Below are positions 1-37,873 of a stretch of DNA of 37,873 nt, piece after piece (the first letter of the stretch is position 1; every line of letters begins with the position of its first letter). The DNA is taken from positions 1 through 37,873 of the IMG/VR virus record IMGVR_UViG_3300048590_000403; one strand, given 5' to 3'. The position numbers and the translations under genes are program-made. This DNA comes from a virus. The notes under the pieces were generated by a model. That model searched no databases and was not told the DNA's origin. It saw nothing but the letters and a program-made list of their open reading frames with translations.

Positions 1-198
1 GGTTGGGACGCAAAAGCGGCGGGCGCCGACTTACGCATTTCGACTGCGGGCGCGACCGACGCGGCCGACATCTATGTCGTTCCAAGTGCGAAATACTATT
101 CCGCAAGCGGTAAAGAAGTTAAGTTGAACATTACGACAGCTAACACGGCCGGACGCGCGCGTGTGGTTATCGAAGGTTACTACGCCGGAACGAAGTAA
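1..198 (+). CDS. C-terminal part of signal-peptide virion-locus protein (continues from 37411)
   Basis: This is the 3' end of the gene that starts at 37411. Position 1 is the first base of a codon, and the frame is the one that runs off the right end of the window through the 127-base repeat. It encodes the last 65 of 177 residues, from GWDAKAAG to YYAGTK, and stops with TAA at 196-198. The visible part is small-residue rich and beta-like with no recognised motif. It lies between the capsid gene and the head-tail connector, the usual place for a decoration or head-fibre gene. See the entry at 37411 for the N-terminal half. Confidence 0.85.
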   Translation, partial: GWDAKAAGADLRISTAGATDAADIYVVPSAKYYSASGKEVKLNITTANTAGRARVVIEGYYAGTK

Positions 199-246
199 GT
201 TCCGAACACGCGCTTGACGATAAGTTGAGCGCGTACTTGGGAACTT
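197..246 (+). other. Two-part RNA hairpin between capsid-region gene and connector
   Basis: An imperfect inverted repeat fills the gap after the stop at 198: outer arms AAGTTCC (197-203) and GGAACTT (240-246), inner arms CGCGCT (209-214) and AGCGCG (228-233). No T-run follows, so it is not a classical terminator. It could protect upstream mRNA or tune expression of the connector gene. The pairing is seen; the function is inferred. Confidence 0.35.
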
Positions 247-263
247 AACAACGGGGGCGCGAT

Positions 264-1115
264 TTGTTAGTCAATAACCGCGTGATTTTCGAAAACAATA
301 CCACGTTGACCGATTTGTCGATCAACTTGAACGACGTTTTCGCGGGAAGTGAAACGGTCGACATTGTCGCCGCTGACGACTATTTGTATCTTGCAAGCGA
401 TCTTCCATTCAATCACCGATACTTTATGGTGTCGACCGCCAACGACGCCGCGTCGGTCGTATCCGTTTCTATTTGGAACGGGTCGGAATGGGTCGAGGCG
501 GTTGACGTGTTAGACCAAACTAAAAATTCTAGTGGGCACACGTTAGCAAATAGCGGGATCATTTCTTGGACGACGGACCGGAACAAGTCTTGGGCTAAAG
601 AAGAAACCACCGAAAACATGACGGGTTCGGGCCTAACGACTTTGAAAATATACAACATGTATTGGGTTCGGTTAGCGTTTTCCGGAAACCTAAAAGCGAC
701 GACCGCTTTGAAGTATGTCGGTCATAAATTTTCAAACGACTACAACTTAAAGGGTTACTATCCGGATCTTGGGCGCTCAACGGTTATGACCGCGTTCACC
801 GCGGCGAAAACAAATTGGGACGAACAGCATGTTTTAGCCGCCGAAGAAATCATTCGCGACCTAAAGAAAAAAGGCGAAATCTTTTCAGCTAGTCAGATCA
901 TGAACTGGGAACAATTCGCGGACGCCGCGGTTCACAAAGTCGCAGAAATCGCGTATTCGGCTTTCGGTAAAGACTATGAAGAACGCCGCGAAAAGGCGTT
1001 CGACAACTATGTCGACGCATTGGACAAGGTGACGTTTGACTTAGATAAAAACGCCAACGGTAAACGCGAACAAGCGGAAGCGAAACCAAGCTTCGGTCGG
1101 TTGGTGCGACGATGA
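264..1115 (+). CDS. Head-tail connector-like protein
   Basis: This 283-residue protein probably joins the portal to the tail inside the virion. The N-terminal 160 residues look beta-rich. The C-terminal 120 residues are helical (AAEEIIRDLKKKGEI, then YEERREKAFDNYVDAL) and end with DLDKNANGK and a basic tail. A helical gp6/gp15-like adaptor followed by an acidic 'D.D.NG' stretch and RLVRR is what I recall from siphophage connectors. The start is TTG at 264, preceded by GGGGGCG at 253-259; no ATG fits. The stop overlaps the next gene by ATGA. The place between capsid and tail-terminator genes supports the call. Family assignment is from memory. Confidence 0.55.
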   Translation: MLVNNRVIFENNTTLTDLSINLNDVFAGSETVDIVAADDYLYLASDLPFNHRYFMVSTANDAASVVSVSIWNGSEWVEAVDVLDQTKNSSGHTLANSGIISWTTDRNKSWAKEETTENMTGSGLTTLKIYNMYWVRLAFSGNLKATTALKYVGHKFSNDYNLKGYYPDLGRSTVMTAFTAAKTNWDEQHVLAAEEIIRDLKKKGEIFSASQIMNWEQFADAAVHKVAEIAYSAFGKDYEERREKAFDNYVDALDKVTFDLDKNANGKREQAEAKPSFGRLVRR

Positions 1116-1579
1116 GTTCGGCCGTAACGACCGCTTATGACAACTTACTGACAAGACTTGCGGCGGTTCTAACTTTGGGCGCCGGTTGGCACCAAATACC
1201 GAACGCGTACGACATTCCGTCGAACAGTTTCACATTTTTAAAACAAGGTTACGGTCTTGCGATTGGTTCGGCGACGAACGGTCGACGTGAACTATCGTGT
1301 AACATTCACGTCGATCGAACGTTTATCGTGTCGATCGCGCGCGAAGTGTTCAAGCTTGACGGCGACGCAAGCGGTTACGGCACGGTTTCAAAGGACCTAA
1401 TGGAAGACCTGAAACTTGTCATAAAAGATTTCGAAACAAACGCGACATTGAACGACGGTCTTATCAATTTGTCTTATGAAAACGATTCGGGCGTTCAAGC
1501 GATCGAAGGCGACGACTTTTCCGCTATGTATGTTTCGGCGAATTTTAAAGCTATTTTGATTGAAAATTTAAACGTTTAA
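1112..1579 (+). CDS. Tail terminator / tail completion protein
   Basis: The 155-residue product most likely caps the tail tube and contacts the head. The mixed alpha/beta pattern (helical start, RRELSCNIHVDRTFIVSIAR strand region, helix LMEDLKLVIKDF, then strands to IENLNV) suits the lambda gpU-type terminator fold, whose members are usually 110-160 residues. It starts at an ATGA overlap with the connector and is followed directly by the tail tube gene, the standard order connector, terminator, tube. There is no decisive sequence motif; the call rests mainly on size, pattern and synteny. Confidence 0.6.
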   Translation: MSSAVTTAYDNLLTRLAAVLTLGAGWHQIPNAYDIPSNSFTFLKQGYGLAIGSATNGRRELSCNIHVDRTFIVSIAREVFKLDGDASGYGTVSKDLMEDLKLVIKDFETNATLNDGLINLSYENDSGVQAIEGDDFSAMYVSANFKAILIENLNV

Positions 1580-1597
1580 AAAAGCCTTGGGGGTTTT

Positions 1598-3121
1598 ATG
1601 TCTACTTACGGAAGTTCAAAATCAAATGTGATGGGCGTAGTAAAAGAAGTAACGGCGGGAACGCCGGTCGACCCGTCGGGCGTTTCGGACTATGTCGCGC
1701 TTCAACCCGATTTGTCATTGGTGCCCAATTTTCAGTTACTTGAAAACGAAGAAATTCGGTCAAGCATCGGCGCTTCAAAAAGTATTCAAGGGTTAGAATC
1801 GCCCGAATCAAGCTTTTCACACTATTTGAAACATAGCGGGGTTGAAGGGCAAGCGCCCGAAATCAACGACTTGTTAGAATCTGCTTTCGGTTCAACTAGT
1901 ACAAACGGAACGGAAAGAACCACGACGGGTTCGTCAACCGTTTCGTTGTTGAAACTTGCGGCGGGCGGATCGGACTTCGCGCGCGGCAAAGCCGTATTGA
2001 TAAAAGACGGAACGAATGGATACTCGATCCGTCCGGTTCTTTCAGTATCAACGAACGATTTGACTTTAGGTTTTGACTTAGAAACGGCGCCATTGACAGG
2101 GATCAACGTCGGTAAGTGTATCAACTTTGCACCGGCTAACACCGGGCATCCGTCATTGTCGCTTCATTCATACCGCGGCAACGGTCAATTGTATGAACTT
2201 CTAGCGGGCGCGCGTGTGAACTCTTTAGCGATCAACGCGGCGGCCGGTGAATTCATCAACGCGACCTTCGGGCTTCAAGGCACCAAGTATCATTTCAACC
2301 CCATTCGTATCGACGCGAATGACACGAAATTAGACTTCGAAGATAGCGCGGCCGCGGCGTTAGTCGCAACGGTCGACGCGGGCGTTTACCGCGATCCGCA
2401 TGAACTAGCGCAAGCGATCGAAGACAGTATGAACGCCCAAGGTTCGGCCGATACTTTTACGGTTGAATACATGGACAACGATTCGACAAGCGGGGGTAAG
2501 TTCAAATTCACTTCCGACGGAACGGTCTTCAAATTGGAATGGAACACGGGAACGAACACCGCGAACACGATTGGTGACGCGATCGGCTTTTCAGTCGCCG
2601 CGGACGATACCGGCGCGCTTACTTATACGGCGGACAACGCTATGTCATGGGCGGCGCCCCATACGCCAACGTTCGATTCTAGCGACCCATTAGTCGCAAA
2701 AGCAAACGAAGTCATGATCGGCGGAACAACTGATTACGCTTGCTTTTGTGCTTCAAGTATTAGCTTTTCTTTAGAAAACACGTTGACCGATGTTTTGTGT
2801 GTTTGTGCGGAATCCGGCGTCGAACAGAAATTGACAACGGCGCGCGCAGTTACGGTGCAAATCACGGCGCTTGTCGATAAGCACGACGCCGACAAGTTCC
2901 GCCGTTATCGCGCGAATTCCGACACGGCGTTTTCTTGGAACTTCGGCGTTAAGTCCGGCGGGAACTGGGTCGCCGGTAAGTGTGGGAACCTTTACATGCC
3001 GTCGTGTGTTATTTCAGCGTTTGAAATCACGGACCTTGATTCACAAATCGGGTTGAACATAACTTTACAGGGCTTTGTTGACTCAAGCGGCAACGGTGAA
3101 GTGTACTTGAATTTCCTATAA
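1598..3121 (+). CDS. Major tail tube protein
   Basis: At 507 residues it is long for a tail tube protein, with extra material in the middle. The outer parts (MSTYGSSKSNVMGVVKE at the start; FEITDLDSQIGLNITLQGFVDSSG near the end) look like the tube fold, with polymerising strands. Residues about 248-350 form an inserted module beginning near TKLDFEDSAAAAL and ending near GALTYTADNA; the same module occurs in the distal tail protein at 6053. It is preceded by GGGGG nine bases before ATG 1598. It sits just before the frameshifted chaperone pair, which identifies it as the tube. Several cysteines (ACFCASS, VLCVCAE) are unusual for the family. Confidence 0.8.
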   Translation: MSTYGSSKSNVMGVVKEVTAGTPVDPSGVSDYVALQPDLSLVPNFQLLENEEIRSSIGASKSIQGLESPESSFSHYLKHSGVEGQAPEINDLLESAFGSTSTNGTERTTTGSSTVSLLKLAAGGSDFARGKAVLIKDGTNGYSIRPVLSVSTNDLTLGFDLETAPLTGINVGKCINFAPANTGHPSLSLHSYRGNGQLYELLAGARVNSLAINAAAGEFINATFGLQGTKYHFNPIRIDANDTKLDFEDSAAAALVATVDAGVYRDPHELAQAIEDSMNAQGSADTFTVEYMDNDSTSGGKFKFTSDGTVFKLEWNTGTNTANTIGDAIGFSVAADDTGALTYTADNAMSWAAPHTPTFDSSDPLVAKANEVMIGGTTDYACFCASSISFSLENTLTDVLCVCAESGVEQKLTTARAVTVQITALVDKHDADKFRRYRANSDTAFSWNFGVKSGGNWVAGKCGNLYMPSCVISAFEITDLDSQIGLNITLQGFVDSSGNGEVYLNFL

Positions 3122-3144
3122 CAAGAAAATTCAAGGGGGTCACC

Positions 3145-3540
3145 ATGTTAGTAAAATTCACGCCCGCTCAATTCGACGCGGAAAACGAAAGCGAAGCGGG
3201 AAACCGTTTCGCCGAACAGTTTGAAGGCTTTATCGAAGTTCAAATTCCGCCGTATCACGAACGCTTACGACTTCCAAAAGAAATCGGTCTTGCGGTCGTT
3301 GGCGAAGGTAACGTCGAAGACGCGAAGAAAGACGTATCAAAGGCGCTTCAACAACTTGATTTGTTAGCGAACTGCGCCGAAAGAATTCAGAAGTACGTCA
3401 AAGGCGTTGAACTAAAAGACATAAAAGCTGGGGTCGAACTGAAATCGGTCGAAGACTTTTACAGTTACCCGGATGCGGGCGGCATGGTGACGGCTTTGTG
3501 TTCGAAATTTATTTTGGGTTTTTTGGGAAAAAAGAACTAG
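3145..3540 (+). CDS. Tail assembly chaperone, short form (gpG-like)
   Basis: The 131-residue product begins after GGGGG at 3135-3139 and ends at TAG 3538-3540. Together with the frameshifted product it would coat the tape measure protein during tail assembly. The gene carries no catalytic motif, and the call comes from its position between tube and tape measure and from the in-frame slippery heptamers just before its stop codon. The length and acidic/helical character are usual for gpG-type chaperones. The last residues (FILGFLGKKN) are encoded across the slippery region. Confidence 0.8.
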   Translation: MLVKFTPAQFDAENESEAGNRFAEQFEGFIEVQIPPYHERLRLPKEIGLAVVGEGNVEDAKKDVSKALQQLDLLANCAERIQKYVKGVELKDIKAGVELKSVEDFYSYPDAGGMVTALCSKFILGFLGKKN

Positions 3541-3764
3541 GGGCGTTAAAGGCGCAAGTTCACGCATCGTACAAGGGGCATCGGGAATACAACAACCCAA
3601 CCGCTTACTACGTTGCGGAATACAACAACCGAAAGCGACTTAGATCACTTGGGTTCGTTGACGCTTTTGAAAACCTTGACGCCCTGACCGCGGAATACTT
3701 CGTCGAAATAGAACACTTGCGCGACGAAATTGAAAGGGCGGAAGCAAAGAAACGGGGCGGGTAA
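3145..3764 (+). CDS. Tail assembly chaperone, -1 frameshift fusion (gpGT-like)
   Basis: A -1 shift on A AAA AAG (3528-3534) lets ribosomes bypass the TAG at 3538 and read on in the overlapping frame to TAA 3762-3764. The fusion would be 206 residues: 130 from the first frame and 76 more, from ELGALKAQVH to AKKRGG. The extension is open from well upstream of the slip site, but its only ATG (3498) lacks a good ribosome site, so frameshifting is the likely route. The extension is helical and charged (EHLRDEIERAEAKK). In lambda and most siphophages the minor fusion product recruits the tube protein to the tape measure. Known mechanism; the shift here is inferred from sequence. Confidence 0.8.
3519..3534 (+). 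other. Double slippery site for -1 frameshifting
   Basis: Two heptamers lie in the zero frame of the chaperone gene: T TTT TTG at 3519-3525 and A AAA AAG at 3528-3534, separated by GG. Both have the X XXY YYZ form needed for tandem -1 slippage and both lead into the same open frame. I did not find an obvious strong stem-loop directly downstream by eye. Confidence 0.8.
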
Positions 3765-3767
3765 AAA

Positions 3768-6056
3768 ATGGCGATACAAGTTCCCATAGAATTCGTGACC
3801 CAATTTGGCAAGGCACTGGACGGGGTCGAACAGTTCACAAAGTCCGTCGACAAATCAGTCGGCGGAATTGAAAACAGCTTTTCGCAGTTGAAGAAAGTCG
3901 CGGGCGCCTTTGTCGCCGCGTTCGCCGTTGATAAAATCATCGACGGGTTACAAGCCGTCGCCGCCGAATCAAGTGAAGCCGAAATCGCCGCGCGCGGGCT
4001 TGAAAACGCTTTAAAAGCGTCGGGCGATTTTAGCCTTCAAAACGTTGAAGCGTTTCAAGACCTAGCCGACGAACTTGCGCGTGTTTCGAAGTTCGAAGAC
4101 GACGTTATCTTAGGCACCGTCAAACTTGCGAAGTCTTTTAACTTAACCAACGACGAAGCGGCCGAACTGATAAAAGCCGCGGTCGATTTGTCCGCCGTAA
4201 CCGGCGACGATTTGAATTCAAGTGTTAAAGCGTTGGGTCAAACGTTCGACGGAACCGCGGGGCGGCTTGCCCAAGTGGTGCCGCAGTTACAAGGCTTGAC
4301 CGCGGAACAACTTCGAAACGGTGAAGCGGTCAAGATCGTCGCGGAACGATATAAGGGTTTTGCCGAAAATGAACTAAAAGGGTATGACGGCGCATTGATT
4401 CAACTAGCGAAATCGCAAAAAGACTTCCAAGAAGAATTGGGCGTCGCGGTCACACAAAACGAAGCGGTCTTAATTGTACTGACTTCGGTTAAAGACATTT
4501 TTATAGACCTTGCCGCGGCCGTCGGTGAAAACCGCAAAGAGTTCGGCGAACTGATTCGCGGCGGGCTTATCCTATTTGTTGATTCTATGGGGATCGCGGT
4601 TCAAGTTACCGACACCGTGATTCGATTCTTTTCGATCTTAGGGTCGCAGTTGAAACTTTTAGCGAATCTATTTGGTGCCGTTGGGCTTGCGGTTAAAGGC
4701 GAATTGACCGCGTCTTTTGAAGCCGGTCGCGACGCGATCGCGACCTATAAAAACGACATGATCGAAATTGGCAAGACGTCGGCGGGCTTTGATAAAGTCA
4801 CCGAACGGATCGCGGGCGTATCAGTCGCGCTTGAAAATGCGACGGTCGCGCAAAACGAAATTGTCAAGACGACTGAAAAAGTCACCAAAGGTTTTGATAA
4901 ACAAACAAACGCGGTGGAGCGTTTCAATTCACAGTTAAAGTCAGACTTCGAAACGCTCGAAAAAAGCCTTCAAGACGTCGGCAAAACGCAAGCAGACACG
5001 ATCAAGAACGTGTTCGAAAAGAATTTGAACCTTATCAATTCGGCAAAACGTCAGGGCTTTATCACGGACGTCGAACGCGAAAAGCTTTTAGGTAATTTGA
5101 AAATCAAATTCACCGAAGACAATATAAAGCTTCAAAAAGAAAGCTACGACAAGCTTGTTCAACAATTACAACAACTTCAACAAAACCCGTTTTCGTCGGC
5201 GCTTGGTGACGGACAAGTTCCATCACGCGGCGGTCGCGCCGGTCTTAGCGACGGTCAGTCGCAAGGGTTAGCGCGCGGAATCGGCGGACTATCGCAAGTA
5301 TTGAATGGCGCGGAAGGCGCAAAGAACTTGATCGGTCAAGCCGCGGGCGCGGCCGGAACCGCGCTTTTCGGTCCCGCGGGCGCCGCGCTTGGACCGCTTG
5401 TCGAAACACTTAGTCAAGGTCCTGAAAAGGTCGGTCAACTTATCGACGAATTTTCAAACGCCATTCCGGTCATCATCGAAAACGTAGTTTTGGCCCTTCC
5501 GGTTGTTATCGAACGGCTTGCGGAAAACTTGCCGGTTATCATTGAAAAGTTAGTCGAAGCGTTACCGCGTGTTATCGAAGCGTTGATCGAAGCGTTACCG
5601 CAAGTCATTGAAGCCCTAGTTTTGATGATGCCTAAAATCATAAACGCGCTAGTCAAAGGTTCCGCCCAAATCGTCGCGAAATGGGTTTCGGGCGCGGGAC
5701 AATTCGTCGGCAAGATCATTGAAGGCGCGTTTAAATTTGTTGGGAAAATCATAGCGGGCGCGGGCGAATTCGTTAAAAAGATTTTAAGTAAAGTAACCGG
5801 CGGGCTAGTCGGCGGTAAAAGCGGCGGTCTGTTCGGCGGTAAAATCATCAAGGGTTTTTTGAAATCGGGTTCCGGCGGAACCGACGAAGAATCGGGTTTT
5901 GTCCCAAGCGGCCGCGATCTTTCATTCGGTAAAGCGGGCGGCGGAAGTTCGGGCGACGGTTCACCGATGCAAGTGAACTTAGTCATCGGAAACCGACAAC
6001 TTGCCCAAGCCGTTTTCGATGTTAACAAACTTGGTTACAGGACGGCGCCAACATGA
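3768..6056 (+). CDS. Tape measure protein
   Basis: This 762-residue protein sets tail length and is packed inside the tail tube. It is long, mostly helical and alanine/valine rich, with a hydrophobic stretch near residues 40-50 and another region near 265-310. Residues 565-674 are ten consecutive 11-residue repeats, and a Gly/Ser/Lys-rich tail follows (GGKSGG, GGGSSGDGS). By the usual relation of about 1.5 angstrom per residue the tail would be roughly 115 nm. It starts just after the chaperone stop and overlaps the next gene by ATGA. I see no lysozyme or peptidase motif inside it. Confidence 0.9.
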   Translation: MAIQVPIEFVTQFGKALDGVEQFTKSVDKSVGGIENSFSQLKKVAGAFVAAFAVDKIIDGLQAVAAESSEAEIAARGLENALKASGDFSLQNVEAFQDLADELARVSKFEDDVILGTVKLAKSFNLTNDEAAELIKAAVDLSAVTGDDLNSSVKALGQTFDGTAGRLAQVVPQLQGLTAEQLRNGEAVKIVAERYKGFAENELKGYDGALIQLAKSQKDFQEELGVAVTQNEAVLIVLTSVKDIFIDLAAAVGENRKEFGELIRGGLILFVDSMGIAVQVTDTVIRFFSILGSQLKLLANLFGAVGLAVKGELTASFEAGRDAIATYKNDMIEIGKTSAGFDKVTERIAGVSVALENATVAQNEIVKTTEKVTKGFDKQTNAVERFNSQLKSDFETLEKSLQDVGKTQADTIKNVFEKNLNLINSAKRQGFITDVEREKLLGNLKIKFTEDNIKLQKESYDKLVQQLQQLQQNPFSSALGDGQVPSRGGRAGLSDGQSQGLARGIGGLSQVLNGAEGAKNLIGQAAGAAGTALFGPAGAALGPLVETLSQGPEKVGQLIDEFSNAIPVIIENVVLALPVVIERLAENLPVIIEKLVEALPRVIEALIEALPQVIEALVLMMPKIINALVKGSAQIVAKWVSGAGQFVGKIIEGAFKFVGKIIAGAGEFVKKILSKVTGGLVGGKSGGLFGGKIIKGFLKSGSGGTDEESGFVPSGRDLSFGKAGGGSSGDGSPMQVNLVIGNRQLAQAVFDVNKLGYRTAPT
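5460..5789 (+). repeat. Ten tandem 33-base (11-residue) repeats in tape measure gene
   Basis: Ten units of exactly 33 bases run without a gap. The first six share the pattern xLPxVIExLxE (for example ALPRVIEALIE, ALPQVIEALVL); the last four share GAxxFVxKIIx (GAGQFVGKIIE, GAFKFVGKIIA). The period is kept although the residues drift, which suggests a structural hendecad helix rather than recent duplication. Confidence 0.85.
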
Positions 6057-7186
6057 GCAACATTCGTGTCATGACTTTAAACTATATCGACGCCGACACG
6101 CTAACCGATAGCGACGCAAGTTCCGCGAAATCCGTCGCGCCGAAGACAAACGTTTATGCGAAGACACGTCGAACTAAAGTTTGGCGGTCTGACGGTTATT
6201 GGAATATAACGAGTTCAAATAACAAAATCGTGATTCGCGAATCCGTTGGTGTCGATCTTACCGCAACAATCGCGGTCGCCGAATATACGACGGACGCTTC
6301 ATTTTTAACTGCGATCAAAACGGCGTTAGACGCCGCGGGCGCGTCAACTTATACCGTGACACGCGACACCACGACCAATAAAATTAAATTGACGTCTGAC
6401 GGTCTTGGGGGCGGCGGTATATTTCAAATTCAATGGACTGACGCGAACTCTACCGCCGCGTCCATTCTAGGGTTTTCAACCGGCGCCAACGATACCGGCG
6501 CGCTTACTTACACGGCGGACACTTTAAAAATTCACACTTCCGAATGGCTTCGATGGGATCTTGGAACCGCTTCGAATCCGACGGCGTTCGCGCTTGTCGG
6601 TAATAGAAACGAAGCGATCAAGATTTCGGAAGGCGCAACGATCAAGCTTCAAGGAAACGCGACAGACGTTTGGACGTCACCGAGTTTCGAACAAACTTTG
6701 ACGTATCATGAAAACGCGATTTCATACTTTTTAGCCGCGGGCTTCGGTGCGTATCGGTATTGGCGACTTTACATTGAAGACGCTTCGAATTCCTACGGTT
6801 ACGTTGAAATTTCAAACGTCTACTTGGGCGATTCGTTTTCACCAACGCAAGGCGCGGTTCAATTCCCGCTTGATAACGAGTTCGTCGATTTTGCGAACAC
6901 GAACGAAAGCGAAATGGGTAACGTGTTCACGACCGAACGTCAACAAGGTCAAGAGTTCACGCTTGATTGGTTCGCGCTTACGACGACGGAATTTGAGACG
7001 CTCGAAGAATTCATAAAGGCGCATGGGCGCGCGTATCCGTTTTTTATTTGTTTAGATCCAAACGAAGTTTTTTCAAGCGACGCGAACCGTTGGGTTAAGT
7101 ATGTCCGGTTCAACGCGAACCCGCGTCATGCTTTGGTGTCGCCTAACGTTTGGTCGGGACAATGGCCGTTAAGGGAAGACGTGTAA
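6053..7186 (+). CDS. Distal tail protein-like
   Basis: The 377-residue protein probably forms the ring at the tail tip that joins tube to hub. The N-terminal region (KTRRTKVWRSDGYWNI) looks like the start of a discoidin-like sandwich. Residues about 58-157 are the same inserted module found in the tail tube protein, ending in DTGALTYTAD. The rest includes YWRLYIEDASNSYGYVEIS and a C-terminal beta domain with FEFTLDWFALT-like strands and an aromatic AYPFFICLDP segment, as in Dit-type C-terminal domains. It overlaps the tape measure gene by ATGA, the expected order. Exact family is inferred. Confidence 0.6.
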   Translation: MSNIRVMTLNYIDADTLTDSDASSAKSVAPKTNVYAKTRRTKVWRSDGYWNITSSNNKIVIRESVGVDLTATIAVAEYTTDASFLTAIKTALDAAGASTYTVTRDTTTNKIKLTSDGLGGGGIFQIQWTDANSTAASILGFSTGANDTGALTYTADTLKIHTSEWLRWDLGTASNPTAFALVGNRNEAIKISEGATIKLQGNATDVWTSPSFEQTLTYHENAISYFLAAGFGAYRYWRLYIEDASNSYGYVEISNVYLGDSFSPTQGAVQFPLDNEFVDFANTNESEMGNVFTTERQQGQEFTLDWFALTTTEFETLEEFIKAHGRAYPFFICLDPNEVFSSDANRWVKYVRFNANPRHALVSPNVWSGQWPLREDV

Positions 7187-7189
7187 AAT

Positions 7190-7669
7190 ATGGCGTGGCG
7201 TGTGTACGGTGACCGATTTCTAACGGCCGATTTTGCGGGAACCCCGCAGAAATGGCAACCGTTCACGCTTGACTACGATCACGCGATTCGCGTGATTCGA
7301 AGTTGGTTCGTCGTCTATAACGATCCGGTTTTTACCGCGATCAAGATGCGAATATATTCCTATAAAAACAACGAACCTTATCAAATGCTTTATGAAACGG
7401 ACGTCAATCCGTTAAAAGCCGAAGTCCACACGAACGATCACGGCTTTCGAAATTTGTATTTCGAATTCAGTGAAGCGCCTTACTTGAAAGCGGGCGAAAC
7501 TTACGCGTTAGTGCCTTGGGTTACCGGATACACGGGCGACGCCGATTCGCATATCGCTTGGGGTGTTAACTTCCCGCGGCTTATTTATACACACGCGGAC
7601 ACGGTCACGGGCGTCGAAGACCTTTACAGTTGTCCGTTTGAATTCACTTTACTAGGGGCGCGTCTATGA
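7190..7669 (+). CDS. Tail-tip protein of unknown function
   Basis: This 159-residue protein is aromatic-rich (QKWQPFTLDYDHAIRVIRSWFVVY, YFEFSEAPYLKAGETYALVPWV) and appears all-beta, like a single jelly-roll or carbohydrate-binding sandwich. It has no signal peptide. It lies between the distal tail gene and the hub gene and overlaps the hub start by ATGA, so it is probably a structural component of the tail tip, perhaps an accessory binding domain. I do not recognise its family. Confidence 0.6.
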   Translation: MAWRVYGDRFLTADFAGTPQKWQPFTLDYDHAIRVIRSWFVVYNDPVFTAIKMRIYSYKNNEPYQMLYETDVNPLKAEVHTNDHGFRNLYFEFSEAPYLKAGETYALVPWVTGYTGDADSHIAWGVNFPRLIYTHADTVTGVEDLYSCPFEFTLLGARL

Positions 7670-9915
7670 GTTACGCGACCGAAGTCACCAAAGATTCAGT
7701 CAAAAGCCATGTAATGATTCGAATTCAACCGCGAATCTTGGTGTCGGGGTTCGCCGTTCATTCCGGAAACGTTTACGTCGCAAGTTTAAAAGTTGATTAC
7801 GTTTTTTCGGTCGGCGCTGCGACGGTCGCGAAATCAAGTGCCGCCGCATGTACCGCAAACACCGATTTCTACTATGACGCCGCGGCCGAACTTCTTTACA
7901 TGTATTCGTCAACCGCGGTCGTAAGCGGTGACGAATTCGTCGCGACGTTTGAAATGTATTTTTCAACGCTTTCTTGTCTTTGGTATCGTATCCCGACCGA
8001 TTCAACGACCGATACAGTCGAATGGACCGCGAACATTTCAAGCCCGCCCGACATTTCTTCAAGTTTAGGCGATCAAGCGTTCGGCGTTAACGTTATCGAC
8101 GCAAGCGGGTTTTCGGTGTTCTTTGACCCCGAAAAGCATCAACATTTGATAAGTGAAGCCTCGTTTAAAAATGTTCAAGTGTGGGTTTATCATCTAGCGG
8201 GACGCCTTGAAGTCGCAAACATTGACGCGCTTTTTTACGGGTTACTTGACGACAAGGTGACCTTTGACTTTTCGAACATTCAATTCGGGCTTACGCAAAA
8301 AGGTTTTGAAATTCAGGGCGCGATCGAAACCGCGATTTTTACGGGGTCGCCCGGACCGATTGATTCGGCGGCGTTTAACCAGCCCATTCGCGCGCTTTTG
8401 GGAAGTGTCGGCGATACCGGCACCGAAGACGACACCGGATCGGGCGGCTCGACGACTTACACTTATATTCACGGCTTCGCGCCCGTGAACACAAGCTTCG
8501 ACGATTCAAGCCCGACAACCGCGAACAACCGTCGTTGGGTTTTAGGGTTCGACAACGCGATCGGCGGACCGCCCGGCGGGTCGCCTTCCGGCGGGACACC
8601 AACGGCGAACGGGACTTTTTTAGGCGCGTTTGTTGAAGGGCGACACACGGGCGGGGTCAATAGCGGAACTTACCCGGCCGATTTTACTTGGAAGTCTTGC
8701 TACAGTTTGGGCGGCACCTATGACGATCTTGGTGTCTATTTTAACGTTGGCGACCGGGTTCGGGTTCGAAACTTAACTTCGGTCACTAATTACTACGTCA
8801 AAATCGTTGACCGAATCGTCGCCGGAATCAACGTCGACTTACAATTTGACGCAAACGTCGGAACGGGCAACGTCTTGGTGACGAAGTTTCCAACTAACTT
8901 TGTCGCGCTTGTTCAAAATGGCGTTTACTATGAATTGATGCCGGTTCGCGACTATTACGTCGAGTATCCTGCGTCAGTTGTTTCGGGCGGACCGCTTGAA
9001 CTTTGGTTGACAAGTTCGGCCGAAGCGAACGTCGGCGCGTCAACTATCGACCCGTCAAATGGCGACTATCTTGTCGCGACAATTCGCGCGGCCGGATGTC
9101 TTGAACCGATTCGCGTCACCTTGGACGGCGGGTCGACTTACACGTATTTAAACGGAATCGCCGGGCGAATTTTAAAGTATCTAGCGCATGACATGGACCT
9201 TTTGGACGCCGGGACTTACGCGCTTTCCGACCTTTTCGACCTTCAAAGTTTCGTCGACTTCGCGACGGACTACGACGACTATCATACGGGCGATTTTTGG
9301 GTCACTGACGATTCGTGGTTCACGATCGGACTTTTACCAAACGAACAAGGTTCGGCACCGCCGAACCACGTCGACACGCTTTCACAACTTTTGACCGCGG
9401 CGCGCGCTGTTTTGTTTTATAGCCCGGACGAACTTATCAAAATTAAATCGCTCGAAGCGTCGACAAGTGTCGGAACGATTGAACTTGAAGACGTGGTCGC
9501 AAAGTCGATGCGTTTTGACGTTGATTTTCGCGACATCGACAACGTCATTTATGAAGACTTTGTCGCCGAAGTCGGACTTTTGGGAAGTTCAACGGTCTTC
9601 ACCGAACACCGGCCGTTAAACGTTATCAACGCGAACAACCCGGACGATGGGGGCGCGAATACTTCTTTGCATGGCGCGACTTACGCCCGGCGCGTATCAA
9701 GCCGACCGAACACTTTGCGCCCAAATCGAAAAGGGACGGTTACATTGAAAACGACGCTTCAACTTGTCGCGTCGGACGTTGGTTCGACGGTGACTTTGAA
9801 ATCAAAATACTTGCCGGGGTTTCAATACGACGGCGAGACTATTCATGAAGCGGACTACGTTATCACGGAAATAAAAAAAGGCGTCGACGGGGTCGAAATA
9901 ACTTTGGATATCTAG
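7666..9915 (+). CDS. Tail hub / central tail-tip protein
   Basis: The 749-residue protein follows the distal tail genes and precedes the fibres, the place of the hub or 'tail-associated' protein. Residues 1-200 are beta-rich and resemble a hub ring domain. Around residues 245-320 lies a Gly/Ser/Pro-rich linker (TGSGGSTTYTY, GGPPGGSPSGG). The C-terminal third is another beta-rich domain (RAVLFYSPDELIKIKSLE; VTLKTTLQLVASDVGSTVTLKSKY) ending in EITLDI. No lytic enzyme motif was seen. The ATGA overlap with the previous gene indicates coupling. Confidence 0.6.
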   Translation: MSYATEVTKDSVKSHVMIRIQPRILVSGFAVHSGNVYVASLKVDYVFSVGAATVAKSSAAACTANTDFYYDAAAELLYMYSSTAVVSGDEFVATFEMYFSTLSCLWYRIPTDSTTDTVEWTANISSPPDISSSLGDQAFGVNVIDASGFSVFFDPEKHQHLISEASFKNVQVWVYHLAGRLEVANIDALFYGLLDDKVTFDFSNIQFGLTQKGFEIQGAIETAIFTGSPGPIDSAAFNQPIRALLGSVGDTGTEDDTGSGGSTTYTYIHGFAPVNTSFDDSSPTTANNRRWVLGFDNAIGGPPGGSPSGGTPTANGTFLGAFVEGRHTGGVNSGTYPADFTWKSCYSLGGTYDDLGVYFNVGDRVRVRNLTSVTNYYVKIVDRIVAGINVDLQFDANVGTGNVLVTKFPTNFVALVQNGVYYELMPVRDYYVEYPASVVSGGPLELWLTSSAEANVGASTIDPSNGDYLVATIRAAGCLEPIRVTLDGGSTYTYLNGIAGRILKYLAHDMDLLDAGTYALSDLFDLQSFVDFATDYDDYHTGDFWVTDDSWFTIGLLPNEQGSAPPNHVDTLSQLLTAARAVLFYSPDELIKIKSLEASTSVGTIELEDVVAKSMRFDVDFRDIDNVIYEDFVAEVGLLGSSTVFTEHRPLNVINANNPDDGGANTSLHGATYARRVSSRPNTLRPNRKGTVTLKTTLQLVASDVGSTVTLKSKYLPGFQYDGETIHEADYVITEIKKGVDGVEITLDI

Positions 9916-9925
9916 GGGTTTTAAA

Positions 9926-10384
9926 ATGATTCGCGTTTATGATTTTGTTGGGGGCGTAGAAACGGACACCGATCCGGCCGCAAGTGACCCGGTCGCGGCG
10001 GGCGACGTTGTAACGCTCGGTTACTTACAAGACGGGTTCACCGATTTCACTTTGGCGAATAACCAAGCCGTGACAAACGTGACCGGGCTTTCTTTTGATA
10101 AAACGGTCTATCGGTCTTTTGTTATTGAGTACCAAATCTATAGATCGGCGGCGGGCGGTTCGACGCGCGCCCGCGCGGGTTCTTTAATGGGCGTCACTGA
10201 CGGGTCGGGTTGGGAACTTGTCGAAGGCATGAACGCACAAATGCCCGCGGACACCGACGCGGGGGTCACTTTTACAATAACTTCGGGCGGTCAGATTCAG
10301 TACGCGACCGACGACAATGGGGGGTCATACAATGCTGCGACATCTTTATTCCAGTATAAAATCACGCGCAAAGCTGCGGTTTAG
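9926..10384 (+). CDS. Small fibre-type tail protein
   Basis: The 152-residue product has an N-terminal segment mentioning VAAGDVVTLGYLQD and a beta domain with DFTLANNQAVTNVTGLSFD and WELVEGMNAQMPADTDAGVTFTIT. I recall this second domain from the tips of many phage fibres, where it forms a trimeric receptor-contact or chaperone-like module. It starts after AGGGGT and its last 53 bases overlap the start of the next fibre gene. It has no signal peptide, unlike its two downstream neighbours. Confidence 0.6.
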   Translation: MIRVYDFVGGVETDTDPAASDPVAAGDVVTLGYLQDGFTDFTLANNQAVTNVTGLSFDKTVYRSFVIEYQIYRSAAGGSTRARAGSLMGVTDGSGWELVEGMNAQMPADTDAGVTFTITSGGQIQYATDDNGGSYNAATSLFQYKITRKAAV

Positions 10385-11150
10385 TTTACTTTTACTTTTG
10401 CCGGTCGTCGCTTTTGCGGCGGCGGCAACGCGTTTCGACGCGGTTATCGTTCGTCAAGCTATGTCGATCGGATCGAATACGGCCGCGAACGCGAAATCAG
10501 TCCTAGACTTGGTGTCGACTTCGAAAGGCTTTTTACCGCCGCGAATGACCGAAGCACAAAGGGACGCGATTTCAACGCCGCCGACGGGCTTACTTGTTTA
10601 CAATACCGACGACAATAAAGTGAACGTCTATAACGGTTCGGGTTGGGCGGAAGTTGGCGGGGGCGGCGGCGGGGGCGGCGGTTCGCTTCAATGGATCGAA
10701 TCGACGAATTCGCCATTGTATGACGTCGAAAACGGCGTTTCGATATACGCTTTTGAATCCGGTCTAGCGCAACAACTTTGCGCGAACGTAAAGGTCCCGG
10801 AAACGTATCAAGCGGGCGGACCGATAAAACTTTTCTTGTCTTTCTATTCGAACGATACAAGCGGCACCGTTTTATTTCAAACGGTCACCACGTTGATTCG
10901 TGACGCGACGGACGCCGTTACGTCGACAACAAATCAAAGAACGTCAACGAACTCGGCGGTCACGTTGAGCGGTGCAACGCAAAACGAACCCCAGACCGTC
11001 GAGTTCGACCTAAGTTCAACAATCGGTGAAGTGAACGCCGTCGCGGTCGCCGCGGGCGACTTACTTTTTGCGTGTTTAAAACGCGGGACTGACACCGCAA
11101 CAAGTGACGCTAAAGCCCTTGTCTACAATTCCGAGGTGACATTTCAATGA
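10332..11150 (+). CDS. Fibre-like protein with N-terminal signal peptide
   Basis: I chose ATG 10332 (272 residues) because GGGGG lies eight bases upstream; an in-frame ATG at 10317 has no such site. The N-terminus is basic (SSIKSRAKLR) and then strongly hydrophobic (FSLLLLLPVVAFAAAA), a textbook Sec signal with likely cleavage in the alanine run. The next part (SKGFLPPRMTEAQRDAI, GLLVYNTDDNKVNVYNGSGW) is a fibre motif seen in phage tail fibres and surface proteins. A nine-glycine linker then leads to a 140-residue beta domain. It overlaps the previous gene by 53 bases and the next by ATGA, so the three are co-translated. An exported fibre-like protein in a tail operon is unusual. Confidence 0.7.
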   Translation: MLRHLYSSIKSRAKLRFSLLLLLPVVAFAAAATRFDAVIVRQAMSIGSNTAANAKSVLDLVSTSKGFLPPRMTEAQRDAISTPPTGLLVYNTDDNKVNVYNGSGWAEVGGGGGGGGGSLQWIESTNSPLYDVENGVSIYAFESGLAQQLCANVKVPETYQAGGPIKLFLSFYSNDTSGTVLFQTVTTLIRDATDAVTSTTNQRTSTNSAVTLSGATQNEPQTVEFDLSSTIGEVNAVAVAAGDLLFACLKRGTDTATSDAKALVYNSEVTFQ

Positions 11151-13060
11151 AGACGACAAAATACATTTTCACGTTATTGTTAGCAAATCTTTTAACTTTT
11201 CAACCGGCGTTCGCGGCATTGAACGAAGTCGAAAAGGGGCAAGTCTTCGCACAAAACTTGCTAGACAATCCCGGCTTTGAAAACGGAAAAGCCAAATGGA
11301 CGCCGAACGATACGGCCGATTTTTCAATCAATACGTCAACGCCATTGATCGGAAACGCTTCGGCGCTTTGGGACGCGGACGCGTCTTCGGACACGTTAAC
11401 GTCAACCGCGGTGACAATCCCGCCCGGCATGTACGGGCGAAACATGGTTGTTAGTTGTTTATTTGTTACGGCTTCGGGAACCGCGACACACGAAATTCAA
11501 GCGTATGACGGGTCAAACATTCTAGCCGAAGCGACGATCACGTCGTCAACGACACCGACGCGAACAAGTGTAAACTTCATAGCGCCTTCGTCGGGTTCCA
11601 TTTCTGCGCGCATTTTTGCAAATAGTGACGAAGTTTCAATCGAGATCGATTCATGTCATATTGGCCCCGCAGAAGGCTACAACGTGTCGAATGTTAGTCA
11701 GGCGACGTTTGTGGGCCAACTTCAATATGCGCCAACAGCACTTTGCGGGTGGACGACGACGAGCACATCAATGGCGGCTTTTTCTGCTGATACCGATTGT
11801 GCGGCACCCACGGTGGTTGGTGAAGCGGTCGCACCCGGCACCAAAATACCCGCCGTTACATTTAACAACATGAAGCCCGGATGGTATGAGCTAGAATTTG
11901 ATTTCCAATGCGGAAAGTCTGGCACCGTGACAACTGGCGCTCTGTTTGAAATTTACGATGGGTCTAGCACGGTAAACAGTGCGCAATCTTATTGGCTTTT
12001 TAGTACGGGGGGAAATCAGAGCGCACGTTGCGCGTTAACAGCAAACTTCCAAGTTACTACGCCAGTCAGCTCGGTGACGTATTCTGTTCGCGGTCGCACT
12101 GAATCAAGCGGAACAACAGAAATATCTAACACAGCAAGCCTCGCCCCTTTTACGGCTAGGCTCAAGCGTTTCCCCACGACACAAGAGACGGCTTACACGG
12201 CTGATAAAACAGCGAATAGTTGGAGTGGGTATCATGATTCGACTTGTGTATGGTCGCGAACAAACACCGCCTTTGGTGACTTTACCGCCGATGCGTCGTG
12301 TGCCCTAACTGAAAGGACGAACAGTTCATTCGGCACGGTTTCAACTACGGGATCGGTTTTACCTGGAATAACTTTTACGCCAAGTCGCGCAGGCAGGTAT
12401 TGGATTTGTGCCATTGCAAATGCTGTTTCGGGCGGCACAACTTCGGCAACATGGGCAATTCAAATGATAGACGGCGCTTCGACTGTTATCTCACAGGCGA
12501 CGGGCTATGTCCCAGGTAACGGCGCATATCAAGCGACTAATTGTGGGTTGTATGTTGCAACAAATACGTCAGCAAAGACAATAACACTTCAAGCGAAGTC
12601 GTCGGCAGGGTCTTTGTCAATTAGCGGCGGTGCGGTTGGTAGTTCAATCGAATGGTCCATCTTCCAAATCGACCAATCATTCCCAGCGCCCAACTTGGTC
12701 AATAGTGTGGTTAGTTCATCGTCTGGAACAACCCGAATAGAATATGTCGGGTTCGGGGGGGCAACGGAAGCCACAAACAACTGTACGTCTACGCCATGCA
12801 CGATCTATCGACAATCGGGTGGTATTAGTTCGGTGTCGCGGGCGTCAACAGGTACTTATACAATCAACTTTACTTCGGGGGTTTTCAGCGCCCCGCCTAC
12901 GTGTACCGGAACTGTTGCTTCAATGGGCGTGACTACTGCTATTGTTTCTTTGCAAGCAATCGCCCCGACGACAACGGCTTTTTACATAATAACCTACGAT
13001 CTAGGAACGCCGACAATTAGAGATATAACCGGATATTTTATCTGCATCGGCCCCAAGTGA
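11147..13060 (+). CDS. Large adhesin-like fibre with signal peptide
   Basis: The 637-residue protein opens with a clear Sec signal (KYIFTLLLANLLTFQPAFA, cleavage near residue 23). Residues about 30-175 form a carbohydrate-binding-like sandwich (NLLDNPGFENGKAKW). Two similar domains follow, about 195-345 and 350-510, each starting with a Cys-Trp pattern (LCGWTTTSTS; TCVWSRTNTA) and holding a second and third cysteine. A C-terminal tip domain (about 525-637) has further Cys pairs (NNCTSTPCTIY). It is probably the receptor-binding protein or a secreted adhesin. Base and codon use changes at about 11640: AGG/AGA, CTC and CTG codons appear that are rare elsewhere, which suggests recent acquisition of the binding region. 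Confidence 0.7.
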   Translation: MKTTKYIFTLLLANLLTFQPAFAALNEVEKGQVFAQNLLDNPGFENGKAKWTPNDTADFSINTSTPLIGNASALWDADASSDTLTSTAVTIPPGMYGRNMVVSCLFVTASGTATHEIQAYDGSNILAEATITSSTTPTRTSVNFIAPSSGSISARIFANSDEVSIEIDSCHIGPAEGYNVSNVSQATFVGQLQYAPTALCGWTTTSTSMAAFSADTDCAAPTVVGEAVAPGTKIPAVTFNNMKPGWYELEFDFQCGKSGTVTTGALFEIYDGSSTVNSAQSYWLFSTGGNQSARCALTANFQVTTPVSSVTYSVRGRTESSGTTEISNTASLAPFTARLKRFPTTQETAYTADKTANSWSGYHDSTCVWSRTNTAFGDFTADASCALTERTNSSFGTVSTTGSVLPGITFTPSRAGRYWICAIANAVSGGTTSATWAIQMIDGASTVISQATGYVPGNGAYQATNCGLYVATNTSAKTITLQAKSSAGSLSISGGAVGSSIEWSIFQIDQSFPAPNLVNSVVSSSSGTTRIEYVGFGGATEATNNCTSTPCTIYRQSGGISSVSRASTGTYTINFTSGVFSAPPTCTGTVASMGVTTAIVSLQAIAPTTTAFYIITYDLGTPTIRDITGYFICIGPK

Positions 13061-13115
13061 CGGGTCAGGGGGTGGGGATGAATGTTACAAACACAAAATC
13101 AAAATGGGGGTTTTT

Positions 13116-13550
13116 ATGTTTTCGACTTTAGTTATGGCGCAAGAAACGGCGGCCGCGGTTCCGCAAGACGTTTCGATGATTGATTTCATCACGCTTTTGA
13201 TTCAATCGTTAAACGGACTAAAAGGCGCGGGCGCGTTGGCCGCAGCCGGTGTCTTGGTTCAACTTGTTCTAGCGTTCGCGAAAACACCGCTTGCGGGCTT
13301 GTTCTTTCAAAAGTTACCGTCGGGAATGAAGCTTGTCGCGGTGACAGGCTTGTCCGTTGTCGCGGGTGTCGTCGCGCTTTTAGTAAGTGGTGTCACCTTG
13401 GGGGCGGCGCTTGTTCATTCGTCAACCCTTGCGGCGTTCACGGTTTTCGCGCATCAAGTTTATAAACACTTTTTTCAAAAGAAACTTGAAGCGCCTAAAG
13501 AAGTCGACGTGAACGGAAACGTGGTCCCGCCCGATGCTAACGGTAATTGA
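13116..13550 (+). CDS. Holin-like membrane protein
   Basis: I take ATG 13116 (144 residues), five bases after GGGGG. There are hydrophobic segments at about residues 38-58 and 72-92, and possibly a third at 94-112, followed by a charged, soluble tail (KLEAPKEVDVNGNVVPPDANGN). A small protein with two or three membrane spans whose gene overlaps an endolysin gene by 17 bases is most simply a holin that opens the inner membrane. The short hydrophobic N-terminus before residue 20 is odd. No holin family was matched, so the role is inferred. Confidence 0.65.
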   Translation: MFSTLVMAQETAAAVPQDVSMIDFITLLIQSLNGLKGAGALAAAGVLVQLVLAFAKTPLAGLFFQKLPSGMKLVAVTGLSVVAGVVALLVSGVTLGAALVHSSTLAAFTVFAHQVYKHFFQKKLEAPKEVDVNGNVVPPDANGN

Positions 13551-13962
13551 TATCATTACAAGTTCCGGAAAATACCCGGAACGCGTCGACAGTCACGACC
13601 TAACGGCCGATGTTCTAGCGAACGGGGCGGCGTTGGCGCGGAAAGTAAACGCGCTTCTAGCGGATCTAAAAGCGTTTCACGGTTTAGCCGTTGATCTTGA
13701 AACGATTGAAGTTTCAAGCGGGTTTCGCCCGCCCAAGATAAACGAAGAAACGCCGGGCGCTTCAAAACGTTCCCTTCACATGACTTTAAACGCGGTCGAC
13801 TTACGCGACCCCGAAAACCAAATCGGCAAGTGTATTGAAAAGGCGCCTTGGTTGTTGATCGAACACGACCTTTGGAACGAAAACCCACGTTACACGCCCG
13901 GTTGGTGCCATTTGGACCAAGGCGACCGCAAGAAACGTTTAGTCCGTATTTTCAACCCGTAA
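13534..13962 (+). CDS. M15-family peptidoglycan peptidase (endolysin)
   Basis: The 142-residue enzyme would cut peptide cross-links in the cell wall at lysis. Motifs of the D-Ala-D-Ala peptidase M15 fold are visible: SSGFRPPKIN at 61-70, a zinc-site stretch with His82 and Asp89 (SLHMTLNAVD), and WCHLD with His126. The usual length of single-domain phage M15 enzymes is 130-150 residues. There is no signal peptide or cell-wall-binding domain, so it needs the holin for access. It overlaps the holin gene and is the last gene of the late operon. Confidence 0.85.
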   Translation: MLTVIDIITSSGKYPERVDSHDLTADVLANGAALARKVNALLADLKAFHGLAVDLETIEVSSGFRPPKINEETPGASKRSLHMTLNAVDLRDPENQIGKCIEKAPWLLIEHDLWNENPRYTPGWCHLDQGDRKKRLVRIFNP

Positions 13963-13978
13963 GGTGACCCGACACCAT

Positions 13979-14008
13979 AACGCGCTGCGATTGACCGATT
14001 TGTGCGTT
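13979..14008. terminator. Weak convergent hairpin after the endolysin gene
   Basis: AACGCGC (13979-13985) can pair with GTGCGTT (14002-14008) with one wobble, and TT follows on the plus strand. It lies between two convergent genes, where a terminator is expected, but the stem is short and the T-run poor. Confidence 0.3.
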
Positions 14009-14293
14009 TTAGCGTTCCGCGATCGCCGCTTTGTCAAGCCGACGGTGCGCCGCTTGCGCGACGTCTTCGGCGCGAACAATACGTTCGACAAGTTTAGATA
14101 AGTTTTGGTTTAAATGATCGACTTCAACTTCAAACCGGACAAGCGTTCGGCCGAGTTCTTGGATCGCGCGTGTGTTTTCCTTGATTTCGTCACCATGACT
14201 TTTACGCTTATCGCGCAAGACTTCGAACAGTCGTAACGCTAAAAACGTCACGACCGCCCCAACCAACCCCGCTGAAAGTGAAAAATCCGGCAT
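14009..14293 (-). CDS. Small membrane-anchored coiled-coil protein
   Basis: I use the ATG at 14291-14293, giving 94 residues; the longer open frame crosses a terminator and is probably not coding. The N-terminus has one membrane span (about residues 6-24, LSAGLVGAVVTFLALRLFE), followed by a long charged helix to the end (ENTRAIQELGRTLVRFEVEV, DHLNQNLSKLVERIVRAED). This is the topology of an inner-membrane spanin or of other phage envelope proteins. It lies beside the lysis genes but on the other strand, just downstream of a terminator, and has no clear ribosome site, so how it is expressed is unclear. Confidence 0.6.
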   Translation of the reverse strand: MPDFSLSAGLVGAVVTFLALRLFEVLRDKRKSHGDEIKENTRAIQELGRTLVRFEVEVDHLNQNLSKLVERIVRAEDVAQAAHRRLDKAAIAER

Positions 14294-14317
14294 AATTGAA
14301 AGTGTATTGAAGGTGTT

Positions 14318-14359
14318 AAAAAAAAACAAGGTTAGACGACATGGAACGCCTAACCTTGT
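14318..14359 (-). terminator. Rho-independent terminator (leftward)
   Basis: On the minus strand a perfect 10-bp stem ACAAGGTTAG / CTAACCTTGT (14350-14359 with 14326-14335, 14-base loop) is followed by nine T (14318-14326 as A on the plus strand). It would end leftward transcription after the gene at 14440. Confidence 0.85.
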
Positions 14360-14439
14360 AAACAATCGAAGGAAAACAGCAACAAACCAATCGTCACCAA
14401 GCCCGTATCGTCGCACAACCAAGAAAGCTTGACAACTTT

Positions 14440-14667
14440 TTATAGGTCTAGTTCCGCGCCGATATCCCATTTTGAAATGATGGTGTCAAGCGCGTCGACT
14501 TGGGTCGGCGTCAAATCGCCGGTATTCATGAATTGATTGAAAAGACTTTCGACAAATGTCGGATCAAAGTTCGCGTTCGTGTCCGCGTAGTCCAAAACTA
14601 GCGCAAGTTTTTTGTCGATGATTTGACGCCGCGTTTCCGTGACGCGTTTTGTTTTATTTTGAGACAT
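14440..14667 (-). CDS. Small helical protein of unknown function
   Basis: The 75-residue protein starts at ATG 14667, inside the end of the membrane-protein gene (14-base overlap). Its second half reads FVESLFNQFMNTGDLTPTQVDALDTIISKW, a helical pattern 'F..SL..Q....G.LT..Q...L..I...W' that I recall from many small phage proteins and from linkers in phage replication proteins. The N-terminus is basic. The function is not known to me. It is the last gene before the terminator at 14318. Confidence 0.65.
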   Translation of the reverse strand: MSQNKTKRVTETRRQIIDKKLALVLDYADTNANFDPTFVESLFNQFMNTGDLTPTQVDALDTIISKWDIGAELDL

Positions 14668-14884
14668 AGAATTTTTTAACGGTTACCCGGTAAAGCCCCC
14701 GAAGAACGCCCCAAGCGGCGGCGCTCAAGATGAAAGAAATCAAAACCGCGAACGGAACCCAAAGCGGCGCGAATATAATCCAAAAAGAATAGTCGATAAC
14801 GTGAAGAAACTTTAGAATCAACCCAAGCGATACAAGTAAAATCGGAATCGTGTAATAGTCAACCGACGGCGTTTCGGTTTTCAT
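14654..14884 (-). CDS. Small two-span membrane protein (Fragile-X-F-like)
   Basis: The 76-residue protein has two hydrophobic spans, at about residues 11-28 and 34-58, with the sequence VIDYSFWIIFAPLWVPFAV. This matches what I recall of phage proteins called 'transmembrane Fragile-X-F protein'; that name reflects similarity only and gives no function. It overlaps both neighbours, by ATGA with the gene at 14881 and by 14 bases with the gene at 14440. Confidence 0.7.
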   Translation of the reverse strand: MKTETPSVDYYTIPILLVSLGLILKFLHVIDYSFWIIFAPLWVPFAVLISFILSAAAWGVLRGLYRVTVKKFYVSK

Positions 14885-15108
14885 TTGTCGCCGTCCGAAA
14901 ACTTAACATGTTCGGGGTGAACAAGCTTGACGTGTCCGTCACCAAGTTCGCAAATCGCGACCGTTTCGACCCCGATCACTTCCGTCGAATTCGTCGCGCG
15001 AAGTTTCCTAACGCCCCAACAATGAAATCGCGCCGTTTCGGTGACGGCGACAACTTCGCGACCGTTAAACTTTTTAAAGCTTGCGACAACTTCCCGACCT
15101 TTTTTCAT
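14881..15108 (-). CDS. Unknown small soluble protein
   Basis: I take the ATG at 15106-15108 (75 residues) because it overlaps the upstream stop as ATGA, the rule in this region; the longer open frame to 15279 would be antisense-like and arginine-rich. The protein is beta-patterned (GREVVASFKKFNGREVVAVTE, RFHCWGVRKLRATNSTEVIG) and ends charged. The family is not recognised. Confidence 0.6.
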   Translation of the reverse strand: MKKGREVVASFKKFNGREVVAVTETARFHCWGVRKLRATNSTEVIGVETVAICELGDGHVKLVHPEHVKFSDGDK

Positions 15109-15338
15109 AGGAAACCCCGCCCCTTTAACAGCTTTTGAAGTTCCGCGGTCGCGGGGTTTCTGTTCGCCCACAAAACCCCTTTTAAAAAAACGTCGACCAA
15201 AATCTTTTCCGTCAAGGCGATGTCGCGACGATTGACGTTCATGTCGGCCGCGATACGCTCGGCCGCGACTTCCGCGCAAAGCCTGTACCGTTGTTCGTCC
15301 GTCATCAAAATTGATTCGAACTTTTCTTTTTTAGTCAT
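15105..15338 (-). CDS. Unknown small helical protein
   Basis: The 77-residue product begins at the ATGA overlap at 15335-15338. It is helical, with ILMTDEQRYRLCAEVAAERI and a C-terminal LWANRNPATAELQKLLKGRG. An upstream in-frame ATG at 15374 is possible but would lie deep in the neighbouring gene. The family is not recognised; its place in a run of coupled small genes suggests an early accessory role. Confidence 0.6.
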   Translation of the reverse strand: MTKKEKFESILMTDEQRYRLCAEVAAERIAADMNVNRRDIALTEKILVDVFLKGVLWANRNPATAELQKLLKGRGFL

Positions 15339-15544
15339 GGATGATTTGAACGTAGTTCGCCCGGCAAAAAACACGTAACCCCCTCAAAATCAAAAGCGTA
15401 AGGTTTCCGCCCGCAGTATTCGGTTGCAAGGTCTTGAAGTTCTTGCGACGTGTACGGGCGAACCGGCCGTTGTTGACAAGCGGTCAGAACAAAAGTTGTC
15501 AGAACCGCGACAAAGATCAAAGCTAAAAAAACAAAACGTGTCAT
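15335..15544 (-). CDS. Small lipoprotein
   Basis: The 69-residue protein has a lipoprotein signal: hydrophobic FVFLALIFVAVLTTFV followed by the lipobox LTAC, with the lipidated cysteine at residue 23. The mature part of 47 residues (CQQRPVRPYTSQELQ... ) has two more cysteines. It would be anchored on the periplasmic side of a membrane. Residue +2 is Gln, not Asp, which by the E. coli rule points to the outer membrane. It could be an outer-membrane spanin or an exclusion protein; neither is proven. It has ATGA overlaps at both ends. Confidence 0.7.
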   Translation of the reverse strand: MTRFVFLALIFVAVLTTFVLTACQQRPVRPYTSQELQDLATEYCGRKPYAFDFEGVTCFLPGELRSNHP

Positions 15545-15762
15545 CGGGCGTTCCCAGTCCGGTCGTATTGAAACCCTTTGTTTGGTGACTGGGTTATCGC
15601 ATCATAAACGCGAAGGGAAAATTCGCGCGCCCGGTCGACGTCTTCGAACGTTATGTTCGATCTAAAAACCACACTTTCGACGCCTTCGCTATCGACTAAA
15701 ATGATAAGCGGGCAAAAGCGCCCCGAACTATTCTTTTCGCATCCGATTTGAACCCGTCCCAT
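15541..15762 (-). CDS. Unknown small protein
   Basis: The 73-residue protein starts at ATG 15762, two bases after the stop of a 44-residue membrane protein gene. It has a beta core (RFCPLIILVDSEGVESVVF) and a helix (TFEDVDRAREFSLRVYDAI). There is no signal peptide or known motif. It is translationally coupled to the lipoprotein gene downstream. Confidence 0.6.
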   Translation of the reverse strand: MGRVQIGCEKNSSGRFCPLIILVDSEGVESVVFRSNITFEDVDRAREFSLRVYDAITQSPNKGFQYDRTGNAR

Positions 15763-15764
15763 GT

Positions 15765-15899
15765 TTACCCGTTCCCTTCGTCGTCTTTGTCTTTTCCCGA
15801 AATCATAAAAGCGCAGAAAGTAAAAACAAGTAAAAAAAGCGTTAACGCGACAAACAAAACGACGACACCGTCGCGGATCATGACTAAAACGTCCGTCAT
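15765..15899 (-). CDS. Very short single-span membrane protein
   Basis: This 44-residue frame is below usual gene-finding limits but is convincing: it starts at an ATGA overlap with the gene at 15896, ends two bases before the ATG at 15762, and encodes one strong membrane span (VVVLFVALTLFLLVFTFCAF, about residues 12-31) followed by a highly charged tail (SGKDKDDEGNG). The charge pattern suggests the N-terminus outside or the tail in the cytoplasm; orientation is uncertain. Function unknown. Confidence 0.6.
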   Translation of the reverse strand: MTDVLVMIRDGVVVLFVALTLFLLVFTFCAFMISGKDKDDEGNG

Positions 15900-16270
15900 T
15901 TTATGCCTTCTTTGCCGTCGGCGTAGTCGTCAACAAATTCGCCCGTCGCCGACGGTTCCCATTGTTTTTCTTGTCGTCTCGGCGGTTGACGAATTTCACT
16001 AAGACGGGACAAAACGACAAGCGCGATCGCCGCGACTAAAAGAACCGCGGCGGTTGACCCGAAATACTGTAATTTTGACAGTTTGGTTTCGGGCGGCGGT
16101 TCCGCCGGAACCCTAACCGACCCGGTTGGTGTCGTCACGTCATACCCGGTTTCGGTTTTTAAAATACTAAAACGAACTTCATACCAACCGTGACGCGGAA
16201 TTGATATCGAATCAAGCGCCGATTCGGTGACACAAATTTCGTTTTCACGGACTTCAAACATTTTCTTCAT
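15896..16270 (-). CDS. Single-span membrane protein
   Basis: I start at ATG 16270, which overlaps the polymerase stop as ATGA; the protein is 124 residues. Residues 1-65 are soluble and beta-like with a proline-rich end (RVPAEPPPETKL), residues 68-88 are one membrane span (LQYFGSTAAVLLVAAIALVVL), and the C-terminus is basic then acidic. There is no signal peptide, so the N-terminal domain is probably cytoplasmic. Family not recognised. Confidence 0.65.
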   Translation of the reverse strand: MKKMFEVRENEICVTESALDSISIPRHGWYEVRFSILKTETGYDVTTPTGSVRVPAEPPPETKLSKLQYFGSTAAVLLVAAIALVVLSRLSEIRQPPRRQEKQWEPSATGEFVDDYADGKEGIK

Positions 16271-18003
16271 TTTCGGTAACGTAACCCTTCCCAACCGCCC
16301 GCGGCGATCGGACAATCGACGCCCCAAGTCGGGCGCGCGGTCATAGCATTTTTGAATTCTTCAATGTTTCCGGTTTTAGTTTCGCCGACAAGTTCGTCAT
16401 GAACGTGAAGGCTTAGGATGTATTTCGATTTGAGTTCGGGTTTTGTCGCGAAGTTCAAAATCGCGTTCGCCATAAAGTCCCGCGCGACGGCTTGGGTCAC
16501 GTTTTCAGTCAATTTTCCGCCGTAAGTTTTGTCAAGATCCCATTTTCTAGTCACGTTGTTCATACCGTAATAGCACACGACCGGCCGCTTTTGGCCGAAG
16601 ACCGTTTCAAATTTCACACTTGCATCCGGGTAACATAAAGACCGCCCCGACGGAAGGCGACACCAAAGGTCTTTTTTGTCAAAAAACCAAATCGTTTTGT
16701 TGATCGAAACTTTTGTCATCGGCTTTTGAATCGCGTGAATCGCCGCTTGGTTCAAGTTTGACCAAAGACGCGGAACCGGCCAATGCTTTTCACGGTAAAG
16801 CGCGACGGACTTTTCGGCGAGTTCCATTGTTATGGGTTGGTTGAACTGTTCGCAAGTCGCATGGAATTTCTTCGCGCCCATGCCGTAACCGCATCCTAAG
16901 ATCGTTCGTTTTCCGATATCGCGTTCGGCTTCGTCTTGCCGGGTCACGGGACGCCCGAAAATTTCGGACGCCATTTCTTCATAGATCGGCGCGTTTTGTT
17001 CATACGCTTTAACGCCTTCCGCGTGTCCCGCAAGCCAAAATAAAACCCGCGCTTCGATCGCCGAAAAGTCCGAACAAACGAACTTGTATCCGGGACGCGG
17101 GACAATCATCGACCGAACGACGCCCGAAAACGCGTCCATTGGTGACCCATAGAACAAACGAACGCGCTCTAAGCTTTCGTCGTTTATAACTTCACACGCG
17201 ACTTCGGGGTCGAAGTCACCTAGCGCCTTTGTCGGCTTCGGTAAGTTCTGCGGTTGAAACCCCGAACCGCCCCAACGCCCGGTCGACGCGACATGAAATA
17301 AAAGTGTATCGCGAATGAACCCGTCGGACGTTGATCTATGAAGTAACGCCGCGTATTTGGCGGTTGAGGTCTTTGACGTCATTTGTCTGATTTGTAGAAT
17401 TTCAAGAACGTGGTCTTTTGTGTCCTGACTTAGTTCGGGCGTAAACTTCGGAGCTTTTAAAAAGTCGGAAAGCGTTTTCATTTGTAAGTTGGGGAGTGAT
17501 TCGACGCTCACGAATTTTCTGATATATTTTAAAAGTTCGTTCCGTTGGTTCGCGGATCTTACGCGGCCGCCGGTTAGTTCGGTCAACCGCTTGTTCAAGT
17601 GTTTTGATTCTTCGGTCACCATGCGAACAATCTTTTGGGCAAGATCGCGGTCAACCCGGAAACCTTTGAAGTTCATGACTTGGTCAAGTTCCCATAAACG
17701 CCGTTCACTTGGGACAAGCGGCGGAAGTTTCAAATGCAAATGCTTTTGCGCGCGTATATCGCGCGCGCAGTATAAGACAACGCGCTTTAGACCGTGAAGG
17801 TCGTCATGGTATTTCGCCGGATTGTTTTTTGAAGGCTTACGCGGTTTCGAGTATTTGAGCATCAAGCGGCGGCCGGTCATGTCTTTTTTAAACGGTAAAC
17901 GTAAAGCGACGGCCGACATTTCAAGGCTTCGCGGACGCGCAACGGCCGCGGATCTTGCGGCGGTGCAATCCCAAAATGACGGGTCAAACTTCGGTAACTT
18001 CAT
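16267..18003 (-). CDS. DNA polymerase I (family A), large part
   Basis: The 578-residue protein is the polymerase half of a phage family-A replicase. Seen motifs: TGRWGGSGFQPQNLPKP (241-257), motif A SDFSAIEARV (Asp312), motif B RDIGKRTILGCGYG (361-374) and motif C HVHDE (Asp536, Glu537). The first 95 residues are the end of a DEDD 3'-5' exonuclease, with motif III YCARD (Tyr78, Asp82). Exonuclease motifs I and II are missing here and lie in the separate gene at 19377. The polymerase active site looks complete, so DNA synthesis is expected; proofreading would need both products to associate. The start is an ATGA overlap with the gene at 18000. Confidence 0.95.
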   Translation of the reverse strand: MKLPKFDPSFWDCTAARSAAVARPRSLEMSAVALRLPFKKDMTGRRLMLKYSKPRKPSKNNPAKYHDDLHGLKRVVLYCARDIRAQKHLHLKLPPLVPSERRLWELDQVMNFKGFRVDRDLAQKIVRMVTEESKHLNKRLTELTGGRVRSANQRNELLKYIRKFVSVESLPNLQMKTLSDFLKAPKFTPELSQDTKDHVLEILQIRQMTSKTSTAKYAALLHRSTSDGFIRDTLLFHVASTGRWGGSGFQPQNLPKPTKALGDFDPEVACEVINDESLERVRLFYGSPMDAFSGVVRSMIVPRPGYKFVCSDFSAIEARVLFWLAGHAEGVKAYEQNAPIYEEMASEIFGRPVTRQDEAERDIGKRTILGCGYGMGAKKFHATCEQFNQPITMELAEKSVALYREKHWPVPRLWSNLNQAAIHAIQKPMTKVSINKTIWFFDKKDLWCRLPSGRSLCYPDASVKFETVFGQKRPVVCYYGMNNVTRKWDLDKTYGGKLTENVTQAVARDFMANAILNFATKPELKSKYILSLHVHDELVGETKTGNIEEFKNAMTARPTWGVDCPIAAGGWEGLRYRK

Positions 18004-18248
18004 TTTCCTTTTATCTTTTCATAGCGATTTTGAAAGACGTCGTTCTTGACGGAAGTTATACTACCGTCCGCGTGTTTGACAACCCAATCGGTTGGTGACA
18101 CGAAAACCGTTCCGTTAGTACTTGGAAGTTGTAAAAATTTGCCCGCCGTAAACGCTTGAACTTCGCCCAAAAGCTTTTTGATGTCTTGAGTGACTTCGCT
18201 TTCCCATTGAACCGCGTCGACCGTTAGTGTTTTAGTTTTGTATTTCAT
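18000..18248 (-). CDS. Small conserved-type phage protein, unknown
   Basis: The 82-residue protein ends with VSPTDWVVKHADGSITSVKNDVFQNRYEKI, a pattern ('.DW.V....G......D.F...YE') I recall from short phage proteins often encoded near replication genes. Its function is not established to my knowledge. It lies directly before the polymerase gene and overlaps it by ATGA; it is the last member of the four-gene group between the two polymerase parts. Confidence 0.65.
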   Translation of the reverse strand: MKYKTKTLTVDAVQWESEVTQDIKKLLGEVQAFTAGKFLQLPSTNGTVFVSPTDWVVKHADGSITSVKNDVFQNRYEKIKGK

Positions 18249-18505
18249 CGGTACTTAGCTTCTAAAAATTTGATCAGTTTTTTACGCGCGTTTTCACCTA
18301 AGCAGTCTTTGACGTCGTCTATATAGATCAACCCAAGCGTGATCAATGCTTGCGCGATAAGCTTATCATCCCATTCGGAACTATTTTCGCCCAAGCCTAG
18401 AACCATCGTCGCGACGGGTTTTTTAAGTTCTAATTTTATCGCGCTTTTTCCGGTCGCAAGCGCGACTTTATTTTTAACAAAAACTATTTGACCGCGTTCT
18501 AACAT
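18245..18505 (-). CDS. Unknown small protein
   Basis: The 86-residue protein starts at ATG 18505 after GGGGG on the minus strand, one of the few free-standing ribosome sites in this strand region. It has a beta start (GQIVFVKNKVALAT) and a helical end (DVKDCLGENARKKLIKFLEA). Family not recognised. It overlaps the next gene by ATGA, and a candidate promoter lies at 18591-18619. Confidence 0.6.
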   Translation of the reverse strand: MLERGQIVFVKNKVALATGKSAIKLELKKPVATMVLGLGENSSEWDDKLIAQALITLGLIYIDDVKDCLGENARKKLIKFLEAKYR

Positions 18506-18619
18506 ACCGCCCCCTTTTTATTGTTCATTCCTTGCCCCCGTTGGTGTCGCGATCGCTAGGCCATTCACCTAAACAATACGCGTATAGTAAAATAAATAAC
18601 GAAAAGATTTCTATGTCAG
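18506..18619 (-). promoter_or_regulatory. Candidate leftward promoter region
   Basis: This is the gap between the methyltransferase gene and the gene at 18245. On the minus strand CTGACA (18614-18619) and TTTATT (18591-18596) are 17 bases apart, a 5/6 and 4/6 match to sigma70. It would drive the two small genes and the polymerase. No credible gene is present in the gap; the longest start-initiated frame I found is 16 codons. Confidence 0.3.
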
Positions 18620-19117
18620 TCACGGCGCCGCACCTGATTCCGGCTTCATAAACGTAAGCCATAGCGTTTTATTGTTTTGCATCGTCCGGTGTCCGAACAA
18701 AGGTTCAGCGCCCAAAACGTCTAAAACGTCTTTGACTTTTATTGAATGTTCATTCCATTTAAAAATCAAAACCCCGTTGGGTTTTAAAACCCTAAAACAT
18801 TCCCAAAAGCCTTGTTTGAGTTCGCTTTTCCAGTCCGCCCCTAACGACCCATACTTCAAGGCTTGCCAACCTTTACGCCCCGCCGATTTCAAATGCGGCG
18901 GATCGAAAACGACAAGATGAAACGTGTTCTTTTTAAATTTCAGCTTTTTAAAATCGTACTGCGTATGCGGGCAAATTTCCAAAACGCGACCGTCGCAAAG
19001 GACTGTTTTCTTTTTTCGCAAGTCGTTGAAGTGAACCCGCGGGTTTTCTTTGTCGAACCAAAACATTTTAGAACCACAACAAGCGTCGAGTATGGGCTTC
19101 GCTTTTCCGGTTTTCAT
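18620..19117 (-). CDS. SAM-dependent methyltransferase, class I
   Basis: The 165-residue protein has the start of a class I methyltransferase: motif I-like ILDACCGSKMFW (residues 9-20) and DPPH (72-75) after a beta strand HLVVF, which is the motif IV of amino-methylating DNA/RNA/protein enzymes (D/N-P-P-Y/F/H). Its end contains VLKPNGVLIFKWNE and LFGHRTMQNNKTLWLTFMK. There is no target-recognition domain visible, so the substrate is unknown. I recall this family as a common phage gene. ATGA overlap with 19114. Confidence 0.8.
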   Translation of the reverse strand: MKTGKAKPILDACCGSKMFWFDKENPRVHFNDLRKKKTVLCDGRVLEICPHTQYDFKKLKFKKNTFHLVVFDPPHLKSAGRKGWQALKYGSLGADWKSELKQGFWECFRVLKPNGVLIFKWNEHSIKVKDVLDVLGAEPLFGHRTMQNNKTLWLTFMKPESGAAP

Positions 19118-19380
19118 TTAAACCCCCGCGAAGAAACGATCGGCCCGCCCTTTTTGTGCGGGCGTTCGTCTTGAACGTCTGCGGGTTTTATCGCTTGTTT
19201 TTTCACGACTTCGACGGCCGCTTCGTCGAACCAAAACGATTCAGACATTTTGCCTTCTTTAGTCATGGGCGGCCGAATTTCGATTCGGTCGCATCCGGTC
19301 AAACATTTTGCTATCGCCGTTGCGATGCCTCTATACCCGGTTATCTTGCATTTGACTTCGTCACCTAGTTCTACGTTCAT
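19114..19380 (-). CDS. Small conserved phage protein, unknown
   Basis: I take ATG 19380 (88 residues), which overlaps the exonuclease-part stop as ATGA, rather than the longer frame from 19440. The sequence LGDEVKCKITGYRGIATAIAKCLTGCDRIEI followed by SESFWFDEAAVEVV is a pattern I know from many phages ('LGD.v.d.iTGf.GiAta...ylTGCdr'), with no assigned function. It may bind metal through its cysteines, which is speculation. It lies at the upstream edge of the group splitting the polymerase. Confidence 0.7.
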   Translation of the reverse strand: MNVELGDEVKCKITGYRGIATAIAKCLTGCDRIEIRPPMTKEGKMSESFWFDEAAVEVVKKQAIKPADVQDERPHKKGGPIVSSRGFK

Positions 19381-19721
19381 AAATTCCACCGAAGCCCTTT
19401 CGTTTTTAAATACTTTGGAAGTGTCAAAAGCGTTATACATTGTTCAAAAAAAGCGTTATGCGCGACACGTTTCGCACAAAACTTTTCGTCAGTCACCAAC
19501 GGATAAAACTTCGCGAATGATTTCTTCGCTTCAAATTCGCTTTGTGTAAACGCCGACCAAACAAACACGGGCGCGTCTAACAACTTTGATTCTTCGGCGA
19601 ATGACCAACATGCGCAAAGAATTTCGGTTGACGGATGCGCCGCGTATTCATACGCGCCGACAAGACGCAAATCAACTTCTGACCGCGTTTCATAGTCTAC
19701 AATCAAAACTTTATTTTTCAT
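19377..19721 (-). CDS. N-terminal part of DNA polymerase I 3'-5' exonuclease
   Basis: The 114-residue protein carries DEDD exonuclease motif I, VDYETRSEVDL (Asp9, Glu11), and the motif II region VAHNAFFEQ (Asn89 to Glu93), exactly as at the start of phage family-A polymerases. Motif III and the polymerase are in the gene at 16267. It ends LTLPKYLKTKGLRWNL and stops at an ATGA overlap. The start codon follows a terminator directly and has no purine-rich ribosome site, so expression may be low or by read-through. It could be a functional separate subunit or a decaying fragment; the intact motifs favour function. Confidence 0.8.
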   Translation of the reverse strand: MKNKVLIVDYETRSEVDLRLVGAYEYAAHPSTEILCACWSFAEESKLLDAPVFVWSAFTQSEFEAKKSFAKFYPLVTDEKFCAKRVAHNAFFEQCITLLTLPKYLKTKGLRWNL

Positions 19722-19726
19722 AAAAT

Positions 19727-19770
19727 TAAAAACGCACCGATGATCGTAAGGTGTTAAGGCGCTCGGTGCG
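19727..19770 (-). terminator. Rho-independent terminator (leftward)
   Basis: On the minus strand CGCACCGA (19763-19770) pairs perfectly with TCGGTGCG (19733-19740) across a 22-base loop, and GTTTTTAATTTT follows. It ends transcription from the single-strand binding protein gene. The T-run runs right up to the start codon of the exonuclease-part gene. Confidence 0.75.
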
Positions 19771-19798
19771 ACACGCCCAAAAAACTATTTGTTAAAAA

Positions 19799-20398
19799 CT
19801 ACCAACCGCCCGCAGTCATTGAATCGCCGTCGTCGGAATCGTAGTCGTTTCCGCGTTCTTCTGATTCTTCAACTTCCGGCGCGTCTTTGAATTCGTCTTC
19901 GGCCGAACGTTTACCAGATAGCGGTTTACCGTCGCGAAGCTTTTGAACGTTTTGAAGCGCGAATGAAACGCCTTTTTTGCCGTTCACGTCGTAAGTAAAA
20001 GCGATCAACGTCGCGCGCGCGTAACAACCCGGATAAAATTCTTCACTTTCTTCGGTTATTGGGTTCGCGTCCGGATAGTCGACAACGCCGGGTTTTTTCT
20101 TTGACGAAGCGGTGACGAAAATCGTGTTTTCATAACCTTCGACGTCTTCTTTTTCAGAACCGTCACGAAACGGTGTCGTGAATTTTTTCGGAACTTTATC
20201 AAGTGAACCGTAAGTTTCGATGATCGCGTTATTGACCGCGCGCTTTAGTTCTTTCAAATCAGTCGACTTTTTAAAAAGCATCGTGATCGAGTATTTCGGT
20301 TCTTGCCCGTTCATGCCTTCGGGTCTAAAGACCTTCGGGAATGACACGCGAAATTCTGGCGTGAAACATTTCTTTTTTGCGACATCCATTTTTGCCAT
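19799..20398 (-). CDS. DUF2815-type single-stranded DNA-binding protein
   Basis: The 199-residue protein would coat single-stranded DNA at the replication fork. The N-terminal region (FTPEFRVSFPKVFRPEG, EPKYSITMLFKK) and the middle (FYPGCYARATLIAFTYDVNGKKGVSFALQNVQKLRDGKPL) are typical of the DUF2815 family, whose members have an OB-fold like T7 gp2.5. The C-terminus is acidic and ends in an aromatic residue (DYDSDDGDSMTAGGW), as in single-strand binding proteins that recruit partners through the tail. It starts after GAAGGGGG. It is transcribed with the nuclease gene upstream. Confidence 0.9.
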   Translation of the reverse strand: MAKMDVAKKKCFTPEFRVSFPKVFRPEGMNGQEPKYSITMLFKKSTDLKELKRAVNNAIIETYGSLDKVPKKFTTPFRDGSEKEDVEGYENTIFVTASSKKKPGVVDYPDANPITEESEEFYPGCYARATLIAFTYDVNGKKGVSFALQNVQKLRDGKPLSGKRSAEDEFKDAPEVEESEERGNDYDSDDGDSMTAGGW

Positions 20399-20421
20399 TT
20401 GTTGCCCCCTTCGTTTGGGTT

Positions 20422-21642
20422 TTATTGTTTTTTTGTTGCGTTATTTTTACCCGTTTTTTTGTTAGCGGGTAAAGCTATTTTTGTATTTAAAAAATCAGAC
20501 TTCGCGCTTGTCGCGGCCGGTCGCGGATCCCGGTCTGACACCATAGTCAGACCGCTTGAAACGCTTGCGGCGTGTTTTTTGACAAAGTCTTTTGCGCCCG
20601 GAACCTTTTCAAGCTGCGCCGGGCTTTTTAGTTTGTAGTCAAAAGCGACGCCTTTTAGTTCTTTGAACGCCGTTTTGAAAGCTTTATCGGGGTCAACCCA
20701 CACGCGACTTGCGCGCTTCGGAACAAGCTTGTAACCCGGAACCACGCCCCCGGCGTTTAACACTTCATACGCGCGCGCCTTAACGCCCGCGATCCAATGT
20801 TCAAGCTTATCGGCCGCGGAAAGCGCAACGGCAAGACGCCCGACTTCGACGTCGGCCGGTTCAAGCGCCGCGGTTAACCCCTTATCGGGCGCAAAATCGA
20901 TTTGCGCTTGTTTCATGGCGTCGGTTGAAACGGCCGGGCAAATATGTTTTGCCGGACAAAACCGACACCAATCGCCCGCCGCGACCGGCGCTTTGGGATC
21001 GCGACAAGCCTTTATCCCTTTTTTGAATTTCAATTCCCAATGTTCTAAAACTTCAGGCGTCGTATCCCAAGACCTAACGACGTTACCCGATTCATGAAAC
21101 GCGCGCGGTTGAATGATCGTGATTCGAATTTCTGAAAAGTTACGATCGAAACGGTTATAGAGCGCCAAAGCGTAAGCGATAAGCTGCGGGTTATCGGCCG
21201 CATCGACCGGAATTCCCGCGCCGTATTTATAGTCAATGACTTCAAGTCGGCCGAACGGTTCGGCGATCGCGGCGTCAAGTGTTCCGCCAAAATCCGGGTC
21301 GATATACTTCAAGTCATTGTCGACTTTCTGTTCACAAAAAAGCTTTGCACCTTTGGGCGCTCGGCGTGTGATTTCTTTAGCCGCGTTGACGGCGTGTGAA
21401 ATCATTTCGGGCGAATACTTCTTTTTATCTTTTTGGAATTTTGAAACGTCTTCTTTTTTGCCCGATATCAAATCGGTCAAAATCGTTTCAAGTACAAAAT
21501 GGGCGTCGGTGCCTTCCCGCGCCGCGGCCGATTCGGGCAAGCTCGGAACGCCTTCCGCAAGCCGAATCGACCCCGGACAATTCAAATAGCGGTCCGCTTG
21601 GGACGCGCTAAACTTTTTGTGGGTCTTCACCGACGCCGTCAT
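20422..21642 (-). CDS. DUF2800-type PD-(D/E)XK Fe-S nuclease
   Basis: The 406-residue protein belongs with phage DUF2800 proteins, related to Cas4/AddB-type exonucleases. Seen: SASQADRYLNCPGS with Cys22; GTLDAAI (Asp123) and LEVIDYKYG (Glu134 region, Asp137, Lys139) forming the nuclease core; Gln153; and a cysteine group WCRFCPAKHICPA (Cys227, Cys230, Cys236) that with Cys22 would hold a 4Fe-4S cluster. It probably processes DNA ends in replication or recombination together with the single-strand binding protein encoded next to it. The start is ATG 21642, three bases after the previous stop. Confidence 0.85.
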   Translation of the reverse strand: MTASVKTHKKFSASQADRYLNCPGSIRLAEGVPSLPESAAAREGTDAHFVLETILTDLISGKKEDVSKFQKDKKKYSPEMISHAVNAAKEITRRAPKGAKLFCEQKVDNDLKYIDPDFGGTLDAAIAEPFGRLEVIDYKYGAGIPVDAADNPQLIAYALALYNRFDRNFSEIRITIIQPRAFHESGNVVRSWDTTPEVLEHWELKFKKGIKACRDPKAPVAAGDWCRFCPAKHICPAVSTDAMKQAQIDFAPDKGLTAALEPADVEVGRLAVALSAADKLEHWIAGVKARAYEVLNAGGVVPGYKLVPKRASRVWVDPDKAFKTAFKELKGVAFDYKLKSPAQLEKVPGAKDFVKKHAASVSSGLTMVSDRDPRPAATSAKSDFLNTKIALPANKKTGKNNATKKQ

Positions 21643-21645
21643 AAA

Positions 21646-22041
21646 TTAGACCGCGACCGCTTGAATCGCTTTTTTGTATTGAGCGGGTTTCAAGTCTTTT
21701 AGTGATTTTACGTTGAACTTCGTTTTCAAAACCTTCAAGGCTTTAGCGTCACCGTTTTCGGCGGCGTATTCGCGGAAAGCTTTTTGAACGGCTTTTAAAG
21801 TGACTTCGTCGTCCGCGTCGTCTTCGGTTTCTTCAACTTCGTCCGCTTCGGTGTCCGTGTCTTCGTCGTCTTCAACCGTTTCGATTTCTTCGTCTTCGTC
21901 GTCGACGGGCTTCGCCGTTTTCTTTGGTGCCGGTGTCGCCGTCGTTGTTGCGATAGGCGAAAACGTGTTCGCAGTTTGACGAATGATTTCGGCTATGTCC
22001 GCCGGTGTCTTCGCTTTTGAAACATCTATCGTTATTTGCAT
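21646..22041 (-). CDS. Acidic protein with C-terminal helical domain
   Basis: The 131-residue protein has three parts: a small N-terminal domain (QITIDVSKAKTPADIAEIIRQ), a strongly acidic disordered linker at about 47-79 (DDEDEEIETVEDDEDTDTEA), and a C-terminal helical domain (LKAVQKAFREYAAENGD...LKPAQYKKAIQAV). I recall the last domain ('...YG..s...L.p.qy..v...') in phage replication accessory proteins. It may bridge partners in the replisome; that is inference. The start has a good site, GAAGGG nine bases upstream. Confidence 0.65.
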   Translation of the reverse strand: MQITIDVSKAKTPADIAEIIRQTANTFSPIATTTATPAPKKTAKPVDDEDEEIETVEDDEDTDTEADEVEETEDDADDEVTLKAVQKAFREYAAENGDAKALKVLKTKFNVKSLKDLKPAQYKKAIQAVAV

Positions 22042-22072
22042 TTTTCTTCCCTTCGTTGTTAAGTGACTTTCG

Positions 22073-23674
22073 TCACAGTTTGTTTATTGTTCTTTCCTTT
22101 TCGAACTTCATTTCTAAGATTCGGCGATCAACCGAATTTTTGAAAACAATGTACTGCGCGAATACGTCTTTCGTTTGGCCCATTCGATCCGCGCGGCAAA
22201 TGGCTTGCTTGTTCATTTCGGGCGACGGATGCGCTTCGACAATCAAAACGCGATTCGCTTTTGTTAAAGTTAGCCCCCGCCCCGACGCTTCGATTTGTCC
22301 TATAAAAACCCGCGCTTTGTTGTTTGTTTGAAACTCTTTAACAATCGCGGTTCTTTTAGTCATCGGCGTTTTGCCCGTTATAACAAGCGGACGCGATTTT
22401 GCTAGTTCTTTTTTTAGCGCGTCAATCGTGTCTGTAAAAATTGCGAACAAAAGAACCTTGTCGTCCGTGTTTTGTAAAATGTCGTTTACAACTTTAGCGG
22501 TTGGTTTTGCTTTGAGCGGTCCTAAAAGTTTTCGATAAGTCATGTAATGCGGGTTTTTTAGTTCGTCTTTCATCAAGTCTTCGGGCGAATGTTCCACTAA
22601 GAGCTTTTTTTCTAAAGCTAACACTTTAGGCGGAAGGCGATCGGACACCAACAAAACGTCAGAACTTGCCGACGTATTTGACCGCATCCGGATCATGAAT
22701 TTTTCTTTCATCTTAGTCACCAACGCTTCGAAGTTGGTGTCGTGAACGCCCGAATAGTCCCACACTTCTTTTTTAATAACTTTACCGAAACGATTCTTTA
22801 AAAAGATCGTGTCGCGTTTGGCGTCGCAATATTGAAGCGCGAAGCGGTGTTTTGATTGAAAGCCGATAACTTCGGGCGCGGACTTATTTAAAACGCTAAA
22901 AAGTTCAATCGGTCTGTTTGGCATGGGCGTACCTGACAAATATAAAACCCTATCGAATAGGTCGTGAACTTCGTCGTATAACGCCCGCGTTCTTTTCGCT
23001 TCGTCCGATTTATAGCGATGGGCTTCGTCAACAAATAAAACGAGTTCGTGGTTTTGACTTTCTTGCGATAACACCCAAGCTTGAATTCGTTCGGTAACGT
23101 CGGGGCGGAACAAAACGGAATCGGGACAAACGGTCAGCATGTTGTTCGTTTCTGCGGTGCGAATGTCGACGGCTTCAAACGGTGTCCATTTCGCGAATTC
23201 TTCTTGAATCGTATCTTTCATAAAGGCTTCGCAAATAAATAGCGCCGAAGCCGGGCGCGCGTCCATACGGTCGGCGGTGTTTAGGGAATTGAACACCACG
23301 GCCGAAACGATCGTTTTGCCTTTTCCGGGATCAAGCGCCAAATACGCGCGGTTACGTGATAACGCAAAATTGCAAGCTTCAACTTGATGCGGTTCGAGCG
23401 CGAACCCTTTGGGATAGGAAAGACCGCCCGCCCACGGTATGATTTTCAAAAGTCTGCGTCCGAGTTCAGTCTTAGCGGAATTTGAAAGATACGGTTGGAG
23501 TGAACGGGCGGCCAAAATACTATAGTCGCGGGTTACGTATATTTTTCGAACGTAGTCAAATTTAAAACCCCAAGACGCTAGTCGTCGGCGTCGATTTTGT
23601 ACGTCCGCTTGGAAGCCTTTATCGACGTCCGCGGCGTTTATGTAAAATTCGTTCGGCACAAAATGAATCAGCAT
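22073..23674 (-). CDS. SNF2-family DNA helicase/translocase
   Basis: I take ATG 23674 (533 residues) because GGGTTGGGG lies just upstream; a TTG at 23764 and an ATG at 23746 in the same frame lack a site. Motifs: Walker A DPGKGKT (115-121), DEAH (216-219), motif III SGTPMPNRP, motif V EASGRGLTLTKA and motif VI QAICRADRMGQT. This is the SNF2/SMARCAL1-like arrangement found in many phages beside family-A polymerases. It probably remodels forks or drives annealing during replication. The first 80 residues, with INAADVDKGF and FDYVRKIYVT, resemble a HARP-like or substrate-contact region. Confidence 0.9.
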   Translation of the reverse strand: MLIHFVPNEFYINAADVDKGFQADVQNRRRRLASWGFKFDYVRKIYVTRDYSILAARSLQPYLSNSAKTELGRRLLKIIPWAGGLSYPKGFALEPHQVEACNFALSRNRAYLALDPGKGKTIVSAVVFNSLNTADRMDARPASALFICEAFMKDTIQEEFAKWTPFEAVDIRTAETNNMLTVCPDSVLFRPDVTERIQAWVLSQESQNHELVLFVDEAHRYKSDEAKRTRALYDEVHDLFDRVLYLSGTPMPNRPIELFSVLNKSAPEVIGFQSKHRFALQYCDAKRDTIFLKNRFGKVIKKEVWDYSGVHDTNFEALVTKMKEKFMIRMRSNTSASSDVLLVSDRLPPKVLALEKKLLVEHSPEDLMKDELKNPHYMTYRKLLGPLKAKPTAKVVNDILQNTDDKVLLFAIFTDTIDALKKELAKSRPLVITGKTPMTKRTAIVKEFQTNNKARVFIGQIEASGRGLTLTKANRVLIVEAHPSPEMNKQAICRADRMGQTKDVFAQYIVFKNSVDRRILEMKFEKERTINKL

Positions 23675-23839
23675 CGAACCCCAACCCTTGACGCTTGATG
23701 TTTTATTTAAAAACCGCTTGCGCGATTCGATACAGTTAGGCGACATTTTTAAAGCCGTCAACAACGTAACTACTTTTTACGCGGGCGTGAATAAAAATTA
23801 CGCGGGTCGGCTAACTTTAAACTAACGGGGGTTTTCAAA
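23675..23839. promoter_or_regulatory. Divergent control region with direct repeats
   Basis: This gap separates the leftward helicase operon from the rightward regulator gene. TTACGCGGG occurs twice in direct orientation, at 23777-23785 and 23798-23806, 21 bases apart (two helical turns). A leftward TTGACG is present at 23756-23761 on the minus strand, but no good -10 follows at the right distance. The repeats are a plausible operator for the HTH protein encoded at 23840. Confidence 0.45.
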
Positions 23840-24034
23840 ATGAAATTCAAGACTTGGGTTGTTGAACAAGGGGGCGCTAAAGAAGTGTCCAAAATTCTAG
23901 GGGTTACACCACACACGGTTAGAACATGGCTTCGCAGTGAAGCGACACCAAGGGTTGAAGTCATGGCGCGAATCATCACAAAATCAAAAAATAAAATCAA
24001 GTATCAAGACATCATAAAAGAAACCGCGCGCTAA
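23840..24034 (+). CDS. Cro-like helix-turn-helix regulator
   Basis: The 64-residue protein is a single HTH domain: VEQGGAKEVSKILGVTPHTVRTWLRSEATPR, with helix-turn-helix at about residues 12-32 and a basic C-terminus. It resembles small Cro/YdaS-type phage regulators. GGGGG ends nine bases before ATG. It lies next to the two TTACGCGGG repeats and just upstream of the primase gene, so it may control the divergent helicase operon, its own transcription, or both. Confidence 0.75.
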   Translation: MKFKTWVVEQGGAKEVSKILGVTPHTVRTWLRSEATPRVEVMARIITKSKNKIKYQDIIKETAR

Positions 24035-24072
24035 AAATTAAAACATAAAAAACAATCGAACGGGGTTAGGGT

Positions 24073-26337
24073 ATGAAAGACGTGACAAAACGGCTTTATG
24101 ACATGGGTTTTGCGATTCATTGGCTTCAAGAACGGTCAAAAAGACCGATCAAGACAAAATGGTCAGAAGGTCCGCGCGCGACATGGCCGGAACTTTTAGG
24201 GAACTACAAAAAACATTTGAACATTGGTGTCCGGCTTGGGGCGCCTTCCGAACTAAAAGACGGGACTTTTTTAGCGGTCATTGACTGCGACGTGAAAAGC
24301 AAAGAACCGAAACACTACGCGGAACTTGTCGCGGTGTTAGCTGAAAAGTTCCCCGACTTGAAACCGGATAGCCCGCGGGTTTTGTCCGGACGCGGGAACG
24401 GATCTTGTCATTATTATATTAAGACGCCGGACGCGGTCCGGGCGCGCATGATCGCGCAAAGTGAAGACCTTGTAAAAGTAAAAACAAACGGCGACGCAAA
24501 ACCGTCCAAGCGGGACCGCGAACAGTTGTCAGATAAAGAACTCGAAAAGGGTTTCCGAATTCGCGCGGCGTGGGAAGTGTCTTTGATGGGAACGGGTCAA
24601 CAAGTCGTCTTACCCCCGTCCATTCATCCGGATAGTTTAGAGCGTTATCAATGGGAAAACGAAATCGAATCCGTCGCTTCAATTCCTATGATCGACATTC
24701 CGGATGCGGCGAAGGGGGTCGAAAAAGACCTCGACTTTAAAGTGAATTTTGTAGACGTAAGCTTGACCGCGGAAGGCGTTGACGAAGAAACGGTCTTGCT
24801 CGTGACGGAAGGCGAAGGGGGCGGCGGTGACAAGTCGGCCGACCTTTTTACGGCGTGTCTTCATTTGGTGAAGTTTGGCCTTTCTAACGATCAAATCTTA
24901 AGTGTGTTAACCGACGAAGCTAATTATTTGGGCGACGTTGGGTTCAAACACGCCAAAACCGGGAATCGGTACAGGGCGGCGAAATGGGTTTATGACTATA
25001 GTTTAAAAAAAGCCCGACTTGAGGTCGACGCGCGTGAACAGTTTAAAGCCGAAGTCGTAACCGAAACCCTTCCGGACGCGGAAGCCAAAAAACAAGAAAC
25101 GGAACTTTTGACCGTTAACGATTGGCAAATGCAAATAGAACGGACTTCGCCGCAACAAGGGGCGAAGCCCAAGAACTCACTCAAGAACGTTGTTTTGATT
25201 CTAACTAAAGGCGTCGCGCCGAACCTTTTCAAGCTTGACGAATTTTCAAACGCCGTAAGTTATGGCGTCCCGGCACCATGGGGGCGGAAAACAAATCAAG
25301 AACTTGAAGACGTTGACCCGGTTTTAATTAAAAAGTTCATGGCGGACAAATACCGGCTTGAGCCTTCGTCCGATAAAGTTATCGAAGCGATAACTTTGAT
25401 CGCGCATCAAAATCGACATCATCCGGTTCGCGACTATTTGAATAGCCTTGAATGGGACGGGGTTCCGCGCGCGGGGACGTGGTTAAAGCGCCATTTAAAA
25501 GCCCAAGCGCCGGAACCGTACTTGACCGCGGTGTCGAAGAAAACACTTGTCGCGCTTGTTGCGCGTGTGTTCGAACCGGGGCGCAAATACGATCATGTTT
25601 TGATCTTGATCGGCGGACAAGGTAAAGGCAAGTCAACGGCTATTCGTCACCTTGTTGGCAACGACTGGTTTTCAGACGCCCACATAAATATATCGGACAA
25701 AGACGCGGTTCTTGCCATGCGCTCAAAATGGCTTATTGAACTAGGTGAATTGTCGTCCATGTCAAAAGCTGATTCGGACCAAATGAAAGAATTCGTTTCA
25801 CGAACGACGGATCGAATTCGCGTCCCATACGGCCGTTTTATGCAAAACTTCGCGCGTCAATGTATCTTTATCGGGACAACCAACCGGGACGAATTTTTAA
25901 AGGACGAAACCGGAAACCGCCGCTTTTGGCCGGTTCACGTTGGCATGTATGACTTCAAGTCTTTAAAGAAAGAACGAGATCAGCTTTTCGCGGAAGCGAA
26001 GTTTCTTTATGAACTTGAAGAACCTTTATACTTAGAAAACGACGCGGCGGCGAAGCTCGCGACGGAACAACAAAAAAATCACATGATTCATGACGTATGG
26101 GCGGAACAAATTGAAACGTTCTTCGAACGCGAAATGACCAAATCGAAGTCCGAATTCCCGGTTGAACAGTTTCTAATGGGCGATTTGTTCGGTCCGGGCG
26201 GACCGCTACAACATGCAAAAGACGGGGTCGCGGAACAACGTCGGGCGGCCGCGGTTTTGCGTATTTTGGGGTTCCAAATGAAAGTGTCGCGCGGGGGGCG
26301 TGGAGTGAAGCATTATTGGTTTCGGGGTCATACATAA
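24073..26337 (+). CDS. Primase-polymerase / VapE-type helicase
   Basis: The 754-residue protein joins two replication activities. The N-terminal 250 residues are a primase-polymerase of the archaeo-eukaryotic type, with VIDCDVK (Asp71, Asp73) and SGRGNGSCHYYIK (105-117). The C-terminal 400 residues are a virulence-associated-E type superfamily 3-like ATPase: NSLEWDGVPRAGTWL, Walker A GGQGKGKST (about 513-521), Walker B-like KWLIELGEL, sensor GTTNRDEFL, and arginine finger region GNRRFWPV. It should prime and unwind at the origin. The start follows GGGGTTAGGGT. The candidate origin lies directly after its stop codon. Confidence 0.9.
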   Translation: MKDVTKRLYDMGFAIHWLQERSKRPIKTKWSEGPRATWPELLGNYKKHLNIGVRLGAPSELKDGTFLAVIDCDVKSKEPKHYAELVAVLAEKFPDLKPDSPRVLSGRGNGSCHYYIKTPDAVRARMIAQSEDLVKVKTNGDAKPSKRDREQLSDKELEKGFRIRAAWEVSLMGTGQQVVLPPSIHPDSLERYQWENEIESVASIPMIDIPDAAKGVEKDLDFKVNFVDVSLTAEGVDEETVLLVTEGEGGGGDKSADLFTACLHLVKFGLSNDQILSVLTDEANYLGDVGFKHAKTGNRYRAAKWVYDYSLKKARLEVDAREQFKAEVVTETLPDAEAKKQETELLTVNDWQMQIERTSPQQGAKPKNSLKNVVLILTKGVAPNLFKLDEFSNAVSYGVPAPWGRKTNQELEDVDPVLIKKFMADKYRLEPSSDKVIEAITLIAHQNRHHPVRDYLNSLEWDGVPRAGTWLKRHLKAQAPEPYLTAVSKKTLVALVARVFEPGRKYDHVLILIGGQGKGKSTAIRHLVGNDWFSDAHINISDKDAVLAMRSKWLIELGELSSMSKADSDQMKEFVSRTTDRIRVPYGRFMQNFARQCIFIGTTNRDEFLKDETGNRRFWPVHVGMYDFKSLKKERDQLFAEAKFLYELEEPLYLENDAAAKLATEQQKNHMIHDVWAEQIETFFEREMTKSKSEFPVEQFLMGDLFGPGGPLQHAKDGVAEQRRAAAVLRILGFQMKVSRGGRGVKHYWFRGHT

Positions 26338-26383
26338 AGTTTATTTATGTGTTACCCATTGTTACCCATCCGAAGGGGGTTTT

Positions 26384-26620
26384 ATGAAAACGACCGAAAA
26401 ATTGTCTAAACAAGTTTTGTGGATTGTTACCCATTGTTACCCATTGTTACCCATCGGATGGGTTACATTTTTTCGACCTCATATCAATGACTTAACTAAC
26501 TTGTTACCCATGTTACCCATAAATAGTGTTAGAGTTATATATTTTAATAAAAATAGGGGTTTTAGGGTGTTTTGGGGGTTAGGGGTTTTAAAAATACCCC
26601 CTCAAAGAAAACATGGGTAA
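26384..26620 (+). CDS. Doubtful small ORF across the iterons
   Basis: A 78-codon frame starts at ATG 26384, six bases after AGGGGG, a good ribosome site. The first 14 residues (MKTTEKLSKQVLWI) look natural, but the rest reads through iterons (VTHCYPLLPIG) and G-runs (FWGLGVLKIPP) and has no protein-like pattern. It may be a leader or an accidental frame. Overlap with the probable origin counts against it. Confidence 0.25.
   Translation: MKTTEKLSKQVLWIVTHCYPLLPIGWVTFFRPHINDLTNLLPMLPINSVRVIYFNKNRGFRVFWGLGVLKIPPQRKHG
26556..26585 (+). other. Predicted G-quadruplex motif
   Basis: Four G-runs, GGGG (26556), GGG (26565), GGGGG (26574) and GGGG (26582), are separated by loops of 5, 6 and 3 bases, matching the G3+N1-7 rule. 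It lies between the direct and inverted iterons. Confidence 0.6.
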
Positions 26621-26693
26621 CATGGGTAACATTTCTACAATTTTAATGGATACGATTCTATAAATTTTATTTGGTGACGAAGGGGGCGAAGGT

Positions 26694-27083
26694 ATGAAAA
26701 ATGGGGCAAAAAAGAAGACGGGCGGGGGGCGACATGCGCGAAGAAAAGGACATCAATTTGAACGTGACACGGCGATTCGGGTTCGCCATATATTCCCAAA
26801 AGCGCGAAGGCATTTGGAGTATCAAGACGCTGAAGCGAACGGTGTCGACTTAGTCAATACCGGCGATTTTAAAATTCAATGTAAGAAACTTCGAAAGTAT
26901 GTTTCGGTTACTACGATTGATGAAATCAAGTGTAACCGGGCGTTCGGCGAAGTTCCCGTCGTTGTCACGGAAGGCGACAACTTGCCCGCCATGGCGATTT
27001 TGTATTGGGACGATCTTTTAGACTTGATCGAATTCTGGGAATCGTCACGCCGAAAAAACGTGGTAAAGCCCCAAGGCGAATAG
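26694..27083 (+). CDS. PDDEXK-type nuclease (resolvase-like)
   Basis: The 129-residue protein has a basic N-terminus and the layout of small Holliday-junction-resolvase-like nucleases: a helix with GHQFERDTA (Glu about 23), then NGVDLVNTGDFKIQCKK with the D...(Q)xK active-site pattern at about residues 50-65, and a C-terminal DDLLDLIEFW. It probably cuts branched DNA from replication. It starts after GGGGGCGAAGGT and directly follows the candidate origin. Its last 39 bases overlap a convergent gene. Confidence 0.75.
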   Translation: MKNGAKKKTGGGRHARRKGHQFERDTAIRVRHIFPKARRHLEYQDAEANGVDLVNTGDFKIQCKKLRKYVSVTTIDEIKCNRAFGEVPVVVTEGDNLPAMAILYWDDLLDLIEFWESSRRKNVVKPQGE

Positions 27084-27233
27084 AAAAAAGCATCCTAACG
27101 CTAAAAACATGGCGCGCGCCTTGACCGCTTCAACCGTTGCGGTCAAGAACATAAAGCCGACGATGAACACCGCCGCGGTTATCGGGACCGTGAATAGAAC
27201 AAACGTCAAAACGTTTGATAAAAAGTCAATCAT
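27045..27233 (-). CDS. Small two-span membrane protein
   Basis: The 62-residue protein has two membrane spans, about residues 5-30 (LSNVLTFVLFTVPITAAVFIVGFMF) and 40-60 (AMFLALGCFFLFALGLYHVF), joined by a short charged turn. It starts at an ATGA overlap with the gene at 27230 and its end overlaps the convergent nuclease gene. It is the last gene of the leftward early cluster. Function unknown. Confidence 0.65.
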   Translation of the reverse strand: MIDFLSNVLTFVLFTVPITAAVFIVGFMFLTATVEAVKARAMFLALGCFFLFALGLYHVFSA

Positions 27234-27523
27234 TCGCGCCCCTTTGGTAAAAGTTCGGTCAATGCGGCTTTGGGCGTCGACCGGGTTTCAAGAAACTTTG
27301 GGTCAAAAGCTTTGGGGTTTTGTAGCATCAAAACCAAATGTTCGGCTTCAAGGTGACGATTCGCTAAAGCGAACCGCATGACGTCTTCAAGGTATGACAC
27401 GACCGCGGCTTCAATGGCTTCGGGGGCGCGTTTGATCGCTTCGGTTGGTCGATGCGTGTGAAGCGCGTATGAAAGCCCATAACGAATCGCGTTTTGTAGT
27501 GTTCGGTGTTTTCGTCGTCTCAT
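27230..27523 (-). CDS. Unknown helical protein
   Basis: The 97-residue protein is basic at the start (MRRRKHRTLQNAIRYGLSYAL) and helical in the middle (APEAIEAAVVSYLEDVMRFALANRHLEAEHLVLML). No motif was recognised. It begins four bases after the previous stop and overlaps the next gene by ATGA. Confidence 0.6.
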   Translation of the reverse strand: MRRRKHRTLQNAIRYGLSYALHTHRPTEAIKRAPEAIEAAVVSYLEDVMRFALANRHLEAEHLVLMLQNPKAFDPKFLETRSTPKAALTELLPKGRE

Positions 27524-27527
27524 GTTT

Positions 27528-27998
27528 TTACTTTCGTTTGGCGGGTTTTTTACTTAGTTGGTTTCCTAGGTATTCGGTAAAGCGCCGTATTTCGAGCGTA
27601 CTTGCGTTTCGACAAAAGGGACGTAGTAAGTCGATCGCGCGGACAATGTCCCGATGCGGCTTTTTTAGGTTCATAGCTTTTTGTCGTTCAAGGCGCCGAT
27701 GTTTCGCGAGTTCCTTGTGGAGTTCGAATTCGCGTTCGTCGGCTTCGGTCATCTTGTCGATACAATCAAGACGCGCAGGTCTGATTTTCATGGTGTTATT
27801 GTTGAGGTCGTATTCATACGCTTCGCCCGCGTATATGTTTCGGATACCTGTAAACGTAAGGCGTTCTTTTTGCCCAAGAACTCGAAACGATTGGACGATG
27901 TCGCCGAATGACGTGACACGTTCGCCTAAGTAAAGCGCCGGGACAATGTTCGCGGGTTTTCTATTTTCTTCGACTGGTTTTTTCTTTTTTGGTTTCAT
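27528..27998 (-). CDS. Unknown basic protein
   Basis: The 156-residue protein has a lysine-rich N-terminus, a beta-like part (VTSFGDIVQSFRVLGQKERLTFTG, YEYDLNNNTMKIRP) and a long charged helix rich in Arg, Glu and Lys (EADEREFELHKELAKHRRLE). It ends with KKPAKRK. The charge suggests nucleic-acid binding, which is inference only. It is coupled by ATGA to the lipoprotein gene upstream. Confidence 0.6.
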   Translation of the reverse strand: MKPKKKKPVEENRKPANIVPALYLGERVTSFGDIVQSFRVLGQKERLTFTGIRNIYAGEAYEYDLNNNTMKIRPARLDCIDKMTEADEREFELHKELAKHRRLERQKAMNLKKPHRDIVRAIDLLRPFCRNASTLEIRRFTEYLGNQLSKKPAKRK

Positions 27999-28303
27999 AA
28001 CTTGTTCCCGGCTAAAACGTAAGCTTCAAGTCTTCGGAAGTCGCGGCAAGTTGGCGGGTCTAGTTGACAAATTTTGAAGGTTCCGGCCGCCGGATCAAGA
28101 TTGTAATAGTCGGTCAAGGCGTCTTGAAACGCTAAGAGATGGGCTTCGAAACAAGTCGCATCCGACATACCGTCGCAGTATAAAGCTTTGAACCTTGAAA
28201 AGCTGATAAAACTATCAGCGACGACGTAACCTGTTCCGCCGTCTTTCGGTGACCCGCAAGCGGTAAGTATCAAGAACCCTAAAACACAAATCAAAGTTTT
28301 CAT
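27995..28303 (-). CDS. Lipoprotein, early-expressed
   Basis: The 102-residue protein has a lipoprotein signal peptide: KTLICVLGFLILTACGS, lipobox LTAC with the lipidated cysteine at residue 16. The mature part has further cysteines (YCDGMSDATCFEAH, ICQLDPPTCRDF), which may form disulphides in the periplasm. Residue +2 is Gly, which favours the outer membrane under the E. coli rule. A phage lipoprotein made early could block superinfection, but no family match supports this. It follows the XRE regulator by two bases. Confidence 0.75.
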   Translation of the reverse strand: MKTLICVLGFLILTACGSPKDGGTGYVVADSFISFSRFKALYCDGMSDATCFEAHLLAFQDALTDYYNLDPAAGTFKICQLDPPTCRDFRRLEAYVLAGNKL

Positions 28304-28305
28304 AA

Positions 28306-28557
28306 CTATTCACTCATGTCGATTTCGAAAACGGTTTTTTCACGAATGTCGGCGACGTGTAAGTTCACAAGCTTTTCGACTTTGACGTTTAAAAGTCGCG
28401 CGATTGTCGTGAACTTACTTAAGGGATAGTTACACGCGTTTCGTTCGCAGTTCGACACGAACTGACTTCCCGCGTACCCCAATTTTTTAGCGAATTCTAG
28501 TTGTGTGAACCCGGCGCCTTCCCGCGCTTTCTTTAAAAACCTATTTAGTCGATCCAT
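28306..28557 (-). CDS. XRE-family HTH transcription regulator
   Basis: The 83-residue protein has a standard XRE domain at residues 7-60: FLKKAREGAGFTQLEFAKKLGYAGSQFVSNCERN...PLSKFTTIARLLNV, with the turn and recognition helix at about 22-38. The C-terminus is short and acidic. Such proteins act as phage Cro- or repressor-like regulators. With no integrase seen, a lysogenic repressor is not supported. It is located inside the leftward early cluster and overlaps the end of the upstream gene by 13 bases. Confidence 0.85.
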   Translation of the reverse strand: MDRLNRFLKKAREGAGFTQLEFAKKLGYAGSQFVSNCERNACNYPLSKFTTIARLLNVKVEKLVNLHVADIREKTVFEIDMSE

Positions 28558-28658
28558 TTGGTGCCTTTCGTGTTTTGCGCCAAAAGCGCGATTTCAGTGA
28601 ATAGGGCCGCCGCGGTCAAGCCCGACATAGCGCCCCAGAAAAATAGTTGTAACGTCAT
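28545..28658 (-). CDS. Very short single-span membrane protein
   Basis: I choose ATG 28658 (37 residues), one base after the upstream stop (TAA-A-ATG), over the longer frame from 28742 that runs through the neighbouring gene. It encodes one membrane span (LQLFFWGAMSGLTAAALFTEIALLA) and a short polar tail (NTKGTKWID). The small size makes the call less sure, but spacing on both sides fits a coupled gene. Confidence 0.5.
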   Translation of the reverse strand: MTLQLFFWGAMSGLTAAALFTEIALLAQNTKGTKWID

Positions 28659-28659
28659 T

Positions 28660-28935
28660 TTATATCTCGTTTTCCGTCGCTTCAATTTCGTGGCTTTCAT
28701 TCTGCGCCGACAAAATGGCGATCGCGTTTCGGTACATGTCAACTAAAGCGCCCGACAAGGTTTCAAAACAACCGCCGTCGGCGCTTTTTGATTCAATCGA
28801 CGGGTAATAGGTCGATGAATAGAAAAGCCCGTCTCGGCGTTCTTCGACCGTTAAGACGGCGTAAACGCCGTCAACCGTGTGAAGGGTGTCCGCGCGCCCG
28901 TCTTTCAGTTTGATTTTGATTTTTTCGTGTATCAT
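28660..28935 (-). CDS. Unknown small protein
   Basis: The 91-residue protein has a beta-rich N-terminal half (EKIKIKLKDGRADTLHTVDGVYAVLTVEE) and a helical end (FETLSGALVDMYRNAIAILSAQNE) with an acidic tail. It has no known motif. Its start overlaps the stop of the gene at 28932, and AAAGGG lies upstream. Confidence 0.6.
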   Translation of the reverse strand: MIHEKIKIKLKDGRADTLHTVDGVYAVLTVEERRDGLFYSSTYYPSIESKSADGGCFETLSGALVDMYRNAIAILSAQNESHEIEATENEI

Positions 28936-29108
28936 TTGAAAAGCCCTTTCGTTATGTCACGCCCCGCATGATCCAAAACTAACACGTCGGGGCGGTAAGG
29001 TCCACGGGACGCGCCCGCGCTTTTTATTTGAAAGCCTTCGACCCAAATTTTACGGGTATAGTCCCAAAACCGATTTTGGGTTTTGTGCTTTTTAAAAACC
29101 CGTATCAT
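28932..29108 (-). CDS. Short protein overlapping both neighbours
   Basis: This 58-residue frame is below usual gene-finder limits. It fills the only gap in the cluster exactly, with ATGA overlaps on both sides (29105-29108 and 28932-28935). The sequence looks natural: DYTRKIWVEGFQIKSAGAS followed by RGPYRPDVLVLDHAGRDIT. I recall a similar 'WV.GF.....G.SRGPYRP.V...D' pattern in small phage proteins of unknown role. Inverted repeats seen here lie within the coding frame. Confidence 0.7.
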   Translation of the reverse strand: MIRVFKKHKTQNRFWDYTRKIWVEGFQIKSAGASRGPYRPDVLVLDHAGRDITKGLFK

Positions 29109-29317
29109 TTGGCACCGACTTTCAAAACCGTTGTTTTGGCGCCCGTAACACTTTTAGGGGTTTTGCTTTCAGCACCGCAGTTTGAACAAAGAAGAAACGG
29201 CGGCACCGATTCATGTATCGAAAATGACAACGATCCGTTTTCAGGGTTTTCTATTAACGCGCCACAATCCGGACACTCAATGTCAAATGTGAAAAGTTTC
29301 GCCTTAGCTGTTTTCAT
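29105..29317 (-). CDS. Zinc-ribbon-like small protein
   Basis: I use ATG 29317 (70 residues), an ATGA overlap with the upstream stop. Two CxxC pairs, CPDC at residues 15-18 and CSNC at 49-52, are about 30 residues apart, as in a zinc ribbon. The linker is polar (GALIENPENGSLSF). Such proteins can act on transcription or simply be structural. The gene belongs to the promoter-proximal part of the leftward cluster. Confidence 0.65.
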   Translation of the reverse strand: MKTAKAKLFTFDIECPDCGALIENPENGSLSFSIHESVPPFLLCSNCGAESKTPKSVTGAKTTVLKVGAK

Positions 29318-29517
29318 TTGGCACCGCCGGGCGTTCGGGTTAGCTGAAAATAGAACGAACGCAAAATCGGTTTTTTCAAGAATATCTGTAAGCACACGCC
29401 GCGACCTTGTTGGGTTAGGCGCATGGTGACGAACGAACAGTCAACAATCCAAAAATGCCATTGGCCGGGACAACCGTAACCGATCAAGTCTTCGCGTTTA
29501 AAGATAAAAGCCTTCAT
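29314..29517 (-). CDS. Unknown protein, related at N-terminus to its neighbour
   Basis: The 67-residue protein starts MKAFIFKREDLIGYG, similar to MKTFKIKRHDLYGTCYG of the gene at 29519. The rest (WHFWIVDCSFVTMRLTQQ, FYFQLTRTPGGAK) differs in composition. This suggests an old tandem duplication. The start is preceded by GAGGGGGCG on the minus strand. Function unknown. Confidence 0.6.
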   Translation of the reverse strand: MKAFIFKREDLIGYGCPGQWHFWIVDCSFVTMRLTQQGRGVCLQIFLKKPILRSFYFQLTRTPGGAK

Positions 29518-29518
29518 T

Positions 29519-29728
29519 TTACGCCCCCTCTACAATCGCGTAGTGAATGACATTTGTTTTCGTGACTTTGGTGAACGTATAGCCTTCGCGCTCAACGCGT
29601 TCCCATTTGTTGCGCGCGAAAATGTCTTTCAGGTATTCCAAACACGCGCGAACATTGTCCGCGCGAAAAATCGTTTCACCGTAGCACGTACCATAAAGGT
29701 CGTGCCTTTTGATTTTAAAAGTTTTCAT
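29519..29728 (-). CDS. Unknown small protein
   Basis: The 69-residue protein (MKTFKIKRHDLYG..., ADNVRACLEYLKDIFARNKWE, VTKTNVIHYAIVEGA) has a strand-helix-strand look. It starts two bases after the stop of the promoter-proximal gene. Its N-terminus resembles that of the downstream gene at 29314. Function unknown. Confidence 0.6.
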   Translation of the reverse strand: MKTFKIKRHDLYGTCYGETIFRADNVRACLEYLKDIFARNKWERVEREGYTFTKVTKTNVIHYAIVEGA

Positions 29729-29730
29729 CT

Positions 29731-29919
29731 TTAGACCTCAACTTTCAGGCTTTTCAATGTTCGGCGACTGTATTCGTTCGAGATCAAGGTCCCGTCGCCG
29801 CAACGGTAAGTTATCAATCGGCCGTTGGCGGTTTCTTTTATGTCGGTTACAACGACCCGCGAACAAACGGGGGTTTTCACCTCGTCGCCGATTTTTAGTT
29901 GTGAAGCTAGTTTTTTCAT
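29731..29919 (-). CDS. First gene of the leftward cluster, unknown
   Basis: The 62-residue protein is an all-beta small domain (LKIGDEVKTPVCSRVVVTDIKE, RLITYRCGDGTLIS) ending with the charged SRRTLKSLKVEV. The GDEV turn followed by short strands is like a KOW/SH3-type barrel, often RNA- or DNA-binding, but this is only a pattern. It lies downstream of a strong promoter and has GAAGGG as ribosome site, so it is probably among the first proteins made. Confidence 0.65.
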   Translation of the reverse strand: MKKLASQLKIGDEVKTPVCSRVVVTDIKETANGRLITYRCGDGTLISNEYSRRTLKSLKVEV

Positions 29920-29955
29920 TCTTTTTTCCCTTCGTTAGTCTTGCCTTATACATAA

Positions 29956-29984
29956 ATTCTATAGAACCTAACGCGGTAAGTCAA
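29956..29984 (-). promoter_or_regulatory. Leftward sigma70-type promoter
   Basis: On the minus strand TTGACT (29979-29984) and TAGAAT (29956-29961) are exactly 17 bases apart, 5/6 matches to both consensus boxes. It lies 37 bases upstream of the ATG at 29919 and should drive the cluster 29919-27045. Confidence 0.75.
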
Positions 29985-29993
29985 CGAATTTTC

Positions 29994-30040
29994 TTGAAAC
30001 TTGTCATTTTTTCAAATTAAGATCCGAAAAGCATTATAAA
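29994..30040 (+). promoter_or_regulatory. Candidate rightward promoters of the late operon
   Basis: Two overlapping sigma70-like pairs: TTGAAA (29994) with TAAGAT (30018), spacer 18; and TTCAAA (30011) with TATAAA (30035), spacer 18. Neither is strong. The second places its start point inside the palindrome at 30041. The divergent leftward promoter is a few bases away. Confidence 0.4.
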
Positions 30041-30052
30041 CGCTTATAAGCG
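30041..30052. promoter_or_regulatory. Palindromic operator candidate
   Basis: CGCTTATAAGCG is a perfect 12-base palindrome located just after the TATAAA box and before the ribosome site (GGGG at 30061). The position suits a repressor or activator that controls the late rightward operon; the XRE protein (28306) or the HTH protein (23840) are possible binders. Confidence 0.45.
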
Positions 30053-30071
30053 ATCTAAAAGGGGTTAAACT

Positions 30072-30716
30072 ATGGCCGACCAAAGCCAAAAAACGTCACC
30101 GAAGCGCCGTTCACCGTCTCAAATTGAAACAACTAACACCGAATACGACGACACCGCTAAAACGCCGTCAATGCGCGTTGGCGAACCGACTAAGGTGAAA
30201 CTACGTTCGCAACAAACGTTCATGCACCACTTGTTCAAAGCGACAATCGCGATCATGCGAAAAAACGTGTCTTGGGTTAAGTTTCAACCCAAACTTGTCG
30301 ACGTTGAACACGTTCATTTTTTTCACACTAAAAATTCAATGGGCATGCCGCAAGAATACACGAACGAAGTCGGCGGTCACTTTCATAAAATCGAATGGGG
30401 CGTTGACGCGTCCGGGAACCCGGTCGCGAAATGTGGTCCGGCTTTAAAGAAAATTCAAAAGCGCGGCCGCGGCGGTCTCATGTCGACGATCAACAAACAA
30501 ATTTCTTGGGTCGATAAGTTCGACGAAGAATCCGAAGAACGGGTTTTAACGGACGACCATGTTCACGATATGGTGTACATGGGTTCGGATGAATTGAGCG
30601 TTATAAAACAAACACACCTTGCGCCCGGCGCGGCTATGGGTTTTGCGCCCCGTATGCCAACAAACGACAAGGGTGAAAGCGAAATCGAAATCAAGGACAT
30701 GACGGCCGATGCTTAG
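30072..30716 (+). CDS. His-rich protein, first gene of the late operon
   Basis: The 214-residue protein has a disordered, polar N-terminus (about residues 1-45), then a domain with an unusual number of histidines: VEHVHFFHTKNSMGM, GGHFHKIEW and DDHVHDMVYM. The spacing could support metal binding. The C-terminus is acidic. It sits before the terminase genes and directly after the main control region. I do not recognise the family; a DNA-packaging accessory or late regulator is possible. The start follows GGGG seven bases upstream. Confidence 0.65.
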   Translation: MADQSQKTSPKRRSPSQIETTNTEYDDTAKTPSMRVGEPTKVKLRSQQTFMHHLFKATIAIMRKNVSWVKFQPKLVDVEHVHFFHTKNSMGMPQEYTNEVGGHFHKIEWGVDASGNPVAKCGPALKKIQKRGRGGLMSTINKQISWVDKFDEESEERVLTDDHVHDMVYMGSDELSVIKQTHLAPGAAMGFAPRMPTNDKGESEIEIKDMTADA

Positions 30717-31110
30717 TGACGTCCGTCGGATCTTTGACGAAAGTGTCGATACACTTTTCAAAGACAAGCCGAATCTCATTCCGTTTTTTAAAGATCACGA
30801 ACGAAAGAACGTGGTCTTGAACAATTTGTGTGAGCAAATACTTATCATTGAAAATCGAAACTTGAACTTCAAAGCTGAAAACTATCGGTCAACGATAAAA
30901 GATATCGCGCTTTTGTTTTGTAAAGCGGCGTTGAAGCATACCGAAGAATTGAATTTGTCGTCGGCAGAACGTAACCGCCGCGATCGTGAACAAAACATTT
31001 TAAAGATCGCTCAAGAAACTATAAAGGAACTTCAAAAAGATGGGGTCGTCAAAGGTATCGTCGAAGACAAAGTCGAAGACAACCAAGACCGCCAAAATTT
31101 CGGGTTATGA
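30709..31110 (+). CDS. Unknown helical protein before terminase
   Basis: The 133-residue protein is helical throughout (HERKNVVLNNLCEQILIIEN, IKDIALLFCKAALKHTEEL, NRRDREQNILKIAQETIKEL). It overlaps the previous gene by 8 bases and the small terminase gene by 71 bases. It may be a packaging accessory protein; no family was recognised. Confidence 0.65.
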   Translation: MLSDVRRIFDESVDTLFKDKPNLIPFFKDHERKNVVLNNLCEQILIIENRNLNFKAENYRSTIKDIALLFCKAALKHTEELNLSSAERNRRDREQNILKIAQETIKELQKDGVVKGIVEDKVEDNQDRQNFGL

Positions 31111-31486
31111 TCCGGGACGCCCGACGTTATATCATCCGAAGTATTGTCGCGAACTTGTTGACTTCATGGCGCAAGGAAAATCATTCTTTGCGTTCGGCGC
31201 TTTGATCGACGTTCACGTCGACACGCTTTACGAATGGTGCAAAAAGCACAAAGAATTTTCCGATGCTAAAAAGATGGGCGAAGCAAAGGCGTTAGCGTAT
31301 TGGGAAGACGCGGTACAAGCTTCACGAGACAAAACCGGCGCAAAACCCGCGATGTATCTTTTCACGATGCGTTGTCGTTTTGGTCGATACGGTTACAATC
31401 CCGATTCGGCTTTGAATTCATTCAGTGGTGACGGCGAAGACGATTTTGAATTCGACTACGGCGACAAAGATGAAGAAAAAAATTAA
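31040..31486 (+). CDS. Terminase small subunit
   Basis: The 148-residue protein should bind the phage DNA at the packaging start and load the motor. The N-terminus is Lys/Thr/Ser-rich; residues 25-85 hold a helix-turn-helix (GRPTLYHPKYCRELVDFM, FGALIDVHVDTLYEWCKKH) typical of small terminases with a 'G.p......Tl..W...' motif; the C-terminus is acidic. It starts inside the preceding gene (71-base overlap, AAGGAA ten bases upstream) and overlaps the large subunit start by 17 bases. Confidence 0.8.
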   Translation: MGSSKVSSKTKSKTTKTAKISGYDPGRPTLYHPKYCRELVDFMAQGKSFFAFGALIDVHVDTLYEWCKKHKEFSDAKKMGEAKALAYWEDAVQASRDKTGAKPAMYLFTMRCRFGRYGYNPDSALNSFSGDGEDDFEFDYGDKDEEKN

Positions 31487-32726
31487 ATACCGGCGATTGT
31501 CGGCGCAAAAGAAGTTCGACGAATCAGAAAAGTTTTATGACATCTTGTCCGCGGGCTTCGGATACGGGAAAACGTTTTCGCTTGTTATGAAAACGCTTCG
31601 TCTTGCGAAAACAAATCGAAACGTTCCGGGCGCTTTACTTTGTCCGAATCTAAAAATGTTCAAGCGCGACGTTTTGCCAACGCTTGAAGAAATTTGTTTC
31701 ACAAATCGGATACCGTACAAATTTCACAAAACCGAATATGTGATAAAACTTCCCGTTTGGAATTCTAAAATCTGGGTATATCATTCCGAAGACGACGGTT
31801 ATTCGATAAAAGGTTCGAACGTTGGTTGGGGCGCGATCAACGAAGTGAACCTTTGCACGTCTAAAGCGTTTGACGCGTTCGTTTCGCGTATTCGACTAAA
31901 ACATTCGAAGCTTCGTCAATGCGCGATGTCCGGAACGCCCGAGGGGTTTAACTGGTTTTATAACCGCTTTATCGCCGAAAAGCGCGACGACACCGATGTT
32001 TTTTACGGTGACGTCCGCGAAAACCCCCACATAGCCGGTGACTACGTTGACAATCTTTTAAAAACTTACGACCCGCAAGTCGCGCTTCAATACGTCGAAG
32101 GCAAGTTCGTCAACATTAACGCGCTTGCGGCGCTTCACCAATTTGATCGAAAGAAACACGCAACCGAACGAATCGAACGTGACCCAACCCTTGAAGTCTG
32201 GGTTTCTTGCGATTTTAACGTCGACCCGATGTCCGCAACGATTTATAACTACGTTCCCGGTTCAAAACCAAAGCTTCGGGGTTTTGGTGAAGTAAAGATC
32301 CGCGGTGCCGATACTAACGACCTAGGGCGCGCGATCTTGCGAATTGTCGGTTCGCCCCGCGGCGTTGTTATATTCCCAGATCCCGCGGGCGACGCGCGCT
32401 CGACCAAAGGACCGAACACTGACATCGACATTTTGAAATCATTCGGCTTTACCGATATCCGTTACAAGGCGAAAATAGCGTCGGTTCGAAATTGTCTTAA
32501 TGCGGCGAACGCTTTTCTAAGTCGAGACGGCTTGCGTCTTGACCCCGAAAAATGCAAACATACGATCATAGACTTTGAACAGACATCCGTGAAACAAGGA
32601 ACCGGCGAACTCGACAAGTCAGATCCGCAACATACGCATTGGGTCGACGGGTTCAAGAACATGATTGACTATGAATTCCCAATAACTACGGGGGCGGGCG
32701 GTTGGAAAAAAACACAAATCAGATAA
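31470..32726 (+). CDS. Terminase large subunit
   Basis: I choose ATG 31470 (418 residues) over a GTG at 31425. It is the packaging ATPase and nuclease. Seen: Walker A-like SAGFGYGKTFSL (about 28-39), Walker B-like GWGAINEVNL with Asn in place of the usual Asp, coupling motif MSGTPEG, and an RNase H-like nuclease with VSCDFNVDP, FPDPAGDARS and HWVDGFKNMIDY supplying the acidic residues. The length is normal for the family. The N-terminus is short and basic. Confidence 0.9.
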   Translation: MKKKIKYRRLSAQKKFDESEKFYDILSAGFGYGKTFSLVMKTLRLAKTNRNVPGALLCPNLKMFKRDVLPTLEEICFTNRIPYKFHKTEYVIKLPVWNSKIWVYHSEDDGYSIKGSNVGWGAINEVNLCTSKAFDAFVSRIRLKHSKLRQCAMSGTPEGFNWFYNRFIAEKRDDTDVFYGDVRENPHIAGDYVDNLLKTYDPQVALQYVEGKFVNINALAALHQFDRKKHATERIERDPTLEVWVSCDFNVDPMSATIYNYVPGSKPKLRGFGEVKIRGADTNDLGRAILRIVGSPRGVVIFPDPAGDARSTKGPNTDIDILKSFGFTDIRYKAKIASVRNCLNAANAFLSRDGLRLDPEKCKHTIIDFEQTSVKQGTGELDKSDPQHTHWVDGFKNMIDYEFPITTGAGGWKKTQIR

Positions 32727-32908
32727 GCGAATTTATTTTGGAACGTCTTCGCGAAGCGCCTAGTCTTTCCGCGATCGCGTTTGTAAGTGTCGATCACGAC
32801 GGCGTCGCTAGGGTTCACGCTTCGAATTTTGAAATTTGGAACAACGAAGACGTAAAGCGTCTTTTAAATTTATGCGCTGGGGGCGACAAAAATGAAGCTA
32901 ATCATTGA
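32702..32908 (+). CDS. Small protein between terminase and portal
   Basis: The 68-residue frame starts with TTG at 32702 after GGGGGCGGGCGG and overlaps both the terminase end (25 bases) and the portal start (17 bases). It encodes EFILERLREAPSLSAIAFVSVDHDGVARVHASNF, which looks like a real alpha/beta segment. No ATG is available. Function unknown. Confidence 0.5.
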   Translation: MEKNTNQISEFILERLREAPSLSAIAFVSVDHDGVARVHASNFEIWNNEDVKRLLNLCAGGDKNEANH

Positions 32909-34544
32909 AGACCAAATACTTGACGAAGGTTTCCGCGCGCGTGTGATAAAGGACATCAAGTCGGAATCGAACAACGCGCGAAAAAACGAAGCAAAAAAGC
33001 GTTATGAAGTTTATAAAGACAATACCGTCAAGTACGTCATGGCGAAACTTCAACGCGAACTCAAAGACGTTAACACTTTGGCGATAATGGAAAACCGCGC
33101 GGCGAACATTTCAATCGGTAAAAAGGTTATCAATAAACTTGGGCGCGTGTACGCGTGTCCAGTGACACGCGAAACGGGGAGCGAAACGGTCAACAACCAA
33201 ATCGCCGAACTCGCTAAAATCATGAATTTCGACCAAAACCAAAAGAAAGCCGATCGCCTAACACGGCTTCAAAAAAACACACTTGTTTGGTTCTATCCCG
33301 ACGCCGTTGGTGCCGATGAATACCGTATTTGTCAGAAAGTCTATCAACCGTGGCAGTATGATGTATTAGAAAATCCGAACGACCCGGAACGCCCGGCATG
33401 CGTTGTATTTTCTGACTTCAACGATTCCCGTCAATTGGGCTTACCGCTTGGTGAAGGTCCGCAAGTTTCCGCGCTTGAAGGAACGACGTCGGTATCGTCT
33501 CACGGAATGACGCTTGCGACGAATTCTTCAATGGCGATAAACACGGACGAAACTAGAACTTATATCTGGTGGACTAATAACTATCATTTCACGACCGATT
33601 CAAAAGGCAAAATCTTGCGCGCGATTTCGCCGGAAGGTCTTGAAAACCCGATCGGCCGAATTCCCGGCGTCACCGTTGCCGAAGACCAAGACGGCGAATA
33701 CTGGGCGCAGGGCGGTCAGGACTTGATCGACGGCGCGATCTTAGTGAATACACTAATAACCGACATGTTCGCGATCGCGTTCATGCAAGGTTGGGGTCAA
33801 CTTGTTATCACGGGCGACAAGGTTCCCGAAGAATACGTCATGGGACCGCATCACGCGCTTGTTCTTCGATACGATTCTAAAGCCGGTGAAGCAAAGCCCG
33901 AAGTTGACGTGATAAACGCGAACCCGCCGCTTGCCGATTGGATGCGTTCAATTGAACAGTACGTCGCGCTTTTACTTTCAACTAACAATCTAAGTCCGAC
34001 GACGGTCGCTTCGAAGCTTGACGTTTCGGCGTTTCCGTCCGGTGTCGCGTTACTTGTCGACCGAAGCGAATCGACCGATTCGATCGAAGACAAAGAACAA
34101 GATTTCTATTGGGCGGAACTTGCCGAATGGGAAGTCATAAAGCGGTATCATAACTTGTACTATGACCGAAAACTTTTAGCGCCGGAATTCGCGGACGTTG
34201 GGCGAATACCCGACGAAACACGCGTGACACCAAAGTTCGGCGAACGAAACGCGGAAGTCGTAACCGAATCGGAACGCTTGGACAATATGAAAAAACGCCG
34301 CGAACTTGGGGTCGCGTCTCAAATTGACTTAATAATGCAAGACAACCCCGGCATGTCCAAAGACGAAGCGATGAAAAAACTTTTGGATATCAAGAAAGAC
34401 GAAGTCGAATCAATCGGCCGCGAAATGCAAAACCAAATTAAAAACATGCAAGGGCTAAAGAATGGAACCAAATCAACCGACGACGACGGAAGTGACGACA
34501 AAGACGGAAACGCCGACGACAAAGAAGACGGCGAAGACGCGTAA
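32892..34544 (+). CDS. Portal protein
   Basis: The 550-residue protein forms the ring through which DNA enters the capsid. It follows the terminase, has the size of siphophage portals, and shows the usual helical start, a wing region with EYRICQKVYQPWQYDV and a long helix DLIDGAILVNTLITDMFA, then the crown/stem part. The last 35 residues are strongly acidic (DDDGSDDKDGNADDKEDGEDA). That tail is encoded by bases that also encode the start of the SEC-C gene in another frame. The start follows GGGGGCG. Confidence 0.85.
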   Translation: MKLIIEDQILDEGFRARVIKDIKSESNNARKNEAKKRYEVYKDNTVKYVMAKLQRELKDVNTLAIMENRAANISIGKKVINKLGRVYACPVTRETGSETVNNQIAELAKIMNFDQNQKKADRLTRLQKNTLVWFYPDAVGADEYRICQKVYQPWQYDVLENPNDPERPACVVFSDFNDSRQLGLPLGEGPQVSALEGTTSVSSHGMTLATNSSMAINTDETRTYIWWTNNYHFTTDSKGKILRAISPEGLENPIGRIPGVTVAEDQDGEYWAQGGQDLIDGAILVNTLITDMFAIAFMQGWGQLVITGDKVPEEYVMGPHHALVLRYDSKAGEAKPEVDVINANPPLADWMRSIEQYVALLLSTNNLSPTTVASKLDVSAFPSGVALLVDRSESTDSIEDKEQDFYWAELAEWEVIKRYHNLYYDRKLLAPEFADVGRIPDETRVTPKFGERNAEVVTESERLDNMKKRRELGVASQIDLIMQDNPGMSKDEAMKKLLDIKKDEVESIGREMQNQIKNMQGLKNGTKSTDDDGSDDKDGNADDKEDGEDA

Positions 34545-34722
34545 AGGTTATAAACTACAACCGGGTTTCGTTTGGAACCCGCTTTATGCGTATCCGAAAA
34601 ATTGGAAGTGTGTTTGTAAAAGCGGGTTAAAGTACAAACGTTGTTGCCTTCCAAAGATCAAGCCCGCGGTCACGATCGAAGACGCACAAAAGCTAAAAAG
34701 GTTTTTACCGAATGGCTATTAA
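34462..34722 (+). CDS. SEC-C motif zinc-binding protein nested in portal tail
   Basis: The 86-residue protein has a Thr/Lys-rich disordered N-terminus (TTTEVTTKTETPTTKKTAK) and then a SEC-C zinc motif, CVCKSGLKYKRCC at about residues 50-62 (C-x-C-x8-C-C). This motif in SecA-associated and other proteins binds one zinc. The first 83 bases overlap the end of the portal gene in a different frame; AGGG precedes ATG. The next gene starts 11 bases before its stop. A role in portal or head assembly is possible from context. Confidence 0.7.
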   Translation: MEPNQPTTTEVTTKTETPTTKKTAKTRKGYKLQPGFVWNPLYAYPKNWKCVCKSGLKYKRCCLPKIKPAVTIEDAQKLKRFLPNGY

Positions 34723-35200
34723 AAAACTTGTCTATGAATTCGACCCGGTCGAACTTTTAGGCGTTAGCCTTCCCGAAGGGCGATCGAAGCGCCGCGAAGT
34801 TTTAGAAGAACTAGCGGACTACGTTCGAACGGAAGTTTTGTCATACGTTGGTGACGGCAAAAGCCCGGTCGCGGGTGGACAATGGAAGCGGTCATTGTCG
34901 CCGGAATATAAAAAGATAAAAGAAAAAATCAGCGGGTCGACATTCGCGAACTTAGAACTCTACGGCGACATGCTTGACGCGCTTGAAGCGCGTGTCACTT
35001 CAAAAGGGACAATTCAGTTCGGTATTTGGGACGCGACCGAAGCGGCCAAAGCGGACGGTCATAACAACTTTTCGGGCGAATCGGAACTTCCGGCGCGTGA
35101 ATTCATTCCGAACGAAGACAAAAATCAGACCTTTAAAAAACCGATCGTCGACGGAATGAAAGCGATCGCGAAAGAATTCTTCGATGGCGAAGACCGTTAA
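34712..35200 (+). CDS. Mu gpG-like / virion morphogenesis protein, copy 1
   Basis: The 162-residue protein has a helical N-terminus, KSPVAGGQWKRSLSPEYKK, NLELYGDMLDALEA, a strand region IQFGIWD, then a His (DGHNNF) and PAREFIPNED before a last helix. The order 'SP..G....Y, NL.l.G.ml..l, i.iG, H..G, R.FiP' matches the virion morphogenesis (Mu gpG-like) family as I remember it. The next gene shows the same layout. These proteins usually act at the head-tail junction, but here they come before the scaffold. Confidence 0.55.
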   Translation: MAIKKLVYEFDPVELLGVSLPEGRSKRREVLEELADYVRTEVLSYVGDGKSPVAGGQWKRSLSPEYKKIKEKISGSTFANLELYGDMLDALEARVTSKGTIQFGIWDATEAAKADGHNNFSGESELPAREFIPNEDKNQTFKKPIVDGMKAIAKEFFDGEDR

Positions 35201-35780
35201 AGTTAACACCGCGAAATTCAAAAAAGACTTAGAGCGCGAAACCGGGCTTCAAGTCGAAAAGGCTATGAAAAGCGTGACGCGCAACGACAAGATTGAAGTC
35301 GGCGAAGCGGTTATCGACGAAATGAAAGATTTGATTTCAAAAGGCGTAAGCCCGATCGCGCGCAAAGGTCGGTTCGATGCGTACAAATGGGCGGGCGCCG
35401 CGGCTAAAATCATGAAAGTCGCTAGACGCTTGTCGGGCGATCGTCGCGCCAAAGCGAAACAAAAAGCCGAATCTTTAAAAAAATCGAAATATCCCTACAG
35501 TGTGCAAAAAGAGTTTCCGAACAAGCGGGAACGGCCGGTCAATTTATACTTGAGCGGGGCGTTCTTGTCGGATCTTGTCGCGCGACCTTTAGTGAAGGGC
35601 GTCGCGATCGGGTTTCGTTCCCGACTATCGGAACTAAAAGAACAAGGACACCGCGAAGGCGTAAACGGTCAGCCGCAGCGCCCCATAATTCCGGACAAAG
35701 GCGAAGACTTTAGTCCGAGCGTTTACAGGCGTATCGTTAGTGTGGTGTCATCCATTTTGAAACAACGGTTCAAAACTTGA
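35184..35780 (+). CDS. Mu gpG-like / virion morphogenesis protein, copy 2
   Basis: The 198-residue protein has the same order of elements as the previous gene: GVSPIARKGRFDAYKW, VNLYLSGAFLSDLVA, VAIGFRSRL, a His-Gly pair (GHREGVNG) and QRPIIPDKGEDF, plus an insertion of a basic helical part (about 70-105, LSGDRRAKAKQKAESLKKSK). It overlaps copy 1 by 17 bases. The two are probably distant paralogues. Both may belong to the head-tail joining or capsid-assembly set. Confidence 0.6.
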   Translation: MAKTVKVNTAKFKKDLERETGLQVEKAMKSVTRNDKIEVGEAVIDEMKDLISKGVSPIARKGRFDAYKWAGAAAKIMKVARRLSGDRRAKAKQKAESLKKSKYPYSVQKEFPNKRERPVNLYLSGAFLSDLVARPLVKGVAIGFRSRLSELKEQGHREGVNGQPQRPIIPDKGEDFSPSVYRRIVSVVSSILKQRFKT

Positions 35781-35819
35781 TTCAAGACTTGAACTTTATA
35801 ACAAAAAGGGGGCACTATC

Positions 35820-36470
35820 ATGTCAGAAGACAAAACACCGAACCCGACACAAGGTTCCGACGTCATTCCGAAAGCCGAATACGAAAAGTTATCGGCCGAA
35901 TTCAACCGCATCAAAAAGACCGCGGTTGATACGCAAGCGGAACGTGACGACCTAAAAGCTCGACTTGAAGCTTTAGAACATAAAAAAACAGAAGACGGCG
36001 GCGACTTTAAAAAGTTGGCCGAAACTTACAAGTCGAAATTAGACGAAACGGAACAAAAGTTGAATTCTTTTAAAAGTAACGTGATCGTAAACGAAAAGCA
36101 CAAAGCCGCAAGCGCCGCGCTTGTTAAAGCCGGATTGTTGCCCGAAGCTTTGCGTTTACTTGATAAAGAGGATTTCGCGGACATCGAAGTCGAAGTCACC
36201 AACAACGGGCGTTTTCTTTCCCATGGTGTCGATATCTTTGTCGAAAACTTTAAAAAGTCTAACCCTTACGCGTTCGCAAAGGCTTCACCGCCAAAAGTGA
36301 ACAACGGTTCGGGCGGACGTCAAACGGAAGGCGATAGCGACGCGCCGGAATTGACCCACGAATACATGTACGAATTAGAAAAAAAAGATCCAAAAAAATG
36401 GCGTGAAATGTGGCCCAAGTTCATGGACCAATGGCGCGCTAAAAGAAACCAAAATAACAGAACAGTTTAA
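35820..36470 (+). CDS. Scaffolding protein
   Basis: The 216-residue protein has a coiled-coil N-terminal half (YEKLSAEFNRIKKTAVDTQA, RDDLKARLEALEHKK), a middle with ALVKAGLLPEALRLLDKEDF and VDIFVENFKKSNPYAF, and a basic C-terminus (WRAKRNQNNRTV). Helical, charged, with a basic end just upstream of the major capsid gene is typical of internal scaffolds. The start follows AGGGGGC. Confidence 0.85.
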   Translation: MSEDKTPNPTQGSDVIPKAEYEKLSAEFNRIKKTAVDTQAERDDLKARLEALEHKKTEDGGDFKKLAETYKSKLDETEQKLNSFKSNVIVNEKHKAASAALVKAGLLPEALRLLDKEDFADIEVEVTNNGRFLSHGVDIFVENFKKSNPYAFAKASPPKVNNGSGGRQTEGDSDAPELTHEYMYELEKKDPKKWREMWPKFMDQWRAKRNQNNRTV

Positions 36471-36488
36471 CTCTAAGGGGGGTTACTA

Positions 36489-37328
36489 ATGGATAAGTTC
36501 ATGACCGCAGAAACAGAATTAGCGGCGTTGATCCCAGAAATGTGGTCATCGGCTTTTTACCCGACATTGTTGGCGGCGTTGCCGTTTAACGATTCGGTTT
36601 CCCGACAGTATGAAGGCGACATCATGCAGTTAGGTGACACCGTAAACATTACGGACTTCCCGGAATTCGGCGAAGCGCAAGAAATCAACGAAGCCGAAGC
36701 GGTTGACGCTGATAGCGTCGTTGCGAACGGTCAACAACTTGTTATCAACAAACAAGTTGCAAAAGATTTTCAAGTGACGAAGAAAGCAGAACGTCAGTCA
36801 ATCGAAGCTATGAACGCGCTTCGCGACTTGGCGCTTTTTTCGATCCTAAAGAAAATGCAACAAGTTATCATCGACACGATCGTTCCAAGTGCCGCGGCAC
36901 CGGATCACGCGATCGCCTATGATAGTTCGACAACGTTGGCGCTTGCCGATATCTTAGAAGCGAAAGAATTGTTAGACGCTCAAAACGTTGAACAAGCCGG
37001 TCGCGTAATGATAAACGGCGCCGCTCAACATAATGACTTGTTCAACATTTCAGGCTTTACAAGCCGCGACTATATCCCAAGTGGTTCACCGTTAACAGCG
37101 GGCGCCATTGCAACGCCGGTCATGGGCTTCACGCCCAAATTGACAACAGTTGCGGGTAACGTGTCGTATTTGTTTCATCCGATTTTCATGCAACTAGCGG
37201 TTCAACAAGCGCCGCAAGTTGGTGTGTTCAATCGCGGCGGCGAAGGTATTCGCTCAATGCGCGTGAACATGGACGTATTGTTTGGCGTGAAACAAGCGTC
37301 AAACTTGCGCGTTGTAACGTTGACTTAA
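36489..37328 (+). CDS. Major capsid protein
   Basis: The 279-residue protein is the main shell subunit, of the HK97-like coat fold. Features: TELAALIPEMWSSAFYPTLLAALPF at the start, then GDTVNITDFPEFGEAQEIN, QLVINKQVAKDFQVTKKAER (spine-helix preface) and a P-domain with HNDLFNISGFTSRDYIPSG. The end is a beta hinge (RSMRVNMDVLFGVKQASNLRVV). It follows the scaffold, has a strong site (AGGGGGG) and is followed by a terminator. No N-terminal cleaved delta domain is seen. Confidence 0.9.
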   Translation: MDKFMTAETELAALIPEMWSSAFYPTLLAALPFNDSVSRQYEGDIMQLGDTVNITDFPEFGEAQEINEAEAVDADSVVANGQQLVINKQVAKDFQVTKKAERQSIEAMNALRDLALFSILKKMQQVIIDTIVPSAAAPDHAIAYDSSTTLALADILEAKELLDAQNVEQAGRVMINGAAQHNDLFNISGFTSRDYIPSGSPLTAGAIATPVMGFTPKLTTVAGNVSYLFHPIFMQLAVQQAPQVGVFNRGGEGIRSMRVNMDVLFGVKQASNLRVVTLT

Positions 37329-37340
37329 TAGCGAATTGAT

Positions 37341-37366
37341 AAAGCCGAAAGATTGTTTTCGGCTTT
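37341..37366 (+). terminator. Terminator after the capsid gene
   Basis: A perfect 10-bp stem AAAGCCGAAA / TTTCGGCTTT with a 6-base loop lies 13 bases after the capsid stop, followed by TCC. The T-run is short (four T counting the stem end), so it probably acts as a partial terminator or mRNA stabiliser, raising capsid over downstream products. Confidence 0.7.
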
Positions 37367-37410
37367 TCCTTGAATGAAGTTTAACTTTAATTTTTTATAA
37401 GGGGTCTAAC

Positions 37411-37873
37411 ATGAAATACTTAGTTAGTTTGTTGATCGCCGCAGCGGTTACGCTTTGCGGTTTTCAATCATTCGCCGGTGCGGGCGGCGCGGTTGGTGAA
37501 AAGTTTGTTCACACGGTTTATTTAAAAGGCACGGCAACGGGCGGAAGCGGTCAAAGCTATTCGTCACCAAAGCCATTTGTTGACGGCGATCTTTGGGCGA
37601 TCCCCGCGGGAACCGTTATCGAAAAAGTTTACGTTATCGTAGACACGGCGATCACGGGAACGACAGTTCTTGAAGTTGGTGACGACGACGATCCAAACGG
37701 TTTTGTCGTTGATATCGGCGGAAGTTTCGGCACGGCCGGGATGTACGGTTGGGACGCAAAAGCGGCGGGCGCCGACTTACGCATTTCGACTGCGGGCGCG
37801 ACCGACGCGGCCGACATCTATGTCGTTCCAAGTGCGAAATACTATTCCGCAAGCGGTAAAGAAGTTAAGTTGA
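37411..37873 (+). CDS. Signal-peptide protein next to capsid gene (continues at 1-198)
   Basis: This is the first 154 codons of a 177-residue protein; the last 42 full codons inside the terminal repeat are the same as those at 1-126. The N-terminus is a Sec signal, KYLVSLLIAAAVTLCGFQSFA, with likely cleavage after residue 22 (SFA/GAGG). The Cys inside it is preceded by VTL, so it does not make a proper lipobox. The mature part (KFVHTVYLKGTATGGSGQ, VIEKVYVIVDTAITGTTVLE) is beta-rich, Gly/Ala/Asp-rich. The gene's place after the capsid gene is that of a decoration or head-fibre protein. The start follows AAGGGG. Confidence 0.8.
   Translation, partial: MKYLVSLLIAAAVTLCGFQSFAGAGGAVGEKFVHTVYLKGTATGGSGQSYSSPKPFVDGDLWAIPAGTVIEKVYVIVDTAITGTTVLEVGDDDDPNGFVVDIGGSFGTAGMYGWDAKAAGADLRISTAGATDAADIYVVPSAKYYSASGKEVKL
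37747..37873 (+). repeat. Terminal direct repeat identical to 1-127
   Basis: The last 127 bases equal the first 127. As the repeat lies inside one continuous gene, it most likely marks assembly overlap of a circular or circularly permuted genome, not a biological end. Confidence 0.9.

Follow-up and report, generated by a model that had tools for sequence, protein, structure and literature searches.

A phage family A DNA polymerase gene divided within its exonuclease domain by an island of accessory genes

The DNA analysed here (hereafter the window), 37,873 bases long, is the IMG/VR contig of an uncultured phage, a single genome in which the gene for a DNA polymerase is split into two parts, polA-N and polA-C. 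The genes around it lie on the minus strand in the order SNF2-like helicase, acidic small ORF, DUF2800 nuclease, Enc34-type single-stranded DNA-binding protein (SSB), polA-N, five small ORFs and polA-C (Table 1). The ORFs and their motifs confirm a preliminary description that had placed exonuclease motifs I and II (ExoI, ExoII) in a gene of 114 residues and motif III (ExoIII), with the polymerase, in a second gene starting at position 18003. That description had counted four genes between the halves, whereas we find five ORFs, of which the one with 45 residues is doubtful.

Table 1. Coordinates of the divided polymerase gene, its neighbours and a second type of split polymerase
Feature	Coordinates	Strand	Length	Description and basis
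Single-stranded DNA-binding protein (ssb)	19799..20398	-		Directly before polA-N; PF10991, E 7.3e-46
polA-N	19377..19721	-	114 aa	First half of 3'-5' exonuclease domain; ORF, phrog_17, alignment with intact relatives
Insert gene 1	19114..19380	-	88 aa	Function not assigned; phrog_16275
Insert gene 2	18620..19117	-	165 aa	DNA methyltransferase-like; phrog_954, E 9.7e-70
Insert ORF 3	18525..18662	-	45 aa	Doubtful; ORF only, without family match
Insert gene 4	18245..18505	-	86 aa	ORF only, without family match
Insert gene 5	18000..18248	-	82 aa	Function not assigned; phrog_419
polA-C	16267..18003	-	578 aa	Second half of exonuclease domain and complete family A polymerase; PF00476, phrog_17, AF2
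L144-type split polymerase	L144:451-2347			Two ORFs, 11-base overlap, GTG restart

The polA-N product contains ExoI as DYETRSE, with the acids D9 and E11, and ExoII as VAHNAFFEQ, with residues H88, N89 and E93, and the polA-C product contains ExoIII as YCARD, with residues Y78 and D82. As had been noticed earlier, all three motifs are kept, but they are spread over two chains, and the exonuclease and polymerase are encoded by two ORFs 1.4 kb apart; in the family alignment, every family-invariant exonuclease residue is found in the window. The polymerase part of polA-C matches PF00476 above the cut-off (E 4.9e-24), with its family A motifs, D312 and HDE at 535-537, present and invariant in the alignment. 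On the phrog_17 profile, polA-N covers positions 668-751 (E 1.9e-7) and polA-C positions 753-1232 (E 3.8e-86); since these segments adjoin, the two genes are pieces of one family. As the ExoII acid is Glu throughout the polymerase family in the alignment, we assume exonuclease activity by homology.

The region between the two halves is nearly all coding and has stop/start overlaps at both borders: the ATG of insert gene 1 overlaps the polA-N stop (ATGA), and the stop of insert gene 5 overlaps the ATG of polA-C. Relatives of insert gene 2 are found by tblastn in many phages, and the codon preference of the insert (0.11-0.20) is similar to that of its flanks (0.16-0.23). Family searches found no homing endonuclease gene among the five insert ORFs. 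A ribosome-binding stretch of its own (AAAAGGAAA) precedes polA-C within the last codons of insert gene 5; upstream of the polA-N start no clear ribosome-binding stretch was seen. The gap between ssb and polA-N (19722-19798) contains a perfect eight-pair stem (CGCACCGA/TCGGTGCG) with a 22-base loop, followed by the T-run TTTTTAATTTTATG, and this hairpin ahead of the polA-N start is terminator-like, its folding being no better than that of shuffles. Given the weak ribosome-binding context and the hairpin with its T-run, the level of the polA-N product may be low.

The relatives were drawn from two samples, one of 168 viral loci and one of 341 viral and genome loci, in which some contigs were fetched repeatedly. 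Across the two sets, at least 316 loci, the closest listed relatives included, read continuously through the break site, which bears out the earlier statement that known phage polymerases are continuous here. The exceptions are contig ends, L338, L064 and a clade of 14 contigs. L338 (3700-4700, from a Thiodubiliella endosymbiont MAG) was set aside as a split polymerase on account of several frame changes, which indicate a pseudogene or sequencing errors. Ruegeria phage Tedan was likewise discarded, its polymerase being a single CDS, as was Achromobacter phage tuull as a case of the same split, its break lying elsewhere. In the latter phage (L171, 2147-4445) the polymerase is annotated as two adjoining CDSs, from which most related Achromobacter phages differ, and this is possibly a sequencing frameshift.

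The intact relatives from the same module (L090, L091, L092, L094 and L097; phrog_17), which are 45-49% identical to the window in the polymerase part, share with it the motifs and the neighbouring DUF2800 nuclease, Enc34-type SSB and helicase; they differ in having one continuous chain, with their accessory genes between ssb and the polymerase gene. An island of small accessory genes of about 1.5-3.4 kb occupies this position in L002, L092, L094, L097, L098 and L108, whereas the window has only 77 bases between ssb and polA-N and carries its island inside the polymerase gene instead. A homologue of the 165-residue methyltransferase of the insert is found in L495, where it lies between ssb and a continuous polymerase gene. 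This homologue and the islands of the relatives indicate that the island of the window is of the usual kind, moved past the first ~320 bases of the polymerase gene. HNH endonuclease genes lie directly before the polymerase gene in L002 and L098, and a remnant of one is present in L090; both a homing endonuclease and illegitimate recombination would be plausible routes of insertion. In L098 (5001-7425), an HNH-endonuclease-like ORF interrupts the polymerase downstream of the exonuclease domain.

The preliminary description had taken two similar motifs, LPKY among the last residues of polA-N and LPKF among the first of polA-C, for repeats, and had proposed a duplication of about ten residues at the border. 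This is not supported by L090, the closest intact relative among the matches listed (48% identity), which reads HNAFFEQVITRFVLPKYLKRPLPDLPPARWQCTAAQ, that is, LPKYLK followed by PLPDL; its continuous protein across the border is HNAFFEQVITRFVLPKYLKRPLPDLPPARWQCTAAQAA, with LPKY and LPxL consecutive. As L090 carries both motifs in succession, the halves of the window simply abut, though strictly a duplication of a few border residues could still have occurred. The C-terminus of the polA-N product, LPKYLK(TKGLRWNL), lies ~20 residues past ExoII, and the N-terminus of the polA-C product, (MK)LPKFDPSFWDCTAAR, ~10 residues ahead of WDCTAA; in the family alignment the halves meet within a loop whose length varies strongly among relatives. 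The extra codons of polA-N, TKGLRWNL, overlap a GG-rich stretch just upstream of the ATG of the next gene, and may for this reason be the leader of that gene read in frame.

To place the break on a structure we used an AF2 model of the intact L090 polymerase (34 sequences, mean pLDDT 93.1), which aligns along its entire length with Pol I structures, Klenow among them (Foldseek E 3e-19; VIA Z about 22). The break of the window maps to the coil 102-110 of this model, flanked by the ExoII helices 87-96/98-101 and the strand 114-116. The equivalents of polA-N comprise the strands 2-11, 31-40, 50-53 and 80-84, and those of polA-C the strand 114-116 and the ExoIII helix 172-195. In a model of the polA-C product alone (AF2, pLDDT 91.7), the helices are kept, the equivalent of strand 114-116 is unformed and the first ten residues are uncertain (62); the unformed strand would fit one that awaits its sheet, which is only suggestive.

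We then compared the rates of evolution of the two parts. A fixed tree of 37 polymerases gives the terminal branch of the window an N:C ratio 1.04x that of the whole tree (rank 21 of 37); calculated from pairwise distances, the ratio for the window comes to 0.94 of the median (bootstrap 0.83-1.07). Thus, polA-N is not evolving more quickly than the polymerase part and displays no acceleration relative to its intact homologues. Decay of polA-N over a good part of the window branch should stand out in such a test, which bounds decay rather than proving constraint, as a very recent split would escape it. Among the results of single-protein queries of IMG/VR, where near copies may be left out, no strain-level relative shares the split of the window.

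Nearly all the sampled relatives have a single ORF across this site, the exceptions including the 14 distinct contigs mentioned above (L161, L071, L144, L343-L347, L349, L350 and L352-L355), in which the polymerase is independently broken elsewhere between ExoII and ExoIII. A scan of 83 loci gave 58 with a single ORF, 17 that are split (a count that includes duplicate fetches and L064) and 8 that run off the contig. In the L144-type polymerases the first ORF ends in LCKPQKVRAKRAK before its stop. The second has a possible GTG start, placed so that it overlaps this stop by 11 bases, and nearly all members carry an AAGG-type stretch about seven bases ahead of the GTG. The break maps to the coil 156-171 of the L090 model, just before the ExoIII helix. 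Among seven members, the first ORF has dN/dS values of 0.01-0.08 and the second values of 0.04-0.07, where computable above zero; both ORFs are under strong purifying selection. The two ORFs might be joined by frameshifting, but the reading as two chains is favoured because the restart signal is conserved. Since breaks in the exonuclease domain recur, and one clade that has them shows measurable purifying selection, natural phages seem to tolerate such a design. A third break point, earlier in the domain (about residue 140, with the overlap ATGAGTAA), is seen in a single related contig, L064 (4643-6509); being a lone case, it could be genuine or reflect an indel error of one base.

Together, these observations point to polA as a gene in pieces; its two products probably assemble into one proofreading polymerase, as the preliminary description had proposed. 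This reading is the best supported because the motifs are kept, polA-N is not accelerated, the break lies in a coil and other splits are under purifying selection. Under it, the accessory island that usually separates ssb and the polymerase gene would have come to lie inside the latter, between ExoII and ExoIII. Of the exonuclease sheet, the polA-N chain would provide strands one to four, together with the ExoI acids and the ExoII helix; the strand that follows would come from the polA-C chain, as would the ExoIII helix and the polymerase. Both chains would most likely be made from one coupled operon transcript and associate non-covalently into an ordinary proofreading polymerase.

Alternatively, the insertion could have destroyed proofreading, so that the phage uses an exonuclease-minus polymerase and polA-N is a decaying vestige. 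Family A polymerases lacking the exonuclease activity exist, the split of the window is a single instance, and the weak ribosome-binding context ahead of polA-N would also be in line with such a vestige. However, polA-N has no stop codon, retains all its motif residues and is not accelerated by either the tree or the distance ratios. Moreover, ExoIII and the remaining half of the exonuclease domain are kept in polA-C, and the first ORF of the L144-type clade, whose break lies elsewhere, is under strong purifying selection. We hence consider the vestige unlikely.

Two further possibilities, both of which we regard as highly improbable, would restore a single chain. In one of these, the 1.4-kb insert is removed as an RNA intron, as a split intein or by DNA excision; the halves do meet almost without gap or overlap, and phage polymerase genes are well known to harbour group I introns, according to work cited in PMC10580990. 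Against this stand the almost wholly coding nature of the insert and the stop/start overlaps at its borders. The insert has no match to Rfam group I/II or other intron families at the gathering threshold or at E up to 10, there is no intein domain at the break and no room for one in the end of polA-N or the start of polA-C, and the two junctions share no convincing direct repeat, LPKY and LPKF differing in their codons. The other possibility is a chimeric or mis-assembled contig, the natural polymerase gene being continuous. The window is indeed a lone record of an uncultured virus in IMG/VR, but both its junctions are functional stop/start overlaps, insert and flanks are alike in codon preference, polA-N and polA-C are at like distance from the same relatives, and the insert is of the kind that adjoins the polymerase gene in those relatives.

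The assembly of an enzyme from the products of two genes has precedents with biochemical backing among phages. The replicative DNA polymerase of phage 25 is encoded by two genes, and its chains, gp43A and gp43B, co-purify and polymerise (PMC2988022). This split gene 43 of the T4-related Aeromonas phages 25 and 44RR resembles the locus in the window in that a phage replicative polymerase is carried by two genes; it differs in belonging to family B rather than family A, and in being associated with an untranslated spacer or with the gene of a homing endonuclease rather than with a coding island of five genes (PMC2988022). In Aeromonas phage Aeh1, an insertion of mobE in a functionally critical region of nrdA leaves the split NrdA fully active; here too an insertion in such a region divides an enzyme gene, but the enzyme is a ribonucleotide reductase and the insert a homing endonuclease gene (PMC2988022). 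A further case is that of the MEP401-type OM43 phages, in most of a group of which a split family A polymerase is conserved (PMC10580990). They likewise have a phage family A polymerase in two ORFs with a small ORF of no assigned function between them; however, they are broken within the polymerase domain, the first ORF retains a whole exonuclease domain, and there is one intervening ORF (PMC10580990). Thus, split phage polymerases are already known; in the open-access literature we found no published break between ExoII and ExoIII, and within that literature a split through the catalytic site of the exonuclease appears novel.

A more general proposal, which we offer tentatively and consider rather doubtful, is that proofreading on a separable subunit, with one exonuclease active site completed by two chains, has arisen more than once in phage family A polymerases, at different loops between ExoII and ExoIII. 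If this were true, the mutation rate of the phage could be set by how much of one chain is synthesised relative to the other. Should the chains of the window assemble, their second subunit could add proofreading to the polymerase or omit it, and might give enzyme engineering a proofreading part that can be separated. The case also shows how an island of accessory genes beside an essential gene can come to lie within it.
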